Below, piece by piece: positions 1-64,000 of a stretch of 64,000 bases of DNA. A program made the position numbers and the translations under genes. Origin of the DNA: Haloglomus litoreum (GTDB lineage: Archaea; Halobacteriota; Halobacteria; Halobacteriales; Haloarculaceae). Each line of letters starts with the position of its first letter. Within the stretch, counting starts at the first letter, position 1. Below the pieces are notes generated by a model. That model saw nothing but the letters and a program-made list of their open reading frames with translations, was not told the DNA's origin and did not search any database. Where the stretch lies: the NCBI RefSeq assembly GCF_029338515.1, contig NZ_CP119988.1, forward strand, positions 1,860,001 to 1,924,000, in the 5' to 3' direction.

Positions 1-1
1 G

Positions 2-1534
2 CGTCAGCGGACGGAACGCGCCCATGTCGGTCTGGCTGATGTCGTCCGGGTCGACCTGGACGAGGTCGAACACCTGGTAGTCGAACTCGTACTGGACGGC
101 GGCGGTCACCTGCGGGTCGAACTCGACGGTGACGGGCTCGCCGCCGGGTACGTCCAGCGCGATGTCCTCGTGGATTCTGACCGGCTCCTCTCCCATCCGC
201 GCGAGCAGCTCCTCGTCGTCCTCGCCGTAGTTCGTGTAGAAGGAGACGGTCACCTGCTGGCCGTCGGGCGTCAGCGAGAGCGTCCCCTCCAGGACGTCCT
301 CGTCGCCCTCCGGCATCCGCAGCTGATGGGTGACGACGCCGCTGTCCTGGTCGACGCCGGTGCCCCCTGCCGGGTCCCTGAACCCGGGCCCGAGCGTCCC
401 CGAGAGGGTCCCCTGGTCGACGATGAGGCGGCCGTCGCCGGTGAGCGCGTGGTACCGCGTCATGTTGTTCAGGAGCAGTTGCCGGTCGTGGTACCGGTCA
501 TCGACCGTCTCGGTCGCGCCGGGCAGCTCCGAGCCGACGCTCCGGCCCCGCGAGGAGAAGCCCGTGACCGTCTCGTCCTTCCGGCTGGCCGCGACACCGA
601 GGACGTGCGGGGCCTTCGCGTACCGGGAGGCGGTCCCCTCGCCGGGCCCGCTGTTCCCCATCGCGAACACCGGGATGACACCCTCCTGGAACGCCTCCCA
701 GGTGGCGACGTTCAGGGGATCGAGCGGGTTGTAGCGGCTCCCACGGGCGACACCGTAGGAGTTCGAGCAGACCACGGGATCGAAGTCGTCGCTCTCGTCG
801 GTCTTCCGGGCGAGCATGTGGTCCCACGCGCCGACCGCGTACGGGAGGTAGACGGCCTGGCTCACGGAGTACGCCGACAGCCGTGCCGCAGGGGCCATCC
901 CGACGTACGGACCCGTCCCCTCGGTCTTCGAGGCGAACCCGTCACCGGCGACCGTCCCGCAGCAGTGCTGCCCGTGGCCGATGTCGTCGGAGTCGGCCGG
1001 CCCGATGTCGACCCACATCTCGGGGTCGCGGTCACCGAACGGCTCGTCGACGTACTCGTAGTTGCCGACGATGCGGCCCTGGAAGTCCGGGTGGGAGCCG
1101 TCGATGCCCGAATCGATGACGACCGTGTCGACGCCCTCGCCGTTGAACTCGGCACTCGCGAAGTCGGCGGCCGCGTTGACCGCCTCGACGTGCATCGACT
1201 CGCGGGACTCGACGTCGTTGAAGTACTCCAGCTCGAACGTGTCGCTGACGTATCGGACCGCCTCGCGCTCGGCGAGGGCGGCGATCTGGTCGCCGTCGGC
1301 CTCCGTCCACGACATCGGCAGGACCTCGTAGTCGAACCGGCCGACCGGCAGGTCGAACTCGTCCAGCAGGGACTGGTCGTCGGTGTCGCGGAGGACGACG
1401 ATGACCTCCTGTCGCCCCCCGTCGGTGTCCAGCGCGTCGGCGACGGTCGTCGCGCCCGCCGGCCCGGCGAACGCGGCGCCCGCCCCGGCCGCCCCGGCCG
1501 CCTTGACGAAACTCCGCCTGTTCAGGTCAGTCAT
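2..1534 (-). CDS. Tat-exported subtilisin-like serine protease (S8), C-terminus cut by window edge
   Basis: Secreted subtilase, probably exported folded by the Tat route: the N-terminus has RRSFVK followed by an Ala/Gly-rich segment to about residue 28. The catalytic Asp lies in VVIDSGIDGSHP (about residue 141), the catalytic His in GHGQHCCGT (about 187, a variant of GHGTHVAGT), and the oxyanion Asn in CSNSYG (about 258). AMGNSGPG and GFSSRG (326-330) follow as in the family. The GTSMAAP catalytic-Ser motif does not follow within the usual distance. Instead about 180 residues of beta-rich-looking sequence run to the window edge at residue 511, so a domain appears to be inserted before the Ser block, which should lie outside the window. 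The start is the ATG that places the twin Arg at residues 6-7. The catalytic Ser itself cannot be seen here. Confidence 0.85.
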   Translation of the reverse strand, partial: MTDLNRRSFVKAAGAAGAGAAFAGPAGATTVADALDTDGGRQEVIVVLRDTDDQSLLDEFDLPVGRFDYEVLPMSWTEADGDQIAALAEREAVRYVSDTFELEYFNDVESRESMHVEAVNAAADFASAEFNGEGVDTVVIDSGIDGSHPDFQGRIVGNYEYVDEPFGDRDPEMWVDIGPADSDDIGHGQHCCGTVAGDGFASKTEGTGPYVGMAPAARLSAYSVSQAVYLPYAVGAWDHMLARKTDESDDFDPVVCSNSYGVARGSRYNPLDPLNVATWEAFQEGVIPVFAMGNSGPGEGTASRYAKAPHVLGVAASRKDETVTGFSSRGRSVGSELPGATETVDDRYHDRQLLLNNMTRYHALTGDGRLIVDQGTLSGTLGPGFRDPAGGTGVDQDSGVVTHQLRMPEGDEDVLEGTLSLTPDGQQVTVSFYTNYGEDDEELLARMGEEPVRIHEDIALDVPGGEPVTVEFDPQVTAAVQYEFDYQVFDLVQVDPDDISQTDMGAFRPLT

Positions 1535-1644
1535 CGCTTGTGCCTACGCTACGGACACACCCTCATGAAGAAATTCGAGAAACCGTCCAAAGGTCACGCG
1601 ACGACTCCGCGGGTGCCGACCGCGTGAGGTCGCCGGACCGCCCC

Positions 1645-2118
1645 TCAATCCGTCCGTCTCGCCACCTGCCAGCCGCCTCGCCGGTCGCCCGTCTCGCGGA
1701 GGCGCTCGTGGAACGCCCGGAGACCGGCCGCGCCCGTCTCCGAGCGGACGTGGAGTTCGATGGCGTCCTCCCGGACGGCGACGCGGTAGGTGTCGCCCGT
1801 CTCGTCGTCATGGACGAGGAAGACCGGCAGCGGCAGGTCGAACCAGTCCCCGACCCGGTAGCGATCGGCCGAGAGCACCGCCTCCGCGAGCGCGACGAGT
1901 TCGGCCTCCTCCGTCGGGCCGCTCCGGGGGGTGAGTTCGATGACCGTCGCCCCCTCGTAGCGCATCCCGCCGGCCCGCGGGAACGTCCGCTCGGGGTGGT
2001 GCAGGTCCGAGAAGGCGTCCTCCGCCGCGTCGCGGTCGGCGCCCGTGTCGGCCGCCTCCCGGAGGTCGGCCGCGGTCGAGAACGACAGGTCCGGGTCGGC
2101 GTCCGACTGCTCGCTCAT
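1645..2118 (-). CDS. Acidic haloarchaeal protein of unknown function
   Basis: I do not recognise this 157-residue protein. It begins MSEQSDADPD, is strongly acidic, and has no signal peptide or membrane segment, so it is probably cytosolic. Alternating hydrophobic stretches (ATVIELTPR, LPVFLVHD, YRVAVREDAIELHV) suggest a small alpha/beta fold. The ATG at 2118 was preferred over an in-frame ATG ten codons upstream, because the extra residues (RPTASTRG) are basic and unlike the rest. It lies between the protease and dnaJ on the same strand, separated from each by about 90-110 nt. Confidence 0.7.
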   Translation of the reverse strand: MSEQSDADPDLSFSTAADLREAADTGADRDAAEDAFSDLHHPERTFPRAGGMRYEGATVIELTPRSGPTEEAELVALAEAVLSADRYRVGDWFDLPLPVFLVHDDETGDTYRVAVREDAIELHVRSETGAAGLRAFHERLRETGDRRGGWQVARRTD

Positions 2119-2206
2119 GGGCCCTCTCGTCGATGCTGTGGGCCGCATCAGGGTTAAATTCGCGGGCGGACCGGAGCGGAAGTGAAGCGGCGGGAACGCG
2201 GCGGCC

Positions 2207-3361
2207 TCAGAAGCTGCTCTTGATCTTCTCGAAGAAGCTCTGGTCGACCGAGAGGTCCTCGTCGGAGGCCTCGGCGAACGCCTCCAGCGCGTCGCGCTGC
2301 TCCTCGTTCAGGTCCCGCGGCGTGACGACCTGCACGTGGACCAGGAGGTCCCCCTGCCCGCGGCGCTGGATGCGGGGCATCCCCTTGCCGCGGAGGCGTC
2401 GCGTCTCGCCGGACTGGACGCCCGCGTCGAGGTCCATCTCCACCTTCCCGTCCAGCGTCGGCACCTCGACGGTGTCGCCGAAGACGGCCTGCGGGAACGA
2501 CACCGGGAGCGTGTAGTGGAGGTCGGCGCCGTCGCGGTCGAACTCGGGGTGCTCCTCGACCTCGATCTCCACGAGGAGGTCGCCCTTCGGGCCGCCGCCC
2601 TCGCCGGGCGCGCCCTCGCGCTCCATCCGGAGCGTCTGGCCGGTGTCGATGCCCGGTGGGATCTCCACCTCCAGGCTCGCGTCCTCGCGGGTGACCCCGT
2701 CGCCGCCACAGGTCGAACAGGTCTCGTCGTACAGCGTCCCTTCACCCTCGCACCGGCGGCAGGTCCGGGTCTCCTGCATGCGGCCCAGCGCCGTCTGTCG
2801 CACCGTGGTCTCCTGCCCGCGGCCGTTGCACTGCGGACAGGTCTGCGAGTCCGCGCCCGGTGGGTGGCCGGAGCCGTCGCAGTCGGGGCAGCGCTCGGGG
2901 CGCGTGATGTTCAGTTGCTTTGTGACGCCGTCGTAGGCCTCCTCGAGCGAGATGGTCAGCGAGGTGCGGAGGTCGGCCCCCTGCCGGGACCCACCGCGGC
3001 CACCGCCGCCGCCGCCGAAGAACTGCTCGAAGATGTCGCCCATCCCGCCGCCACCGAACGGGTCGCCACCGCCACCGCCGCCGAACGGCCCGCCGCCGGC
3101 ACCGCCGGGCCCGCCGTCGAACCCGCCGCGCTTCTCGGCCTGTTCGAACCGTTCGTGGCCCATCTGGTCGTACGCGCGACGCTGTTCCTCGTCCGTGAGC
3201 ACCTCTTTGGCCTTCTTGACCTGCTTGAACTTCTCCTCGGCGTTCGGGTCGTCGCTCACGTCCGGGTGATACTCGGCCGCCTTCTTCCGGTAGGCCTGTT
3301 TGATCTCGTCCTCACTTGCGTCCCGCGAGACCCCCAGTACCTCGTAGAAGTCCTCACTCAT
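2207..3361 (-). CDS. dnaJ: Chaperone protein DnaJ (type I Hsp40)
   Basis: Co-chaperone that delivers unfolded clients to DnaK and stimulates its ATPase. Domains are in canonical type I order over 384 residues: J domain 1-70 with HPD at 32-34; a Gly/Phe-rich linker about 78-125; a zinc-binding domain with four CxxCxGxG repeats at about 158, 175, 201 and 215; then the C-terminal client-binding beta domains. The start was taken at MSEDFYEVLGV because a J domain begins at once and upstream in-frame residues are atypical. No dnaK or grpE is visible. Heat-shock control is plausible but no operator is evident. Confidence 0.97.
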   Translation of the reverse strand: MSEDFYEVLGVSRDASEDEIKQAYRKKAAEYHPDVSDDPNAEEKFKQVKKAKEVLTDEEQRRAYDQMGHERFEQAEKRGGFDGGPGGAGGGPFGGGGGGDPFGGGGMGDIFEQFFGGGGGGRGGSRQGADLRTSLTISLEEAYDGVTKQLNITRPERCPDCDGSGHPPGADSQTCPQCNGRGQETTVRQTALGRMQETRTCRRCEGEGTLYDETCSTCGGDGVTREDASLEVEIPPGIDTGQTLRMEREGAPGEGGGPKGDLLVEIEVEEHPEFDRDGADLHYTLPVSFPQAVFGDTVEVPTLDGKVEMDLDAGVQSGETRRLRGKGMPRIQRRGQGDLLVHVQVVTPRDLNEEQRDALEAFAEASDEDLSVDQSFFEKIKSSF

Positions 3362-3665
3362 CTCGTTGCCAGGGGATATGCGACTTCCACACTTGAACGG
3401 AACGGGTACGCGCCGAGTCGGAGCGGCGCGCATCGCGGTGATGGAGACTCCCGATTATCGTCTGATCTTCGATATTCATCGCTATCTACCCAAATAATGC
3501 GATTGTGCTGGCAATATCCACGTATCCACGGGGCCGTTCACCGACGGCAGCGATGGTACCGTGGGCGAACCGTCCCCTGCCGGGCTGTCGGCTGCCGGTG
3601 CCGATTGCCGGTGTTGCCTCGCCGGCTACGGAACGCTTTCACGGCGGCCGCCCCTAGCGAATCGC
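3362..3665. other. Intergenic region between divergent dnaJ and FAD oxidoreductase
   Basis: This 304-nt gap contains a relatively AT-rich island at about 3450-3525. The promoters of both flanking genes should lie at its ends. No open frame or RNA gene could be supported. Confidence 0.5.
3632..3639 (+). promoter_or_regulatory. TATA-like element AACGCTTT
   Basis: AACGCTTT ends 27 nt before the ATG at 3666, the spacing expected for a leaderless archaeal promoter. The same octamer sits at the identical distance before the GTG at 15356, and AACGCTCTTT before the ATG at 32707. Confidence 0.5.
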
Positions 3666-4706
3666 ATGACTCGAATCGGGTTCGTGGGGGCCGGGGCCGG
3701 GACCGCGGCTGCCGCGTACGCGCTCCGGGACAGCGAGGCGGACCTGACGGTGCTGGAGAAGTCGGGCGGTGTCTGCGGGCGCGCGGCCACCCGCCGGCGG
3801 AACGACTACGAGTACGTCTACGACTACGGCGCCAACTACGCCAAATCCGAGGACGAGCGCGTCAACCACCTGCTCACGGAGGAGCTCGACACGGATGGGC
3901 TGGTCGACGTGACCGAGCCGGTGTGGACCTTCGACGCCGCCGGCGACATCTCGGAGGGGAAGGACGCCGACGAGCACAAGTGGAGCTACGAGCGCGGGCT
4001 CACGCAGATCGCGAAGCGGCTGTTCGGGGCCACCGACGCGACCGTCCACCGGCGGACACGGGTGGAGACGGTCCGGCGCAACAGCGACCGGACGTGGACG
4101 CTGGTCGACACGGAGGGCGGGTCGTACGGTCCCTTCGACCGGCTCGTGCTGAATCCCCCCGCGCCGCAGACGGCGGAACTGCTCCGGGACGCCGAGTGGG
4201 ACCGCGAGCTTCGGACGGAGCTGGCGGCGGAGGCGGCCTCGGTCTCCTACCGGAGCATCGTCACGGCCGTCCTGGGCTACGACACCGCGCTGGAGCGCGA
4301 CTGGTACGCGCTCGTCAACGTCGACAAGGAGCACGACGTCGGCTGGCTCGCGCGGGAGGAGTGCAAGGACCGCCACGTCCCGGCCGGTGAGTCGCTGCTG
4401 GTCGTCCAGATGTCGCCGGCCTGGTCGGCCGAGCACTACGAGGACGACCCCGACGAGGTCTGTGCGACCGTCGCGGACGCGACCGCCGAGTTGCTGGGCG
4501 AACCCCACCTCACCGACCCGGGCTGGACCGACCACCAGGGCTGGCGCTACGCGCTCCCCGACGGGGGCGCCGACACCGACCTGCTCGGGGAGGCGGCGGA
4601 GCACGGCCTCCACTTCACGGGCGACTGGGTGGCGGGCGAGGCGCGACTCCACGCAGCCCTCCGGAACGGTCTGGAGACCGGCGAGCGAATCGCCGAGGGG
4701 CTGTAG
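3666..4706 (+). CDS. FAD/NAD(P)-dependent amine-oxidase-like oxidoreductase (renalase-like)
   Basis: 346-residue flavoprotein. The N-terminal Rossmann motif GFVGAGAGTAAAAYALRD (residues 5-22), with an acidic residue at the end of the second strand (LTVLEKSGG), binds the ADP part of FAD. The closing segment FTGDWVAGEARLHAALRNG is the second dinucleotide-binding stretch typical of NAD(P)/FAD amine oxidases and renalase-like proteins. Arg-Ala-Ala-Thr-Arg-Arg follows the first fold, as in that family. The substrate cannot be predicted. The start is the ATG directly before the Rossmann strand, 27 nt after a TATA-like element. It appears monocistronic. Confidence 0.85.
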   Translation: MTRIGFVGAGAGTAAAAYALRDSEADLTVLEKSGGVCGRAATRRRNDYEYVYDYGANYAKSEDERVNHLLTEELDTDGLVDVTEPVWTFDAAGDISEGKDADEHKWSYERGLTQIAKRLFGATDATVHRRTRVETVRRNSDRTWTLVDTEGGSYGPFDRLVLNPPAPQTAELLRDAEWDRELRTELAAEAASVSYRSIVTAVLGYDTALERDWYALVNVDKEHDVGWLAREECKDRHVPAGESLLVVQMSPAWSAEHYEDDPDEVCATVADATAELLGEPHLTDPGWTDHQGWRYALPDGGADTDLLGEAAEHGLHFTGDWVAGEARLHAALRNGLETGERIAEGL

Positions 4707-4798
4707 GGGCTATCGCGCCGGCCGCTCACGGCAGCCTGACCGATACCGACGACCCCGGTTCCGACGGACTGATACGGTCGCCGACCCGACCTGTCGCC

Positions 4799-5725
4799 GT
4801 GTCCCGTCGTTCCGGAGTCCTCCTGTTCGGCACCCTCGCCACGGCATGGGGACTCTCGTTCCCCGTGATCACGGTCGGCCTGCGCGACCTGCCGCCGATC
4901 CTGTTCGCGGCGTTCCGGTACGGCGTCGCCGCAGTCCTGCTGCTGGCCTACGTCGGTGTGACCGCGGCCCCGGACGAGCGCCTACCGACCGCCACCCGCG
5001 ATATCGTGGCGATCCTCGCGGGCGGTGTCTTCTTGGTCGGTGCGAACGCCCTCCTGTTCGTCGGCCAGCAGACCGTCCCCAGCGGTGTTGCGGCCATCCT
5101 CCAGGGGCTCGTCCCGATCATCACGACGCTGTGGGCGCTGCTGTTGCTCGACCAGCAGGTCACGCCCACGGGCGCGGCCGGCATCGTCCTCGGGTTCGTC
5201 GGTGTCGGCCTCATCGTCCGGCCCGACCCGGCCAACCTGCTCGACTCGAGCCTTCTGGGCGAGTTCTACATCCTCGCACAGGTCGTCCTCGTCGCGCTGG
5301 GCGGCGTCCTGGTCGACCGAGCGAAGCCCACCATCGGGAGCGCCGCACTCACGGGCTGGTCGATGGCGCTGGGTGGCGTTCTCCTGTACGCAGCGAGCCT
5401 GGCGGCCGGCGAGGGGTTCGCGGCTGCGACCTTCTCGACGACGGCCATCGGCGCCATCCTCTACCTCGGGGTGTTCTCGACGGCACTCGCGTTCGTCATC
5501 TACTTCACCATCCTCGATCGCTACGGCGCGCTGGAGACGAGCCTCGTCGCCTACCTCGTCCCCGTGGTCGCCACCGTCGCCGGCATCCTCGTCCTGAACG
5601 AGCAGGTGACGCTCGCGACCATCGGCGGCTTCGTCGTGGTCTTCGTCGGCTTCGCGCTGCTGAAGCGGCGCCAGCTGGCCGACCTGCTCGAGTCCTCTCG
5701 TGCCGTGCCAGGCCCCGGCGACTGA
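4799..5725 (+). CDS. EamA/DMT-family transporter
   Basis: 308-residue integral membrane protein of the drug/metabolite transporter superfamily, with about ten hydrophobic helices arranged as two EamA repeats (about 8-140 and 150-295). The first repeat opens with GTLATAWGLSFPVITVGL, a conserved EamA start that includes the W-G-x-x-F/N-x element. Such proteins usually export amino acids or small metabolites; the substrate is not predictable. Translation starts at GTG 4799. A Leu/Arg-rich cytosolic tail follows the last helix. No operon partner: the next gene is convergent. Confidence 0.9.
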   Translation: MSRRSGVLLFGTLATAWGLSFPVITVGLRDLPPILFAAFRYGVAAVLLLAYVGVTAAPDERLPTATRDIVAILAGGVFLVGANALLFVGQQTVPSGVAAILQGLVPIITTLWALLLLDQQVTPTGAAGIVLGFVGVGLIVRPDPANLLDSSLLGEFYILAQVVLVALGGVLVDRAKPTIGSAALTGWSMALGGVLLYAASLAAGEGFAAATFSTTAIGAILYLGVFSTALAFVIYFTILDRYGALETSLVAYLVPVVATVAGILVLNEQVTLATIGGFVVVFVGFALLKRRQLADLLESSRAVPGPGD

Positions 5726-5764
5726 CCGCCCCTCGCCCGGGACGGTCGCACCGTCTGCCCGCGC

Positions 5765-6721
5765 TCAGTCCACGCGGACGCGGGGATCGAGGTAGCCGTA
5801 GAGGACGTCCTGCAGGAAGTTGCCGGTGATGCCCAGCACCACCAGCACCATCGTCGTCCAGATGACCAGCGGGATGTCGCTGGCCCGGACGGCCCGGAGG
5901 CTGGCGATGGCCAGGCCGTCGATGGGGAGGACGGTCTCGATGACGTAGATGTCGAGCATCAGCACGGCCAGCAGCTCCGACACCGACAGCGAGACGATTG
6001 GCAGCGAGGCGTTCCGGAGGACGTGGCGGGCCAGCCGGAGCCGGGAGACGCCTTTGGCGCGGAGCATCTTGACGAAGCTCTGACCGGTCCGTTCGATGGC
6101 GGCGGTCCGGGAGAACCGGACCTGCCCGGCGAGCAGGCTGCTCGCGACCGTCAGCGCCGCCAGCACCTGGGGGTGGAGCACCGGCGCGAGCAGCGGGACG
6201 CCGAAGGCACTCCCCAGGCCCACCTCGGACGCCCGTGCGTAGTAGATGAGCAGCATGAACGCCGGCACCCCGAGGAGGGCGTAGGTGGTCACCCGCGCCG
6301 ACCGGTCGAGGAGGCCGTCCTTGTCGAGCGCAGCGAACAGGCCGAGGGCGACACCCAGCACCACCGCGAGCAGCACGCCCGGGAGGACGTACTCCAGGGT
6401 GGTCGGGACCCGACCGTCGACCACGGCGATGACCGACTGGTCGTAGGCGAACGAGTAGCCCCAGTCGAGCGTGACCACGTCGACCAGCCAGTCGAGGTAG
6501 CGCTGCAGGAGGGATTCCTGGAGCCCCCGCTCGCTCAGGAACGACGCCCTGATCTCCTGGACCTCCTCGGGCGACGCACCGTAGTACCGTGCCTCGGCGA
6601 GGATGCCGGCCAGCTCCTGCTCGACGAGCTGGTCGACGAGGACGAACATCACCGTGACGACGGCGTAGGTCGAGATCAGCGCGAAGGCGCCCCGGCGAGC
6701 CAGGAACCGGAGGTAGCTCAT
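5765..6721 (-). CDS. Dipeptide/oligopeptide ABC transporter permease, DppB type
   Basis: 318-residue inner permease of a peptide-type ABC importer. The N-terminus (LRFLARRGAFALISTYAVV) has the DppB/OppB pattern of a basic stretch before the first helix. A long extracytoplasmic loop follows with the family-typical ERGLQESLLQRYLDWLVDV, then five further helices with the EAA-loop segment MLRAKGVSRLRLARHVLRNA. The ATG at 6721 gives MSYLRF; a longer upstream open frame is antisense to the next gene and is not real. It is divergent from, and shares a 126-nt intergenic region with, the DppC-DppD-DppF genes. Confidence 0.93.
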   Translation of the reverse strand: MSYLRFLARRGAFALISTYAVVTVMFVLVDQLVEQELAGILAEARYYGASPEEVQEIRASFLSERGLQESLLQRYLDWLVDVVTLDWGYSFAYDQSVIAVVDGRVPTTLEYVLPGVLLAVVLGVALGLFAALDKDGLLDRSARVTTYALLGVPAFMLLIYYARASEVGLGSAFGVPLLAPVLHPQVLAALTVASSLLAGQVRFSRTAAIERTGQSFVKMLRAKGVSRLRLARHVLRNASLPIVSLSVSELLAVLMLDIYVIETVLPIDGLAIASLRAVRASDIPLVIWTTMVLVVLGITGNFLQDVLYGYLDPRVRVD

Positions 6722-6810
6722 CGTGGCGCCGCCGCGCCGTCGTGACGACTGGCGGTGGAGGGAGGGCGAGCGTGCGGGACCATGCTGCTGGCGGCGTAGC
6801 GGGCAAAAAG

Positions 6811-6818
6811 TTATAAAA
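6811..6818 (+). promoter_or_regulatory. TATA box TTATAAAA for the dppC-like gene
   Basis: TTATAAAATTT begins 37 nt before the ATG at 6848 and is the only AT-rich patch in the divergent gap. Its reverse complement (AAATTTTATAA) could also serve the DppB-like gene on the other strand, but at about 90 nt from that start. Confidence 0.6.
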
Positions 6819-6847
6819 TTTGCCTCCGGTAGCCGGAGCAGGTAGCG

Positions 6848-8062
6848 ATGCCCTCCACAGACGCCGATAGCGCGAGGTTCACCAGGGTCGACTGGGCCCA
6901 GCGTACCGGCCGCCTCACCCGGCCGGGAGTACGGACGGTCGGCCTGGTGGTCGCCCTCGCCGGACTCGTCGCCCTGTTCGCCTACGACTACCTCGTCGGT
7001 CCCGACGACCTGTTCGTGGTCATCGGCTGGAACCTCACCCGGGTCGACTGGCTGCTCCTGCTGGCGGTGGTACTGCTGGTCCGCTACGGGGCCGTTCCGG
7101 CGCTGGCCAACCGCGAGCGCACGGCCAGACACCTGCGGACCCTCCTCGCCCGTCCGGGCGCCGCCTTCGCGGTCCTGTTCCTCGGGACGTTCACGGTCAC
7201 GAGCATCGTCGGCCCGGACACGCTGTTCGCCCTGGAGTACCCACGCCTCAGGCACCGGTTCCAGCCGCCAGTCTACGCCAGCGTTCCCGCCGACGTGGTG
7301 TACAACTACGAGTGCGTCGGGCGGGTGGCTGACGGCCGCTGTCACGGCAGCTGGAAGTACCCGCTCGGGACGAACCTGTACGGGGAGAACCTCCTGGAGC
7401 AGGTGGCCCACGGGATGCGCGTCGCGCTGAAACTCGGCGTGGTCGTCGGCACGTTGATGGCGGTGATGGCGACGCTCGTCGGGACGGTCGCGGGCTACTT
7501 CGGCGGCCGCATCGACGAGGTCCTGATGCGCTACGTCGACGTCCAGCAGACCCTGCCCGCCATCGTCGTCTACCTCATGGTCGCGACGCTGTACCTCGGG
7601 AACATCGAGGGTGTCTCGGACGGCGGCGCGTTCGCGTTCGTGCTGGTGTTCGGCCTGCTCGACTGGGGCGGGATGGCCCGGCTGGTCCGGAGCGACGTGC
7701 TGGAGCGTCGGTCGGCCGGCTACGTCCGCGCGGCCCGTGCGGCCGGCGCCAGCGACCTCCAGGTCATCCGTCGCCACATCCTGCCGAACTCGGTGCCCAC
7801 GGTCGTCACGGCGCTGACGCGTCGCATCCCGCTGGTCGTCCTCGCGCAGGTCGCCCTGGCGTACCTCGAACTGAACCGCATCAACAGCCGCTCGCTCGGC
7901 CGGCTCCTCCGGGTCGGACTCGATTCGAGCAACGTGGTCTGGCACCAGCAGTGGTGGGTCACCACCGCGGGGGTGCTCGCGCTCGTGCTGACGGTGGTCT
8001 CGTTCAACCTGCTCGGCGACGGGCTGCGGGACGTACTCGACCCGCGGGAGGAGGTGGAGTAG
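6848..8062 (+). CDS. Dipeptide/oligopeptide ABC transporter permease, DppC type
   Basis: 404 residues, longer than typical DppC (about 300) because of an extended N-terminus with two or three extra hydrophobic segments and a large extracytoplasmic loop. The core permease region contains the EAA-type loop YVRAARAAGASDLQVIRRHI followed by LPNSVPTVVTAL, characteristic of DppC/OppC. The last helix ends in FNLLGDGLRDVLDPR, a strong signature of this subfamily. It is followed with zero spacing by the ATPase gene (stop TAG then ATG), indicating translational coupling. Confidence 0.93.
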   Translation: MPSTDADSARFTRVDWAQRTGRLTRPGVRTVGLVVALAGLVALFAYDYLVGPDDLFVVIGWNLTRVDWLLLLAVVLLVRYGAVPALANRERTARHLRTLLARPGAAFAVLFLGTFTVTSIVGPDTLFALEYPRLRHRFQPPVYASVPADVVYNYECVGRVADGRCHGSWKYPLGTNLYGENLLEQVAHGMRVALKLGVVVGTLMAVMATLVGTVAGYFGGRIDEVLMRYVDVQQTLPAIVVYLMVATLYLGNIEGVSDGGAFAFVLVFGLLDWGGMARLVRSDVLERRSAGYVRAARAAGASDLQVIRRHILPNSVPTVVTALTRRIPLVVLAQVALAYLELNRINSRSLGRLLRVGLDSSNVVWHQQWWVTTAGVLALVLTVVSFNLLGDGLRDVLDPREEVE

Positions 8063-9175
8063 ATGGCGGACCCACTGCTCTCGGTCCGGGACCTCCACAC
8101 ACGGTTCGACACGCCGGAGGGGGTCGTCCGGGCCGTCGACGGCGTGAGCTTCGACGTCGACCGGGGCGAGACGGTCTGCCTGGTCGGTGAATCCGGCTCC
8201 GGCAAGACCGTCGCCTGCGAGTCACTCACCCGGCTGCTCCCGACGCCGCCGGCGAGCATCGAGGCCGAGCGCATCCGCTTCGACGGCGCGGAGCTCACCG
8301 ACCTGTCGACGGACGAACTCCGGTCGTACCGCGGCGGGCGCATCGGCCACGTCTTCCAGAACCCGCAGGGCGCGCTCGACCCCGTCTACACCGTCGGCGA
8401 GCAGGTGGTGGAGGCCATCCGAATCCACCGCGACCTCGGCCGCCGCGAGGCCCGGGAGCGAGCGAAGGACCTGTTGCGGCGGGTCGGCATCGGCGCGGTC
8501 GAGAAGCGGTTCGACGACTACCCCCACCAGTTCTCCGACGGCATGAAACAGCGCATCGTCATCGCGATGGCGCTCGCGCCGGACCCGGACCTGCTGGTCG
8601 CCGACGAGCCGACGACGGCGCTGGACGTCACCATCCAGCAGCAGGTGCTGGGGCTGCTGGACGAACTCCGCCGGGAGCGCGACCTGGCACTCCTGTTCAT
8701 CACGCACGACCTCGGCGTCGTGGCCGAGATCGCCGACCGCGTCGTCGTGCTGTACGCCGGGCAGGTGATGGAGACCGGCGGCGTCCGGGACGTGCTGGAG
8801 CGTCCCTCGCACCCGTACACGCGGGCGCTGCTGGAGTGCCTCCCCGGCCGCGGCCGGGCGTTCGAGACCATCGAGGGCAGCCTCCCGGACCCGACGGCGC
8901 CGCCGGACGGCTGCCGGTTCAGTCCCCGGTGTCCGCACGCGGAGCCGGCATGCCGGCGCGGCCCGCAGCCGGCGTTCCGGGCGGTCGACGGCGACACCGC
9001 TGACCGGACGGTCGGAACCGATGGCGGAGCGTCGGGTGACGAGCCCGCCGCCAGCGCCGGTACCGGTGCCGGCGATCACAGGGTCTCCTGTGTCCTGTAC
9101 GGCCCCGACCACGAGCTGCCCGACGCGCTCGAACAGCGAGAGACACGGGTCGCGCCGGAGGTGGACGATGAGTGA
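8063..9175 (+). CDS. Peptide ABC transporter ATP-binding protein, DppD type
   Basis: 370-residue nucleotide-binding subunit. Walker A GESGSGKT, signature FSDGMKQR (the usual variant in peptide importers), Walker B LLVADEPTTALD and an H-loop in FITHDLGVV are all present. After about residue 260 the oligopeptide-transporter C-terminal domain has the Cys pattern CRFSPRCPHAEPAC, then a low-complexity Gly/Ala/Asp stretch and a final VSCVLYGPD. It starts directly after the stop of the DppC-like gene and overlaps the next gene by 8 nt (ATGAGTGA). Confidence 0.95.
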   Translation: MADPLLSVRDLHTRFDTPEGVVRAVDGVSFDVDRGETVCLVGESGSGKTVACESLTRLLPTPPASIEAERIRFDGAELTDLSTDELRSYRGGRIGHVFQNPQGALDPVYTVGEQVVEAIRIHRDLGRREARERAKDLLRRVGIGAVEKRFDDYPHQFSDGMKQRIVIAMALAPDPDLLVADEPTTALDVTIQQQVLGLLDELRRERDLALLFITHDLGVVAEIADRVVVLYAGQVMETGGVRDVLERPSHPYTRALLECLPGRGRAFETIEGSLPDPTAPPDGCRFSPRCPHAEPACRRGPQPAFRAVDGDTADRTVGTDGGASGDEPAASAGTGAGDHRVSCVLYGPDHELPDALEQRETRVAPEVDDE

Positions 9176-10415
9176 GACACCCCTCCTCTCGGTGCGCGAC
9201 CTGGAGAAGCACTACCCCGTCCGATCCGGGCTGCTCCGGCGGGTGACGGACCACGTCGAGGCGGTCGACGGCGTGAGCTTCGACATCCGGCCAGGCGAGA
9301 CGTTCGGGCTGGTCGGCGAGTCCGGCTGCGGGAAGTCGACCACCGCCAGCACCGTCCTCGGCCTGGAGGAGCCGACGGGCGGGGAGGTGCGCTTCGAGGG
9401 CGAACGGCTCTCCCGGTACGACGACGGCGACTGGCGGGCCTTCCGGCGGCGCGCCCAGGTCGTCTTCCAGGACCCGAACTCCGCGTTCGATCCGCGGATG
9501 ACCGTCGGTGAGTCGGTGCGCGAGCCGCTGGAACTCCACGGCCTCGACGATACGGCCCGGGGTGACGCCATCGTGGCCGACCTGCTCGAACGGGTCGGGC
9601 TCTCGGCCGAGGACGCGACCCGGCATCCCCACCAGTTCTCCGACGGCCAGAAGCAGCGCCTCGCGCTGGCGCGGGCGCTCGTCCTGGACCCGGACCTGCT
9701 GGTCGCCGACGAGCCCGTCTCTGCGCTGGACGTGAGCGTCCAGGCCGACATCCTCTCGCTGCTGTCGGACCTGCAGTCGGAGCTGGGCCTCTCGATGCTG
9801 TTCATCAGCCACGACCTCGGGGTTGTGCGGCAGGTCTGCGACCGTGTCGGCGTGATGTACCTCGGGGAGATCGTCGAGCTGGCGCCGACGGAGGGGCTGT
9901 TCGAGGACCCCCAGCACCCCTACACGCGGGCGCTGCTGGAGGCGATTCCGGACCCCGACCCGCGCAACCGGGACCGCGGCGCGGCGAAGGGTCTGGAGGG
10001 CGATGTGCCGGACGCCTCGAACCCCCCGTCGGGCTGCTCGTTCCACACGCGCTGTCCCCAGGTCATCCCGCCGGCGGAGTACGACATCCCGACCGGGACC
10101 TTCCGGGACGTGCTGGACCTCCGACTCGACCTCGAGTCGGACGACCTCGACCCCGAGGTCGTCGGGACGGGCGACCCCGGAACCGTCCGGGAGACGTACG
10201 ACATCCCCGCACCGCTTGACGACGAGATGGCCGAGTCCATCCTGTCGGAGGCCCTGGAGGCCCTGACCGACGGGGACCGGGAGGAGGCGACCGAGCGGCT
10301 GGCCGAGGCGTTCACGAGCGTCTGCGAGCGGTCGGAGCCGGAGCGACTGGAGACCGGGGACGGCCGCAGCGTCGCCTGCCACCTGCACCACGACCCGCGC
10401 GAAGCGTGGGAGTGA
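9168..10415 (+). CDS. Peptide ABC transporter ATP-binding protein, DppF type
   Basis: 415-residue second nucleotide-binding subunit, the partner of the preceding DppD-type protein. Walker [10 protein letters not shown], signature [15 protein letters not shown], Walker [13 protein letters not shown] and H-loop FISHDLGVV are intact. The C-terminal domain begins with [10 protein letters not shown], but an acidic insert of roughly 100 residues separates this from the final VCERSEPE and VACHLH cysteines, making it longer than bacterial DppF. The ATG at 9168 overlaps the upstream stop, so it was chosen over upstream in-frame starts inside the previous gene. No substrate-binding protein gene follows. 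Confidence 0.94.
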
Positions 10416-10445
10416 GTTGACGCGGCCGGGAACGTCCGTGGCGCG

Positions 10446-11441
10446 CTACGCGTCCGGCGCGAGCGCCTCGATGGTCGCGTCCAGCACGCCGGAGGCGTCC
10501 TGCGGGATGGTCACGAGCGGCTCGTCGAGCACGTCCATCGCACAGAGGTCGTCGAACTGCTCGCGAGCCTGCTCGGGCGTCCCGGCGATGCCGAGTGCCT
10601 CGACCATCTCGTCGGTCACGGCCTCGCGGGCCGCGGCGCGCTCCCCGTCGCGCCACGCCTCGGCGACCGCGTCGGCCCCGTCCGGGAACCGCGTCGCGAC
10701 CGCACGCCGGTAGCCCTCGCCGTTGCCCACGTAGTAGGCGACGTGGCCGCGGATGGCGTCGCGAGCCTCGTCGGGGTCGTCGTCGACGGCCGCGGGGACG
10801 TACGGCGCGACGGAGATCTCGTCGGCGTCGCGGTCGTCGGGCGTGTGCTCGCGGATGTAGTCGAACGAGTCGGCGAGGTCGGGGAACGGGACGTTGTGGG
10901 GGATCCAGCCGTCGCAGAGCCGCGCGACGACCCGCCGGTTGGCCTTCCCGAGCGCGGCGCCGTAGATGGGCACGTCGCTCCCGAGCGCGGGGAAGTCGGC
11001 CGCGTGGAACACCTCGCCGTCGTAGTCGACCCGGCCCGTGCCGGTGAAGAACTCGCGGCACAGCTCGATGCACTCGTGCATCCGGCGGGCCGGGTTCGGG
11101 TCGTCGAACGTCATCCCGTGGAGGTCCTCGACGGCCTTCGGCGTGCTCGTCCCGAGGCCGAGGTTGAAGCGCCCGCCCGAGTCTCGGTGGAGCGTCGCGG
11201 CGGTCATGGCCAGCACTGCGGGTGTCCGCGAGTAGACGTTGAGGATGGCCGAGCCCACGTCGACGGTCTCCGTACGCCGGACGATGTTCGCGAGCTTCAC
11301 CGGGGACGCGGTGAACCACAGCTCCCCGAGCCAGACCGAGTCGTAGCCCAGGTCCTCGGCCCGGACGGCTACATCAGCGGGGTCGCGGCCGAGCTGCGGG
11401 AGCAGGAAGCCCACGTTCTCGGCGGCATCGGCGCCCGGCAT
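10446..11441 (-). CDS. LLM-class F420-dependent oxidoreductase
   Basis: 331-residue luciferase-like monooxygenase-superfamily TIM barrel. The N-terminus VGFLLPQLGRDPADVAVRAEDLGYDSVWLGEL and RDSGGRFNLGLGTSTP match the F420-dependent branch (methylene-tetrahydromethanopterin reductase-like), and the C-terminal IAGTPEQAREQFDDL is the usual GTPEqv segment. F420 rather than FMN is inferred from the family and the archaeal setting. Its ATG overlaps the stop of the CaiB-type CoA-transferase by one base (TGATG), so the two are probably translated together and may act in one acyl-CoA pathway. Confidence 0.9.
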   Translation of the reverse strand: MPGADAAENVGFLLPQLGRDPADVAVRAEDLGYDSVWLGELWFTASPVKLANIVRRTETVDVGSAILNVYSRTPAVLAMTAATLHRDSGGRFNLGLGTSTPKAVEDLHGMTFDDPNPARRMHECIELCREFFTGTGRVDYDGEVFHAADFPALGSDVPIYGAALGKANRRVVARLCDGWIPHNVPFPDLADSFDYIREHTPDDRDADEISVAPYVPAAVDDDPDEARDAIRGHVAYYVGNGEGYRRAVATRFPDGADAVAEAWRDGERAAAREAVTDEMVEALGIAGTPEQAREQFDDLCAMDVLDEPLVTIPQDASGVLDATIEALAPDA

Positions 11442-12604
11442 CAGTTCACCGCCTCCGCGTCCCGGAGCGCCTCGACTTCGCTCTCGGTGAGGCCGGCCTC
11501 ACGCAGGACGGCCGCCGTGTGCTCGCCGTGGCCGGGGACCGACTCGTCGGTACCTTCGGGCGCGTCGGTGCCCATCGCGGGGAAGCCGATCCGCGGGGGC
11601 GCGTCGTCCGGGCGCTTCACGACGCGCTCTGTGAGCTGGTCGTGCTCGAAGGCCTCGGCGGGCGAGAGGACGGGGCCGGTCATGGTCTGGTCGCTCAGCT
11701 CGTCGAGCCACGCGTCGCGCGGGCGCTCGGCGAACAGTTCCTCCAGCGCCTCGCGCAGCGCGGCCCGTCGGTCGGGGTCGCCGCTCATGTGCTCGCCGAC
11801 CCACTCCTCGTGGCCGACCTCCTCGCAGAACGCCTGCCAGAACTCCGGTTCCAGCGCGCCCAGCGTGATGTAGTTCCCGTCTGCGCACTCGTACACGTCG
11901 TACCACGGGTACAGGCCCGTCAGCGCGGTCCCGCCGGGCCGCGGGTCGTCGCCCGCGAGCGCCTCGTACGCGATGGACTGGGAGAACGACGCCACCACGT
12001 CGGTCATCGAGACGTCGATGTACTCGCCGCCGGTGTTGCCGAGTTCGCGCGACAGGAGCGCCGAGACGATGCTGAACGCGGCGAACAGGCCCCCACCGAG
12101 GTCGCCGATCTGGTAGCCCGGCACGCGCGGGGCGTCGTCCTCGTCGTTCCGCGTCATGTCCAGCAGTCCGGCGACGCCGACGTAGTTGAGGTCGTGCCCG
12201 GCGCGCTCGCGGTAGGGGCCGCTGTTGCCGTAGCCCGACAGCGAGCAGTAGACGACCTCGTCGTTGACCTCGCGGACGCTCTCGTAGTCGACGCCGAGGC
12301 GGTCGACGACGCCCGGTCGGAACTGCTCGAAGACGACATCGGCCTCGGCGGCGAGGTCCATGAACGCCGCCCGTCCCTCGTCGTGCTTGAGGTCGATGGC
12401 GACCGAGCGCTTGCCCCGGTTGACGGAGTCGAACAGCGCGCCCGTCCCCCGGTCGGTGACGGGTGGCGTGTGACGGGCGTAGTCGCCCGCGCCCGTGTCC
12501 TCGATCTTGATGACATCGGCGCCCATGTCCGCGAGGAGTTGCGTGGCGTACGGTCCCGGCAGGAGGCGGGTCAGGTCCAGCACCCGCACGTCGTCGAGTC
12601 GCAT
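11441..12604 (-). CDS. CaiB/BaiF-family (class III) CoA-transferase
   Basis: 387-residue class III CoA-transferase, moving CoA between carboxylic acids by a ping-pong mechanism through an Asp-bound acyl intermediate. The N-terminus DDVRVLDLTRLLPGPYATQLLADMGADVIKIE is highly characteristic, as is NRGKRSVAIDLKHDEGR. The second half holds WLDELSDQTMTGPVLSPAEAFEHDQL and a closing HGEHTAAVLREAGLTESEVEAL. Length fits the family. First gene of a two-gene unit with the overlapping luciferase-like oxidoreductase. The natural substrate cannot be assigned. Confidence 0.95.
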   Translation of the reverse strand: MRLDDVRVLDLTRLLPGPYATQLLADMGADVIKIEDTGAGDYARHTPPVTDRGTGALFDSVNRGKRSVAIDLKHDEGRAAFMDLAAEADVVFEQFRPGVVDRLGVDYESVREVNDEVVYCSLSGYGNSGPYRERAGHDLNYVGVAGLLDMTRNDEDDAPRVPGYQIGDLGGGLFAAFSIVSALLSRELGNTGGEYIDVSMTDVVASFSQSIAYEALAGDDPRPGGTALTGLYPWYDVYECADGNYITLGALEPEFWQAFCEEVGHEEWVGEHMSGDPDRRAALREALEELFAERPRDAWLDELSDQTMTGPVLSPAEAFEHDQLTERVVKRPDDAPPRIGFPAMGTDAPEGTDESVPGHGEHTAAVLREAGLTESEVEALRDAEAVN

Positions 12605-12829
12605 ACCCGCCCCACCGAGGGATGTTACTTCAACCCATCCGCTCTGATGCCCGGGTGGAGGTCATCCCGTCCGGGCGGCCACCGTCCGTGGTCCCACGCT
12701 CGATGAGAGCGACGGAGAGTTACAGTCGCAGAACGTGCCGGTCCGGTACCAGAGGTGACGAACTAGTCGGCAGGGTGGAATATAAAAGAGGTACGATGGG
12801 CTCTCGAGCATTACTCGGGCCCTTATGGA
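12605..12829. other. Intergenic region with an isolated TATA-like site
   Basis: 225 nt between the CoA-transferase start and the lipoprotein stop. AATATAAAAG at 12778-12787 resembles a plus-strand TATA box, but the open frame after it is antisense to the lipoprotein gene and does not look coding. Otherwise nothing supported. Confidence 0.35.
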
Positions 12830-13489
12830 CTAATCCGCCGTCGGAGACCGGACGATACGCGGCTTGCCGTCCGCGACGGCGAAGCCGAACCGGCGGGCGC
12901 CGGGGTTGCAGACGAAGAACTCGTACTCGAGCTGGGTGTCCACGAACGCGCGGGCGCCCTCCTCGACGCCCTTCTTGACATCCATCCCGCCGGCCGCCTC
13001 CCACTCCAGGCGGTAGGTGTCGACGTCCGGGGTGACCGGCGCGTCGACGATGTCGTAGGTGAGGTCGCTCGTGACCCGATAGGTCTGCTCCTTGAGCAGC
13101 GTCTCCGTCGAGCCCTCGCAGTTCGCCGAGGAGACCGTCGGGGTGGGCGTCCCCGCCCCCGGGAACGCCGGCGTCGGGTTCGCCCCCGGGAAGTTGCAGA
13201 CCGGCGTCCGGATGTGGTAGATGCGGAGCGTCCCGTCGTAGTTGTCCGGGTCGTTGTGGGTGACGACGCCGTACTCGAAGGAGAACTCCCCCTCGTCGAT
13301 GTAGTTGGAGTCGCCACAGGCAGGGGTCGGCGAGGGGCTGGCCGCGCCGGGCGTCCCGGTCGGCGTGGCGCCCCCCGACGCGCCGTCACCACCGCCGCCG
13401 TCACCGCCGTCACTCCCGGAACAGCCGGCGAGTACCGCGAGCCCACCAGCGCCGGCCCGCCGGAGAAGTGACCGTCTGTCGAGGTCCAT
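12830..13489 (-). CDS. Tat-exported lipoprotein of unknown function
   Basis: 219 residues. The N-terminus has a twin-Arg motif (DRRSLLRRAG) followed by a hydrophobic stretch ending in the lipobox LAGC (Cys at about 22), so it should be exported by Tat and lipid-anchored outside the membrane. A Gly/Asp/Ser/Pro/Thr-rich tether follows. The mature domain has four further Cys residues (ACGDSNY, PVCNFP, ANCEGS, FVCNP), which could form two disulfides, and ends in a beta-rich part (YEFFVCNPGARRFGFAV). I do not recognise the domain. It diverges from the acyl-CoA ligase gene. Confidence 0.8.
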   Translation of the reverse strand: MDLDRRSLLRRAGAGGLAVLAGCSGSDGGDGGGGDGASGGATPTGTPGAASPSPTPACGDSNYIDEGEFSFEYGVVTHNDPDNYDGTLRIYHIRTPVCNFPGANPTPAFPGAGTPTPTVSSANCEGSTETLLKEQTYRVTSDLTYDIVDAPVTPDVDTYRLEWEAAGGMDVKKGVEEGARAFVDTQLEYEFFVCNPGARRFGFAVADGKPRIVRSPTAD

Positions 13490-13620
13490 GGAGCGGCCTT
13501 CTGGCGAACCAGGATAAGTCCCCTGCGGTGGATGACCGGCGCGTTACACCAGTGCGGCCGGACGGCATGCCGAAGCGTCGAAAGAACGAATACGTCACCT
13601 GCCAACATCCGTCACACGCC

Positions 13621-15258
13621 ATGATGGACTACCAGCTGACGCTCGAGAAGATCCTCGACCGGGCGACGGCGCTGTACCCGAACCGGGAGATCGTGAGCGT
13701 CAGGCCGGATGGCTCGAAGCACCGCTACACCTACGCCGAGATGGGTGACCGCGTCGCACAGTTGGCGAACGCGCTCGACGACCTCGGTGTCGGCGAGGGC
13801 GAGCGCGTCGCGACGGTCGCGCTCAACAACCACCGGCACCTGGAGCTCTACTTCGGGCCGCCGTGCTCCGGGCGTTCCATCCACATGTGCAACATGCGGC
13901 TGCCCGACGAGCACTTCCAGTACATCGTCAACGACGCCGAGGACAGGGTGCTGTTCGTGGACCCGGCGTTCGTGGAGAAGGTCGAGGCCAACGCCGACGA
14001 ACTCGACACGGTCGAGCAGTACGTCATCCTCGGTGACGCGGTGCCGGACACGTCGCTCGACCCCATCGTCTCGTACGAGGAGCTCCTCGCGGAGCAGTCG
14101 ACCAACTACGAGTGGCCCGACATCGACGAGGAGGACGAGTGCGGGATGTGCTACACCTCGGGGACGACGGGCAAACCGAAGGGCGTCGCCTACTCGCATC
14201 GCGGCGTCTACCTGCACACCCTGATGTGCGGCCACGTCGACGCCAACGCCGTCGGGCAGGACGACACGGTCCTGCCGGTGGTCCCGATGTTCCACGCCAA
14301 CGGCTGGGGCATCCCGTACGCCTCGACGCTCGTCGGCGCGAAGCAGGTGCTCCCGAACGTCCACACGGACCCCGGCCCCATCGCCGAACTCATCGACGAG
14401 GAGGACGTGACCCTCTCGGCCGCAGTCCCGACCATCTGGCTGGAAATGGCCGAGTACCTCGACGAGCACCCCGACGCCGACATCTCCAGTATCGACCGCC
14501 TGACCGTCGGCGGCTCGGCGCCGCCGGAGTCGCTCATCCGGCGCTACGACGAGGAGTTCGACGCGCCCATCATCCAGGGCTGGGGGATGACGGAGATGAG
14601 CCCGCTCGGGTCGCTGTCGATCCTCCGCAAGGAGATCGCGGATGCCGACCCCGAGACGCAGTACGCCTATCGCGCGAAGGCGGGGATGCCGGTCCCCGCG
14701 GTGGACACCCGCATCGTGAACGACGATGGCGAGCAGGTGCCCCACGACGGCGAGGCGTTCGGCGAACTGCAGGTCCGCGGCCCGTGGATCACGGACTCGT
14801 ACCACAACCGGCCGGAGGCGACCGAGGAGTCGTTCGTCGACGACGAGACGGGTCGGTGGCTGAAGACCGGCGACATCGCGACGATGGACGAGCAGGGCTA
14901 CCTCGATATCGTCGACCGGACGAAGGACGTCATCAAGTCCGGCGGTGAGTGGATCTCCAGCGTCGAACTGGAGAACGAACTGATGGCCCACGAGGCCGTC
15001 TCCGAGGCGACCGTCATCGCCGTCGACCACGAGAAGTGGCAGGAGCGGCCGATGGCCTGCATCGTCCTGCGCGAGGGCCACGACGTGACCGAGGACGAAC
15101 TCGACGAGTTCCTCGGCGAGCGGTTCCCCGCCTGGTGGCTCCCGGACCGCTACGAGATCGTCGATGCCATCCCGCGCACCTCGACCGGGAAGTTCGACAA
15201 GAAGGTCCTCCGCGACCAGTTCGACGACCTGACGCTCAGCGAGGAGCACGCGGACTGA
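13621..15258 (+). CDS. AMP-dependent acyl-CoA ligase (medium/long chain)
   Basis: 545-residue ANL-superfamily adenylating enzyme that converts a carboxylic acid, ATP and CoA to acyl-CoA. The P-loop-like motif YTSGTTGKPKGVAYSHRG lies at about residues 177-194, GWGMTEMS at about 320, and TGDIATMDEQGYLDIVDRTK at about 418-437. SGGEWISSVELEN and the catalytic-Lys region TSTGKFDKK close the C-terminal domain. The opening MMDYQLTLEKILDRATALYP is typical of medium-chain ligases of this branch, which favoured the ATG at 13621 over one 18 codons upstream (MPKRRKN). Chain length is not predictable. Confidence 0.93.
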   Translation: MMDYQLTLEKILDRATALYPNREIVSVRPDGSKHRYTYAEMGDRVAQLANALDDLGVGEGERVATVALNNHRHLELYFGPPCSGRSIHMCNMRLPDEHFQYIVNDAEDRVLFVDPAFVEKVEANADELDTVEQYVILGDAVPDTSLDPIVSYEELLAEQSTNYEWPDIDEEDECGMCYTSGTTGKPKGVAYSHRGVYLHTLMCGHVDANAVGQDDTVLPVVPMFHANGWGIPYASTLVGAKQVLPNVHTDPGPIAELIDEEDVTLSAAVPTIWLEMAEYLDEHPDADISSIDRLTVGGSAPPESLIRRYDEEFDAPIIQGWGMTEMSPLGSLSILRKEIADADPETQYAYRAKAGMPVPAVDTRIVNDDGEQVPHDGEAFGELQVRGPWITDSYHNRPEATEESFVDDETGRWLKTGDIATMDEQGYLDIVDRTKDVIKSGGEWISSVELENELMAHEAVSEATVIAVDHEKWQERPMACIVLREGHDVTEDELDEFLGERFPAWWLPDRYEIVDAIPRTSTGKFDKKVLRDQFDDLTLSEEHAD

Positions 15259-15321
15259 GTGACCGCGGTCACGTTCGGCCGGAACGGGGACCGACCGCCG
15301 ACCCGGAGATACCGGGGCCGC

Positions 15322-15329
15322 AACGCTTT
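15322..15329 (+). promoter_or_regulatory. TATA-like element AACGCTTT
   Basis: AACGCTTT ends 27 nt before the GTG at 15356, the same octamer and spacing as at 3632-3639. This supports both the GTG start and leaderless transcription. Confidence 0.5.
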
Positions 15330-15355
15330 CCGGTCCGTGCGACCGACGCTCCGCT

Positions 15356-15772
15356 GTGAGCGACGAACTCTCCGCCGAGGTCCCGCACGACGCCATCAGC
15401 GACGTGGACGCGGCCGCCGACATCGACGAGGCTGCTATCCGACGGATGCACGCGGTCGCCCGCCTGCTCGACGACGGCATCGAACTCCCGGTCGTCGGCG
15501 TCCGCGTCGGGATCGACCCGCTGCTGGGGCTCCTCCCGGTCGCCGGTGACACCGCGAGCGCCGTCATCGGCCTGTACATCGTCGCCGAGTCCGCCCGGCT
15601 CGGCGTCTCCTACCGCACCATCGCTCGGATGCTGTTCAACATCCTCCTGGACGTGGCGGTGGGTTCGATACCCGTCGTCGGCGACCTGATCGACGTGGCG
15701 TTCCGGGCGCACCGCCGGAACCTGAACCTCGCGCTCGGGGACCTGGACGTCGAACTCGAACTGGATACCTGA
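15356..15772 (+). CDS. DUF4112 family membrane protein
   Basis: 138-residue protein with the DUF4112 pattern: an amphipathic N-terminal part (RRMHAVARLLDDGIELP), then VGIDPLLGLLPVAGDTASAVIGLYIV and the second signature LDVAVGSIPVVGDLIDVAFRAHRRN. Two hydrophobic segments, each led by a Pro-Val-(Val/Ala)-Gly-Asp turn, suggest membrane association. Function unknown in any organism. GTG start supported by the promoter spacing; single gene between converging neighbours. Confidence 0.85.
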   Translation: MSDELSAEVPHDAISDVDAAADIDEAAIRRMHAVARLLDDGIELPVVGVRVGIDPLLGLLPVAGDTASAVIGLYIVAESARLGVSYRTIARMLFNILLDVAVGSIPVVGDLIDVAFRAHRRNLNLALGDLDVELELDT

Positions 15773-15822
15773 GCCCGCATCGAGCACGAATTGGACGCAC
15801 AGGAGTGAACTGGGGGCAGGAA

Positions 15823-16767
15823 CTACTTGTCGGTGAGGTCGTCGCCGAGCGAGCCGTCGTACTTCTCCTGGTCGGTCTCGGGCAGGTACTCCTCCTCCCA
15901 TGCGACGACCTCCGGGAAGCCGGAGAACTCGTGGAGGCTCCCGACCCCGGCGGCGTCGAACCGCTCGTCCACGTCGCGCATCGCCGCTGCGGGGTCGTCC
16001 GCAAAGGTCTCCATCGCCGCGTGGACGCCCGCGATGGTCGCGAGCGTCGAGAGGACGGGGAAGATGACGACGTCGAACCCCCAGGCCCCGAGGTCATCGA
16101 GCGGCAGGTACGGCGACGTGCCGAGGTCGCCGACGAAGTTGTACAGGACCGGGCCGTCGACCTCCCGGCCGACGCGGCGGACCTCGTCGGCGTCCGTCGG
16201 CCCCTCGACGAACCCCACGTCGGCCCCGGCGTCGAGGTAGGCGTCGACCCGGTCGATGGCCTCGTCGAGCGACCCGCCACCGGTGCCGCGGGCGTCGCTC
16301 CGGGCGATGAGGACGAACGACTCGTCGCGCTCGTCGCGAACGTCCGCCGCCGCCCGAATCTTCCCGACCGCCTCCTCCCGGGGCACGACCTGTCGGCCCT
16401 TCGTGTGCCCGCAGCGCTTCGGGAAGGTCTGGTCCTCGAGATGGATGGCCCCGACGCCGGCCCTGATGTACTCGCGGACCGTCCGGACGACGTTCGTCAC
16501 GTTCCCGTAACCGCTGTCCGAATCGGCGATCAGCGGGACGCCGATGCGCTCCTGGATGTTGGCGGCGTTCTCGATCATCTCGGGCATCGTGATGAAGCCC
16601 GCGTCGGGGTAGCCGACCTTCGACAGCGAGGTGCCGTAGCCGGTCATGTAGACGGCGTCGAAGCCGACGTGGTCGGCCACGGCCGCGGTGAGGGGGTCGT
16701 GAACTCCCGGGCAGACCAGCGGTTCGCTCGCTTCCAGGCGCGTGCGCAGCGTCTCGCCGTAGCTCAT
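15823..16767 (-). CDS. Isocitrate lyase / PEP mutase superfamily enzyme
   Basis: 314-residue TIM-barrel lyase. The active-site signature KRCGH (in DQTFPKRCGHTKGRQVVPREEA) carries the catalytic Cys of isocitrate and 2-methylisocitrate lyases. ADSDSGYGN and IHLEDQ provide the Mg2+-binding Asp/Glu residues, and LIARSDARGTGGG matches the family. It could be a 2-methylisocitrate lyase, an oxaloacetate hydrolase/decarboxylase or a related C-C lyase. A propionate-linked role would suit the acyl-CoA genes around it and the carboxylase at 28-32 kb, but that is inference. Confidence 0.88.
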   Translation of the reverse strand: MSYGETLRTRLEASEPLVCPGVHDPLTAAVADHVGFDAVYMTGYGTSLSKVGYPDAGFITMPEMIENAANIQERIGVPLIADSDSGYGNVTNVVRTVREYIRAGVGAIHLEDQTFPKRCGHTKGRQVVPREEAVGKIRAAADVRDERDESFVLIARSDARGTGGGSLDEAIDRVDAYLDAGADVGFVEGPTDADEVRRVGREVDGPVLYNFVGDLGTSPYLPLDDLGAWGFDVVIFPVLSTLATIAGVHAAMETFADDPAAAMRDVDERFDAAGVGSLHEFSGFPEVVAWEEEYLPETDQEKYDGSLGDDLTDK

Positions 16768-16925
16768 ACCGTGCCTCGGTGTGGCGGTCGAAAAGCGGCA
16801 CGGGTAACCGAACCACTGGCCGCAATTCGCGGCCGGCCCGGTGACAACGAACCACTCGTGCTCCGTTTAAACGAGCCGCGTACCCCGCGCGCAGGGATTA
16901 AGAGGCCGCCGCCGTAGGGCGAGGT

Positions 16926-18149
16926 ATGGCAACACAGGACGCCGCCCCCGCGGGCGTCAGCTTCGACACCGACGAGGAGACCAACCTCATCCTCCAGTCC
17001 ATCGACGACTTCATCGAGCAGGAGGTCGAGCCGCTGGAGGACGAGCTGGGCGACACCTGGTCGAACCCGCGCAAGCGCCACGAGGACGACGGCCGGCTGG
17101 TCCCCGAGGTCGTCGAGGCGCTGCAGGAGGTCCGCAAGCGCTCGGCCGACGCCGGCTTCTACGCGATGAACCTCCCCGAGGAGGTCGGCGGCGAGGGCGT
17201 CTCCAACGTGACGTGGTACCGCGCGCTCAAGCACGTCGCCTCCCGGGGGCCGGGCCTCCACTCGGCGATGCTCGCGGGCCCGGAAGGCCCGAAGCCGCTC
17301 CTGATGCAGGCCGAGGGTGAGCAGGTCGAGCAGTACCTCAAGCCCGCGGTCCGTGGCGAGAAGTCGACGGCGTTCGCCCAGACGGAACCCAGCGCGGGGT
17401 CGGACTCCCCGGCGATGAAGACCTCGGCCGAGAAGGACGGCGACGAGTGGGTCATCAACGGCCGGAAACAGTGGATCACGAACGGCCCGTACGCCGACTT
17501 CGTGCAGGTGTTCGCGCGCACGACCCCGCAGGAGGAGATGGGCCGCTACGGCGGCATCACCTGCTTCATCGTGGAGGCCGATGAGTTCGAGGTCGCCTCG
17601 CTCAACAACGCCCACTCGGCCATCGGTCGGCAGGCCGAACTCGCCTTCGACGACGTGCGCGTCCCGGAGGACCGCGTCCTCGGCGATGTCGACACCGCCT
17701 TCTACGACGCGATGGACTTCCTCTCGCTCGGTCGCCTGGAGATCGGCGCCCGCGCGGTCGGGCACACGGAGTACCTCCTCGACGAGGGGACCCAGTACGC
17801 CAACGACCGCGAGGCGTTCGGCCGCCCCATCGGCAAGTTCCAGGGCATCTCCCACAAGCTGGCCGAGGGGAAGGCCCGGATGTACGCCGCCGACGCCGCC
17901 GGCCTCCAGCTCGCCTGGAAGATGGACAACGGCGAGAGCGCCATCGAGGACTCCTCCATCGTCAAGTACCTCTCCACGAACGTCATGTTCGACGTGGCCG
18001 ACGACGTGGTGCAGGTCTTCGGCGGGAACGGGCTCAGCGAGGACAACGACTTCATGACGGAACTGGAGACCGCGAAGCTGCTCCGTATCGTCGAAGGGAC
18101 CGACGAGATCCAGCTCAACACCATCGCGAAGCAGATGGGCGTGAACTAG
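16926..18149 (+). CDS. Acyl-CoA dehydrogenase
   Basis: 407-residue FAD enzyme catalysing alpha,beta-dehydrogenation of an acyl-CoA, electrons going to ETF. Conserved parts: AFAQTEPSAGSDSPAMKTSAEKD (FAD/substrate loop), WVINGRKQWITNG, RQAELAFDDVRVPEDRVLG, GRPIGKFQGISHKLAEG and the C-terminal VQVFGGNGLSEDNDF...LLRIVEGTDEIQLNTIAKQ. The EGTDEIQ segment is that of the common ACAD type. The N-terminus (QSIDDFIEQEVEPLEDELG) supports this start. Preceded by GGATTAAGA about 30 nt upstream. Substrate chain length unknown. Confidence 0.95.
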   Translation: MATQDAAPAGVSFDTDEETNLILQSIDDFIEQEVEPLEDELGDTWSNPRKRHEDDGRLVPEVVEALQEVRKRSADAGFYAMNLPEEVGGEGVSNVTWYRALKHVASRGPGLHSAMLAGPEGPKPLLMQAEGEQVEQYLKPAVRGEKSTAFAQTEPSAGSDSPAMKTSAEKDGDEWVINGRKQWITNGPYADFVQVFARTTPQEEMGRYGGITCFIVEADEFEVASLNNAHSAIGRQAELAFDDVRVPEDRVLGDVDTAFYDAMDFLSLGRLEIGARAVGHTEYLLDEGTQYANDREAFGRPIGKFQGISHKLAEGKARMYAADAAGLQLAWKMDNGESAIEDSSIVKYLSTNVMFDVADDVVQVFGGNGLSEDNDFMTELETAKLLRIVEGTDEIQLNTIAKQMGVN

Positions 18150-18165
18150 CACTTTTTACTCGTCG

Positions 18166-18281
18166 GGTTCGCGGGCTCCGCCCGCGAACCACTCCTCGCA
18201 AAAACTTGCGGAAAAACGCTGCCGGCCTTCGCGCCCTCCGGGCGCTCCAGCCGGAGAACCGGGCTCGCTTCGCTCGCCCGG
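18166..18281. repeat. Cluster of hairpins after the acyl-CoA dehydrogenase
   Basis: Four inverted repeats in 116 nt: GGTTCGCGGGC-TCC-GCCCGCGAACC (11-bp perfect stem, 18166-18190); CGCAA/TTGCG (18197-18210); GCGCCC-TCC-GGGCGC (18231-18245), itself enclosed by CCGGC/GCCGG; and CCGGGC/GCCCGG (18259-18281). They begin right after a T5 run at 18153-18157 that follows the stop codon. A terminator or transcript-end structure is likely, but the number of stems is more than one terminator needs. Confidence 0.6.
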
Positions 18282-18436
18282 ATGCAATCGCCTATCCACG
18301 GGACGGTGCTGTCCCAGTAATGGAGATGCTGGCTCACATACAATAGGGCCCTGCTACATAGAGAGGATGGACTCAGCAGGAGCCTCTTCGCGGTACGAGG
18401 ACAACGGCGAAGTAGCTCCGTGGAGAATAATCAGCG

Positions 18437-18607
18437 ATGGTCCTCCACGAACATCACGGATGGGTTGTGCCACTCCCTGCGGAGATACTGGGGACTGGTA
18501 TCGAACTCACACCCATATCTCTCTTCTTCGTTATCATCGTATTCGTCGTCCTCATCCGTCTGAAGGACCTCGTCTCCTACATCCGGAACGACCGTGGGGA
18601 GGACTAG
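18437..18607 (+). CDS. Possible 56-aa single-span membrane protein
   Basis: Small open frame starting MVLHEHHGWVVPLP. One strongly hydrophobic helix (ISLFFVIIVFVVLI) is followed by a basic/polar tail RLKDLVSYIRNDRGED, which by the positive-inside rule would be cytosolic. An in-frame TAA three codons upstream fixes this ATG as the first start. Codons in the second half are G/C-ending as in real genes here, whereas the first half uses rarer codons such as ATA. The opposite strand is also open, but reads as the acidic mirror of the helix. No homologue is known to me. Confidence 0.4.
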   Translation: MVLHEHHGWVVPLPAEILGTGIELTPISLFFVIIVFVVLIRLKDLVSYIRNDRGED

Positions 18608-18726
18608 ACCGCAGACAGCGGAGTTCAAGACCCAGACCGACTTGCGCACGGTATGCAGCACTGTCCCCGAAACCTCCATCGGTACTGACAGCTCTCCCAG
18701 CGATACCCTCCACCACTACAATCCGC

Positions 18727-19203
18727 TCACAACCCCTCGATGGACTCCTCCAGTTCCTCGACCGGCACCGGGTGGATCCACTCGTCCGTGCTCCAGGCGT
18801 GCTGGACCACGCCCTCGTCGTCGAGGACGAACACGGCGCGCCGGGGCGTCTTCGTGCCCGCCATCCCCTCGCGCTCGACCAGCAGGTCGTAGGCGTCGGC
18901 CACCTCGCCGTCCACGTCGGCGAAGACGGAGAACGGGGAGTCGATGCCACGGAGGAAGGCGTTGATGCCGTAGGGGCCGTCGCGGCAGACGCCGTAGACG
19001 GGGACCTCGTCGAACTCGTGCCAGCCACCGGCCTCGTACCGGCGCCACCAGTTGTCCGAGATGGCCGAGAAGACGAAGCCGAAGAAGACGAGGACTGCGC
19101 CACGGTCGCCGGCGGCATCCTCGAGTGCCGTCGCACGGAACGTCTCGCCGTCGCAGAGCAGTGCCTCGAAGCCGGGCGCGTCGTCGCCCTCGGTCGGATG
19201 CAT
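18727..19203 (-). CDS. Redoxin-domain (AhpC/TSA-like) protein lacking the peroxidatic Cys
   Basis: 158-residue thioredoxin-fold protein of peroxiredoxin type: GDDAPGFEALLCDGETF at the start, AVLVFFGFVFS as the central strand, VPVYGVCRDGPYGINAFLRGID, FSVFADVDGEVADAYDLL, and RRAVFVLDDEGVVQHAW near the end. At the position of the peroxidatic Cys (FxPxxxTxxC) it reads FFGFVFSAISDNW (residues 40-52), with no Cys. Only C17 and C73 exist, so ordinary peroxidase chemistry is doubtful. The start was set at MHPTEGDDAPGF. Probably cytosolic; role unknown. Confidence 0.8.
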   Translation of the reverse strand: MHPTEGDDAPGFEALLCDGETFRATALEDAAGDRGAVLVFFGFVFSAISDNWWRRYEAGGWHEFDEVPVYGVCRDGPYGINAFLRGIDSPFSVFADVDGEVADAYDLLVEREGMAGTKTPRRAVFVLDDEGVVQHAWSTDEWIHPVPVEELEESIEGL

Positions 19204-19259
19204 ACCCGGGCGTCGAGTGGGGTCGGCAAAAGCGTGTGGTCGACGGTGCCCCCCGCCGC

Positions 19260-19994
19260 TCACTCGGTCGCTGGCCGCCGGCCCTCGAACACGGCGTGCC
19301 CCGGAACCTCGTCAGTCCCGTACCACTCGTCGTGAACCGTCGGGTCGAGGCCCGCCCCGGCGAGCACACCTGCGACGAACGCCGGGTCGAAGTTGGTGAG
19401 CGTGTGCCGGTCGACGAACCACTGGCCGTCGGGGGTCAGCACCAGCGAGTCCCACCGGAAGCGGGCGTCGCCGGTCTCGTAGCTCTGGACCAGGCGCGCG
19501 TAGAACCCCTCGCCCTCCGGGTCCGGGTGAGCTCGCAGGCGCGCGGGGGACTCGCCGTCCTCCGTCTCTACGTCGAGCGTGTCGAACAGCAGGAGGCCGC
19601 CGGGTGCGAGCCGGTCGGCCATCGACCGGACCGCCGCACCCAGTTCGTCGCGTGGCAGGTGGTTGACGACGGTGAAGGGCGCCCAGACCAGATCGTACGT
19701 CCCAGTGACGTCGAGGTCGGGCAGGGCGTCGACCGTGTAGCGCGCCGCGGGGTTCTTCTCGCGGGCGCGCTGGACCATCCCCTCGTACCGGTCGATGCCC
19801 GTCACGTCGAACCCCGCGTCCAGGAGGTACCCGTCGTGCGCGCCGGTCCCGCAGCCGACGACGAGCGCCCGGTCGCCGCCGTTCCCGGTCTCCTCGAACC
19901 GGCTGCGGACCCAGCCAGCCTCCTCGGCATACGGCTTGTCGGCATACAGCGCGTCGTAGGCGGCCGGATACTCGGCGTAGAGGGCTTCGGTCAT
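19260..19994 (-). CDS. Class I SAM-dependent methyltransferase
   Basis: 244-residue Rossmann-like methyltransferase. Motif I ALVVGCGTGAH (about residues 43-53) binds SAM, VTGIDRYEGMVQRARE is the post-I acidic strand, and LPDLDVTGTYDLVWAPFTVVNHLP is motif II/III. LAPGGLLLFDTLDVE follows as in the family. The N-terminus EALYAEYPAAYDALYADKPY resembles small-molecule methyltransferases. Substrate not predictable. It lies 57 nt downstream of the next gene in the opposite reading sense of numbering, all on the minus strand, but no tight coupling to the redoxin gene is seen. Confidence 0.88.
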   Translation of the reverse strand: MTEALYAEYPAAYDALYADKPYAEEAGWVRSRFEETGNGGDRALVVGCGTGAHDGYLLDAGFDVTGIDRYEGMVQRAREKNPAARYTVDALPDLDVTGTYDLVWAPFTVVNHLPRDELGAAVRSMADRLAPGGLLLFDTLDVETEDGESPARLRAHPDPEGEGFYARLVQSYETGDARFRWDSLVLTPDGQWFVDRHTLTNFDPAFVAGVLAGAGLDPTVHDEWYGTDEVPGHAVFEGRRPATE

Positions 19995-20138
19995 GCGCGC
20001 GCCACCTCACACCCGACGGGCTTGAAACGTCGTGGTGGTGTGGGAGATCGTCGGCCGCGAGTAGTAATCTCCACATTATTCGAAAATATGTCCGATTGCG
20101 CAGTTATCGCTTCGATACGGAACGAAATCACGGATTCG

Positions 20139-20666
20139 TCAGATATCCAAATCGCTGAAGTCGGTGTCGAGTGCCTGCCGCTCCTCGTCGTCCAGTTCGG
20201 CGATGGCCTCCTCCAGGGTGTCCTGTTCGACCTCCGGTTCCGGCTGGGGGACGCTGTCGGGGTCCGTCTCGACGTGCTCCATCCCGCGGAAGCCCTCGGG
20301 GGCGCGGTTCCCGTCGGCGAACCACTCCTGGAAGGCCTCCTCGAAGGCCTCGGCCTCGCCGCGGTACTGCGAGCCGCCGGCCTCCTGGTACCAGTAGAGG
20401 AAGTCGGGTTCGTGGTCGTTACAGAGGAGCACCTCGTGGAGCGGTTCGCCGTAGACGACCCGCGCGACGTTGCACTCCTGGATGTTCTCGTCGCCGTGGA
20501 TGAGCCAGCAGGCGTGGCACGGCTGGCCCGCGACCGCCGACAGCCGGACGAGTCGGTCCCGCGTGTCCTCGGACACCTTGTCGATGGACTGCAGTTGCCC
20601 GTCCTCGGTGAAGACCTCCTCCTCGTCGAACCGCCAGCCGCGCAGCGCGATGCTCACTTTGCCCAT
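20139..20666 (-). CDS. Cys/His-rich haloarchaeal protein of unknown function
   Basis: 175 residues, not recognised. It opens MGKVSIALRGWRFDEEEVFTEDG and has a compact Cys/His cluster in the middle: CHAC, then C about 16 residues on, then LLCNDHEPD. A zinc site is plausible. The last 60 residues are very acidic and probably disordered (PQPEPEVEQDTLEEAIAELDD). The ATG at 20666 fits the conserved-looking start; upstream in-frame sequence overlaps the next gene and is Arg/Pro-rich. It is 59 nt downstream of the ATPase gene on the same strand, so the two may be co-transcribed. Confidence 0.72.
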   Translation of the reverse strand: MGKVSIALRGWRFDEEEVFTEDGQLQSIDKVSEDTRDRLVRLSAVAGQPCHACWLIHGDENIQECNVARVVYGEPLHEVLLCNDHEPDFLYWYQEAGGSQYRGEAEAFEEAFQEWFADGNRAPEGFRGMEHVETDPDSVPQPEPEVEQDTLEEAIAELDDEERQALDTDFSDLDI

Positions 20667-20725
20667 GTCCGCGGGTAGTCGACGCGTGGATAAGGGTCGT
20701 TCGGAAGGCGCGACCGCCCTGCGAC

Positions 20726-21727
20726 TCAGCGGTCGTCGACCCTCGTGATGGTCCCGCGGTCGGTGTCGACGAGTTCCAGTCGGTGCTCGGTCGCGGCCGC
20801 CCGTCGCAGGTCCGGGTGCTCGGCGAGTGACCCCTGGTGGGGAACCACCACGACCTGGCGGCGTTCGGCGGCCGCCTCCAGACCCGCGATGGCGCCCGTC
20901 CGGGCCGTGCGGTCCAGCCGCCCCAGCGGCGCGTCGAACCACTGCGGGACGCCGGCCACGTCGCCCGCCGCGAGCGTCATCGCCAGCCCGAACCGGATGG
21001 TCTCGCCGGTCGCCATCGACGCCCGGCCCGCGGGCGAGCCATCGGCCGGTGCGACCGCGACCCCGAACGGTTCGTCGTCCACCGACACCTCGTACCGGGA
21101 CGCGAGGCCGACGACATCGACGTACCGCTCCAGATGCGTTCGGAACTCGGCCCAGCAGTCCGACGGGGTCGCGCGCTCGCCGTCGGGGGCACCCCGGGCG
21201 GCCGCGGCCGCGCTGACCAGCCCCTGCGCGATGGGGGCCCACCCGGTCGGCTGGGCGACCCGTTGCAACCCGGGATCGTTGACGAGGATGGCCTCCGTCT
21301 CGGGGGGCGCGAGGCCGCGGGCGGCTGTCTCGGCGTCCTCGACATCGAGCCACGGTCCATCGTCGCCCCACCGCTCGACGCGCGGCGGCCCGACCGAAGC
21401 GTCACCGCTCCCGTCGGGCGTTCCCTCGGTCAGCGTGCGCTCGACCCGGTGGTGGCCGTTCGGGGCCTCGACCTCGGCCGCGACGGTGGCCGGGACCGGG
21501 CCGTCCGCGGCCTCGTGGCGCGGAAGCGAGACGTTCGCTGCGGAGACCCAGGGCGTCGTCCCGTAGAGCGCGAGGCGCAGACCGTGACAGAGGGTCGTCT
21601 TCCCCGTGCCGGAGTCGCCGACCACGAGGTGGAGGTCGGGGCCGCTCGGCGGCGGGCCGAGTTCGAGCCGCTCGTCCTGGAACAGGCGGAGGCCATCGAG
21701 GGCGAGCCGGCGGATGCGAGTGAGCAT
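20726..21727 (-). CDS. Compact SMC/Rad50-like ATPase, DndD-related
   Basis: 333-residue ATPase with an ABC/SMC head. Residues 1-50 carry IRRLALDGLRLFQ and Walker A GDSGTGKTT (37-45), followed by LRLALYGTTPW, as in AAA_23/Rad50 N-terminal domains. A signature-like MATGETIRFGLAMTLA (238-253) precedes PQWFDAPLGRLD (261-272), which closely parallels the IDTPLGRLD block of DndD in DNA phosphorothioation, and then QVVVVPHQGSLAEHPDL. The long coiled coil of DndD and Rad50 is absent; only about 190 residues, not obviously heptad, separate the two halves. The residue after the Walker B Asp is Ala rather than Glu. No dndB, dndC or dndE is seen nearby. Confidence 0.7.
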   Translation of the reverse strand: MLTRIRRLALDGLRLFQDERLELGPPPSGPDLHLVVGDSGTGKTTLCHGLRLALYGTTPWVSAANVSLPRHEAADGPVPATVAAEVEAPNGHHRVERTLTEGTPDGSGDASVGPPRVERWGDDGPWLDVEDAETAARGLAPPETEAILVNDPGLQRVAQPTGWAPIAQGLVSAAAAARGAPDGERATPSDCWAEFRTHLERYVDVVGLASRYEVSVDDEPFGVAVAPADGSPAGRASMATGETIRFGLAMTLAAGDVAGVPQWFDAPLGRLDRTARTGAIAGLEAAAERRQVVVVPHQGSLAEHPDLRRAAATEHRLELVDTDRGTITRVDDR

Positions 21728-21874
21728 ACCCGCCGTCGGACCGGGGGGTACCTGAAGGTGGGGGCAGGTGGCTCCGTCGGGCACCTGCGCACTTGCGCCC
21801 TCAGTCCACGATGAACGCGTGTTCAGTTGCCAGGATTGGTCAGGGTTAAGTGAGAATCGTTCGCACCCGCAGCC

Positions 21875-23842
21875 ATGACCGGGGACTGGCGACAGGCGGA
21901 ACTGGAGTACGACGACGAGGTCATCGGCGAGAACACGATTCCGGCGCTGTTCTTCGAGTCGGTCGAGCGCCACGGGGACACGACCTGCCAGATGTACAAG
22001 GGCGGGCTCGGCGACCGCTCGATGACGCCGGGCGTGATGCCCGAGCCGCCGACCGGCGAGTACGGCACGCTCACCTACGAGGAGGTCGGCCGCATCGTCC
22101 GCAACCTCGCCGTGGGCTTTCGCGAGCTCGGTGTCGACCCGGACGATCGCATCGGGCTGTATGCCGACACGCGGCCGGAGTGGATCCAGACGGACCTCGC
22201 GGTCCAGGCGGCGGGCGGCGTCATCACGACCGTCTACACGGAGTCGTCGGCGCCGCAGGTCGAGTACCTGCTCGACGACCCCGGCGCCACCGGCGTCGTC
22301 GCGGGTACGACCGACCTCGTCGACACCATCGTCGAGGTGGAGGACGACCTGGACCTGGAGTTCATCGTCACGATGGACGAGGCCGGCGACTACGCCGACC
22401 GTGACGACGTGTACACGCTGGCGGAGGTCCACGCGATGGGCGCGCCCGAGCGGGCCGAGGGCGACGTCGACGCGTGGGTCGACGAGCGTGACGTCGAGGC
22501 GCTCGCCTCGCTCGTCTACACCTCCGGAACGACCGGCGACCCGAAGGGCGTCCAGTTGAGCCACCGCAACTTCCGCTCGTCCATCAACACCGTCTGGCGC
22601 CGCGTCGGCCCACGCCCGGACAAGGACGACGACATCCCGACGATGGAGCACGGGATGACCGTCCTCTCCTTCCTCCCGCTCGCGCACGTCTTCGAGCGGT
22701 TCAACCATTTCGTCCAGCTCGGCGGCGGCCTCACCGTGGCCTACGCCGAGTCGCCCGACACGGTCGGCGACGACATGGCGCAGGTCAAGCCACACGGCGC
22801 GGCCTCCGTCCCGCGGGTGTACGAGCGCATCTTCGACCAGATGCGCAACCAGGCCTCCGAGTCCGACATCGGCAAGCGAATCTTCGAGTGGGCGGTCGAG
22901 ACCGCGCAGGCGTACGACGACGCCGAATCGCCCGGGGTCGGCCTCCGGCTGAGGATGAAGGTCGCGGACAAGCTCGTCTTCTCGAAGGTCCGCGAGAAGC
23001 TGGGCGGCAACGTCGAGCTGTTCATCTCCGGCGGTGGCTCGCTCTCGAAGAGCCTCGCGAAGATGTACCGTGCGATGGGACTCACCATCCTCGAGGGGTA
23101 CGGGATGACCGAGTCCTCGCCGGTCATCTCGCTGAACCCGCCGGAGGACATCCGCGTCGGGACGATGGGGCCCGCCCTCTCCGCGGTCGAGTACCGCCTC
23201 GACGAGTCCGTCGTCGGCCCGGAGCAGCGGGAGGCCGAGGAGGGGGACGTGGGCGAACTCCTCGTGAAGGGCCCCAACATCACGGAGGGCTACTGGAACA
23301 AGCCCGACAAGACCGAGGAGGCGTTCACCGAGGACGGCTACTTCCGGACGGGCGACGTGGTCGCCGTCGACGACGACGGCTACTTCACCTTCGTCGACCG
23401 CGTGAAACAGCTCATCGTCCTCGACACTGGGAAGAACATCGCGCCCGAGCCCATCGAGGACGAGTTCGCCACCTCCGCCCGTGTCGACCAGATCATGGTC
23501 GTCGGACAGGACCAGAAGTTCATCGGCGCGGTCGTGGTGCCAAACTTCGAGCAGCTGTACGACTGGGCCGAGGACGAGGGGTACGACATCCCCGAGGACC
23601 CCACCGAGGCGTGCACGGACGAGCGCGTCCGCGAGTGGGTCGCCGAGGAGATCGACGAGGTGAACGAGCGCCTCGGCCACCACGAGACGATCAAGGAGTT
23701 CCGGCTGGTCCCGCGCGAGTGGACCGCCGACAACGACCTCCTGACGCCGTCGATGAAGAAGAAGCGCCGCAACATCGTCGACGAGAACCGCGAGGCCATC
23801 GCCGACATCTACGACAAGCCGCCCGAGGAGGTCAGGGGCTGA
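21875..23842 (+). CDS. Long-chain fatty-acid-CoA ligase (AMP-forming)
   Basis: 655-residue ANL-superfamily enzyme of the long-chain (FadD/ACSL) branch, activating fatty acids to acyl-CoA. Motifs: YTSGTTGDPKGVQLSHRN at about 214-231; the linker region LPLAHVFERFNHFVQL; ISGGGSLSKSLAKMYRAMG; GYGMTESSPVISLN; and YFRTGDVVAVDDDGYFTFVDRVKQLIVLDTGKNIAPEPIE. The last is the ACSL signature that ends in a KNI/APE element. Length and motif order are those of the long-chain enzymes. TTAAGT about 25-30 nt before the ATG is a likely promoter element. Confidence 0.95.
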   Translation: MTGDWRQAELEYDDEVIGENTIPALFFESVERHGDTTCQMYKGGLGDRSMTPGVMPEPPTGEYGTLTYEEVGRIVRNLAVGFRELGVDPDDRIGLYADTRPEWIQTDLAVQAAGGVITTVYTESSAPQVEYLLDDPGATGVVAGTTDLVDTIVEVEDDLDLEFIVTMDEAGDYADRDDVYTLAEVHAMGAPERAEGDVDAWVDERDVEALASLVYTSGTTGDPKGVQLSHRNFRSSINTVWRRVGPRPDKDDDIPTMEHGMTVLSFLPLAHVFERFNHFVQLGGGLTVAYAESPDTVGDDMAQVKPHGAASVPRVYERIFDQMRNQASESDIGKRIFEWAVETAQAYDDAESPGVGLRLRMKVADKLVFSKVREKLGGNVELFISGGGSLSKSLAKMYRAMGLTILEGYGMTESSPVISLNPPEDIRVGTMGPALSAVEYRLDESVVGPEQREAEEGDVGELLVKGPNITEGYWNKPDKTEEAFTEDGYFRTGDVVAVDDDGYFTFVDRVKQLIVLDTGKNIAPEPIEDEFATSARVDQIMVVGQDQKFIGAVVVPNFEQLYDWAEDEGYDIPEDPTEACTDERVREWVAEEIDEVNERLGHHETIKEFRLVPREWTADNDLLTPSMKKKRRNIVDENREAIADIYDKPPEEVRG

Positions 23843-23862
23843 ACGCGACCGACCGGCAACGC

Positions 23863-23874
23863 AACGCCTAATCC
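23863..23874 (+). promoter_or_regulatory. TATA-like element AACGCCTAATCC
   Basis: AACGCCTAATCC ends 22 nt before the ATG at 23897 and resembles the AACGCTTT elements elsewhere in the window. It supports a separate promoter for the FAH gene, 54 nt after the ligase stop. Confidence 0.4.
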
Positions 23875-23896
23875 ACGCCCGTCCGAGCCCTGCGGT

Positions 23897-24667
23897 ATGC
23901 GCTACGTCCGTTTCCGAGACCCGGATGGCGAGGTCAGGACCGGCGAGTGGACCGGCGAGGACGGTGCCGAGATCGCGCCGCATCCCACCACCGGTTCACG
24001 ACTCGACTTCGACCCGGACCCGCTCGCCGTGAGCGAGGTCGAGGTACTGCCACCGTGTGACCCCTCGAAGGTCGTCTGCGTCGGCCTGAACTACGCCGAC
24101 CACGCCGAGGAGCAGGGCAAGGACGTGCCCGACCGGCCGCTGCTGTTCCTCAAGCCGCCGAACACGATCGCCGGCCACGACGACACCGTCACGCTCCCGG
24201 CCGGCAAGGAGCGCATCGATCACGAGGCCGAACTCGGCGTCGTCATCGGCGAGCGCGCGAGCGACGTGAACGCGGACGAGGCGATGGCCCACGTGGCCGG
24301 GTTCACCTGCGTCGACGACCTGTCGAACCGCGACGACCAGGCCGTCGAGCAGAACTGGGTCCGCGGGAAGGCCTTCGACGACGCCTGTCCCCTGGGCCCG
24401 GTCGTGGCGACGCCCGACGAGGTGCCCGCGGACGCGAGCGTCGAGTGCCGTGTGAACGGCGAGACGCGGCAGGCCTCCAGCCGCGAGGAGTTCATCTTCT
24501 CCGTCCCGGACCTGCTCGCGGAGATCACGACCTACCTGACGCTCGAACCGGGCGACGTCATCTCGACGGGCACGCCCGCCGGCGTCGGGCCACTGTCCGA
24601 CGGCGACACCGTCGAGGTCGAGGTCGAGGGGGTCGGCACCCTCCGGAACGAGGTCCACATCCCCTGA
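23897..24667 (+). CDS. Fumarylacetoacetate hydrolase family protein
   Basis: 256-residue FAH-fold enzyme. KVVCVGLNYADHAEEQG and PLLFLKPPNTIAGHDDTV are standard FAH segments. IDHEAELGVVIGERA (about residues 110-125) has the Glu-x-Glu metal ligands, and GFTCVDDLSNRD a further acidic ligand. NGETRQASSREEFIFSVPDLLAEIT and LEPGDVISTGTPAGVGPL close the active-site region. Members cleave C-C bonds in 2-keto or acylpyruvate compounds (fumarylpyruvate, acylpyruvate, 2-hydroxyhepta-2,4-diene-1,7-dioate). Which one is not clear. The next gene appears independent. Confidence 0.92.
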   Translation: MRYVRFRDPDGEVRTGEWTGEDGAEIAPHPTTGSRLDFDPDPLAVSEVEVLPPCDPSKVVCVGLNYADHAEEQGKDVPDRPLLFLKPPNTIAGHDDTVTLPAGKERIDHEAELGVVIGERASDVNADEAMAHVAGFTCVDDLSNRDDQAVEQNWVRGKAFDDACPLGPVVATPDEVPADASVECRVNGETRQASSREEFIFSVPDLLAEITTYLTLEPGDVISTGTPAGVGPLSDGDTVEVEVEGVGTLRNEVHIP

Positions 24668-24700
24668 ACCGGCCGCCCCTGTACGTCTCGGCGGGGCATG

Positions 24701-24708
24701 ACTTATCC
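24701..24708 (+). promoter_or_regulatory. TATA-like element ACTTATCC
   Basis: ACTTATCC ends 24 nt before the ATG at 24732, leaderless-promoter spacing. Confidence 0.4.
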
Positions 24709-24731
24709 CCGCCCGGCCAGGAGCTGAACGC

Positions 24732-25412
24732 ATGGTCCAGCTCACCCTCCGCCGGAGCGACCTCGCGGCGGCGCTGCTGATACTCGTCAGCGTCGGCGCG
24801 GCCGCACTGGTCTATCCGTCCCTCCCCGAACAGTTCGCCGTCCACTTCGACGCCACGGGCACGCCGGACTCGTTCTACGGGAAGACGCTCGGCATCGCCA
24901 TCATGCCCGTCGCCGGGCTCGGCGTCTACGTGCTGTTCCGGGTCCTTCCCCATATCGATCCGCGGGGCGAGAACATCCGGGCCTTCCAGGGCCCCTACGA
25001 CGCCATCATGCTGCTCATCCTGGGCTTCCTCGCGTACATCCAGGGCCTGCTGCTGGCGTACAACCTCGGCATCGAGTACCCGCAGAACGCGCTGGTCCTC
25101 GGCGGCGTGGGCCTCCTGTTCGGGGGCATCGGCGTCCTGTTCACCCGGGCCGAGCCCAACTGGTTCGTCGGCATCCGCACGCCGTGGACGCTCTCGGACG
25201 ACGAGGTGTGGCGCCGGACCCACCGGGTCGCCGCGCCACTGTTCGTCCTCGCGGGCGCGCTCATCGCGGTCGGTTCCTTCCTCCCGGTGCCCACGGAGTT
25301 CCTCATCGGCGCTGCGGTCGCCGTCGCGGCGGTGATCCCGTCGGCGTACTCGTTCGTGGTCTACCGCCGGCTCCAGCGGGAGCGTGGGGACGACGGGCCC
25401 CCCTCGGCGTGA
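24732..25412 (+). CDS. SdpI/DUF1648-family membrane protein
   Basis: 226-residue protein with about six membrane helices. The N-terminal DUF1648 element is clear: YPSLPEQFAVHFDATGTPDSFYGK after the first helix. The C-terminal half has the SdpI-type motif NWFVGIRTPWTLSDDEVWRRTHRVAAPLF. In Bacillus SdpI gives immunity to the SdpC toxin and acts in signalling. No toxin gene is visible here, and most haloarchaeal members are orphans, so only a membrane role is claimed. Confidence 0.88.
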   Translation: MVQLTLRRSDLAAALLILVSVGAAALVYPSLPEQFAVHFDATGTPDSFYGKTLGIAIMPVAGLGVYVLFRVLPHIDPRGENIRAFQGPYDAIMLLILGFLAYIQGLLLAYNLGIEYPQNALVLGGVGLLFGGIGVLFTRAEPNWFVGIRTPWTLSDDEVWRRTHRVAAPLFVLAGALIAVGSFLPVPTEFLIGAAVAVAAVIPSAYSFVVYRRLQRERGDDGPPSA

Positions 25413-25460
25413 GGGACCGGCCCGTGACCACTCCCGGAGAGCCGCCGCGAGAAGCCAAGA

Positions 25461-25470
25461 CATAAATTTA
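25461..25470 (+). promoter_or_regulatory. TATA box CATAAATTTA of the GMC oxidoreductase gene
   Basis: CATAAATTTA begins 30 nt before the GTG start at 25491, in strongly GC-rich surroundings. It overlaps the palindrome at 25468-25481. Confidence 0.65.
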
Positions 25471-25481
25471 GGTCCACCTAA
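25468..25481. promoter_or_regulatory. DtxR/IdeR-like operator TTAGGTCCACCTAA
   Basis: Perfect inverted repeat TTAGGT-CC-ACCTAA. It has the TTAGG-N4-CCTAA architecture of the core of bacterial DtxR/IdeR metal-repressor boxes, and haloarchaea have DtxR-family regulators. It overlaps the end of the TATA box and stops 9 nt before the start codon, where a bound repressor would block transcription. Metal-dependent repression of the downstream gene is inferred, not shown. Confidence 0.6.
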
Positions 25482-25490
25482 TCGCCGCGC

Positions 25491-27146
25491 GTGACCACGA
25501 GCGACGGCCGCGACCGGACGCCGAGCGAGCGGGTCGACGTCTGTGTCGTCGGGAGTGGCCCGGCCGGTGCGCTCGTCGCTCGCGAACTCGCCGACGCCGG
25601 GTACGAGGTCGTCGTCCTCGAGGCGGGGCCGCGCTTCGACCGCGAGGAGCGTCTCGAGCGGATGGAGCGGACCATCCGCCCGGCGTGGGACAGCGGGGAC
25701 GTGTGGGGGATGGGTGGCGAGCGGGACGCCTACCGCTCGACGGGCCCCCGACACTACCCGCTCAACCAGGCCCGCGTGAAGGGTGTCGGCGGGTCGACGC
25801 TCCACTGGCAGGGGATGGTGATGCGGCTCCACGAGGAGGACTTCCGCCGCCGGAGCGTCGACGGCGTCGGCGTCGACTGGCCCATCTCCTACGACGACCT
25901 GCGGCCCTTCTACGCCGATGCGGAGGCGGCGATGGGTGTCGCGGGTGCCAGCGACAACCCGTTCGCCCCGCCGCGCGAGGAGCCGTTCCCGCTGCCCGCG
26001 TTCGAGCCCTCCTACTCGGACGCCCTCTTCGCCGAGGCCTGCGAGCGGCTGGGGGTGGCGACGCACACGGTCCCGAACGCGCGCAACTCCGAGCCGAACG
26101 ACGACCGGTCGGCCTGTGTCGGCTACGGCACCTGCAAGCCGGTCTGTCCCTCCGGTGCGAAGTACAGCGCCGACTACACCGCCGATGCCGCCGAGGCGGC
26201 CGGCGCCCGCATCGTCGACCGGGTGCCCGTCCAGCGGCTCGTCACGTCCAGCGACGGTTCGCGCGTCGAGGCGGCCGTCTACGCGACACCCGACGGGAGC
26301 GAGTACCGACAGGCGGCCCGTCAGTTCGTCGTCGCGGCGGGCGGCGTCGAGACACCGCGCCTGCTCCTGCTCTCCGCGGACACCGACCGCGGCCATCCGG
26401 ACGGCCTCGCCAACTCGTCGGGCTGGGTCGGGCGCGGGTTCATGGACCACCTGTTCGTCGGCGCTGGTGGGCGTCTCGACCGGCGGACCCGACAGAACCA
26501 CGTCGGCTTCCTCACGAGCGAGAGCCACGCGTTCTACGACGAGCCGGGGAGGGCGACCGAGGGGACCGACGGCTCCATCCCCCCGAGCGACGCCGACCTC
26601 GGGCCGATCAAGCTGGAGTTCCTCAACTACGCCGGGCCCTCACCCGTGGAGCTGGCGATGGACGCCCGCGAGTTCGGCGACGACCTGCTCGACGGGCTCC
26701 GCGACGCGTACGGCACCCACATCGCGATGGGCGGGCTCGTCGGGCAGCTCCCCCGGAAGGAGAACCGGGTCACGCTCGACCGCTCCCGCACGGACGACCA
26801 CGGGAACCCGGTGCCCGACGTGCAGTGGGGGCTCGACGACCGGACCGAGCGGACCATCGAGCGGGCGCTCGACATCCAGAAGCGGGTCCTCCGGGAGCTG
26901 GGCGCAACCGTCGAGACGACGGTCGGCCACGACACCACCGGGCCGGCGTTCCACCAGATGGGCGCCACCCGGATGGCTGCCGACCCCTCCGAGGGGGTCG
27001 TGAACGGGCGCCTGCGGACACACGACGTGTCGAACCTGTCGCTGGTCGGCTCGTCCGTGTTCGCCACGAGCGGGGCAATGAACCCGACCCTGACCATCGC
27101 GGCGCTCGCGCTGAAGTGTGCGAGCCACCTGGACGAGGACCTGTAG
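25491..27146 (+). CDS. GMC-family FAD-dependent oxidoreductase
   Basis: 551-residue flavoprotein. The Rossmann motif VDVCVVGSGPAGALVARELADAG (about residues 12-34) binds FAD; GVGGSTLHWQGM is the GMC signature around the flavin. A Cys cluster, CVGYGTCKPVCPSGAKYS, is typical of the sugar-alcohol/gluconate-type large dehydrogenase subunits. The closing GATRMAADPSEGVVNGRLRTHDVSNLSLVGSSVFATSGAMNPTLTIAALA carries the C-terminal GMC domain, with His in TTGPAFHQMG. No small subunit or cytochrome subunit is adjacent. GTG start set by promoter spacing. Probably metal-regulated through the upstream palindrome. Confidence 0.92.
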   Translation: MTTSDGRDRTPSERVDVCVVGSGPAGALVARELADAGYEVVVLEAGPRFDREERLERMERTIRPAWDSGDVWGMGGERDAYRSTGPRHYPLNQARVKGVGGSTLHWQGMVMRLHEEDFRRRSVDGVGVDWPISYDDLRPFYADAEAAMGVAGASDNPFAPPREEPFPLPAFEPSYSDALFAEACERLGVATHTVPNARNSEPNDDRSACVGYGTCKPVCPSGAKYSADYTADAAEAAGARIVDRVPVQRLVTSSDGSRVEAAVYATPDGSEYRQAARQFVVAAGGVETPRLLLLSADTDRGHPDGLANSSGWVGRGFMDHLFVGAGGRLDRRTRQNHVGFLTSESHAFYDEPGRATEGTDGSIPPSDADLGPIKLEFLNYAGPSPVELAMDAREFGDDLLDGLRDAYGTHIAMGGLVGQLPRKENRVTLDRSRTDDHGNPVPDVQWGLDDRTERTIERALDIQKRVLRELGATVETTVGHDTTGPAFHQMGATRMAADPSEGVVNGRLRTHDVSNLSLVGSSVFATSGAMNPTLTIAALALKCASHLDEDL

Positions 27147-27316
27147 GCACCGCTCTCCTGTCCTGGGCGGAGGGCCGTCGACCACCGTGATCCAGTGCTG
27201 CCCACGTTCGGACACGTGCACGCCGATACCCGATAGCCCGAAACGTTCTGCGTATTCTATACGCTATACTGTCTTGTTTGTCTCTCTTTACGGCCGCAAC
27301 CTTGACGAACACCAAA

Positions 27317-27324
27317 AGATATTA
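27317..27324 (+). promoter_or_regulatory. TATA-like element AAAGATAT
   Basis: The AT-rich stretch AAAGATATTAA lies about 25-30 nt before the ATG at 27350 and is the best promoter candidate for the two overlapping small genes. Confidence 0.45.
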
Positions 27325-27349
27325 ACTGCTCTGGCCGGTATCGGAAGCT

Positions 27350-27499
27350 ATGAGCCGGAACCACGGACGGCGGGAGACGGGAGATGGAGGGAGCTGGGGG
27401 CACTGTCTCGCCTGTAGCGGACCGGTTCCCGACCGGAGCGGCGGGGCCAACGGTCCGTACTGCCCCGAATGCAGCGACCCAGGGGGTGACCCCCGGTGA
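27350..27499 (+). CDS. 49-aa zinc-ribbon-like small protein
   Basis: Small protein beginning MSRNHGRRETGDGG. It has two CxxC knuckles, HCLACSG and YCPECSD, separated by 17 residues rich in Gly/Pro/Asn, so a single zinc ribbon (Cys4) is likely; many such microproteins exist in haloarchaea. The N-terminus is basic, which could favour nucleic acid binding, but this is inference. The stop TGA overlaps the GTG of the next small gene (GTGA), implying co-translation. A TATA-like element lies at the right distance upstream. Confidence 0.65.
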   Translation: MSRNHGRRETGDGGSWGHCLACSGPVPDRSGGANGPYCPECSDPGGDPR

Positions 27500-27675
27500 G
27501 TACGGGCCAGCCCCTCGCCGGGACCTCGTGGGGCGACCACGACCTGGAGTACGGGACCGACGACCCTGACGACCCCGAGGAGCTCACCATCTTCGCCCCG
27601 GAGAGCTCGAGCCTCACCACCGAGTGGATCACCATCGAGTACGACGAGGCCATCCCCTCGACCGAGTGGGAGTGA
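27496..27675 (+). CDS. 59-aa acidic small protein, DUF7511-like
   Basis: Starts at GTG overlapping the previous stop. Sequence is highly acidic with the segment LTIFAPESSSLTTEWITIEYDE; the TEWI core with an upstream hydrophobic strand resembles the small haloarchaeal domain catalogued as DUF7511, recalled without a search. No signal or membrane segment. Function unknown. Its tight coupling to a zinc-ribbon microprotein suggests the two act together. Confidence 0.62.
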   Translation: MSTGQPLAGTSWGDHDLEYGTDDPDDPEELTIFAPESSSLTTEWITIEYDEAIPSTEWE

Positions 27676-27771
27676 CGCGGGCGGGCCGCGCAGGCGTCTC
27701 GACACCGGTTCGACATGGGGGAACGTGCTGCCACCACGTTTTCGGGCGTCCAGGCGTAACCTGCAGCCACC

Positions 27772-27939
27772 ATGGGCGTGATGAGCAAACTCCGACGCGT
27801 CCTCGGCATCATCGAGGGTCACGAGGAGGAACTGGCGAGGACCATCGGCAAGCGGACCAGCGTGAGCGAGTCGCAGGCCAGGCAAGGGCTCGAGAAGGCC
27901 CAGGAGCTGATCGGGAACTCGGGAAACGGAAGTAACTGA
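27772..27939 (+). CDS. 55-aa helical small protein
   Basis: Small open frame MGVMSKLRRVLGIIEGHEEE with GC-rich third positions, charged and helical-looking (LARTIGKRTSVSESQARQGLEKAQELIG). No Cys, signal or membrane span. It may start at the second Met (27781). ACGTTTTCGGG lies about 30 nt upstream. Not recognised; could be a small regulatory or DNA-associated protein, but nothing in it proves that. Confidence 0.5.
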   Translation: MGVMSKLRRVLGIIEGHEEELARTIGKRTSVSESQARQGLEKAQELIGNSGNGSN

Positions 27940-28041
27940 GCTAGCTCGTCCTCGAGTGGGTATCGAACGGACCGGAAACGTGCAAAGAGCCTTCAGAAAC
28001 GATCGCGGTGTTCGAGCGGAGTTCTCGGAGCCGAGACGCCG

Positions 28042-29913
28042 CTAGTCCAGCACGACCAGCACGTCGCCCTGGTTGACGGACTGGCCCTCCTCGATGGGGA
28101 CCTGCGTGACGGTGCCGCCGAACTCGGCGACGATGTCGTTCTCCATCTTCATCGCCTCCAGCACGACGACAACGTCACCGGCCTCGACCTCGTCGCCCTC
28201 GGCGACGTTGACCTCCAGCACGGTGCCCTGCATCTCGGCGTTGATGGTCTCGCCCTCGGCGGTGACCTGCTGGCCGCCGCCGGAGCCACCACCACCGCCG
28301 CCGCCACCACCGCCACCACCACCACCACCGCCGCCTCCGGAGGGACGACCGCCACCGCCACCGCGGGCGCCGGCCGCGGCGAGCGCGTCGGCGCTCTCCT
28401 CCAGGTTCACCTGGAAGCGCTTGCCGTTGACCTCGACCGTGAACTCGCGCTCGACGGTCTCCTCGTCGCCGCCACCCGTCGTCGCGTCGCCGGTGCCCCA
28501 CTTCTCCTGGGCCTCCTCGAAGCGCGAGCGGTCGATGTGCTCGTCGAGGTACTTCGTGGTGTGGGTCCCGTCCAGGAACTCCTCGTCCTCCAGCATCAGT
28601 CGGTGGAACGGGATGATGGTGGGGATGCCCTCGATCTCGTACTCGGCGAGGGCGCGCTGCGAGCGGGCGACACACTCCTCGCGGTCCTCGCCGTGGACGA
28701 TGAGCTTCGCGATCATCGAGTCGTAGTCGGTGACGAGGTCGTCGCCCTGCTTCGAGGCGTCGTCGAGGCGGACGCCGATGCCGCCGGGCGTGTCGTAGGT
28801 CTCCAGCTCGCCGCCGCTGGCGGGCGAGAAGTCGTTCGCGGCGTTCTCGGCGTTGATGCGGTACTCGATGGCGTGGCCCTCCAGCTCCACGTCGTCCTGC
28901 GAGAAGCTGATCTCCTCGTCGGCCGCGACGCGGAGCTGCCACTTCACGAGGTCGATGCCGCTCAGCTCCTCGGAGACGCAGTGCTCGACCTGGATGCGGG
29001 TGTTGACCTCGAGGAAGTAGAAGTCCGTCCCGGTGTCGAGCAACTCGTCTGGCCCGTCGCGCTCGGGGTCCTCCTCGACGAGGAACTCGAAGGTGCCGGC
29101 GTTGTAGTAGCCGGCCTCGTCGGCACCACGGCGCGCGGCCTCGGCGATCTCCTCGCGCAGGTCGTCGGTCAGGGCCGGCGAGGGCCCCTCCTCGATGACC
29201 TTCTGGTGGCGGCGCTGGAGCGAGCAGTCCCGCTCGCCGATGTGCCGGACGTTGCCGTGGTGGTCCGCGATGACCTGCACCTCGATGTGGCGCGGGTTCT
29301 CGAGGTAGCGTTCGAGGTAGACGTTGTCGTTGTCGAAGTAGGCCTCGCCCTCGCGTTTGGCCGTCTCGAGTTGCTCCTCGGCCTCGTCGGCCGAGCGGAC
29401 GACCTTCATCCCGCGGCCGCCGCCGCCGCCCTCGGCCTTGATGGCGATGGGGTAGCCGTACTCCTCGCCGAACTCCTCGACCTCGGACGGGTCCTCGACG
29501 GGGTCGGTCGTCCCGGGGACGATGGGCACGTCGGCCTCGCGCATCGTCTTGCGGGCCTTCGTCTTCTCGCCGAGTTGCTCCATCGACTCGGCGGCGGGCC
29601 CGACCCACGTGATGCCGTCGGTCTCCTCGACGAGTGCCGCGAACTCGGCGTTCTCCGCGAGGAAGCCGTAGCCCGGGTGGATGGCGTCGGCGTCGGCCTT
29701 CTGTGCGGCCTCGACGATGGCCTCCTGGTCGAGGTACGAGTCGGCCGCCCGCGCGGGGCCGACGTTGTACGCCTCGTCGGCGAACCGGACGTGCCCGGAG
29801 TGCTTGTCGGCCTCGCTGTAGACGGCGACCGTCCCAACGCCGAGGTCCTCGCAGGCTCGCATCACGCGAACCGCGATCTCACCCCGGTTGGCGACGAGAA
29901 CCTTGTCGAACAT
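28042..29913 (-). CDS. pccA: Acetyl-/propionyl-CoA carboxylase biotin carboxylase-BCCP subunit
   Basis: 623-residue fusion of biotin carboxylase and biotin carrier. The N-terminus [25 protein letters not shown] and [15 protein letters not shown] are biotin carboxylase; [11 protein letters not shown] is the ATP-grasp Gly loop; [15 protein letters not shown] and [15 protein letters not shown] complete it to about residue 450. A linker with about 18 consecutive Gly (near 530-552) leads to the carrier domain, with biotinylated Lys589 in EAMKMEN. In haloarchaea this subunit pairs with the carboxyltransferase at 30224 to carboxylate acetyl- or propionyl-CoA, for example for 3-hydroxyvalerate precursors or propionate breakdown. 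Confidence 0.95.
28281..28336. repeat. GGN-rich low-complexity tract encoding a poly-Gly linker
   Basis: A run dominated by CCACCG/CCACCA triplets encodes about 18 consecutive glycines, joining the biotin carboxylase and carrier domains. The DNA is almost a pure trinucleotide repeat, so its length may vary by slippage. Confidence 0.7.
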
Positions 29914-30223
29914 TATCAGCCGAGGGTGCCAGTCCCTGCCCCCTTAGTGTACCGGTTCCGGCCAGGAACAACTCGTTGTATGTTTACGAACCGTCGACCC
30001 GTTTCCGGTGTTCTCGGTCGCCGGACCGGCTCTGTCCGGGATCGGCGCTGGACCGTGGTGTCGGAGGGGCGGGTCGGTCCGCCCACAGGCAGCGCTCGGT
30101 GACGGCGGCTGGGAACGTCGCCGGCGCCGAGGACGAGGACTCGCCGGGGGAGTGGACGCGGACGCCGCCGGCGAGAGTACGCTAGTACGGTGGCGGCAGG
30201 GACCCCCCGCGACCGCGCGCCCC
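29914..30223. other. Spacer between the two carboxylase subunit genes
   Basis: 310 nt. I looked here on the minus strand for the small third subunit (PccX) known from Haloferax propionyl-CoA carboxylase and found no convincing frame: the only long open frames are Arg/Pro-rich shadows. The end next to the biotin carboxylase gene (AACTCGTTGTATGTTTACG, around 29970) is the likely promoter region. Confidence 0.45.
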
Positions 30224-31774
30224 TCAGAGCGGGATGTTGCCGTGCTTGCGGTCGGGGGTGTCGACCCGTTTCCGCGAGAGCATCTCCAGGTCCTGTACCA
30301 GCCGCGGTCGGGTCTGTGGCGGCTCGATGACGTCGTCGACGAAGCCGCGCTCGGCGGCCGTGTACGGGTTCGCGAAGGTCTCGCGGTAGTCGTCGATGAG
30401 TTCCTGCCGGCGCGCCTCGGGGTCCTCGGCCTCGGAGAGCTCCTTCCGGTAGAGGACGTTCACCGCGCCCTGCGGGCCCATCACGGCGATCTCGGCCGTG
30501 GGCCAGGCGTAGTTGACGTCGGCCCCGATGTGCTTCGAGGACATGACGTCGTACGCGCCGCCGTACGCCTTCCGCGTGATGACAGTCATCAGGGGGACCG
30601 TGGCCTCGCTGAAGGCGTACAGCAGTTTGGCGCCGTGCTTGATGATGCCGCCGTGCTCCTGGTCCTTGCCGGGCATGAACCCGGGCACGTCGACGAAGGT
30701 GAGGATGGGGATGTTGAACGCGTCGCAGAAGCGGACGAAGCGGGCACCTTTCAGCGAGGCGTCGATGTCCAGCGTCCCGGCGTTCACGCGGGGCTGGTTG
30801 GCGACGACGCCGATGGAGCGGCCGTCGAGGCGCGCGAAGCCCGTCAGGATGTTCCGGGCGTAGCGGTCGGCCACCTCGAAGAACGAGTCCTCGTCGGCCA
30901 CGCGCCCGATGACGTCGTGCATGTCGTACGGCTTCTGCGGCGAGGACGGGACCACGTCGAGCAGTTCCTCGTCCGCGCGGTCGGGGTCGTCCCACGACTC
31001 GACGCGGGGCGGGTCCTCCATGTTGTTCTGCGGGAGGTACGAGAGGAGGTAGCGGATGTCGTCGAGCGCGGCCTCCTCGTCGTCCTGGGTGAGATGCGCG
31101 ACGCCGGACTCGGAGGAGTGGACGCCCGCGCCCCCGAGTTCGTCGAACGTGACCTCCTCACCGGTGACCGTCTCGATGACGTCCGGCCCGGTGATGAACA
31201 TGTGGCTCGTCTCCTCGACCATCAGGACGAAGTCCGTGATGGCGGGCGAGTAGACCGCGCCGCCCGCGCAGGGGCCCATGATGGCCGAGATCTGCGGCAC
31301 CACGCCGGAGGCCTGCTGGTTGCGGTGGAAGATGTCGGCGTAGCCGGCCAGCGAGTCGATGCCCTCTTGGATGCGCGCGCCGGCCGAGTCGTTCAGCCCG
31401 ATGATGGGGATGCCCGTATCCATCGCCTGGTCCATCACCTTGCAGACCTTCTGGGCGAACACCTCGCCGAGCGACCCACCGAGGACGGTGAAGTCGTGGG
31501 CGAAGACCGCGACCTGCCGGCCCTCGACGGTGCCGTAGCCGACGACGACGCCGTCGCCGGGGAACCTCTTCTCGGCCATGTCGAAGTTGGTCGAGCGGTG
31601 CTCCCGGAGCGTGTCCACCTCGCGGAAGGAGCCGTCGTCGAGGAAGTAGTCGACCCGCTCGCGCGCGGTCATCTTCCCCTTCTCGTGTTGCTTCTCGATG
31701 CGCTCCTCGCCGCCGCCGAGTTCGGCCTCGCGCTTGCGCTCGCGCAGGTCCTCGATGTCCTCCTCGTCTACCAC
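30224..31774 (-). CDS. pccB: Acetyl-/propionyl-CoA carboxylase carboxyltransferase subunit
   Basis: 516-residue carboxyltransferase with two crotonase-like halves. [25 protein letters not shown] at the start is diagnostic, as are [22 protein letters not shown] and [19 protein letters not shown] for the N-half and [35 protein letters not shown] and [25 protein letters not shown] for the C-half. There are two adjacent GTG starts (31774 and 31783); the nearer one gives the usual length. It transfers CO2 from biotin on the partner subunit to acyl-CoA. Separated from that gene by 310 nt on the same strand. Confidence 0.93.
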
Positions 31775-31959
31775 GACGACCACCCCTCGGAACGAGCTGG
31801 CGTCGTGTGCGTGCCAACGCGAATCATGGCCGGGCGAACGACCGGCCCCTGCAAATGCGTTCCGGGATGGCCCTCGGTCCGACGCCAGCCGACGACGGCA
31901 TAAAACGGTCCGAACTGTTCGACCCAGCAGCCACACGGCTCCGCCCGGTAGAACGTGGT

Positions 31960-32610
31960 GTGAGCTCCAGTACCGACGGTGAAACCGGAGCCGAGGCGGG
32001 GACCGGCGAGGGGCAACTCCCGCCGCTGATCGACATGGGCGACGTGCTGGACCGCATCGAGCGCAACACCACCAGCGAGGAGGCCACCGCCCACCTCGAG
32101 GAGGTCCGGGCGGTGCTCGCGCGGGTGACCGAGCGCGACCCCGCCAACCGCGAGTCGCTTCTCGGCGACCTCGACAGCCTCGTCGACTCGCTGCGGATGC
32201 ACGTCCACGGCGACGCGGCGTTCTGGGCCGAGACGGTCCAGAACCGTGTGGCGAACTACCGGCGTACCAGGCGTGCCCGCAGCGACACGCTCCACTTCAG
32301 CGCCAGCCGCCTCACCGTCGATGGCGACGAGCCGGTCGATCCGGCCGCCCACCAGGGCGAGAAGGCCACGCTCCGCGGGACCCTCGTCAACCAGGGCGAG
32401 CGTGGGGCTGCGACGGTGCAGCTGGCCTTCTACGACGAGGCGGGCGAGGCCACCTGGACCGTCGAGTCCTGCGAGTTCGACCTCGACGCGGGTGAGCGAC
32501 GCACGCTGAACCTGCACGTCTGGATCCCCGAGGACGCCGACCACCACGGCGTCGCGGTGCTGGACCCCAACGACGCGCGGACGACCGGGCCGTCCCCGAC
32601 GCGGACCTGA
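31960..32610 (+). CDS. Haloarchaeal protein of unknown function (helical N-half, beta-sandwich C-half)
   Basis: 216 residues from a GTG start. The first half is helical and acidic ([31 protein letters not shown]) and includes the segment [23 protein letters not shown]. The second half looks like an Ig-like beta domain ([30 protein letters not shown] ... [16 protein letters not shown]), similar to CARDB-type folds, yet there is no signal peptide. CATAAAAC at 31896-31903 is about 60 nt upstream, so a longer leader or an earlier start is possible. Function unknown. Confidence 0.68.
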
Positions 32611-32670
32611 CCCGGGGGCGTCCCGGACCGACGGGTCCCTGCCGGCGACGTCCGCCGGCGGCCACGCCGG

Positions 32671-32680
32671 AACGCTCTTT
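32671..32680 (+). promoter_or_regulatory. TATA-like element AACGCTCTTT
   Basis: Ends 27 nt before the ATG at 32707, matching the AACGCTTT elements at 3632 and 15322 in sequence and spacing. Confidence 0.45.
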
Positions 32681-32706
32681 CCGCCCCGCTCCCACCCGCC
32701 GCCAGG

Positions 32707-33864
32707 ATGGACGACGACGCCGGACAGGGCGATCACGAGCCCGAGAGCTACCAGCTCGGACCCGACGGCACCCCGGTCGGCGCCGGACCGGACCGGGAGC
32801 CCCCCGACCCCGAGACGGCCGTCGAGCACCGGCGGGCGGCCCGCCGTGCGCTCGGTGCGGACGACGCGGAGACTGCCCTCGACCACCTCGACCGGGCACT
32901 CGAACTGGCACGCGAGGACGGGGACGCGGCGATGGTGGCGGGTGTCCTCACCGACCGCGGCAACGTAAGGATGGAGCGGGCCGACGCCGACGCGGGCGAC
33001 CCCCGCGCCGAACCGGACGCCGGGGCGGTCCGTGATGCCGTCGAAGCCGCGGTGGCGGACTACACGGCCGCGCTCGACGCCGACCCCGAGCACGCGGAGG
33101 CCCTGTTCAACCGGGGGCTCGCGCGCGCCCGGCTCGGCGACCGGGCCGCCTCCTCGACCGACCTGGAACGGGCGGCCGACCTCGGACGCGCGCACCCGTT
33201 CTTCATCCGCGGGAACGCGTACGCGGAGGCGGACGCCGACGAGTACGCACGCGAGGACTTCACGCGCGCCGTCGACCGGACCGACACGGCGCGAGCGTAC
33301 TTCAACCGGGGGAACGCGAACCGTCGCCTCGGCGACGAGGACGCCGCAGTCGCGGATTACGAGGCTGCCCTCGACCGGGCCGACGAGCTCCCGGACCGTG
33401 GCCTCCGGGTGCTCGTCCGCCTGGCCGAGACGACGACCGGGGAGCGGGCGGTGGCCCATCGTGTCAGGGCTGCCCTCCTCGCCGTCGCCGGCCGCGACAT
33501 CTGGCGTGGGGTGTCCCTCGCCGACCGGGCACTGGTCGACGCGGCCGAGGGGACCGAGCCGTGGGGCGACGCCGGCGCGCTGGTGCTGGCCGGCGATGCG
33601 CTCCGAACCGCCGCCGGGTACGGACCCGACGAGGAACTCGCGGCCGACATCGACCACGTCCGCGACCGACTCGACGACCGGGCCCTGCCCGAAGCGACGG
33701 CGGCACTGGTCGCCCGGGCCACGGGTGGCGACGACGCCACGGACTCGCTCGACGCCGACGATACGGACGTGGACCTCGCGACCGCCGTCAGCGAGCGCGA
33801 TGACGACGCGCTCCGACGCGCCGCAGTCGCCGAACTCGGCCGACAATTCGAACTCTACCGGTGA
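32707..33864 (+). CDS. Tetratricopeptide repeat protein
   Basis: 385 residues with several TPR units: ALDHLDRALELAREDGDAAMVAGV; VADYTAALDADPEHAEALFNRGLARARLGD; SSTDLERAADLGRAHPFFIRGNAYAEADAD; TARAYFNRGNANRRLGDEDAAVADYEAALD. The repeats span about residues 40-230, with the A-x-x-N-R-G pattern typical of protein-interaction TPRs. A less regular Ala/Asp-rich helical C-terminal half follows. No membrane or signal segment; a cytosolic scaffold is likely. Partners unknown. Confidence 0.88.
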   Translation: MDDDAGQGDHEPESYQLGPDGTPVGAGPDREPPDPETAVEHRRAARRALGADDAETALDHLDRALELAREDGDAAMVAGVLTDRGNVRMERADADAGDPRAEPDAGAVRDAVEAAVADYTAALDADPEHAEALFNRGLARARLGDRAASSTDLERAADLGRAHPFFIRGNAYAEADADEYAREDFTRAVDRTDTARAYFNRGNANRRLGDEDAAVADYEAALDRADELPDRGLRVLVRLAETTTGERAVAHRVRAALLAVAGRDIWRGVSLADRALVDAAEGTEPWGDAGALVLAGDALRTAAGYGPDEELAADIDHVRDRLDDRALPEATAALVARATGGDDATDSLDADDTDVDLATAVSERDDDALRRAAVAELGRQFELYR

Positions 33865-33949
33865 CGCACAGCGATGGATATCCCTCGGATTCTCCTAGTA
33901 GGGTGATAATCCGCTCTATCCGCCACAAGAATCTCGAATATCTTCGAAA

Positions 33950-34573
33950 TCAGGCCAGTTCGCGGTAGGAGTAGTAGAACCGCTGGAGCGCGGTGAGGTG
34001 GCCGACGACGGCGAAGACGACGAGCAGGCCACCGACGACACCGAGCCGGCCCAGTGGCCCGGCGGCGATGGTCCCGGTGACGAACGCCGCGACGGCCGCG
34101 CCGAGGCCGATGATGACGAGCCGGTCGGCCCGGCCGACGAGGCCGCCGTAGACGCGGTCGAGTCCGACGGCCTGGGCCTGCGTCCCGAGGTAGGAGGTCA
34201 TCAGGACGCCGGTCACGGCCGCCAGGCCCAGCGCGTACCGGCCGCTCCCGGCGGCCAGGCCGACGAGCAGCAGGATGTCGGCGTACCGGTCGAGGACGTG
34301 GTCGAGCAGGTCACCGGCGGCCGAGTCCGTCCCCAGCTCGCGCGCGAGCTCGCCGTCCAGCACGTCGAGCGCGCCGTTGCAGAATACGAACACGGCGCCC
34401 AGTAGATAGAGAAGGGAGTTCGACCCGCCGAGCGCGAACGCGACCCCGGCCGCACCGGCCAGCGCGACCGCGAGGACGCTCACCTGGTTCGGGGTGAGGC
34501 CGAGGCGGACGAACAGCGAGACGACCGGGTCGGCGACGCGTTTGGCGGTCGAACGGTACTGGTCCAGCGTCAC
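33950..34573 (-). CDS. CDP-alcohol phosphatidyltransferase family protein
   Basis: 207-residue membrane enzyme with about five or six helices. The full CDP-alcohol motif is present, DVLDGELAR-x8-GDLLDHVLD, that is D-x2-DG-x2-AR-x8-G-x3-D-x3-D, whose Asp residues bind Mg2+ and catalyse transfer of a phospho-lipid group from a CDP-lipid to an alcohol. In archaea this makes polar lipids such as archaetidylinositol, -serine or -glycerol phosphate; the head group is not readable. GTG start overlaps the stop of the kinase gene (GTGA), so it is the last gene of a coupled three-gene operon after hisC. Confidence 0.93.
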   Translation of the reverse strand: MTLDQYRSTAKRVADPVVSLFVRLGLTPNQVSVLAVALAGAAGVAFALGGSNSLLYLLGAVFVFCNGALDVLDGELARELGTDSAAGDLLDHVLDRYADILLLVGLAAGSGRYALGLAAVTGVLMTSYLGTQAQAVGLDRVYGGLVGRADRLVIIGLGAAVAAFVTGTIAAGPLGRLGVVGGLLVVFAVVGHLTALQRFYYSYRELA

Positions 34574-35187
34574 GCGCCGTCACCTCCCGGTTCGTCCTCG
34601 GGTGGTGTCTCGAACTCGGCGGTCGATTCCGCCCCGGGTTCGGGGAGTGTCGACCCGACGAGGTAGTCGGTGAAGTCGACGATGCCGACCGCTGGGTCGC
34701 GCTCGCCGCGCGCGACGGCTGTGATCTCGTCGGCGACGGCGTCCGGGTCTCGGTCCGTCGTGTCCACCTCGAAGACGGCGCCCGCGCCGTGCCGGTCGAC
34801 GGACTCCGAGAGGATGACGTCGAGCGCCTCGCTCTCGGCGTTCTCGGCCGCCGAGGCCTCGCTCTCCCCGCGGTCCAGCAGGCGCTCGTGGATGCGTTCG
34901 GGATGCGCGCGCAGCACGACGACACGGTCGGCGTCGAGCAGGTGCGCGAGGTGGGAGTCGACCACCAGGTCGGCGTCGTCGGCGTACTCGTCCGCCAGGT
35001 ACTCGCGGACCGCGTCGAGATCGACGACCAGCGAGTCGCGCTCGGTGTCGGTCTCGCTGGCGAGGTCGCGCTCGCGGACGACATCGTTCAGGTGGACCAC
35101 CTCGAAGTCGAACCCGTCGCGACCGCCGAGCAGCTCCGTCGCGGTGGTCTTGCCCGTGCCCGGCGTCCCGGTGACGGCGACCCGCAT
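34570..35187 (-). CDS. Adenylate kinase-like NTPase, AK6/Fap7 family
   Basis: 205-residue P-loop kinase. MRVAVTGTPGTGKTTATELLG carries Walker A; VVHLNDVVRERDL and LVVDSHLAHLL are the NMP-binding and core strands typical of AK6/Fap7; VVVLRAHPERIHERLLDRG resembles the lid region. Archaeal and eukaryotic members act in small-subunit ribosome maturation as well as having adenylate kinase activity. An extra C-terminal acidic tail (about residues 150-205) is not part of the core fold. The ATG start overlaps the hisC stop (TGATG) and its own stop overlaps the next start. Confidence 0.88.
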   Translation of the reverse strand: MRVAVTGTPGTGKTTATELLGGRDGFDFEVVHLNDVVRERDLASETDTERDSLVVDLDAVREYLADEYADDADLVVDSHLAHLLDADRVVVLRAHPERIHERLLDRGESEASAAENAESEALDVILSESVDRHGAGAVFEVDTTDRDPDAVADEITAVARGERDPAVGIVDFTDYLVGSTLPEPGAESTAEFETPPEDEPGGDGA

Positions 35188-36365
35188 CACTCCGCCCCCG
35201 CGTCGTCGGATTCGTCGGCGTCGGGGCCGAAACTCACGCCGACGCCGCCGGATTCACCCGTCGGGGCACCGCCGGTCGCCGCGTGCGGGTCCTGCATCGC
35301 CAGCACCTCGTTCAGCACCTCCACCGCGCGGGTCGTCTCGGCCTTCGTCCCGCAGGTGATGCGGATGCAGCCCGGGAGCCCGAAGCTCGTCGCGTCGCGG
35401 ACGATGACGCCGCGCTCCTTGGCGGCCTCGAACACCGCTTCGGCGTCGCCGACCTCGGCGAGTACGAAGTTCCCCTGGCTGGGCCAGGTCTTCGCGGCGA
35501 GGTTGTCGTGGATGAACTCGCGGGCCCAGGTGGCGGACGCGACGGACTGCTCGACGTGCTCGTCGTCCTCGAGCGCGGCGAGGCCGGCCCGCAGCGCGAG
35601 TTCGTTCACCGCGAACGGCGTGTTGATGCGGGCGTAGGCGTCGCCCCACGCCTCGGGCGCGAGCAGGTAGCCCAGCCGCACGCCCGCGAGGCCGTGGGAC
35701 TTCGAGAACGTCCGCAGGACGGCGATGTCATCGCGCTCGCGCACGAGGTCGACCTTCGAGGGTGCCTCCGAGAACGCGCCGTACGCCTCGTCGACGAGGA
35801 CGACGGTCTCGTCGTCCACGCCGTCGGCCACCTCGAGGATGGCCTCCCGGTCGATCTCCCGCCCGGTCGGCGAGTGCGGGCTGATGAGGTAGACGATACG
35901 CTCGCCGTCGTAGCCGTCGAGGACGTTCTCCGGGCGCTGCTCGAAGTCCTCGTCCTTGTGGAGGGGGTACGTGTTCACGCGGCCGTGGTGGTAGCGCACG
36001 GACATCGCGTAGTAGGCGAAGCCGGGGTCCGGCACCAGCACCTCGTCGCCCGGTTCCAGCATCGCCCGCGCGAGGTAGTCGAGTGCTCCGTCGCCACCGT
36101 TGGCGAGCCAGACCTGCTCGGGCGCCAGGTCCCAGCGCTCGGCGAGCGCGTCCTGCAGGTCGGCGTGGGCGGCCTTCGGGTAGTGGTGGACGCCGTCGGC
36201 GTGCTCGCGCATCGCCTCGACGGCGGCCGGCGAGGGGCCGTGCGGGTTCTCGTTGGACGAGAGCTTGACGAGGTCGTCGGGGTCGATACCGACCTCGCGA
36301 GCGACCTCCTCGATACCTCGGCCGGCCTCGTAGGGCGTGAGCGCCGACAGGTCCCGCGGTTGCAT
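35187..36365 (-). CDS. hisC: Histidinol-phosphate aminotransferase
   Basis: 392-residue PLP-dependent fold-type I aminotransferase, converting imidazole acetol phosphate and glutamate to histidinol phosphate in histidine synthesis. Motifs: VKLSSNENPHGPSPAAVEAM at the start; VWLANGGDGALDYLARAML; ISPHSPTGREI; VVLVDEAYGAFSE; and FSKSHGLAGVRLGYLLAP with the PLP Lys (about residue 222). The C-terminus has a poorly conserved Gly/Asp-rich extension of roughly 35 residues. First gene of a unit with the AK6-type kinase and CDP-alcohol transferase. TCTTAAGC about 27 nt upstream on the minus strand is a likely TATA element. Confidence 0.94.
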   Translation of the reverse strand: MQPRDLSALTPYEAGRGIEEVAREVGIDPDDLVKLSSNENPHGPSPAAVEAMREHADGVHHYPKAAHADLQDALAERWDLAPEQVWLANGGDGALDYLARAMLEPGDEVLVPDPGFAYYAMSVRYHHGRVNTYPLHKDEDFEQRPENVLDGYDGERIVYLISPHSPTGREIDREAILEVADGVDDETVVLVDEAYGAFSEAPSKVDLVRERDDIAVLRTFSKSHGLAGVRLGYLLAPEAWGDAYARINTPFAVNELALRAGLAALEDDEHVEQSVASATWAREFIHDNLAAKTWPSQGNFVLAEVGDAEAVFEAAKERGVIVRDATSFGLPGCIRITCGTKAETTRAVEVLNEVLAMQDPHAATGGAPTGESGGVGVSFGPDADESDDAGAE

Positions 36366-36389
36366 GGTCGGAGGGAGCGGGCCGGCCCG

Positions 36390-36397
36390 CTTAAGAC
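36390..36397 (-). promoter_or_regulatory. TATA-like element TCTTAAGC before hisC
   Basis: On the minus strand TCTTAAGC ends about 25 nt before the hisC ATG. It is the only AT-containing patch in the 93-nt divergent gap. Confidence 0.45.
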
Positions 36398-36458
36398 TGT
36401 CCGAAGTGCGGCGCGACGGACCACAAGAGGCTTGCCCGGCAGCGACGAGACCCGACCA

Positions 36459-37568
36459 ATGAGCGCGGACGCCGACGACCGAACCGGGGACCAGGCCGGG
36501 GAGGACCCCGGCCTCACGGTCGTCCTGGGCTGGGACGGGCTCGACTACGACCTCGCCGGAGCGTTCGACCTCCGGGAGGCGTTCGGCCCGCACCACGCCC
36601 GGCTGGCGACGTTCGACAACCCAGTGCTGGGCGAACCCCACACGAAGGAGCTGTGGCCGTCCATCGTCACCGGGGTCGAGCCGGACGAGCACGGCATCCA
36701 CGCCGCCACCGACGACGGCCCGGACTGGGACGACCCGCGCATCGCGACGGCCGCCCGCCTCGCCCGGGGCGTCGTCCCCGACCGGGTCCGCACCGAGATC
36801 GGTCGCCTCCTCCGAAACCAGGGGGCGACGTTCGCACAGAAGGGGCCGGACCACTACCGCGGTGCGGGCGTCCCGACCGTCTTCGACGGCCGCCGCTCGC
36901 GGGTCATCGCGGTCCCCAACTACCGCACCGACCGTGACCGCGACACCGACTACGTGGTCGACCGGGGCGGGCAGCTGTCGGACTTCCTCTCGATCACGGA
37001 GTCCAGCGACACCAACCGCCCGGAGACGACGCTCCCCCGCCTGCAGGAGCGTCTGGTCGCCGAGACGACGAAGAAGCTGGGCGCGGTCCGGGCAGCACTC
37101 CGTCGCGAGCACGACATCGTCTTCGTCTGGCTGTCGGTGCTGGACACGGTGGGGCACCTCGCGCCCGTCGTCGCCGACGAGGACCCGTCGTGGCAGGAGC
37201 GCACCTACCGGCTCGCCGCGAACGCGACCCGGGCCATCCGCGAGGACCTCCAGCGCGAGGACACCCTCGTCTGCGTCTCCGACCACGGGCTGCGGGACGG
37301 CGACCACACCCACGACGCGTTCATCGGCGCGAGCGACGAGCGGGCCGTCGAGGGCGTCGAGAGCGTGCTCGACGTCCGTGAGGGGCTCGAACGCGTGACG
37401 CCGACCCGGGACGAGGCGGCGAATGGGGGCGCCCGCCGTGACGCGACACGCGGCGACGCGGACGCCGGGGGGCCGCCGGTCCGCGAGGCGTACCGGTTCG
37501 GTGGGACGGGGCGTGCGAAGGACGCCGACGAGGTGCGCGGACAGCTGGAGGACCTGGGCTACCTCTGA
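36459..37568 (+). CDS. Alkaline-phosphatase-superfamily phosphodiesterase-like protein, copy 1
   Basis: 369 residues. Metal-site motifs of the superfamily are in order: VVLGWDGLDYDL (Asp), ELWPSIVTGVEPDEHGIHA (nucleophile Ser/Thr in PSIVTG, then DEHGIH), LSVLDTVGHLAP (D-x3-H) and VSDHGLRDGDHTHDAF (DH and a further His). This resembles nucleotide pyrophosphatase/phosphodiesterase-like and phosphoglycerate-mutase-like members. No signal peptide, so cytosolic. The next gene is a close paralogue (79 nt downstream, same strand), and this copy carries an extra Arg/Asp/Gly-rich insert before the shared end DADEVRGQLEDLGYL. Substrate unknown. Confidence 0.87.
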   Translation: MSADADDRTGDQAGEDPGLTVVLGWDGLDYDLAGAFDLREAFGPHHARLATFDNPVLGEPHTKELWPSIVTGVEPDEHGIHAATDDGPDWDDPRIATAARLARGVVPDRVRTEIGRLLRNQGATFAQKGPDHYRGAGVPTVFDGRRSRVIAVPNYRTDRDRDTDYVVDRGGQLSDFLSITESSDTNRPETTLPRLQERLVAETTKKLGAVRAALRREHDIVFVWLSVLDTVGHLAPVVADEDPSWQERTYRLAANATRAIREDLQREDTLVCVSDHGLRDGDHTHDAFIGASDERAVEGVESVLDVREGLERVTPTRDEAANGGARRDATRGDADAGGPPVREAYRFGGTGRAKDADEVRGQLEDLGYL

Positions 37569-37646
37569 GGCGCCCCCTCGTCAGGGGGTCGACGCCCGCG
37601 TCGCCGGGCCGAAAGGGTTGTGACCCGGAGGGCCGCACTCCGGGGT

Positions 37647-38702
37647 ATGAGCGACGAGTCCGCCGCCGACGACCGCGACGGGGTGACGGTCGTCCTCGGG
37701 TGGGACGCCCTCGACCACGAGGTGACCGAGGAGTTCGGCCTCTCGGAGGCGTTCGGCCCGCACCACGCCCCGCTGGAGACGTTCGACAACCCCGTCCTCG
37801 GCAAACCGCACACCTACGAGCTGTGGCCCTCCATCGTCACCGGCGTCACGCCCGACGAGCACGGTATCCACGCCGCCACCGAGGGCGAGGGCGTCGACTG
37901 GGGGAACCCGCTCATCGCGCGCGCCTCCCGGCTCGCACAGGGCGTCGTCCCCAAATCGGTCCGGACGAAGATCGGGCAGGTGCTCCGCGAGAGCGGCGCC
38001 GAACTCGACTTCGAGTACGCCGACTACTACGCAGAGCGCGGCGTCTCGACGGTGTTCGACGGCCGCCGCGCCCGGTCGGTCGCGATCCCCAACCACCGCG
38101 TCGAGGCCGACGACGAACTCGACCTCGTGTTCGACCGGGGCGCACAGCTGGGGGCCTTCCTCAACATCCAGAACGTCGACGGCGACCACACCCGCCACTT
38201 CCCGAAGGTCCCGCTGCCGGAACTGGAGGAGCGCCTCGTCGCCGAGTGCGCGAAGAAGCTGGGCGTCGTCCGCGCGGCGCTGCGGCGCGAGCACGACATC
38301 GTCTTCGTCTGGCTCGGCTACCTCGACACGGTCGGCCACCTCGCGCCCGTCGTCGCGGAGGAGGACCCGGGCTGGCAGGAGCGGGCCTACCGGCTCGCCG
38401 CCTCCATGACCGAGGAGATTCGCGACGAGATGCAGCCCGAGGACACGCTGGTCTGTGTCTCCGACCACGGCCTGCAGGATGGTGACCACACGCCGCACGC
38501 CTTCGTCGGCGCGAGCGACGAGCGGGCCATCGAGGGCGTCGAGAGCGTCCTCGACGTCCGCGAGGGGCTGGAGCGGGTGACACCGAAGCGCTCGCCCGTC
38601 GACGAGGTACCGGTCCGGGAGGCGTTCCAGTTCGGCGGCCGCGTCGGCGCGAAGGACGCCGACGAGGTGCGGGGGCAGCTAGAGGATCTCGGGTATCTGT
38701 AG
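37647..38702 (+). CDS. Alkaline-phosphatase-superfamily phosphodiesterase-like protein, copy 2
   Basis: 351-residue paralogue of the preceding gene with the same motifs: VVLGWDALDHEV, ELWPSIVTGVTPDEHGIHA, YLDTVGHLAP, VSDHGLQDGDHTPHAF and the same ending ADEVRGQLEDLGYL. The middle part (FADYY-type substrate region, about residues 125-180) diverges most, as expected if the two act on different substrates. The pair clearly arose by tandem duplication. Start ATG chosen by alignment with copy 1. Confidence 0.87.
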   Translation: MSDESAADDRDGVTVVLGWDALDHEVTEEFGLSEAFGPHHAPLETFDNPVLGKPHTYELWPSIVTGVTPDEHGIHAATEGEGVDWGNPLIARASRLAQGVVPKSVRTKIGQVLRESGAELDFEYADYYAERGVSTVFDGRRARSVAIPNHRVEADDELDLVFDRGAQLGAFLNIQNVDGDHTRHFPKVPLPELEERLVAECAKKLGVVRAALRREHDIVFVWLGYLDTVGHLAPVVAEEDPGWQERAYRLAASMTEEIRDEMQPEDTLVCVSDHGLQDGDHTPHAFVGASDERAIEGVESVLDVREGLERVTPKRSPVDEVPVREAFQFGGRVGAKDADEVRGQLEDLGYL

Positions 38703-38810
38703 CTCCACGCCAGCGCTCCGATACCGGGTAGCAGCCGACCCTGGTGCGCTCCGGGTAGCTGGTCGACTCCCTGACCCGGTTCAGCGTAGTGAGTCCGAAC
38801 TGCTGTAGCG

Positions 38811-39950
38811 TTACAGCAGTCGGTCGGCGATGATGTTCTTCTGGATCTCGCTCGTACCCTCGTAGATCTTCGTGATGCGGGCGTCGCGGTAGTAGCGCTC
38901 GGCGGGGTAGTCCGAGACGTAGCCGGAGCCGCCGAACACCTGCAGGGCCTCGTCGGCCACCTCGACGGCGTGCTCGGAGGCGAACAGTTTCGCCATCGAG
39001 GCGAACTTCGCGGCCTGGTCCGGGTTGTCCTGCTCGACGTTCGCCGCGGCCCGGTAGACCAGCGAGCGGGCGGCCTCGATGTCGGTCGCCATGTCGGCGA
39101 GCTTGTGGCGGATGGCCTGGAACTCGCCGATCTTCTGGTCGAACTGCTCGCGCTCGCCGGCGTAGTCACGCGCAGCGTCGAACGCGCCCTGCGCGGCGCC
39201 GACCGCCTGCGCGGCCACGCCCGTCCGGCCGGAGGCGAAGAAGTCCATCAGCTGGTAGAACCCCTTGTCGACCTCACCGATGACGTTCTCCTCGGGGATG
39301 CGCACGTCGTCGATGACGACCTCCGCGAGGTCCGACGCGCGGATGCCCAGTTTGTTGTCGATCTTGCTGGGCTGGAAGCCGTCCAGTTCCGTGGGGACGA
39401 GGAAGGCGGTGATGCCCTTGTGGCCCGCGTCCTTCGTGGTCTTGGCCATCACGACCGCCACGTCCGCGACGGTCCCGTTGGTGATCCACATCTTGTTGCC
39501 GTTGAGGACCCACTCGTCGCCGTCCTTCTCGGCGTGGGTCTCGATGCCCGCGACGTTCGAGCCGTGTGCGGGCTCGGAGATACAGGAGCAGGAGGCGGAC
39601 TCGCCGGCGGTGATGCGGGTGAGCCACTCCTCCTTCATCCACTCGTCACCGTACTTCAGGATCATCGAGGAGCCGAAGCCGGCCGACCCGATGGCGCTCC
39701 CCAGTCCGGGGTCCGCACGCCACAGCTCCTCGGTCACGATGCACCGGGCGATCATGTCCATCCCGGCGCCACCGTACTCCTCGGGGACGTGCGGGGCAAC
39801 GAAGTCGAGTTCCGCAGCCTTGCGGCGCAGGTCCTCGGGGTACTTCCCCTCCTCGTCGTGCTCGCGCGCGACGGGCTTGAGTTCCTCCTCGCCGAAGTCA
39901 CGGACGGCCTTCCGGATCGCCTCGTGCTCGCCGGTCGTGGTGAACGACAT
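38811..39950 (-). CDS. Acyl-CoA dehydrogenase
   Basis: 379-residue FAD enzyme, a second acyl-CoA dehydrogenase in the window and distinct from the one at 16926. Characteristic segments: EELKPVAREHDEEGKYPEDLRRKAAELDF; CISEPAHGSNVAGIETHAEKDGDEWVLNG; KMWITNGTVADVAVVMAKT; QKIGEFQAIRHKLADMATDIEAARSLVY; and LQVFGGSGYVSDYPAERYYRDARITKIYEGTSEIQKNIIA. The last contains the catalytic base region YEGTSEIQ of short/medium/branched-chain ACADs. The ATG at 39950 was preferred to one three codons upstream. TTAAAAGATATTC lies just upstream. Confidence 0.95.
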   Translation of the reverse strand: MSFTTTGEHEAIRKAVRDFGEEELKPVAREHDEEGKYPEDLRRKAAELDFVAPHVPEEYGGAGMDMIARCIVTEELWRADPGLGSAIGSAGFGSSMILKYGDEWMKEEWLTRITAGESASCSCISEPAHGSNVAGIETHAEKDGDEWVLNGNKMWITNGTVADVAVVMAKTTKDAGHKGITAFLVPTELDGFQPSKIDNKLGIRASDLAEVVIDDVRIPEENVIGEVDKGFYQLMDFFASGRTGVAAQAVGAAQGAFDAARDYAGEREQFDQKIGEFQAIRHKLADMATDIEAARSLVYRAAANVEQDNPDQAAKFASMAKLFASEHAVEVADEALQVFGGSGYVSDYPAERYYRDARITKIYEGTSEIQKNIIADRLL

Positions 39951-40065
39951 ACCCGTCAATCGGTTTCCGGTGTTAAAAGATATTCCCCTGAAGGTGGCCG
40001 TTGTTAATGTGTGTCTGTGACAGTACCGGCCATCGACGGGTCGCTCAAGCCGGCTCGCCGGGCGG

Positions 40066-40860
40066 CTACTCGCCCCGGAACTCCGGCTCGCGACCCTCCA
40101 TGAACGCGGTGGCGCCCTCCTCGTGGTCCCGTGTCGCGAACACCTGTGCCTGCAGGGCGGCCTCGTTGTCGAGCGCGTCCTTCAGCGAGGTGTTCAGCCC
40201 CTGGCTGATGGCCTGCTTCGAGGTCCGCAGCGCGATCGTCGGGCCCGAGGCGATGCTCTCGACCAGCTCGTCGGCCTGGGCGTCGAACTCGTCGGCGTCG
40301 TAGACGTGGTTGAAGATGCCCTCCTCGCGGGCGTCCTCGGCCGACAGGAGCTCGCCGGTGAACACCAGCTCCTTGGCCTTGTTCTCGCCGACGATGCGCG
40401 GGAGGAGGTAGGAGGTCCCCGAGTCGACCGCGAGGCCGACCTGGCGGAAGCCGAAGCTGATGCTCGCCTCCGTGCTCGCCAGCGGGACGTCCGTCGCGAT
40501 GGCGAGGTTGGCGCCGGCGCCGTAGGCCACGCCGTCGACCTTCGCCACCGTCGGCAGGTGGAACTCGGCGACGCGCTGGATGGCGCGGTGGGTGTTGTGC
40601 TGGATGCGCTCGACGGCCTCGTGGAGCTCCGCCGCGTCCGACATCAGCTCCATCATGGCGTTGACGTCGCCGCCGGCACAGAACGTCCCCTCGCGACCGG
40701 TGATGACGAGACAGCGGACGTCGTCGTCCTCCTCGGCGCGGTCCACCCCGTCGATGATGGCGTTCGACATCTCCGCCGAGAGGGCGTTGCGGTTGTCCGG
40801 CCGGTTCAGCGTCAGCGTCGCGACGCCGTCCTCGACGTCGTACAGTACTGGCTCGCTCAT
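40066..40860 (-). CDS. Enoyl-CoA hydratase/isomerase family protein
   Basis: 264-residue crotonase-fold enzyme. CLVITGREGTFCAGGDVNAMMEL gives the first oxyanion-hole strand, and KVDGVAYGAGANLAIATDVPLAS the second (GAGANLA). FGFRQVGLAVDSGTSYLLPRIVGENKAKELVFTGELLSAEDA is the standard trimer region. The hydratase Glu of the second loop is not evident at its usual place (FRQVGLAVDSG), so an isomerase or other activity is possible. It sits 116 nt upstream of the acyl-CoA dehydrogenase on the same strand, a plausible beta-oxidation pair. Confidence 0.92.
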   Translation of the reverse strand: MSEPVLYDVEDGVATLTLNRPDNRNALSAEMSNAIIDGVDRAEEDDDVRCLVITGREGTFCAGGDVNAMMELMSDAAELHEAVERIQHNTHRAIQRVAEFHLPTVAKVDGVAYGAGANLAIATDVPLASTEASISFGFRQVGLAVDSGTSYLLPRIVGENKAKELVFTGELLSAEDAREEGIFNHVYDADEFDAQADELVESIASGPTIALRTSKQAISQGLNTSLKDALDNEAALQAQVFATRDHEEGATAFMEGREPEFRGE

Positions 40861-40960
40861 ACGACATGGTGGTCCGGGCCTTACAACGTAAACCTTCCCG
40901 TGGCGGCGGCCGACGTGGGCCAGCGCGGTCCTTGGTGTACGGGTGGGTAGGCGAAGCCAG

Positions 40961-42367
40961 CTACTCGGACCCGTTGCCGACGCCCTCGTAGCGCTCGTCC
41001 AGTTCGAAGGGGAACACGGTGCGGCAGAAGTCGATGCCCATCGGTGTGAGCCGGACGCTCCGACGTTTCGTGCTCGGCCGGCGCGCCGACTCCTCGGCGC
41101 GCTCGACGTTGGGCTGGGCCTGCAGGACGCGGTACTGCTCCAGGTTCCGGAGCGGGTCGGTCCCGAGTTCCAGCAGGCCGAGCCGCTCGAGGTTGTCGAT
41201 GTAGATGTCGGAGCGGTCCTCGTATCGCAGCCCCGCGTCCGTGTCGAGCATCGTCAGCCCGTCGGCGACCAGCGTCCCCTCGCCGATGGGGAGCAGGCCC
41301 CGGTCGTACACGTCGAGCGCGGGCTGGGGCCCCTCGGTGGCGAGCAGCCGGAGGATCCGTGCCTCGTCCGCCGAGAGCTGCTCGATGATGCGGACGTACG
41401 CGGGGTGGAACGGCTCCTCGTGGTCGACATCGGCGGAGAGTTCGAGCAGCCGGTCGCCCCGCCGCCGGAGGTCGGCGACCGTGATGGGGCCCGTATCGTC
41501 GTCCTTCCCGCGTCGGTTCCCGGGGTCGCTCCGGTCAGTGCCCGCGGGCGTCCGGCCGGCGCTGCCGAACGGCAGCCCGAGCCGCCCCAGCTCGTCGCGA
41601 GCGATGTCCGTGGTCTCCTCCAGGAGGTCACGGGGGGATTCGGAGGTGAACGCCGCCTCCGCCATCCGGCTGCCGGCCCGGAGCCCCGCGAGCCCGGCGT
41701 ACTCGCTCGTGTTCGCGGCGGCGGTCACCAGCATCCGGGCCACCTTCAGCGACTCGTCGAACCGCTCCTCCAGGTCCTCGACCTCCAGGTTCCGCGTGTC
41801 GATGCCGGCGTCGTCGAACACCGTCAGCATGTCCTCGAGGTCGCGGCTCTCGACGGTGTCGGGGTCGCTCCGGGCCTCGTCGAGGAGCTCGGCCAGGCGG
41901 TCGAGGTCCTCCTGGTCCACGTCCGCCGTGTCGAGGTCCTCCTCGGTGACATCGAGCGGGTCGAGATCGGACTCGTCCCCGTCCCCACCCCCGTCCACGC
42001 GACGACCCTCGCGACCGCGCTCGTCCCCCCGGTCCGTCCGGTCCTCACGGTCCGTCCGGTCGCGCGCTGGGGACCCAGCCCGGTCGTCCTCCTCCCCGCC
42101 CTGGCGCTCGTCCCCGTCACTCGCCGTCGACGAGGGGGCACCCGTGTCGTCGCTCGGCTGCTCGTTCGACGATGCCATATCGTCCCCGTTGTCCCCTGCA
42201 TCCGCCCTCGCCGTCTTATCGGCACCGGTCTCGGCGTCGACGGGTTCTCTGGACCCCTCCCCGTCGGGCTCGGCAGGTTGCTCGCCGGGCCCGGGCTCCC
42301 AGTTACCGGGGCCCGGGTCGATGCCCGGGTGCTCGCTCTCGTCGTCCGGAGGCTCCCGGGCCGTCAT
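40961..42367 (-). CDS. DUF4393 (Abi-alpha-like) protein with long acidic N-terminus
   Basis: 468 residues. About residues 1-140 are an extremely acidic, low-complexity Asp/Glu/Gly/Ser/Arg stretch; a helical part follows to about 290; the last 170 residues contain HPAYVRIIEQLSADEARILRLLATEGPQPALDV and later SVRLTPMGIDFCRTVFP, resembling the DUF4393/Abi-alpha fold used in some phage-abortive systems. The assignment is by pattern only. Its start overlaps the stop of the upstream DUF445 membrane gene (ATGA), so the two are translated together. Confidence 0.65.
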   Translation of the reverse strand: MTAREPPDDESEHPGIDPGPGNWEPGPGEQPAEPDGEGSREPVDAETGADKTARADAGDNGDDMASSNEQPSDDTGAPSSTASDGDERQGGEEDDRAGSPARDRTDREDRTDRGDERGREGRRVDGGGDGDESDLDPLDVTEEDLDTADVDQEDLDRLAELLDEARSDPDTVESRDLEDMLTVFDDAGIDTRNLEVEDLEERFDESLKVARMLVTAAANTSEYAGLAGLRAGSRMAEAAFTSESPRDLLEETTDIARDELGRLGLPFGSAGRTPAGTDRSDPGNRRGKDDDTGPITVADLRRRGDRLLELSADVDHEEPFHPAYVRIIEQLSADEARILRLLATEGPQPALDVYDRGLLPIGEGTLVADGLTMLDTDAGLRYEDRSDIYIDNLERLGLLELGTDPLRNLEQYRVLQAQPNVERAEESARRPSTKRRSVRLTPMGIDFCRTVFPFELDERYEGVGNGSE

Positions 42368-43647
42368 GCCGCGGTCACCACCAGGAGCTGGATCCAGCCG
42401 GCGACGAAGCCGAGGACGGCCCCCAGACCGATGAGCATCCACTCGTCCTCCTCGAACGCCGTCCGGAGGGTCTCGACGTACTGGTCCGGCGGCATATCCT
42501 CGAGCCGGGTGGCGATGAGTTCCTCGATGGCTGCCGAGCGCTCCTCGTTGAACTCGGGGTCCGTCATGGGCTCGATGGAGAGTTCGGCCGCCTCGGTCGC
42601 CATCCGCTCGCGCATCGCCTCGTACTCGTCGGTGCCGGTCGCCACCCGGACGGCGGGCCCGACGACACCCATCGCACGGTCCACCTCCGGGCGGAGGATC
42701 TCCCGGAGCATCCGGCGGGTACGGTCGGACTTGCGGCCGTGGAGCATGTCGTTGGCGACGTTCTCGAGGGTGATGGTGTTCTGTGCGACCTCGCGGCCGT
42801 ACGCGCGAGCCACCTCGGGCTGGCGCTGGATGAACAGCCCCTGCAGTTCGAACGGGCCGAGCTTCTTCTTCTCGACCGGGTTGAAGATGACCTTCAGGGC
42901 GATCCAGTTCGTGACGTAGCCGACCGTCGCGCCGACCACCGGCAGGACCCACCAGGCGTCGATGGTGAGGTACAGCGGGATGGTGAAGAAGCCGAGGAAG
43001 CCGCCGATGAGGAACCCGGAGTTGATGACGAATCGGAGCTCCCGGTCGCCGGCCTCGAAGAACAGCCGGTTGATCAGTTCCGGGTTCCGCTCCATGTTCC
43101 GGATGACCATCGTCTTCACGTCGAGCAGATCGTCGATGTTCTCCCCGAGTTCCTCGGTGACTCGGTCGACGATCTGCGGGAGCCGGCTGTCCACGCGCCG
43201 GTGGACCAGTTCGTGCATCGGCTCGGGCATGTTGTTCCACAGGTCGGGGTGTTCCTGCCGGATGACCTCGTCGACCAGCTCGTGGATCTCGTCGCCGGAT
43301 TCGGCCAGGATGTGCTGGGCGATGCGGTCCGGGTCGAACGCCTCGTAGAACTCGCGCTGGGTGGCCAGCTTCGAGATGCCGGTGTCGACGGAGATGCTGG
43401 CCATCTTGTCCGCACGCGCGGGGATGATGCCCTGCCAGCCGACCCGCCCCCGGAGCAGGCCGGGGATCTGCTGGATGCGGTTCGGGAGCCGGAGGACGAC
43501 GTTCTTCAGGCCGGGGACCCGGAACCCGAGATGGTCGATCGGGTAGAACAGCATCTTGATCCCGAACCAGTTGGTGATGTACCCGATGATCCCCGAGATG
43601 AGGGGGATGAGCAGGAGACGTGGTTCGAGCGGCAGTGGTGGGATCAT
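42364..43647 (-). CDS. DUF445 family membrane protein
   Basis: 427 residues. The N-terminus LLLIPLISGIIGYITNWFGIKMLFYP is the DUF445 hallmark (GYxTNWxAxKMLFxP), and it occurs again as VVGATVGYVTNWIALKVIFNPVEKK in the middle. Hydrophobic segments lie at the start, around residues 210-265, and at the end (LIGLGAVLGFVAGWIQLLVV). The rest is amphipathic helix. Function is unknown in all organisms. Overlaps the downstream DUF4393 gene by 4 nt; forms a two-gene operon. Confidence 0.87.
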   Translation of the reverse strand: MIPPLPLEPRLLLIPLISGIIGYITNWFGIKMLFYPIDHLGFRVPGLKNVVLRLPNRIQQIPGLLRGRVGWQGIIPARADKMASISVDTGISKLATQREFYEAFDPDRIAQHILAESGDEIHELVDEVIRQEHPDLWNNMPEPMHELVHRRVDSRLPQIVDRVTEELGENIDDLLDVKTMVIRNMERNPELINRLFFEAGDRELRFVINSGFLIGGFLGFFTIPLYLTIDAWWVLPVVGATVGYVTNWIALKVIFNPVEKKKLGPFELQGLFIQRQPEVARAYGREVAQNTITLENVANDMLHGRKSDRTRRMLREILRPEVDRAMGVVGPAVRVATGTDEYEAMRERMATEAAELSIEPMTDPEFNEERSAAIEELIATRLEDMPPDQYVETLRTAFEEDEWMLIGLGAVLGFVAGWIQLLVVTAA

Positions 43648-44047
43648 TGCTGGCTGGTCGAACGACGGCCGAGGCGACCGGCCGCGGTGAGATGGCTGCC
43701 GGCACGGTCGGAGGAACCCCGGTCCTGCGTGGCCCCGGGGAGGGCGCCCTCCGGCGGTTGAACCGGGATTCCGACTGTACTAACTTAATACCACGGTTAA
43801 CGACACGGTCAGGCCCCGTTCGGCGGTTCTCCCGCGTGATGGCCGGGAACTGCACGAGGGCGCCGCCCTGACCGGCGGTTCAGGGTGGTCTCCGGGAACC
43901 TGTGCAACCATTGAATGCCTCTTGATGTCTCTCAGTGGTAATCTACCCAACCTTCAAGTGCCTCGCCGACCCAGTTCCGGACAGACGGCACCGCTCGGCG
44001 GGGGCGATACCCCGGCGGGGCCCGTGCCGCAACCGAAGTGATCCACT
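43648..44047. other. 400-nt intergenic region between divergent genes
   Basis: Holds promoters for DUF445 (minus) and the coiled-coil gene (plus). An AT-richer patch at about 43780-43800 (CTAACTTAATACCACGGTTAAC) is likely the DUF445 promoter or a regulator site. No gene was supported; short open frames here are Arg/Gly-rich. Confidence 0.5.
44035..44044 (+). promoter_or_regulatory. Strong Shine-Dalgarno site GAAGTGATCC
   Basis: GTGATCC can pair with the conserved 3' end of archaeal 16S rRNA (GGATCACCTCC), ending 3 nt before the ATG. This sets the start of the coiled-coil gene and indicates a leadered transcript, unusual against the many leaderless-looking neighbours. Confidence 0.5.
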
Positions 44048-44734
44048 ATGAGTGACGAACAGCAGAACACCGTCATCGGCACCGCCTTCGAACTGCAGCG
44101 CAACACCCTGAAGCTCGGCCAGCGCGCGCTGGAGCAGACCGCGGAGACCCGCCGCAGCTTCAACGACCTCGTCCTCGGCGGCCTGGAGACACAGGAGGAG
44201 GCCCAGAAGCGCACCCTGGAGTTCAGCCAGGAGTCCATCAACAGCCTGCTCGACGCCATCGAGGAGAACGTCGACGGCTCCGAGGACACCGTCCAGGACA
44301 TCCGCGACGCCGTCGACGAGGGCTTCGAGGACATCCAGGAGCAGCAGGGTGAGCTGTTCGAGTCGCTCTCCGAGCGCTACGACCCCGACGAGCAGGACGT
44401 CAAGCCGCTGAGCGAGGAGTTCCTCGACGCACTCAACGAGCAGCTCGACTTCCTCATCCAGGCCAACGAGGAGCTCGAGGGCGCCACCGTCGACACGTTC
44501 GAGGAGGTCCTCGACCGACTGGAGGAGCTGCAGGACGAGTACGAGAACCAGGGCGAGGAGTTCCAAGAGCAGTTCGAGGACCAGCTCGACCGGTTCCAGG
44601 ACCAGTTCGAGCAGCGACTCGACCGGCTCCAGGAGGTCCAGGACCGCTTCGAGCAGCTGCAGGAGGAGGTCGAGGAGGACCTCGAGGAGATCGAGGACTC
44701 GCTGGACGACGTCGAGATCGACGACGAGGAGTAG
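44048..44734 (+). CDS. Acidic coiled-coil protein, phasin-like
   Basis: 228 residues with almost no Cys, Trp or membrane segment. The first 85 residues are amphipathic helix (TAFELQRNTLKLGQRALEQTAETRRSFNDLVLGGLETQEEAQKRT); the last 75 are Glu/Gln/Arg heptads (EEFQEQFEDQLDRFQDQFEQRL) predicting a long coiled coil. The amphipathic opening resembles granule-surface phasins (PhaP), and haloarchaea store PHA, but the resemblance is weak. A structural or scaffold protein is the safest call. It seems monocistronic and has an unusually strong ribosome binding site. Confidence 0.7.
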   Translation: MSDEQQNTVIGTAFELQRNTLKLGQRALEQTAETRRSFNDLVLGGLETQEEAQKRTLEFSQESINSLLDAIEENVDGSEDTVQDIRDAVDEGFEDIQEQQGELFESLSERYDPDEQDVKPLSEEFLDALNEQLDFLIQANEELEGATVDTFEEVLDRLEELQDEYENQGEEFQEQFEDQLDRFQDQFEQRLDRLQEVQDRFEQLQEEVEEDLEEIEDSLDDVEIDDEE

Positions 44735-44850
44735 GCCCCATCTTCCGCTCCCGGTATCGCGGACGCGGTTCGACCCGGCAGCTCACGTCCCGTCGAGGGG
44801 CGGTCGCTTCACACGCTGGACTGTCGGGCAGGATGATGTGGTCGAGATGC

Positions 44851-44880
44851 TGTACTTAAACTAATCGATTGAACGTTCAA
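44851..44880. promoter_or_regulatory. AT-rich promoter region with palindrome TTGAACGTTCAA
   Basis: TGTACTTAAAC is followed by the perfect 12-bp palindrome TTGAACGTTCAA at 44869-44880, 67 nt before the first surface-protein start. Similar GAAC/GTTC elements precede the second and third copies (46179-46188, 47485-47494). Confidence 0.45.
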
Positions 44881-44947
44881 TATCAATGGCCAGAAATCGC
44901 CGGACGAAGGCCTTTGATACGGTCGGGCTAGACGCCGGACACAGCGA

Positions 44948-46105
44948 ATGGACGGAACCAACGGCGTTACGGTGCTGGTTGTAGCGACACTCCTTCTCGG
45001 GTCGATCGCCGGTGTTGGACTGGTCGCCGCGGAGGACTTCCCCAGTGCGACCGACGGGGATATCTCGAACGGGGAGGAGCTGAAGGCCGCGGAGGACGAC
45101 GATGACCAGGTCAAGGACATCAACTACACCTTCGTCATCGCCGACCACACGCCGGGCAAGGAGGTCGACGCCAGGCACTTCGCGGTGGGGCTGACCGAGA
45201 ACGCGACGCTCCACCGGATCAAGCTCTACAGCGAGGACTTCGGGTACAGCAACTGCGAGCCCGACAACACGGCCGCGTTCGGTATCGACCGGAAGGACAA
45301 CGACCCCGGGACGAACACGGACGTTTCGCTGCTGACCTCGTTCAAGAGCTACACCTCCAAGGAGGACTTCATCGACATCAAGTACTACAAGGAGGAGAAG
45401 CTCGCGGGCAGCCCCATCGGCGGGTCGGTCTACGACCAGATCGTCGCGGCACAGAACGGCTGCTACGACAACCCATCCGAGCCGGGCTGGTACCGCATCA
45501 ACGGTACCATCACCGGCTCCTCGAACGGCGACACGACGACCGACTACAAGATCCGTGACCTCTCGCAGTGGATCTACATCTGTGACTGCTCCTCGCGGGC
45601 CGAGGCCGAGCAGACGCTGGGCCCGCCGCCGGGGCAGGACGGCGACGGTGACGGCGGCTCCGACGGCGGTTCCGGCGGCAGCAGCACCCCGACCGCGACG
45701 CCCACGCCGACCGCGACGGAGACAGCGTCGAGCGGTGGGTCGGGCGAGTCCACGCCGACCGCGACGGCGACGGCCACGCCGACCGCGACGGCGACGGCCA
45801 CGCCGACCGCGACGGCGACCGCCACACCGGGCGATGGTGACGGTAGCAACGACGGCAGCGACGGCGGTGGCGGGAGCGGCGCCGGAACGAGCACGGCGAC
45901 TGCGACGGCCGCGTCCGGTGGGGGCGGCTCCGGAGGGGGTGCGAGCGCAGCCACGGCGACCGCCACCGCGGCCCAGCAGCCGGCACAGGATGGCGCCGGC
46001 GGACCGCCCTCGACGCCGACGGTCGGTGCTGGTCCCGGGTTCGGGTTGCTGACGGCCCTCGGGGGCGCACTGCTGGCCGGACTGCTGGCGCTCCGGCGCG
46101 ACTGA
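44948..46105 (+). CDS. Secreted PGF-CTERM surface protein, tandem family copy 1
   Basis: 385 residues. A Sec-type signal (about 1-27, VTVLVVATLLLGSIAGVGLVAA) is followed by an acidic conserved core (28-230) with four Cys: SNCEPD (103), GCYDNPSEPGWYRINGTITG (172) and ICDCSSRAEAEQTLGPPPGQ (212 and 214), possibly two disulfides. NYT, NAT and NGT are N-glycosylation sequons. A Thr/Pro/Ala/Ser/Gly stalk (about 230-350) suits O-glycosylation. The tail AGPGFGLLTALGGALLAGLLALRRD is a PGF-CTERM-type signal, so archaeosortase A would be expected to replace it with a lipid anchor. I do not recognise the core domain. Confidence 0.85.
   Translation: MDGTNGVTVLVVATLLLGSIAGVGLVAAEDFPSATDGDISNGEELKAAEDDDDQVKDINYTFVIADHTPGKEVDARHFAVGLTENATLHRIKLYSEDFGYSNCEPDNTAAFGIDRKDNDPGTNTDVSLLTSFKSYTSKEDFIDIKYYKEEKLAGSPIGGSVYDQIVAAQNGCYDNPSEPGWYRINGTITGSSNGDTTTDYKIRDLSQWIYICDCSSRAEAEQTLGPPPGQDGDGDGGSDGGSGGSSTPTATPTPTATETASSGGSGESTPTATATATPTATATATPTATATATPGDGDGSNDGSDGGGGSGAGTSTATATAASGGGGSGGGASAATATATAAQQPAQDGAGGPPSTPTVGAGPGFGLLTALGGALLAGLLALRRD
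45751..45822 (+). repeat. Three tandem 24-bp repeats in the stalk of surface protein 1
   Basis: Unit CACGCCGACCGCGACGGCGA plus CGGC repeats three times (third copy with one change), encoding TPTATATA units. In-frame repeat copy number would change stalk length. Confidence 0.8.
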
Positions 46106-46218
46106 GTACCGCCCGCCGGCCTCCACCGGCCTGTCGTCCTGTAACGACGGTTGATAAATGGTCCTCTGACTACTTACAGAACATTCAACCTGTTCTTTAC
46201 CGTTCAACGAGTGACTCG

Positions 46219-47367
46219 ATGAGTGCTAGTGCACGGCAGCGGACGGTACTCGCGACGGTCGCACTGCTGGTGGTCGCGTCGGTCGCGGGAGTCGGTCTCG
46301 GCGCGACCGCGGACTCTCCGAGTGCGACGGACGGGGACGTATCGAACGGTGAGGAACTGAAGTCGGCCGAGGACGACGACGACCAGCTCCTCGATACCAA
46401 CTACACGTTCGTCCCCGCGAACCACCAGCCCGGTGCGGAGGGGTCGGCCCGCCACTTCGCGGTGGGGCTGACCGAGAACATCACCCTCCATCGGATCAAG
46501 CTCTACAGCGAGGCCATCGGGTACAGCAACTGCGAGCCCGACAACACCAACGCGTTCGGCATCGACCGTGGCAACGACGACCCGGGGACGGGGACGGACG
46601 TCTCGCTGCTGACCTCGTTCAAGAAGTACACCTCCGAGGAGGACTTCATCGACATCAAGTACTACAGGGAGGACAAGCTGGCCGGGGGTCCCATCAAGTT
46701 CTACACCGTCGACCAGGTCGTCGCCGGCCAGTCCGGCTGCTACGACAACCCATCCGAACCGGGCTGGTACCGCATCAACGGCACCATCACCGGCTCCTCG
46801 AACGGCGACACCACGACCGACTACAAGGTCCGGGACCTCTCCGGCTACTTCTACGTCTGTGACTGCTCCTCGCGGGCCGAGGCCGAGCAGACCCTGGGGC
46901 CGCCACCGGGCCAGGGCGGCGACGGCGGCGACGGCGATAGTGGCGGTTCGGGCACGCCGACGGCCACCGCGACTGCTACCGCGACGCCCGGGAGCGAGGG
47001 CGGCAGCGACGGGACCGCGACAGCCACATCGACCGGTACGGCCACGGTGACGAGGAGCGCCACTCCGACCGCCGACCCGACGGCCACCGCGACCGTGACA
47101 CCCACCGCGACCGCCACGACGGAACGCTCGGCCTCGGGCAGCGGTGATGGGAACGGCGGAGCGAGTCCCACGGCGACAGCCACGGCGGGCGGCGCGGGCG
47201 GGTCCGGGGACACGACCACGGCGACCCGCAGCGGCCAGGCCCGTCAGGACGGCAGTGCCGATGGGGCGCCACGGACACCGACCGTCGGCGCCGGCCCCGG
47301 CTTCGGCGTCGGTGCGGCCCTCGTCGGTGCCCTGGTGGCCGGGCTGCTCGCACTGCGTCGGGATTGA
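46219..47367 (+). CDS. Secreted PGF-CTERM surface protein, tandem family copy 2
   Basis: 382 residues. Signal peptide about 1-28 (RTVLATVALLVVASVAGVGLGA). The core is very close to copy 1: SATDGDVSNGEELKSAEDDDDQ, FAVGLTENITLHRIKLYSEAIGYSNCEPDNTNAFGIDRG, GCYDNPSEPGWYRINGTITG and YVCDCSSRAEAEQTLGPPPGQ, so all four Cys are kept. The stalk is Thr/Ala/Ser/Gly-rich. The end TPTVGAGPGFGVGAALVGALVAGLLALRRD is a PGF-CTERM-type signal. Preceded by TTGATAAATG (46151-46160), TTCTTTACC and GAACATTCAA. Separate promoter from copy 1 likely (113-nt gap). Confidence 0.85.
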   Translation: MSASARQRTVLATVALLVVASVAGVGLGATADSPSATDGDVSNGEELKSAEDDDDQLLDTNYTFVPANHQPGAEGSARHFAVGLTENITLHRIKLYSEAIGYSNCEPDNTNAFGIDRGNDDPGTGTDVSLLTSFKKYTSEEDFIDIKYYREDKLAGGPIKFYTVDQVVAGQSGCYDNPSEPGWYRINGTITGSSNGDTTTDYKVRDLSGYFYVCDCSSRAEAEQTLGPPPGQGGDGGDGDSGGSGTPTATATATATPGSEGGSDGTATATSTGTATVTRSATPTADPTATATVTPTATATTERSASGSGDGNGGASPTATATAGGAGGSGDTTTATRSGQARQDGSADGAPRTPTVGAGPGFGVGAALVGALVAGLLALRRD

Positions 47368-47560
47368 GTCCCGCCGTCGGACGCCGGGACCGGGCTACCG
47401 TAATGAAACGGCCATTCATACGGGGCTCCGCTCGGATCGTCTGGTCGCGGTACCTGTCGCCACAGCCCATCTGGGGGCCTCTCCGAACCGTTCACAAAAG
47501 TACCCCTCTCATGTGAAGGCAAATCTCGATGACGGTTTCCCCGTTCGTTGACGACCACGT

Positions 47561-48739
47561 ATGCACGGGAACGGGACGACACGCACACTCGTCGTGGCGG
47601 GGGTCCTCGTCCTCGCGTCGGTGGCCGGGGCAGGACTCGTGGCCGCGGAGGACTTCCCCAGCGCGACCGACGGGGACGTCTCCAACGGCGAGGAGCTGAG
47701 AGCGGCCGAGGACGACGACGACCAGGTCTACGAGATCAACTACACCTTCATCCTCGAGAACCACCAGCCGGGCTACGTCGATGGCGCGGCGGAGCACTAC
47801 GCGACCGGACTGACCGAGAACGGGACCCTCTACCGCATCAAGCTGGTCTCCGACGACTTCGGGTTCTCGAACTGCGAGCCGAGCGACGCCAGTGCCTTCG
47901 GCATCGATCGGGGCAACAACGACCCGGGGACGAACACCGACAAATCCCTGCTGACGGCGTTCAAGACCTACACCTCCGAGGAGGACTTCATCGATATCGT
48001 CTACTACCGCGAGTCGCAGCTGGCGGGTGAACCGGTCCGGGGCAGCGTCCACGACCAGATCGTCGCGGCACAGAGCAACTGCTACGACAATCCGTCCGAG
48101 CCGGGGTGGTACCGCATCAACGGCACCATCACGGGTCACGTCGACTCCGACGCCAGCGGGACGGACACGGACTACGTGATCCGTGACCTCTCGCAATGGG
48201 TCTACGTCTGTGACTGCTCCTCGCGAGCCGAGGCCGAGCAGACGCTGGGCCCGCCGCCGAGGCAGGACGACGACGGTGGCAGTGACGGCGACTCCGGTAG
48301 CGGCGGCTCGAGTACGCCGACACCGACGGCGACGCCGACGTCGACCCCCGGAAGCGACGCCGATAGCGGTACCGTGACGGCCACCGCGACGCCGACACCC
48401 ACCCTGACCGCGACCGCGACACCCAGCAACGACGGGAGCGGTAAGGCGGGAGCCACCACCCCGACCGCCACGCCCGGCAATGGTGGGGCCGGCGGTGATG
48501 GCGGGACAGATACCCCGGTCGAGACGGCGCCCGCGACGAGCGCCGGCGGAACTGACGGTGGAGCCGCCGACACCGCGACCGCGACCGTGACTGCGACGAA
48601 CGGCGGTACCGGCGCTGGCGGCGGTTCCGCAGCCGATGGGGTCCGGACCCCGACGGCCGGGACCGGTCCGGGCTTCGGCGCGGCCGCAGCGGTCGCCGGA
48701 CTGCTCGGGGCAGGGCTGCTGCCCCTCCGTCGGGACTGA
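47561..48739 (+). CDS. Secreted PGF-CTERM surface protein, tandem family copy 3
   Basis: 392 residues. Signal about 1-28 (RTLVVAGVLVLASVAGAGLVAA), then EDFPSATDGDVSNGEELRAAEDDDDQ as in copies 1 and 2. The core keeps FSNCEPSDASAFGIDRGNNDPGTNTDKSLLTAFKTY, NCYDNPSEPGWYRINGTITG and YVCDCSSRAEAEQTLGPPP. A short insert HVDSDASG sits where copies 1, 2 and 4 read an SSNGDTTTDY-like turn. The stalk is longer and Gly-rich with PTPT segments. The PGF-CTERM-type end AGTGPGFGAAAAVAGLLGAGLLPLRRD is present. GAACCGTTCA lies upstream at 47485-47494. Confidence 0.85.
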   Translation: MHGNGTTRTLVVAGVLVLASVAGAGLVAAEDFPSATDGDVSNGEELRAAEDDDDQVYEINYTFILENHQPGYVDGAAEHYATGLTENGTLYRIKLVSDDFGFSNCEPSDASAFGIDRGNNDPGTNTDKSLLTAFKTYTSEEDFIDIVYYRESQLAGEPVRGSVHDQIVAAQSNCYDNPSEPGWYRINGTITGHVDSDASGTDTDYVIRDLSQWVYVCDCSSRAEAEQTLGPPPRQDDDGGSDGDSGSGGSSTPTPTATPTSTPGSDADSGTVTATATPTPTLTATATPSNDGSGKAGATTPTATPGNGGAGGDGGTDTPVETAPATSAGGTDGGAADTATATVTATNGGTGAGGGSAADGVRTPTAGTGPGFGAAAAVAGLLGAGLLPLRRD

Positions 48740-48908
48740 CCGCGACGGGACCGTCGTCTCCCGGGGCCCGCTTCCTGTCCTGGGAAGCGAATCCCTTCCG
48801 GGCTCGTCCGCCAGCCCATTCGAGATCGAACGGGGGTCGAGTAAAAACAAGCCGTCAGGTGACGGGGCAATATGCTTCCGTCTCACGCCACGGTTTGGGC
48901 GTGAAACG

Positions 48909-50036
48909 ATGTGGTGGAACGACGGGCCGACAGTACTGGTAGTAGCGACACTCGTCCTCGCGGCACCGCTCGGTGCGCTCGCGGCGACCCCCCTGGCGGT
49001 GGGGCCGGCGGGCGCGAGTGCGGCCGCCGCGTCGCCACACGGCGCCGACGCGAACTTCACGGCGACGCTCGACAACCACGCCCCGGGGACCACCGACGCG
49101 AACAACTACTACGCGGCGGGGCTCCGCGAGGAGATGCAGGCGATGCACACCATCGTCCTCTCCTCCCAGGCGTTCCAGTTCGACAGCTGCAGCTCCTCGA
49201 AGGTCCGCGCGTTCGGCCTCGACCGGGGGAACGACGACCCGGGGACCGAGACCGACGAGAGCCTCCTCTCGGCGTACAAGCGGATCGTCTTCGAGAAGCA
49301 CCAGATCACGGTGAAGTTCTACAAGGAGGAGAAGCTCGCGGGCGAACCGGTCGCGGTCGCCCCCGAGGACCAGATCGTCGCCCGCGGCGACAACTGCATC
49401 CAGACCCCGTCCGAACCGGGCTGGTACCAGATCGACGGCAAGATCAACGGCAGCACCAACGGCGACACGACGGCGGACTTCTCGCAGTCGACGACCAGTC
49501 ACTACGTCTACGTCTGCGACTGCTCCTCGCGCGCCGAGGCGGAGGAGCAACTCGGCCCGCCGCCGGGCCAGGACGGCACGGACGACGGGAGCGACGAGGG
49601 CTCGACCACGGCGACACCGACCGCCACGCCGACGCCGGATCGCGGCGGCGGTTCCGGCGGGAGTGCCACCCCGACGGCCACCCCGACGGCCCCCCCGACC
49701 GCGACACCGACCGCGACACCGACCGCGACGCCGACCGAGACCGACGCCGGCTCCAGCGGCTCGGGTGACGGTGGCTCCGGCGGTAGCGCCGGGACGACCA
49801 CCCCGACCGCGACGACCACCAGCGATGGGGGGGATGGTGGCTCCGGCGGTGGCGGCCCGGGCGGGGAAGATGGTGGCTCCGGTGGGGCGAGCCCGACGGC
49901 GACGACCGCCGGCGGTGACGGCTCCAGCGGTCCCGGTCCGGCGACACCGACCGCCGGTGCCGGGCCGGGCTTCGGGGCCCTCGCGGCCCTGGGTGGACTG
50001 CTCGCGGCGGCGCTCCTCGCGTTCCGGCGCGACTGA
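48909..50036 (+). CDS. Secreted PGF-CTERM surface protein, tandem family copy 4 (divergent)
   Basis: 375 residues, the most divergent copy. The N-terminus MWWNDGPTVLVVATLVLAAPLGALAA is a signal peptide, followed by a different acidic-poor linker. The core keeps the pattern: FDSCSSSKVRAFGLDRGNDDPGTETDESLLSAYK, NCIQTPSEPGWYQIDGKINGSTNGDTTADF and YVYVCDCSSRAEAEEQLGPPPGQ, so the four Cys are conserved although SNCEPD is lost. The stalk contains PTATPTATPTATPTETD repeats, then Gly/Ser. End AGAGPGFGALAALGGLLAAALLAFRRD, PGF-CTERM type. Start fixed by the signal peptide; upstream in-frame sequence runs into copy 3. Confidence 0.83.
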   Translation: MWWNDGPTVLVVATLVLAAPLGALAATPLAVGPAGASAAAASPHGADANFTATLDNHAPGTTDANNYYAAGLREEMQAMHTIVLSSQAFQFDSCSSSKVRAFGLDRGNDDPGTETDESLLSAYKRIVFEKHQITVKFYKEEKLAGEPVAVAPEDQIVARGDNCIQTPSEPGWYQIDGKINGSTNGDTTADFSQSTTSHYVYVCDCSSRAEAEEQLGPPPGQDGTDDGSDEGSTTATPTATPTPDRGGGSGGSATPTATPTAPPTATPTATPTATPTETDAGSSGSGDGGSGGSAGTTTPTATTTSDGGDGGSGGGGPGGEDGGSGGASPTATTAGGDGSSGPGPATPTAGAGPGFGALAALGGLLAAALLAFRRD

Positions 50037-50154
50037 GACGCGCCTTCCGGGGCGAATCCTGACGACGACCGCCCTCCATCCCCGCTACGTCACGCTGTCG
50101 AGCGGTCGTCGGGTCAGCAAGAAGCCGGGACGGCTGCCGCGGTCGCCGGGGCCG

Positions 50155-50973
50155 TCAGTCCTCGGAGCCGAGGTAGGCCTTCCGGACCGCGGGGTTGTCG
50201 GTGATCTCCTCCGGCGTCCCGTCGGCGATCTTCTCGCCGAAGTTGATGACGATGGCCCGGTCGATGAGCTGGAGCAGGCCACGCATGTTGTGGTCGACGA
50301 CGATGAACGTCGTCCCGTCCTGTCGGAGGTTCTCCATCAGCTCGGAGAGCTCCGCGACGTCGGGGCCCGCGAGCCCCGCGAACGGCTCGTCGACCAGCAT
50401 CAGGTCCGGGTCGGTCGCCAGCGCCCGTGCGATCTCCAGCCGGATCATGTCCGCGTGGGGCAGCTCGTCCGGGAGCTGGTGGAGCCGGTCGCCGAGCCCG
50501 ACGCGCTGGCAGATCTCCACCGCACGGGCCTTCGTCCGCCCGCGCAGCCCGGAGGTCGAGAACAGCTTGTCCGGCACCAGCGAGATCTGCACGTTGCTGA
50601 CGACGGGTCGGTCCTCGAGCGGCCGGAACTCCTGGAACGTCCGGGCCATCCCGTTCTGGACCATGCCGTAGAAGCTCGAGCCCGTCACGTCCCTGCCGTT
50701 GTAGTAGACGTTCCCCTCGGTCGGGGGGTAGACGCCCGTGATGCAGTTGAACGTCGTCGACTTGCCGGCGCCGTTCGGGCCGATGAAGCCGAGGATCTCC
50801 TGCTCCTCGACGGCGAACGAGAGGTCGTCGACGGCCACGAGCCCACCGAACCGCTTGGTGAGGCCGTCGGCCACCAGCACACCGTCGTCGGGACCGTACT
50901 GGCGGTCCGGATCGGTGACGCCGTGTGTGGCGTCGGCCGTCGAGGACTCGCCGTCCGGGGTGTCGGTGCTCAT
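50155..50973 (-). CDS. livG: Branched-chain-amino-acid-type ABC transporter ATPase (LivG) with degenerate signature motif
   Basis: 272-residue nucleotide-binding subunit. Walker A GPNGAGKST (65-73), Walker B LMLVDEP (191-197), H-loop VVDHNM (H228) and the LivG-type ending PEEITDNPAVRKAYLG are normal. At the signature, where LivG proteins have LSYGQQRRLEIARAL, it reads ELPHADMIRLEIARAL (about 170-185), so LSxGQ is absent although the following helix is kept. Last gene of a four-gene operon on this strand; a LivF partner is not found. A start at 50973 overlaps the permease stop by 4 nt. Confidence 0.9.
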   Translation of the reverse strand: MSTDTPDGESSTADATHGVTDPDRQYGPDDGVLVADGLTKRFGGLVAVDDLSFAVEEQEILGFIGPNGAGKSTTFNCITGVYPPTEGNVYYNGRDVTGSSFYGMVQNGMARTFQEFRPLEDRPVVSNVQISLVPDKLFSTSGLRGRTKARAVEICQRVGLGDRLHQLPDELPHADMIRLEIARALATDPDLMLVDEPFAGLAGPDVAELSELMENLRQDGTTFIVVDHNMRGLLQLIDRAIVINFGEKIADGTPEEITDNPAVRKAYLGSED

Positions 50974-52229
50974 GGTCGGTCACCCCGGTCGTCGTCGAAC
51001 AGCTCACGCAGCTCCTCGGTCCAGTTCTCGACGACCGTCCGCAGCGGCGGCTTCCCGCGTCCGCGCGCGTCCCGTCGGCGCTCCGCGGCCCTGGGCTGCC
51101 CGCCGTCGGCGGTGGGTTCGCCCCCGAACTGGCCACGGATGCGGTCCTCGATCTGGCTACCCGCCCGGAGCATCCGCGGCAGGATGCCCTCGGGCAGGAA
51201 GAACAGGAACACCAGCGTCACGATGGCGAACAGCAGGAAGTAGATGTCCGCCACCGGGACGCCGACGACGGGGACGGTCGTCTCCACGCCCCGGAGGGTG
51301 TCCCGGAGGATGTGGAAGAACAGCCCGCCGATGGCGGCACCGACGATGGTGCCCATGCCGCCGAGGATGGAGGCGACGATGATCTCGATGCTGATGACCA
51401 GCGCGATCAGCTGGCTGGGGTTCGCGATGCCGGTCAGGAACGTGTGGACGTAGATGGCGCCGGCCAGGCCGCCCACGAGTCCGGACAGGACGAACGCGAA
51501 GATCTTGAACTTCGCCGGGTTGAGGCCGGCCGCCTCGACCGCCAGTTCGTCCTCACGGATGGCCGTCAGCACGATGCCCGCGTCCGAGCGGGTGAACAGC
51601 AGGAACACCGCCAGCGCCATGACGAACACGCCGAACCCGATGACGTAGATCTCCACCGTGTCGGTGGTGAGTGTGCCGGCGCCGAGCAGCCCGGTCGCTC
51701 CCCCGGTTATCTCCGGCCAGAAGACGAACAGGCGGAGCACGATGATGGGTGCCACCAGCGTCACCAGCGAGAAGTACGGGCCCTGCAGCCGGAGCGACGG
51801 GACGCCGATGAGCAGGCCGATGAGTCCCGCGACGAGCATCCCGAGGGGGATGGTAACGAACAGACTGAGTCCGAGCTGCGTGTGCAGAATCGCGCTCGAG
51901 TAGGCACCGCCGCCGAAGAAGATGGCGTGCCCGAAGCTGATCTCCCCCGTGTAGCCCGAGACGAAGTCCCAGGTCATCGCGAACACGGCGAAGAACATCG
52001 CGCCGGTCAGCATGTCCAGCAGCAGCGAGTCGACGGTGAACGCGAAGAACCCCACGTCGATGCCGTACCCCTGGGCGACCGGGAGGAGACCGAGCACCAG
52101 GAGCCCCACCAGCCCGAGCTTGTGCCGCGTCGGCAGCGTGACCGGGTTGATGAGGTCCAGGAGGGACCGCTCCTCGTTGCTCAGCTCCGACTCCGCCTCG
52201 GCCGTTTCGGTTGTTGATGCTTCTGCCAT
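50970..52229 (-). CDS. livM: Branched-chain-amino-acid-type ABC transporter permease (LivM)
   Basis: 419 residues with about ten hydrophobic helices. YTGEISFGHAIFFGGGAYSSAI, RLQGPYFSLVTLVAP and AIREDELAVEAAGLNPAKFKIFAFVLSG are LivM motifs, the last being the ATPase-contact loop. FLPEGILPRM ends the membrane part. An additional charged tail (about residues 355-419, rich in Arg/Asp/Gly) is cytosolic and not typical. Located between LivH (2 nt upstream) and LivG (overlap), so it is in the middle of the operon. Confidence 0.93.
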   Translation of the reverse strand: MAEASTTETAEAESELSNEERSLLDLINPVTLPTRHKLGLVGLLVLGLLPVAQGYGIDVGFFAFTVDSLLLDMLTGAMFFAVFAMTWDFVSGYTGEISFGHAIFFGGGAYSSAILHTQLGLSLFVTIPLGMLVAGLIGLLIGVPSLRLQGPYFSLVTLVAPIIVLRLFVFWPEITGGATGLLGAGTLTTDTVEIYVIGFGVFVMALAVFLLFTRSDAGIVLTAIREDELAVEAAGLNPAKFKIFAFVLSGLVGGLAGAIYVHTFLTGIANPSQLIALVISIEIIVASILGGMGTIVGAAIGGLFFHILRDTLRGVETTVPVVGVPVADIYFLLFAIVTLVFLFFLPEGILPRMLRAGSQIEDRIRGQFGGEPTADGGQPRAAERRRDARGRGKPPLRTVVENWTEELRELFDDDRGDRP

Positions 52230-52231
52230 GG

Positions 52232-53104
52232 TTACTCGACGAGTTCACGGCCGAACAGGCCCTCGGGTTTGACCATCAGCACGATCACGAGCACGATGAG
52301 TGCCGAGACGCCGGTCAGGCGCGAACTGATGAACGATACAGTCAGCTGGTCGAGCAGGCTGATGAGGTAGGCCCCGATGACGCTCCCGCGGATGGAGCCC
52401 AGGCCGCCGACGATGACGATGGAGAACGACAGCAACAGCGGGTTCCGACCCATCAGGGGGTTGGCGTTCTGGAACGACGCCAGGAAGACGCCGGCCAGCG
52501 CGGCCAGCGCCCCGGCGATGATCCAGGTGTAGGTGTAGGACCGCTCGGCGTTGATGCCGACGAGGGACGCGCCCCGCGTCGACATACTGGTCGCCAGGAT
52601 GGCCTTCCCCGTCCGCGTCTCGTTGACGAAGTAGAACAGGGCTCCGATGACCACCCAGGAGACGGCGAAGATGACGAGCCGGTTCGCCGAGATGCCGATG
52701 CTGCCGATGTTGACCGTCCCATCGACCAGGTTCGGGACGACCACGGGCTGGGCCGTCTCGAGCGCGAGGAACACCTGCTCGACGATGAGCGACACCACGA
52801 GTGTCAGTATCAGCACCGACACCGGGTTGTCCGTGACGAACCGGATCATCCCCTTCCAGAGGAGGAGGGAGAACAGGCCGCCGACCACCAGCGCCAGGAG
52901 CGGGGCGAGGAGGATGGTCGAACCCCCGAGGATGTCCGTGTTCGCGAGGTAGAACGCACTGTACGCACCGATGGTCAGGCTGGCACCGTGGGCCAGGTTC
53001 AGGACCCCTCCGACGCCGAAGATGAGGGTGAAACCTGTCGCTACCAGTGCGTACAACGCCCCCAGCAGGAGTACGTTGATGCCGACGGAGACTAGGGAGG
53101 CCAT
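52232..53104 (-). CDS. livH: Branched-chain-amino-acid-type ABC transporter permease (LivH)
   Basis: 290-residue permease with about eight helices. GINVLLLGALYALVATGFTLIFGVGGVLNLAHGASLTIGAYSAFYLA is the LivH opening; MSTRGASLVGINAERSYTYTWIIAGALAALAGVFLA is the coupling-loop region, and IVIVGGLGSIRGSVIGAYLISLLDQL the C-terminal signature. The ATG at 53104 is one base after the binding-protein stop. Function: membrane path for a LivK-type substrate (amino acids, urea or short amides); specificity cannot be told from the permease. Confidence 0.93.
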   Translation of the reverse strand: MASLVSVGINVLLLGALYALVATGFTLIFGVGGVLNLAHGASLTIGAYSAFYLANTDILGGSTILLAPLLALVVGGLFSLLLWKGMIRFVTDNPVSVLILTLVVSLIVEQVFLALETAQPVVVPNLVDGTVNIGSIGISANRLVIFAVSWVVIGALFYFVNETRTGKAILATSMSTRGASLVGINAERSYTYTWIIAGALAALAGVFLASFQNANPLMGRNPLLLSFSIVIVGGLGSIRGSVIGAYLISLLDQLTVSFISSRLTGVSALIVLVIVLMVKPEGLFGRELVE

Positions 53105-53105
53105 T

Positions 53106-54527
53106 CTAGTTGACCCAGGGTGGGGACTTGTACTCGGCTTGTGCGAACCGGTCAGGGTAGATCGGCACCTGGACGCCCTCACCGTTCTCGTCGGTCTGCC
53201 ACTGGAAGTAGACGCCGGGGACGCCCTCCTCGTCGGCCGCGAATGACGGGACCACGTCGTGCGGGTAATCCGCGTCCTTTCCGAAGAACTTGACCGTCCC
53301 GGTCGTTCCGGTGTACTTGGTCTTCTCCATCTGGGAGACCAGCGTGTCGCTGTCGACCGTTCCGGCCGCCTCGATGGCACTCTTCAGGACGCCCATCGCG
53401 TCCGCCGTGATGTACCCGGTGTACACCGGAAGCCGGTCGTACTTGTCCTGGTAGGCCTGCGCGAACGGCTGGGTCTTGTCCGTGATGGGCGAGTTCGCCA
53501 CCGCGGAGGTGAGGCTGAACGTCGCGATGGAGGCGCCCTTGGTCGCCTCGAAGTACGACGGGAACTGCGTCGGCACGTGGATGCCGCCGAAGCCGAACGG
53601 GCGCTGGTTCTTCGCCCACTGCACCAGCGCGTTGGTGCCGGTGTGGGCCAGCCCCACGACGACCCCGTCGATGTTCTTGTTCTCGAACTGGTCGTAGATG
53701 GGGTTGAAGTCCTGGGTCCCCTCGGCCACGACCTCCGTCTGGACCAGCTCGACACCGGTCCGGCTCTCGAGGTTCGACCGCAGGTCGTCGACGTAGGTGC
53801 CGGTCCACTCGAAGTCCTCGGCGAGGAGGGCCACGCGCTCCCAGCCCATGTTCTCGAACTTGCTCTCGCCGTACGTGAGGACGGACTCCCCGAGGAACGT
53901 CGTGTTGTTCGGCCCGACGCGGAAGAAGTACTTGTTCTTCTCGTAGTTATCGGCGATGCGTGCGGTCGCCTTCTCGGTCGCCGCCCCGGTGCCGAGGAAC
54001 GGGGTCTGAGCGCTCGCGATCTGCCCCAGGAGCGCGACGAGCTGCCCGGAGCCGAAGATGCCGGTCGTGGCGTGGACGCCCTCGCCCTCGATGAGCTCCT
54101 TGTAGACGCTGACCGTGGTGTTCGGGTCGGCCTTGTTGTCCTTGACGATGGTCTCGACCTCGGACCCGCCGATGCCGCCGTTCTCGTTGAACTGCTCGGC
54201 ACGCAGGTTCGCCGCGTCGATGATGGACTGACCGGCGGCCGAGTCCTTCGGACCGATGACGCCAATCTTGATGGGGTCGGGCAGGCTCTCCCCGCCGCCA
54301 CCGCCGTCGCCACCATCGCCGCCGCCACCATCGCCGCCGCCGCCGCCGTCGCCACCGTCACCGCCATCGCCGTCCGAGGGGCCGGTACAGCCCGCGAGGC
54401 CGGCGGCAACACCCGTCGCTCCGAGGCCAGTAACCTTCAGGAAGGTCCGCCTGTTGGAGGGGATGTCCCCCCGCCCGTTCTGTGTCCCGCTTCCGTTCGT
54501 ATCGTGCTGTTTTCCATCGTTAGCCAT
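53106..54527 (-). CDS. ABC transporter substrate-binding lipoprotein, LivK type
   Basis: 473 residues. The N-terminus has a twin-Arg motif (SNRRTFLKVTGLG) and lipobox LAGC, so it is Tat-exported and lipid-anchored. A striking Gly/Asp linker of roughly 30 residues follows. The mature domain is a type I periplasmic-binding fold: IKIGVIGPKDSAAGQSIIDAANLRAEQFNENGGI (LivK-like), VETIVKDNKADPNTTVSVYKELIEGEGV, GTGAATEKATARIADNYEKNKYFFR, and YTGYITADAMGVLKSAIEAAGTVDSDTLVSQME. Ligand class (amino acids, amides or urea) is not fixed. First gene of the operon with LivH, LivM and LivG. Confidence 0.93.
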   Translation of the reverse strand: MANDGKQHDTNGSGTQNGRGDIPSNRRTFLKVTGLGATGVAAGLAGCTGPSDGDGGDGGDGGGGGDGGGGDGGDGGGGGESLPDPIKIGVIGPKDSAAGQSIIDAANLRAEQFNENGGIGGSEVETIVKDNKADPNTTVSVYKELIEGEGVHATTGIFGSGQLVALLGQIASAQTPFLGTGAATEKATARIADNYEKNKYFFRVGPNNTTFLGESVLTYGESKFENMGWERVALLAEDFEWTGTYVDDLRSNLESRTGVELVQTEVVAEGTQDFNPIYDQFENKNIDGVVVGLAHTGTNALVQWAKNQRPFGFGGIHVPTQFPSYFEATKGASIATFSLTSAVANSPITDKTQPFAQAYQDKYDRLPVYTGYITADAMGVLKSAIEAAGTVDSDTLVSQMEKTKYTGTTGTVKFFGKDADYPHDVVPSFAADEEGVPGVYFQWQTDENGEGVQVPIYPDRFAQAEYKSPPWVN

Positions 54528-54550
54528 TCCGGCGGCACGTTAGGCCAACG

Positions 54551-54568
54551 CCCACATAAATGTGTGGG
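54551..54568. promoter_or_regulatory. Inverted repeat CCCACA-N6-TGTGGG over the binding-protein promoter
   Basis: Perfect 6-bp arms flank TAAATG. On the minus strand the centre reads CATTTATG, a TATA-like sequence about 30 nt from the ATG at 54527, so a protein bound here would overlap the basal promoter. Operator role inferred from position. Confidence 0.5.
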
Positions 54569-54642
54569 GCCGTCGTATATCGGTTACACTATAATCTGTC
54601 GGTAGTGGTCACTCCGGGAGCGAGCCCGCCCCGAGCGTCGCC

Positions 54643-55437
54643 TCACCGGGCCGTCCAGCCACCGTCGACGGCGATGGTCGCGCCGGTGAGATAGTTCGCT
54701 GCTGGCGACGCCAGGAAGACCGTGGGGGCCGCGATCTCCTCCGGCTCTGCGAACCGGTCGAGCGGCGTTCGCTCCCGGATAGAGGCCGCCAGCTCCTCGT
54801 TCTCGGTCAGGTCCTCGGTGAGTTCCGTGGCGACGTAGCCTGGCGCGAGGCAGTTGGCCCGCACCTCGGGTGCCCAGTCGAGTGCGAGGCTCTTCGTCAG
54901 TCCCACGAGCCCGTGTTTCGAGGCGACGTACGGGTGCTGCCGTGGGAGTCCCACGAGCCCCCCGACGCTGGCGACGTTCACCAGCGAGCCCCCATTCGCC
55001 GCCAGGTGGTCGGCCGCCGCGTGGGCGCACGCGTACGCCCCACGGAGATTAACGTTGTTAACCAGGTCGAACCCCTCGGGGTCGACCTGGTCCGGGGTGC
55101 CCAGCGCCGCCTCGGGGTTGACCCCCGCGTTGTTGACCACCACCGACGGCGGGCCGAGCTCGTCGGTCACCGTCCCGAAGCAGTCGTTCACGTCGGCCTC
55201 GTCGGTGACATCGGCCGTCGTCACGCACGTCCGGGCGCCGTACTCCGCGAGTTCCGCCGCGACCGCCTCAACGTCCCCGGCAGTCCGGGAGACGGGCGCC
55301 ACGTCGGCGCCCGCCGCGGCGAGGCCGTGGGCGATGGCCCGGCCGATGCCACGGGACCCGCCGGTGACGACGGCCACCTCGCCCGACAGGTCGAACGCTC
55401 CGGGGAAATCGAACGCCGGGACGTCGTCATCGCTCAT
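54643..55437 (-). CDS. Short-chain dehydrogenase/reductase (SDR) family oxidoreductase
   Basis: 264-residue Rossmann-fold NAD(P)-dependent oxidoreductase. Cofactor motif VVTGGSRGIGRAIAHGLAAAGADVAPVSR (TGxxxGIG), NNAGVNPEA (NNAG), the active-site Ser in VNVASVGGLVGLPRQHPYVASKHGLVGLTKSLA, and the catalytic YxxxK within it (YVASK). GYVATELTEDL is the substrate loop; LTGATIAVDGGW the C-terminal end. Resembles 3-oxoacyl-(acyl-carrier-protein or CoA) reductase types. Substrate unknown. Starts 206 nt from the HerA-like gene with its own TATA box. Confidence 0.93.
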   Translation of the reverse strand: MSDDDVPAFDFPGAFDLSGEVAVVTGGSRGIGRAIAHGLAAAGADVAPVSRTAGDVEAVAAELAEYGARTCVTTADVTDEADVNDCFGTVTDELGPPSVVVNNAGVNPEAALGTPDQVDPEGFDLVNNVNLRGAYACAHAAADHLAANGGSLVNVASVGGLVGLPRQHPYVASKHGLVGLTKSLALDWAPEVRANCLAPGYVATELTEDLTENEELAASIRERTPLDRFAEPEEIAAPTVFLASPAANYLTGATIAVDGGWTAR

Positions 55438-55461
55438 TACCGCTTCCCTGTGAACGGGTCA

Positions 55462-55470
55462 CATATAAAG
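55462..55470 (-). promoter_or_regulatory. TATA box CTTTATATG of the SDR gene
   Basis: Minus-strand CTTTATATG lies about 25-33 nt before the ATG at 55437, the best TATA match in this gap. Confidence 0.6.
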
Positions 55471-55643
55471 CTACGTACGGCGTGTTCGGGTAGGAACGCC
55501 GGAGGGAACTACCCTGTCCCGACAGAACCGTCGGTGACGGGGGACGGTCGGTGAGTGCAAGATCGAATTGTTCGGAAAACGTCGCGATATTCCGACAATA
55601 CCTGGGCCAATTCAAGAATTCGACGGCCTGTCGCAGAACTGCG

Positions 55644-57527
55644 TCAATCTCGGCCGTGCTTCGTCAGGCAGTTCGACAATCCGATGAGTTCGACGGGCTC
55701 TGAGTTGTCGGGGGAGTAGACGGCCATCTGGCCCTTCTCGAAGTAGGGGACCTTCCCCTCCAGGGCGCTGGGGAGGTTCACGGCGGAGACGGCGTCCTCG
55801 TCACCCAGGTTGAGGACCAGCCGCGTGTTCACCTGCTTGAAGATGGGGTCCGCGATGTCCTGGGGGTCCTGCGTGATGAGGAATAATCCGAGGCGCTCCT
55901 TGCGGCCCTGCTTTGCGGCCTCGGAGAACTTCGAGACGACCTTCCGCGCCTGCACGCTGTCGGCGTCGGTGAGGAAGTTGTGCGCCTCGTCCATCCCCAG
56001 GACGAGCGGCGTCTCCTTGATGCGGTCGTACGTGGGGTCGTTCGAGAGCTTCTGGTCGACGAGCAGGGAGGCCACCGCGAGCACCACCGTCGTCGCCTCG
56101 CGCGAGGAGTTGATGTGGTAGGTCGGGACCGTCGAGAGGCCCCCGGGTCGGACGAACTCGTTGACGAGGTCGGTGATGGGCTGGGCGTCCTGGTCGAAGA
56201 CGCTCCCGAAGCCGTAGGCGCGCCGGCGGACGGCGTCGAAGGTGGCCTCGTGGACCTGCCCGGACTCGTGGAGCTCCTCGCGCAGCGCCGGGTCGTCGAG
56301 GAACGACGTGAACTCGTCGTACGTGCCTCCATCGCCGTGCTGGCGGAAGAACCGCTCCAGCAACCGCTGGAGCGCGGGATACTGGTTGTCGTTCAGCCCC
56401 GCCGATGCCACGAGCCAGGGCCGCTCGCGGACCATCGAGAACGGCACCGTGAACGGGACCTGCTCCGCTCGGTGGTGGCCCCCGGAGTAGCCGGCCGACC
56501 CCACCTGCGGGACGAAGGCCTTCGTGTCGTCGTAGCCGCCGAACTGGAGCCCCTCGCGCTCGTAGCGACGGGCCTCCTCGTCCGTGATGGCGTCGTTGTC
56601 GTCGTGCATCTGGGCGTACTCGTCCTGCGGGTCGAACTGGACGACCGCGACGCCGGGCGTCCGGTCGTCGTCCATCTCGTACGTGCGCCCGAGGTACTGT
56701 CGGAGGACGTTCTTCGTGGCGTGGGTCTTCCCGGAGCCGGTCCCCCCGGCGACGAGGGCGTGCCGGAAGACGAGCGGGTCGCCCGACTCGTAGGAGTCCG
56801 AGAGCCGGTAGTCGACGGTGGGCGGCGAGGCCCCGGTCTTCACCTTCTCCCCGCCGACCGCGAGGTGGCCGAGGAAGACGCCGTCCTCGGGGATCTTCAG
56901 GCCCGTCTTGATCTCGGTCTCGTCGGTCGCCTCCCGGACGACCGTCTCCGGCCGCGGGACGCGGTCGGCCATCCGCCGCCGGAGCTCCCCGCCCTCCCGA
57001 TAGAGGACGGAGAGCGGTTCCAGCGTGGCCATGAACTTGTAGTCGCGCTCGTCGGCGGCGTCCTGGCGCATCGCGCGGCGCGCGTGGATCTCGGTCGCGT
57101 CGTCCGAGCGGAACTCCTGGGCGTACTCCAGCGCGGTGATGCGCGAGAACAGCAGTTCCTCGTCGGGGTACGGCGCGACGAGGTACTTCCCGATGCGGAC
57201 GCGCGAGCGGTTGTTCACCGTGACGTAGGCCTTCATCCGGGTGTCGCGCTCGTCCTCGCTGATGACCAGCCCCTCCGAGGCCGAGAGCGTGCCCAGCCCC
57301 TCGTCGGCCCCGGTCGGGGTCGCCGCCATGTCGTCGAACCGGTCGGCCTCGTCGACGCGCGAGTCGCCCGCCACGGACGCGCCGTTCCCGGCCGCCTCGG
57401 CGCCGTCCCCGGCGTCGGCGGTGTCGGTGGCTCCGGCGGCGTCCGTCCCGTCGTCGGACCCCCCGTCCTCGTCCTCGTCGGGCGTGAAACTCGCGAAATC
57501 ACCGAGGTCCGAGTCGGAATCCGTCAT
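55644..57527 (-). CDS. HerA-like ATPase (DUF87 family)
   Basis: 627 residues. An acidic, disordered N-terminus (1-90) precedes a HAS-barrel-like part (about 100-250) and the ATPase. FLGHLAVGGEKVKTGASPPTVDYRLSDSY leads into Walker A GGTGSGKTHATKN (261-273). Walker B is LVLGMDEAHN (508-517), followed by GRKERLGLFLITQDPQDI with the expected sensor residues. HerA-type hexameric motors pump DNA, usually with the nuclease NurA, or act in defence and conjugation; no nuA-like gene is adjacent (SDR and NRDE genes flank it). Biological role therefore open. Confidence 0.85.
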   Translation of the reverse strand: MTDSDSDLGDFASFTPDEDEDGGSDDGTDAAGATDTADAGDGAEAAGNGASVAGDSRVDEADRFDDMAATPTGADEGLGTLSASEGLVISEDERDTRMKAYVTVNNRSRVRIGKYLVAPYPDEELLFSRITALEYAQEFRSDDATEIHARRAMRQDAADERDYKFMATLEPLSVLYREGGELRRRMADRVPRPETVVREATDETEIKTGLKIPEDGVFLGHLAVGGEKVKTGASPPTVDYRLSDSYESGDPLVFRHALVAGGTGSGKTHATKNVLRQYLGRTYEMDDDRTPGVAVVQFDPQDEYAQMHDDNDAITDEEARRYEREGLQFGGYDDTKAFVPQVGSAGYSGGHHRAEQVPFTVPFSMVRERPWLVASAGLNDNQYPALQRLLERFFRQHGDGGTYDEFTSFLDDPALREELHESGQVHEATFDAVRRRAYGFGSVFDQDAQPITDLVNEFVRPGGLSTVPTYHINSSREATTVVLAVASLLVDQKLSNDPTYDRIKETPLVLGMDEAHNFLTDADSVQARKVVSKFSEAAKQGRKERLGLFLITQDPQDIADPIFKQVNTRLVLNLGDEDAVSAVNLPSALEGKVPYFEKGQMAVYSPDNSEPVELIGLSNCLTKHGRD

Positions 57528-57633
57528 GCGGGGACGGTGGTGCGGCCCCCCGTATTACCGTTCGCCGCACGGTGGAAGTGGTCCGCCGTCGCGGCCACGC
57601 GGATTTATCCCCTCGGGCCGGCTAGACGGCGCC

Positions 57634-58392
57634 GTGTGCACCCTCGTCCTCGCCTGGCAGGTCTTCGCGGACGCCCCCGTGACGGTCGCGGCCAACCGTG
57701 ACGAGGCGGACGGTCGTCCGAGCAGTCCGCCGGCCGTCCGGGATGGACCCCGGCGCTACGTCGCGCCACGCGACGACCAGGCCGGCGGCACGTGGATGGG
57801 CTACAACGAGGCCGGCCTCTTCGTCGGTATCACGAACCGGTGGAAACCACTCACCGGTGGCGAGCGCTCCCGTGGGCTCCTCGTGCAGGACGCACTGGGC
57901 CACGAGACGGCCGAGGACGCCGCCCGGTTCGTCGAGCGGACGGTCGAGAAGGGCGGCTACAACCCGTTCCACCTCGTCCTCGCGGACGCGAACGCCGCCA
58001 TCATCTGCTCCTGGGACGGCCGCCTCTCGGTCCGCAACTTCGACCCTGGCGTCCACGTCGTCGTCAACGTCGGGTGGGACGGGAACTACTTCGTCCCCGA
58101 GGAACGCCCCGACGTGGGGCTCCAGCAGGCCGAGGACACGAACCGGGTCCGCGAGGTGCTCCAGCCCGAACCCGGGGAGACGGCCCTCGAGTGGACCGAG
58201 CGCGCGGGCGCCGTCCTGGGCGACCCCGAGTACGGCCGCTGCATCCACGGTGACGGCTTCGGCACCCAGTCCTCCTCGCTGCTCCGGCTCGGTCCAGAAG
58301 GTGCCGTCTTCGAGTACGCCGACGGCAAGCCCTGCGAAACCGAGTACGAGCCGGTTCCGGGGTTCGACGGCCCGCTCGCGGAGCGGGAGTAG
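57634..58392 (+). CDS. NRDE (TANGO2-like) family protein
   Basis: 252 residues from a GTG start. MCTLVLAWQVFADAPVTVAANRDEA shows the conserved N-terminal Cys2 (Ntn-hydrolase-like position) and the NRDE motif at 21-24. RDDQAGGTWMGYNEAGLFVGITNRW and ERSRGLLVQDAL are family-typical, as is TQSSSLLRLGPEGAVFEYADGKPCETEYE at the end. Archaeal members are uncharacterised; eukaryotic TANGO2 is linked to lipid/heme handling. GGATTTATCC at 57600-57609 supports the start, so the longer open frame upstream (antisense to the HerA gene) is not real. Confidence 0.88.
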   Translation: MCTLVLAWQVFADAPVTVAANRDEADGRPSSPPAVRDGPRRYVAPRDDQAGGTWMGYNEAGLFVGITNRWKPLTGGERSRGLLVQDALGHETAEDAARFVERTVEKGGYNPFHLVLADANAAIICSWDGRLSVRNFDPGVHVVVNVGWDGNYFVPEERPDVGLQQAEDTNRVREVLQPEPGETALEWTERAGAVLGDPEYGRCIHGDGFGTQSSSLLRLGPEGAVFEYADGKPCETEYEPVPGFDGPLAERE

Positions 58393-58465
58393 GTCGGTCC
58401 GGCCCGGCGCCGCAGGACTGCACCGACCGCAAGACGGTTAGTCACCGACCACCACTCCACAGGCG

Positions 58466-60019
58466 ATGACGAGGGTCGTCACCAGCCGTGACGCGTTCGA
58501 ACGGGTCGCCCGTTCGGCCCCGGACCACGCGCGCGTCCCGGTCGAAGTCCGAATCGAGGTGGCCGACCCGTTCGACGCCTACCGCCGGGCCCGCGACGGC
58601 CCGGGCGGTGTCTTCCTCGAGACCACCGGCGGGCAGGAGGGCTGGGGCTACTTCGCCGTCGACCCGGTCTCACGGGTGCAGGTCGGCCCGGACGCGGTGA
58701 CGGTCGAGTCGGCGGCCGACGGCCGCGACAGGGGCGACGCCCCCGGGCCGTTCGAACCGCCGGACTCACCCACACTAGACACGCTCCGGGCCGTCCTCGA
58801 TGGCGAGACGCTCGCCCGTGGCGACTGCGACGTGCCGTACCCCTGCGGCGCCATCGGCTGGCTCTCCTACGACGTGGCGCGCGAGCTGGAGGACCTGCCC
58901 GAGACGACGACCGACGACCGCCGCCTGCCGCGCCTGCAGCTGGGCGTCTTCGACCGCATGGCGGCGTGGCAGGAGCCCCGCGGCGAACGGACCTCGCTCC
59001 GCGTGACGGCGTGTCCACGGCTGGACGCACACCCGGACGTGGGGGCCGCGTACGCGCACGGCCTCGCCCGGGCGAGGGGCCTGGCCGACCGGATGACCAC
59101 CGGCGACCCCGGGGTTGGCGGCCCACCCGTCCTCGCCGACCGCGCCACGTTCGAGAGCGAGTGCGGCCGCGCCGCGTTCCGTGGGCGCGTCCGCCGCATC
59201 AAGCGCCACGTCCGCGACGGCGACACCTTCCAGGCCAACGTCTCCCAGCGGCTCGTCGCGCCCGCGGCCGTCCATCCCGTCGCGGCGTACGCCGCACTGC
59301 GGCGGGTGAATCCGGCACCGTATTCCTCGCTCCTGGAGTTCCCGGGCGTCGACCTCGTGAGCGCCTCGCCCGAGTTGCTGCTGGATGTCGCCCCGCGCCA
59401 GGAGGGCACCCACCTGCTCACCGAGCCCATCGCCGGGACGCGACCGCGGGGCGACACCCCCGAGGCCGACCGCGACCTGGAGCGGGACCTCACGGGCGAC
59501 GAGAAGGAGCGTGCCGAGCACGCGATGCTCGTCGACCTGGAGCGCAACGACCTGGGGAAGGTCTCCGAGTACGGCTCCGTCGACGTTCGCGAGTACCGCC
59601 GCGTCGACCGCTACGCCGAGGTGATGCATCTCGTCTCGCTGGTGGAGGGCCGCCTGCGCGAGGGGTACGACGTGGCGGACGCGCTGGCCGCGACCTTCCC
59701 CGGCGGCACCATCACGGGCGCGCCGAAGCCGAAGACGATGGCACTCATCGACGAGGTCGAGTCGACACGGCGCGGCCCCTACACCGGGAGCGTCGGGATC
59801 TTCGGCTTCGACGGGCTTGCCACCTGCAACATCGTCATCCGGACGCTGGTCCGGACTGGTGACCAGTACGCGCTCCGGGTCGGCGCGGGTATCGTCCACG
59901 ATTCGGACCCGGATGCTGAGTACGACGAGACGCTGGCGAAGGGTCGCGCGCTCGTTACGGCCGTCGACGAGGCGCTCGCGGATGCCGACCTCGCGGTCGA
60001 GGAGGTGTCGGCGGATTGA
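58466..60019 (+). CDS. Anthranilate/para-aminobenzoate synthase component I
   Basis: 517-residue chorismate-using enzyme that adds ammonia from the paired glutaminase. Signature regions: [105 protein letters not shown]; and [27 protein letters not shown] has Ala where bacterial PabB has Lys (PIKGT), which favours a TrpE-like mechanism, but archaeal PabB proteins also vary, so TrpE versus PabB is left open. Translationally coupled to component II. Confidence 0.88.
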
Positions 60020-60687
60020 GCGCGGATACCGGCGCCGGAAGCACGGAGCGCTCGGGGGCCGACCCCGGCCGGCCGACCGTGCTGGTCGTCGACAACTACG
60101 ACTCGTTCGCCTACAACCTCGTCCAGTACGTCGGCGCGCACGCCGAGGTGGTGGTCCGCCGGAACGACGCCGTCGATACGGACGATATCGCGGCGCTGGA
60201 CCCGGACGGCATCGTCGTCTCGCCCGGGCCAGGGACGCCGGCCGAGGCGGGTGTCTCGATACCAGTGTTCCGCGAGTTGGCGTACCCGACGCTGGGGGTG
60301 TGTCTCGGCCACCAGGCGCTCTGTGCCGCCCACGGCGCCACCGTGGGCCACGCCCCCGAGGTCGTCCACGGCAAGCCCTCGACGGTCCGGCACGACGGCG
60401 CCGGGGTGTTCGCGGGACTTCCCGAGCGGTTCGAGGTCGGACGGTACCACTCCCTGGCGGTCGAGCGCGGCGAGTTGCCGGACGCGCTGGCGGTGACTGC
60501 CTGGACCGACGACGTCCCCGCGAGCGAGGCCAGTGGCGGCTCATTGGACGGGTCCGAGGGTGAACAGCGGGTGGTGATGGGCGTCCGCCATCGGGACCGC
60601 CCGCACGCCGGCGTGCAGTTCCACCCCGAGTCCATCCTCACCGACGCCGGGGAACGGCTCGTGGCATCGTTCTGCGGATCGCTCTGA
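60016..60687 (+). CDS. Anthranilate/para-aminobenzoate synthase component II (glutamine amidotransferase)
   Basis: 223-residue class I glutamine amidotransferase that supplies ammonia to component [20 protein letters not shown] opens it (DxFDSFxxNL); the nucleophile C96 is in VCLGHQALC, and the catalytic His203-Glu205 in [16 protein letters not shown] and [13 protein letters not shown] are standard. Translation starts at TTG, overlapping the component I stop (TTGA). TTG is rare here; an alternative start further in would cut away part of a poorly conserved Gly/Ser head. Confidence 0.9.
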
Positions 60688-60724
60688 TACCTGCAAGTAT
60701 ATCCTCAAAATATGCGTTTTCAAC

Positions 60725-60743
60725 AAATATGTTGGCCATATTT
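60725..60743. terminator. Inverted repeat AAATATG-N5-CATATTT in an AT-rich convergent gap
   Basis: Perfect 7-bp arms with a TTGGC loop lie in the most AT-rich stretch of the window (60690-60790), between the component II stop and the convergent membrane-protein gene. Likely bidirectional transcript end; no gene is nearby that it could regulate as an operator. Confidence 0.4.
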
Positions 60744-60860
60744 ACTGTGTAGGGCCATTATATCTGGAAAAAGCGTGTGATATCTAGACACCGGGTCCCA
60801 GGTGTCCAACAGTAGAGGAAGCGCGAGAAGCGGCGGTCGCCTCGAGCCTGTCCGTCAGTG

Positions 60861-61175
60861 TTACCAGTCCGGTTTGTGGGGAAGCAGTACGGCGGCCGCG
60901 ACAGCCGGACCCAGTATCAGGAGCAACAGCAGCAGTTCGGGCTGGGCGCTCAGCACGCCGAAGAGGGCCCACACCGGTTCCCGTCCGGCGCCCATGGCCC
61001 CCACGACGGCGGGTTCGTTGTACCACAGGATGGCCGCCGCCGCCCCGAGATAGAGGACGACTATCGTGACGCTCCGGACGACCAGCCAGAGGACCTTCCG
61101 CCAGAGGGGCAGGGCCTGCCACGCCCGGTACCGGGCCGGAACGGCCCGCCAGTCGATACGCTGTCCATCTCCCAT
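60861..61175 (-). CDS. Small membrane protein of unknown function
   Basis: 104 residues. A charged, Trp/Arg-rich N-terminus (RIDWRAVPARYRAWQALPLWRKVLW) leads into two hydrophobic helices, VVRSVTIVVLYLGAAAAILWY and PELLLLLLILGPAVAAAVLLP. ATG start supported by a minus-strand GATTATG about 25-30 nt upstream (61198-61206). No family recognised. Divergent from the TRAM gene. Confidence 0.75.
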   Translation of the reverse strand: MGDGQRIDWRAVPARYRAWQALPLWRKVLWLVVRSVTIVVLYLGAAAAILWYNEPAVVGAMGAGREPVWALFGVLSAQPELLLLLLILGPAVAAAVLLPHKPDW

Positions 61176-61387
61176 ACCCCCTCCAGCCCTCGCGAGAGCA
61201 TAATCCCTCCTGCGGATGGGGCCCGCGGTCCGGGACCGGGATGGTTTCGCCCTCGACCCGGGCTGGGCACGGGAGTCGCCCCTCCGACGGGCGCTGGCGC
61301 GTCCCTACTGCTCGGGTGCGGCGGGACCCCCAGACCGCGCCAGGACGTATGTGTCGACGGCCCACTCGTGGGGCCACCCGGGACCGT

Positions 61388-61394
61388 TATAACC
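61388..61394 (+). promoter_or_regulatory. TATA box TTATAAC of the TRAM-Tfx operon
   Basis: TTATAAC ends 22 nt before the ATG at 61416, typical leaderless spacing. Confidence 0.55.
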
Positions 61395-61415
61395 CGTCCC
61401 GGCAAAACGTCCTCT

Positions 61416-61916
61416 ATGCCGGACTGCCCACTCGCGGAGGATTGCCCCAGTTTCTCCGAGCGCATCGAGGGGATGGGCTGTCAGCACTACGGCGACCGTG
61501 GTGGCGCCGAGTGGTGTCAGCACTACAACCAGCCGATCCGCGACCTGAAGTCCCAGCCGGTCAAGCCCGGTGAGGAGATCGTCGTCACCGTCGAGGACAT
61601 CCACGAGAGCGGCGCGGGCGTCGGCCGCACCGAGGACGGCTTCATCGTCCTGGTCGACGGCGTGCTCCCGGACGCGCGGGCGAAGGTCCGCATCGACACC
61701 GTCCGCTCAAGCCTCGCCTGGGCCGAGGAGGTCGAGCGGCTCCCGATGGAGGACGAGGACGCCGCGGACGACGAGGACGACGGGCCGGGTGTCGACGATG
61801 CGGACCCTGCAGCCCAGCCCGACGAGGCCGAGGACGAGGCGGAGGGCGAGCAGAGCCGGCGCGCCAAGCGCGAGCGACTGGGCAGCCGGGACAACTTCTG
61901 GGGCAAGGACGACTGA
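61416..61916 (+). CDS. TRAM-domain RNA-binding protein with Cys/His N-terminus
   Basis: 166 residues. The first 40 hold C4, C9, GCQHYGD (about 22) and WCQHYNQP (about 34), a compact Cys/His set that could bind zinc. A TRAM domain follows (about 48-105): KPGEEIVVTVEDIHESGAGVGRTEDGFIVLVDGVLPDARAKVRIDTVR, a beta-barrel used for RNA binding in tRNA-modifying enzymes and in haloarchaeal small TRAM proteins. The C-terminus is a very acidic stretch ending SRRAKRERLGSRDNFWGKDD. Two bases upstream of the Tfx gene, so co-transcribed. An RNA-chaperone role is inferred only from the domain. Confidence 0.85.
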   Translation: MPDCPLAEDCPSFSERIEGMGCQHYGDRGGAEWCQHYNQPIRDLKSQPVKPGEEIVVTVEDIHESGAGVGRTEDGFIVLVDGVLPDARAKVRIDTVRSSLAWAEEVERLPMEDEDAADDEDDGPGVDDADPAAQPDEAEDEAEGEQSRRAKRERLGSRDNFWGKDD

Positions 61917-61917
61917 C

Positions 61918-62382
61918 GTGAGCGACCAGCTCCCCGACGTCGACGCCATCCTCGCGGAGGTGGGGTTCGACGCCGAGACGAGCGTCCTCACCCGGCGGCA
62001 GGCGGAGGTGCTGGTCTACCGCGAGCGGGGCATCGCACAGGCCGACATCGCCGCGGAGCTGGGCACCTCCCGGGCGAACGTCTCCTCGGTCGAGGCCAGC
62101 GCTCGCGAGAACGTCGCGAAGGCCAGAGAGACCGTCGCCTTCGCCGAGGCGCTCGACGCACCCGTTCGCATCGCCATCGACGCGGGAACCGACCTCTACG
62201 ACGTTCCGAACCGGGTCTACACCGCGTGCGACGAGGCCGGAGTGAAGGTGACGCGCACCGCGCCCGAGCTGATGAAACTGGTCGGTGACGCCGCCGGCGA
62301 CGCCGTACAGGGCCGGCAGGTCCGCACGGACATCACGGTCGCCGTCACGAACGACGGACAGGTGACGGTCCGGCGCTCCTGA
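61918..62382 (+). CDS. Tfx-family HTH DNA-binding protein
   Basis: 154 residues from a GTG one base after the TRAM stop. LTRRQAEVLVYRERGIAQADIAAELGTSRANVSSVEASARENVAKARETVAF is a Tfx-type helix-turn-helix (residues about 20-70), and the rest (PVRIAIDAGTDLYDVPNRVYTACDEAGVKVTRTAPELMKLVG) is the conserved Tfx C-terminal domain. Methanobacterium Tfx regulates the fmd operon for molybdenum; haloarchaeal targets are unknown. Probably autoregulates or controls RNA-related genes with its TRAM partner, which is inference. Confidence 0.9.
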   Translation: MSDQLPDVDAILAEVGFDAETSVLTRRQAEVLVYRERGIAQADIAAELGTSRANVSSVEASARENVAKARETVAFAEALDAPVRIAIDAGTDLYDVPNRVYTACDEAGVKVTRTAPELMKLVGDAAGDAVQGRQVRTDITVAVTNDGQVTVRRS

Positions 62383-62426
62383 ACGCCCCTCGCGTGGGGG
62401 GCTGTGGGGTCGTGACCGCCGACGGA

Positions 62427-62434
62427 GTTATTCC
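62427..62434 (+). promoter_or_regulatory. TATA-like element GTTATTCC
   Basis: GTTATTCC ends 24 nt before the ATG at 62458, consistent with leaderless transcription of the FIST gene. Confidence 0.45.
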
Positions 62435-62457
62435 GGTCGGGCACAACGGCTAGCCAG

Positions 62458-63660
62458 ATGAGTGACCGGTTCGTGGTGGGACTGGGAGCCGGGGCCGACG
62501 GTAGAGCGGCCGTCCGCGCTGCGCTGGCTCGGGCCACGGGGGAGACCGACAGCGAGCCCCGAGACGCATCGTTCGCCGTCGTGTTCGCCTCCCCGGAGTA
62601 CGACCCCGGTGAGGTGGCACGGACGGTGCGGGAGGCCACCGATGCCCCGTTGCTGGGGAGCACCTCGGCCGGGGAGTTCACACACCGGGAGTGGGCCTCG
62701 GGGAGCGTCGGTGTGGCGCTCTCGATGGGCGACGGCCACCGGGTCCACACCGGGCTTGGCCACGGCGTGACCGAGGACGAGGAGGCGGCCGTCCGCGAGG
62801 CCACGGGGGCGTTCCCGGACCGATCGGGCAGCCCGACGTCACACCCGTACCGGTCCGTCCTCAACCTGCACGACGGGCTGGCCGGGAAGGGTGAGGAGGT
62901 GACGCTGGCCAGCAAGGTCGAACTCGGTCCGGACGTGCGCATCGCCGGGGGGTCGGCCGGCGACGACCTCCGCCTGGAGGCGACGCACGTGATGGCCGAC
63001 GACACCGTGGCGACCGACGGGGTGGCACTGGGGCTGGTCGAATCGCGGCAGGAACCGGCGATCAGCGTCGCGCACGGGCACAGCCCGGTGTCACCGCCGC
63101 TCAGGGTCACCGAGAGCGACGGGGCGGTCGTCCACGAGCTGGACGGGCGACCCGCCTTCGAGGTGTGGCGCGAGCAGATCCGCGACCGCGCCGCCGCGGA
63201 CGGTATCGACGTGGACGCGTTCGAGGCCGGCGGCGAGGACCTCTCGACGGCGCTGACCAACTACGCCTTCGGACTCGTGACGGGCGATGGGCTGAAGATC
63301 CGCTGGCCGGGGCTGACGGACGAACCGGGGGAGTCGCTCCGGTTCGCCTGCTCGATGCCAGAGGGTGTCGTCCTCCGGGTGACCGCGGGGTCGCGCGAGG
63401 CACAGGTGGCCTCCGCCCGGCGGGCGGCCCGCGAGGCTCGCGAGTCACTGGACGGCGAGCCCGCGGGTGCACTCGTGTTCGACTGCATCTGCCGGTCGAC
63501 CGCCCTCGGGGACGGGTTCTCGGCGGCGGTCGACGCGATGGCAGCGGAGCTCGACGCGCCGCTGCTCGGGTTCGAGACGTACGGCGAGGTGGCGATGGAC
63601 CGCGACCAGTTGAGTGGCTACCACAACACCACGACGGTCATCTACCTCCTCCCACGATGA
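62458..63660 (+). CDS. FIST-domain sensory protein
   Basis: 400 residues with FIST N and FIST C domains. AAVRAALARATGETDSEPRDASFAVVFASPEYDPGEVARTV, LLGSTSAGEFTHREWASGSVGVAL and EVTLASKVELGPDVRIAGGSAGDDL belong to FIST_N; CSMPEGVVLRVTAGSREAQVASARRAAREA, GALVFDCICRSTALG and LLGFETYGEVAMDRDQLSGYHNTTTV are FIST_C. FIST domains are thought to sense small ligands such as amino acids, and here no kinase is fused. The stop overlaps the next gene by 4 nt (ATGA), suggesting the sensor and the next protein form a signalling pair. Confidence 0.92.
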   Translation: MSDRFVVGLGAGADGRAAVRAALARATGETDSEPRDASFAVVFASPEYDPGEVARTVREATDAPLLGSTSAGEFTHREWASGSVGVALSMGDGHRVHTGLGHGVTEDEEAAVREATGAFPDRSGSPTSHPYRSVLNLHDGLAGKGEEVTLASKVELGPDVRIAGGSAGDDLRLEATHVMADDTVATDGVALGLVESRQEPAISVAHGHSPVSPPLRVTESDGAVVHELDGRPAFEVWREQIRDRAAADGIDVDAFEAGGEDLSTALTNYAFGLVTGDGLKIRWPGLTDEPGESLRFACSMPEGVVLRVTAGSREAQVASARRAAREARESLDGEPAGALVFDCICRSTALGDGFSAAVDAMAAELDAPLLGFETYGEVAMDRDQLSGYHNTTTVIYLLPR

Positions 63661-64000
63661 CCCGGGTCGACTTCGGCGAACTGGTGACGGGACTGAGTGA
63701 GACCGTCGGCTACCGCCGGGCTCGCGAGGTGGTGGAGGCCAGCGTCGCGACCGTGGGCCCGGGCCAGCAGAGCGACTACTCCGTCGACGACGCCCTCCGG
63801 ATCTGTGACGACATCGCCGCGACCCACGAGGCGCCGCTGTCGCTGGCCGCCCGCGCGCTACGCAACCGGCTCCGCGTCCGCCGGATCGACCGCTCGGCGA
63901 CCGACGCCACCTCACTGTTCGAGAACGCGGTCGACCCAGCGGTCGAGGTGGCGTTCACCGGCGAAGGGGCCGTGGTCCGTCGGACGAACGGGCGGTTCGC
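63657..64000 (+). CDS. Start of a downstream gene coupled to FIST, cut by window edge
   Basis: First 114 codons only: MTRVDFGELVTGLSETVGYR, then VVEASVATVGPGQQSDYSVDDALRICDDIAATHEAPLSLAARALRNRLRVRRIDR and, just before the edge, VEVAFTGEGAVVRRTNGRFA. No transmembrane segment. The last bit could be the beginning of a PAS-like sensor domain, and position after a FIST gene fits a histidine kinase or other signalling protein, but the window ends too early to tell. Confidence 0.7.
   Translation, partial: MTRVDFGELVTGLSETVGYRRAREVVEASVATVGPGQQSDYSVDDALRICDDIAATHEAPLSLAARALRNRLRVRRIDRSATDATSLFENAVDPAVEVAFTGEGAVVRRTNGRF

Follow-up and report, generated by a model that had tools for sequence, protein, structure and literature searches.

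What do four adjacent genes for similar secreted proteins do in the haloarchaeon Haloglomus litoreum, and what might their products act upon outside the cell? The genes lie in a stretch of 64,000 nucleotides (the window). Neither Pfam nor NCBIfam names their family, despite a dozen or more copies in some genomes. Given their architecture, the conservation of their cysteines and the company they keep in the genome, we read the proteins, with moderate confidence, as surface-displayed, stalked binding modules anchored by archaeosortase A (ArtA).

The four-gene cluster and its family

The preliminary description of this DNA reported four tandem genes on the same strand, with conserved landmarks and four cysteines in fixed order. 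All four genes are present and all copies carry these features, with small variations in the landmarks.

44948..46105, + strand: copy 1, full gene, 385 aa
45122..45631, + strand: copy 1, core domain (NYT..LGPPP), Cys 103/172/212/214
45632..46030, + strand: copy 1, Thr/Pro/Gly stalk, 133 aa, Ser+Thr = 34 %
46031..46102, + strand: copy 1, PGF-CTERM-like tail (GPGFG..ALRRD), TIGR04126 no score at E<=1
46219..47367, + strand: copy 2, full gene, 382 aa
46399..46908, + strand: copy 2, core domain, Cys 105/174/214/216
46909..47292, + strand: copy 2, stalk, 128 aa
47293..47364, + strand: copy 2, PGF-CTERM tail, TIGR04126 25.6 bits, above the cut-off of 24.5
47561..48739, + strand: copy 3, full gene, 392 aa
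47738..48259, + strand: copy 3, core domain, Cys 105/174/217/219
48260..48664, + strand: copy 3, stalk, 135 aa
48665..48736, + strand: copy 3, PGF-CTERM tail, TIGR04126 23.7 bits against 24.5
48909..50036, + strand: copy 4, full gene, different subfamily, 375 aa
49053..49565, + strand: copy 4, core domain, Cys 94/163/203/205
49566..49961, + strand: copy 4, stalk, 132 aa
49962..50033, + strand: copy 4, PGF-CTERM tail, TIGR04126 19.8 bits, under 24.5

Each protein combines a signal peptide, a four-Cys core, a Thr/Pro/Gly stalk and a PGF-CTERM-like tail that ends in GPGFG, a hydrophobic stretch and RRD; none has a cysteine beyond the core quartet. For copy 4 the ATG at 48909 was taken as the start, and not the mechanical ORF start at 48636. 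The first landmark reads FGIDRKDNDPGT, FGIDRGNDDPGT, FGIDRGNNDPGT or FGLDRGNDDPGT, the second reads PSEPGWYRINGTITG in copies 1-3 as against PSEPGWYQIDGKING in copy 4, and CDCSSRAEAE(Q/E)xLGPPP is common to all four copies. Copies 2, 3 and 4 are 69, 65 and 52 % identical to copy 1 over the alignment of the four proteins (alignment A1) and 81, 76 and 48 % identical to it in the core. Comparison of the upstream regions yielded AT-rich stretches only and no convincing common promoter box.

For copy 1, H. halophilum and a further Haloglomus each carry a 1:1 orthologue (core identity 91-93 %), and copies 2 and 3 each have orthologues in two Haloglomus genomes. Measured against two relatives, the cores of copies 1-3 show dN/dS of about 0.09-0.22, indicating purifying selection. 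Because of the core identities, the orthologues in other species and this selection, the resemblance among the four copies goes far beyond chance. Copy 4 is indeed the divergent one, as first described, with the lowest identity of all, yet the idea of a late tandem duplicate does not hold; its orthologues in relatives sit elsewhere, at L046 of H. halophilum and L047 of Halorarius litoreus, loci unrelated to this one. It belongs to a distinct, older subfamily and is not a diverged duplicate. When the neighbours of L046 were matched against the H. litoreum genome in search of an ancestral locus for copy 4, only weak matches were obtained, which fit relocation as well as loss and gain.

The genome of H. 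litoreum holds 12 family copies, and the family is confined to Haloglomus, Halorarius, Natronomonas and close relatives, in keeping with the lineage-specific expansion proposed at the outset. Tandem duplication enlarges it, and it moves in blocks. A search of viral contigs and plasmids found no family members, so an origin from mobile elements is not supported.

Anchoring and the cysteine quartet

PGF-CTERM tails are substrates of archaeosortase A. We find artA in H. litoreum as two tandem genes, scoring 330 and 311 bits against a cut-off of 75, both encoding the conserved Cys- and Arg-containing motifs, and likewise in every Haloglomus genome. The tail is present in all four window proteins, though only copy 2 among them, and two of the eight other paralogues of H. 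litoreum, exceed the TIGR04126 cut-off. With the tails and the two artA genes in one genome, the original proposal of PGF-CTERM anchoring stands, and the four proteins would be lipid-anchored through ArtA.

In these respects the family resembles known PGF-CTERM substrates (TIGR04126, PF18204; for example the S-layer glycoprotein of Haloferax volcanii), with which it shares the signal peptide, the Thr-rich stalk, the PGF motif followed by a transmembrane segment and basic tail, and an ArtA gene in the genome. What sets it apart is a core with no sequence relationship to the models of S-layer glycoproteins, and TIGR04126 scores that for most copies stay just below the cut-off. TIGR04281 offers another likeness, an ArtA-anchored protein tied to an ABC importer; however, that model describes the substrate-binding protein itself, whereas next to the present family the binding protein is a separate one, the product of livK. 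The match to TIGR04281 is confined to the tail (15.8 bits against a cut-off of 325).

Four cysteines, including a CxC pair, are invariant in the family alignment, as is a GWY motif. The number of cysteines in the mature protein is even in all 71 distinct members (four in 65, six in 6), additional cysteines arriving in pairs. Since the number is always even, it is likely that two disulfides staple the family-specific CxC extension. Of 39 sequences, 35 have an N-glycosylation sequon at the start of the core and 27 have one behind the GWY strand. The Thr/Ser/Pro/Gly stalk is probably glycosylated.

The core domain, its relatives and its fold

Searching Pfam and NCBIfam with the four full proteins and 24 cores gave no core match, and a PDB sequence profile search with the core gave none either. 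Weak single matches to DUF4465 (0.0083), DUF3823 and Phage_TTP_11, each to one core of the 24, were set aside as chance. The earlier statement that no described family has this core is therefore correct as far as named, characterised families go, but the core does have a relative: a widespread, unnamed haloarchaeal Ig-like domain, here A4. Profile-profile comparison (hhalign) aligns the two over 102 columns with a probability of 97.4 % and E 1.5e-11; the A4 profile recovers the family in the H. litoreum genome, and the recovery is reciprocal. A4 is a PGF-CTERM protein domain with the motif GIDRGND...DEVVVVY...NP..G.Y and the same stalk and tail architecture, but it lacks the cysteines, the CxC extension and LGPPP, and it is wide in haloarchaea where the family is narrow. 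By profile similarity, the family core is thus a remote, Cys-bearing relative of A4. None of 19 A4 domains has a cysteine, which implies that the Cys quartet was gained together with the CxC extension.

Matches of the A4 profile in the PDB (E 0.5-2.3) were noise. One A4-type protein exceeds the cut-off for DUF2808 (PF10989; 29.7 against 25.3 bits) and 13 of 19 match it weakly; among the four window proteins and the 24 cores no direct Pfam match to DUF2808 surpasses the gathering score. DUF2808 is linked to the family through A4, and BslA (PF17735) is a structural neighbour, yet both differ from it in being known from cyanobacteria and Bacillus, without PGF-CTERM, without the Cys quartet and with no direct sequence match to the core. 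The tie between this unnamed domain, widespread on haloarchaeal surface proteins, and the beta-sandwich group of BslA and DUF2808 would aid the annotation of many proteins that at present bear only the label 'PGF-CTERM sorting domain-containing'.

An AlphaFold2 model predicts that the core is an Ig-like beta-sandwich (mean pLDDT 80.7, pTM 0.75). In structure it comes closest to YcnI (Z 9.8) and TTHA1873 (9.4), followed by the adhesin domains of UafA, ClfA and ClfB (about 9) and by BslA (8.4, Foldseek rank 2), although a Z near 9 is only slightly over the tool's quoted background and many unrelated Ig-like chains score alike. The viral structure library returned nothing at E<=1e-3. Proteins with such folds may be structural, adhesive, copper-binding or ligand-binding.

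Could the proteins be adhesins? Stalked Ig-like domains that bind cells, glycans or the S-layer, with copies that diversify and an incidental importer neighbourhood, are a possible reading, though on the unlikely side. Als3, ClfA/B, UafA and SpaD are among the structural neighbours, a stalk with a sortase-like anchor is adhesin architecture, and the family has undergone a lineage-specific expansion, with 5 to 9 loci in each Haloglomus or Halorarius genome. However, selection on the core between orthologues is purifying and not diversifying, non-adhesins have the same fold class, and the repeated adjacency to different liv operons would be left unexplained. The MSCRAMM/Als domains (ClfA, ClfB, UafA, Als3) resemble the family in stalk and C-terminal surface anchor and in the predicted beta-sandwich, at Z about 8-9, a level that unrelated Ig-like chains reach as well, but identity is 4-14 %, with no common motif and no sign of a dock-lock-latch segment or of common descent.

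We consider a structural part in the envelope improbable, in which the proteins would lack a specific ligand and act as spacers associated with the S-layer or as filling of the pseudo-periplasm. Haloarchaeal S-layer glycoproteins typically have PGF-CTERM anchors and Ig-like domains (PMC8559796, PMC8875312), and the tail matches their models weakly, but these matches (TIGR04216, NF041335) reach 15-21 bits in stalk and tail only, against cut-offs of 400 and 1100; the invariant GWY and CxC residues, together with the Cys quartet, point to something beyond spacing, and the taxonomic range is patchy. Least probable is an extracytoplasmic metal site, in which the four invariant cysteines, CxC included, would hold for example Cu or Zn instead of forming disulfides: YcnI, first among the structural neighbours, is a copper protein, but that match is one of general fold at 7 % identity, the paired extra cysteines and always even total fit disulfides, and the invariant columns contain no conserved His/Met set.

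LivK-type importers and the proposed role

LivK-type importers belong to the branched-chain amino-acid class of ABC importers, and one adjoins the cluster as a neighbour outside the family:

50155..54527, - strand: livG, livM, livH, livK (LivK-type ABC importer), PF00005+PF12399, PF02653 twice, PF13458

The cluster stands tail-to-tail with livG, so in the window it shares no promoter with the liv genes. The adjacency is kept in H. halophilum, H. irregulare, Hr. litoreus and Hr. halobius. Across eight genomes, livK lies within 6 kb of 16 of the 42 family loci and not near the other 26, and up to four different LivK-type operons, among them the one beside this cluster, adjoin family clusters in one genome, an unexpected finding. 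In a post hoc test against a null of placement, with loci that lack independence between related genomes, the proximity of 4 of 9 loci in H. halophilum has P 0.00015 and that of 2 of 5 in H. litoreum P 0.010. An operon with polar amino-acid ABC genes beside the L013 copy was dismissed, the arrangement not being conserved at the H. halophilum orthologue.

Following export by a Sec-type signal, the tail would be cut by ArtA and lipid attached, and a stalk of about 130 residues (Thr/Ser/Pro/Gly) would serve as spacer between membrane and core. The core, an outward-facing Ig-like beta-sandwich of about 170 residues whose C-terminal CxC extension is stapled by two disulfides, would most likely act as a non-enzymatic binding module and presumably binds a ligand. 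The liv neighbourhood modestly favours ligand capture, and given the repeated placement beside different LivK-type operons, some members may help to capture or concentrate the substrates of those importers at the cell surface, the link to uptake being the least certain step of the interpretation. A tentative and rather doubtful extension would make the proteins a novel class of haloarchaeal surface receptors, stalked, anchored by lipid and stapled by disulfides, which work with several paralogous LivK-type importers as a second, outward capture layer that hands substrates to membrane-near LivK lipoproteins. If the importer link is true, haloarchaea would possess a hitherto undescribed step of ABC uptake, capture at the surface, and archaeosortase would gain clients other than S-layer proteins, with a clear physiological role. 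The recurrent importer neighbours and the probable surface display allow a capture role outside the cell to be tested. Two arrangements have family and importer genes on one strand: locus D reads IclR - family member - livK-H-M-G, and in Natronomonas about 160 bp separate the end of a family cluster from the livK that follows.

Four paralogous genes and their putative anchor

Four consecutive genes of the window encode proteins of one architecture:

44948-46105, + strand: copy 1, 385 aa
46219-47367, + strand: copy 2, 382 aa
47561-48739, + strand: copy 3, 392 aa
48909-50036, + strand: copy 4, 375 aa

The start of copy 4 is the ATG at 48909; the mechanically called ORF, longer and beginning at 48636, overlaps copy 3. 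Each protein begins with a hydrophobic signal, followed by the core and then by a stalk of 128-135 residues, about a third of them Ser or Thr, and ends in GPGFG-hydrophobic-RRD. Each has only four Cys, all in the core and in fixed order, the last two forming C-x-C, and the core motifs named in the preliminary description recur in all copies with small substitutions. Directly upstream of copy 1 lies a gene for a long acidic coiled-coil protein (44048-44734, + strand), syntenic in Haloglomus, with weak apolipoprotein/phasin-like matches.

By architecture, copies 1-4 belong to the surface proteins anchored by archaeosortase A (ArtA), and their tripartite tail agrees with the published description of ArtA substrates (PMC8559796, PMC8875312). 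All four keep the PGF-CTERM motif itself; the curated cut-off of its model, TIGR04126, is reached by copy 2 alone among them and by 2 of 8 other paralogues. We find two adjacent artA genes in the same genome (330 and 311 bits), both products having intact conserved Cys and Arg motifs:

G000:C1:1146429-1148430: tandem artA paralogues (L001, L002, L015)

The pair is retained in all four Haloglomus genomes searched. Together with known ArtA biology, the sequences suggest that copies 1-4 would be exported, stalked and anchored.

A cysteine-bearing, predicted sandwich domain

AF2, given 39 sequences, models copy 1 as a beta-sandwich (pLDDT 80.7, pTM 0.75) with the first 24 residues disordered. Its structural neighbours (Foldseek, VIA-align) are assorted Ig-like domains, including YcnI, TTHA1873, UafA, ClfA/B, BslA and cohesins, at Z values of 8-10; as these are near background for Ig-like folds, our claim is limited to the fold class. 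Sequence profiles link the core to an Ig-like domain with GIDRGND and NP..G.Y motifs, here called A4 (hhalign 97.4 %, E 1.5e-11, with reciprocal recovery), of which the window family is a Cys-bearing variant. The A4 domain (L071-L092), a PGF-CTERM domain, is widespread in haloarchaea and unnamed, and merits its own family entry; one A4-domain protein passes the DUF2808 cut-off and others match DUF2808 or BslA weakly. The window family has no direct match to DUF2808, and by model it falls outside the S-layer glycoproteins.

As the A4 domain has no Cys, the quartet and the C-terminal CxC extension are a joint gain of the window family, which suggests that the extension is held to the sandwich by disulfides. 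Cys counts in 71 distinct mature members follow the pattern expected from disulfides, being even throughout (four in 65, six in 6, an odd number in none). In six-Cys members the extra pair lies together within one loop or in the stalk, a divergent member has six Cys in the core region, and a two-domain member has eight. Across 39 aligned cores the invariant columns are the four Cys, FG-D, one Gly, one Asp, GWY and the closing A...G..P, and a sequon at the core start is conserved in 35. Comparison of orthologues gives a dN/dS of 0.09-0.22 for the core and of roughly 0.25-0.39 for the stalk.

Distribution and history of the family

The family numbers 12 copies at five places in the window's genome. 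Matched stretches number 9-20 in three same-genus relatives and 7-8 in two genomes from a second genus, and there are none in most remaining genera of the taxonomic family. The named-genome scan gave matches in Haloglomus, Halorarius, Natronomonas and two Halobacteriales MAGs only; beyond these, profile searches at class and phylum level yield just weak hits to a distinct, broader domain. This range suggests that the window comes from Haloglomus or a very close relative. Searches of viral contigs and plasmids gave zero matches, and the open-licence literature yielded no published description of the family.

Copies 1-3 have one-to-one orthologues in unchanged order in two Haloglomus genomes. 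The corresponding place holds three other family members in Halorarius litoreus and one in Hr. halobius. Copy 4 groups with genes of H. halophilum and Hr. litoreus (support 0.998) that adjoin a moxR-type gene outside the cluster; the fourth cluster position is held by a copy-3 relative in H. halophilum and only by a stop-containing remnant in genome G001. At the syntenic place in H. irregulare (L043:5176-6948), a copy with an in-frame stop and without the first Cys of CxC is either decayed or a draft error. The history of the cluster is one of birth and death with block movement.

Importer neighbourhood and candidate function

The cluster stands tail-to-tail with livG-M-H-K (50155-54527), genes of a branched-chain amino-acid class ABC importer, an arrangement conserved in five species. 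Another liv operon, with a LivK only 29 % identical, faces a second cluster (L011) head-to-head. This pairing is retained in Haloglomus, Halorarius, Natronomonas and a MAG; in Natronomonas the family block lies on the same strand as livK. H. halophilum adds two further cases. At L102 the two-domain member faces a third livK head-to-head; L103 reads IclR, family member, livK-H-M-G, all on one strand. The two-domain gene (L102:6262-7866, - strand) encodes two complete tandem cores and is divergent from the liv operon.

Overall, of the 42 family loci across 8 genomes, 16 have a livK within 6 kb (random-placement P of 0.00015 for H. halophilum, 4/9 loci, and 0.010 for the window's genome, 2/5), a statistic that is post hoc, noticed after looking, and drawn from related genomes. 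The other 26 have no livK nearby and adjoin MFS, HTH or further genes.

Because the core combines a sandwich fold and strong constraint with no conserved catalytic set, it is best read as a candidate binding module. Given the importer neighbourhood, the most specific idea is that it may capture small molecules or peptides destined for LivK-type uptake, with adhesion as the chief competing reading.

Beside the second cluster lies a gene for a conserved 362-aa putative membrane protein (L011:5228-6316, - strand), with no Pfam family over cut-off, which occurs in Haloglomus, Halorarius, Natronomonas and genome G018.
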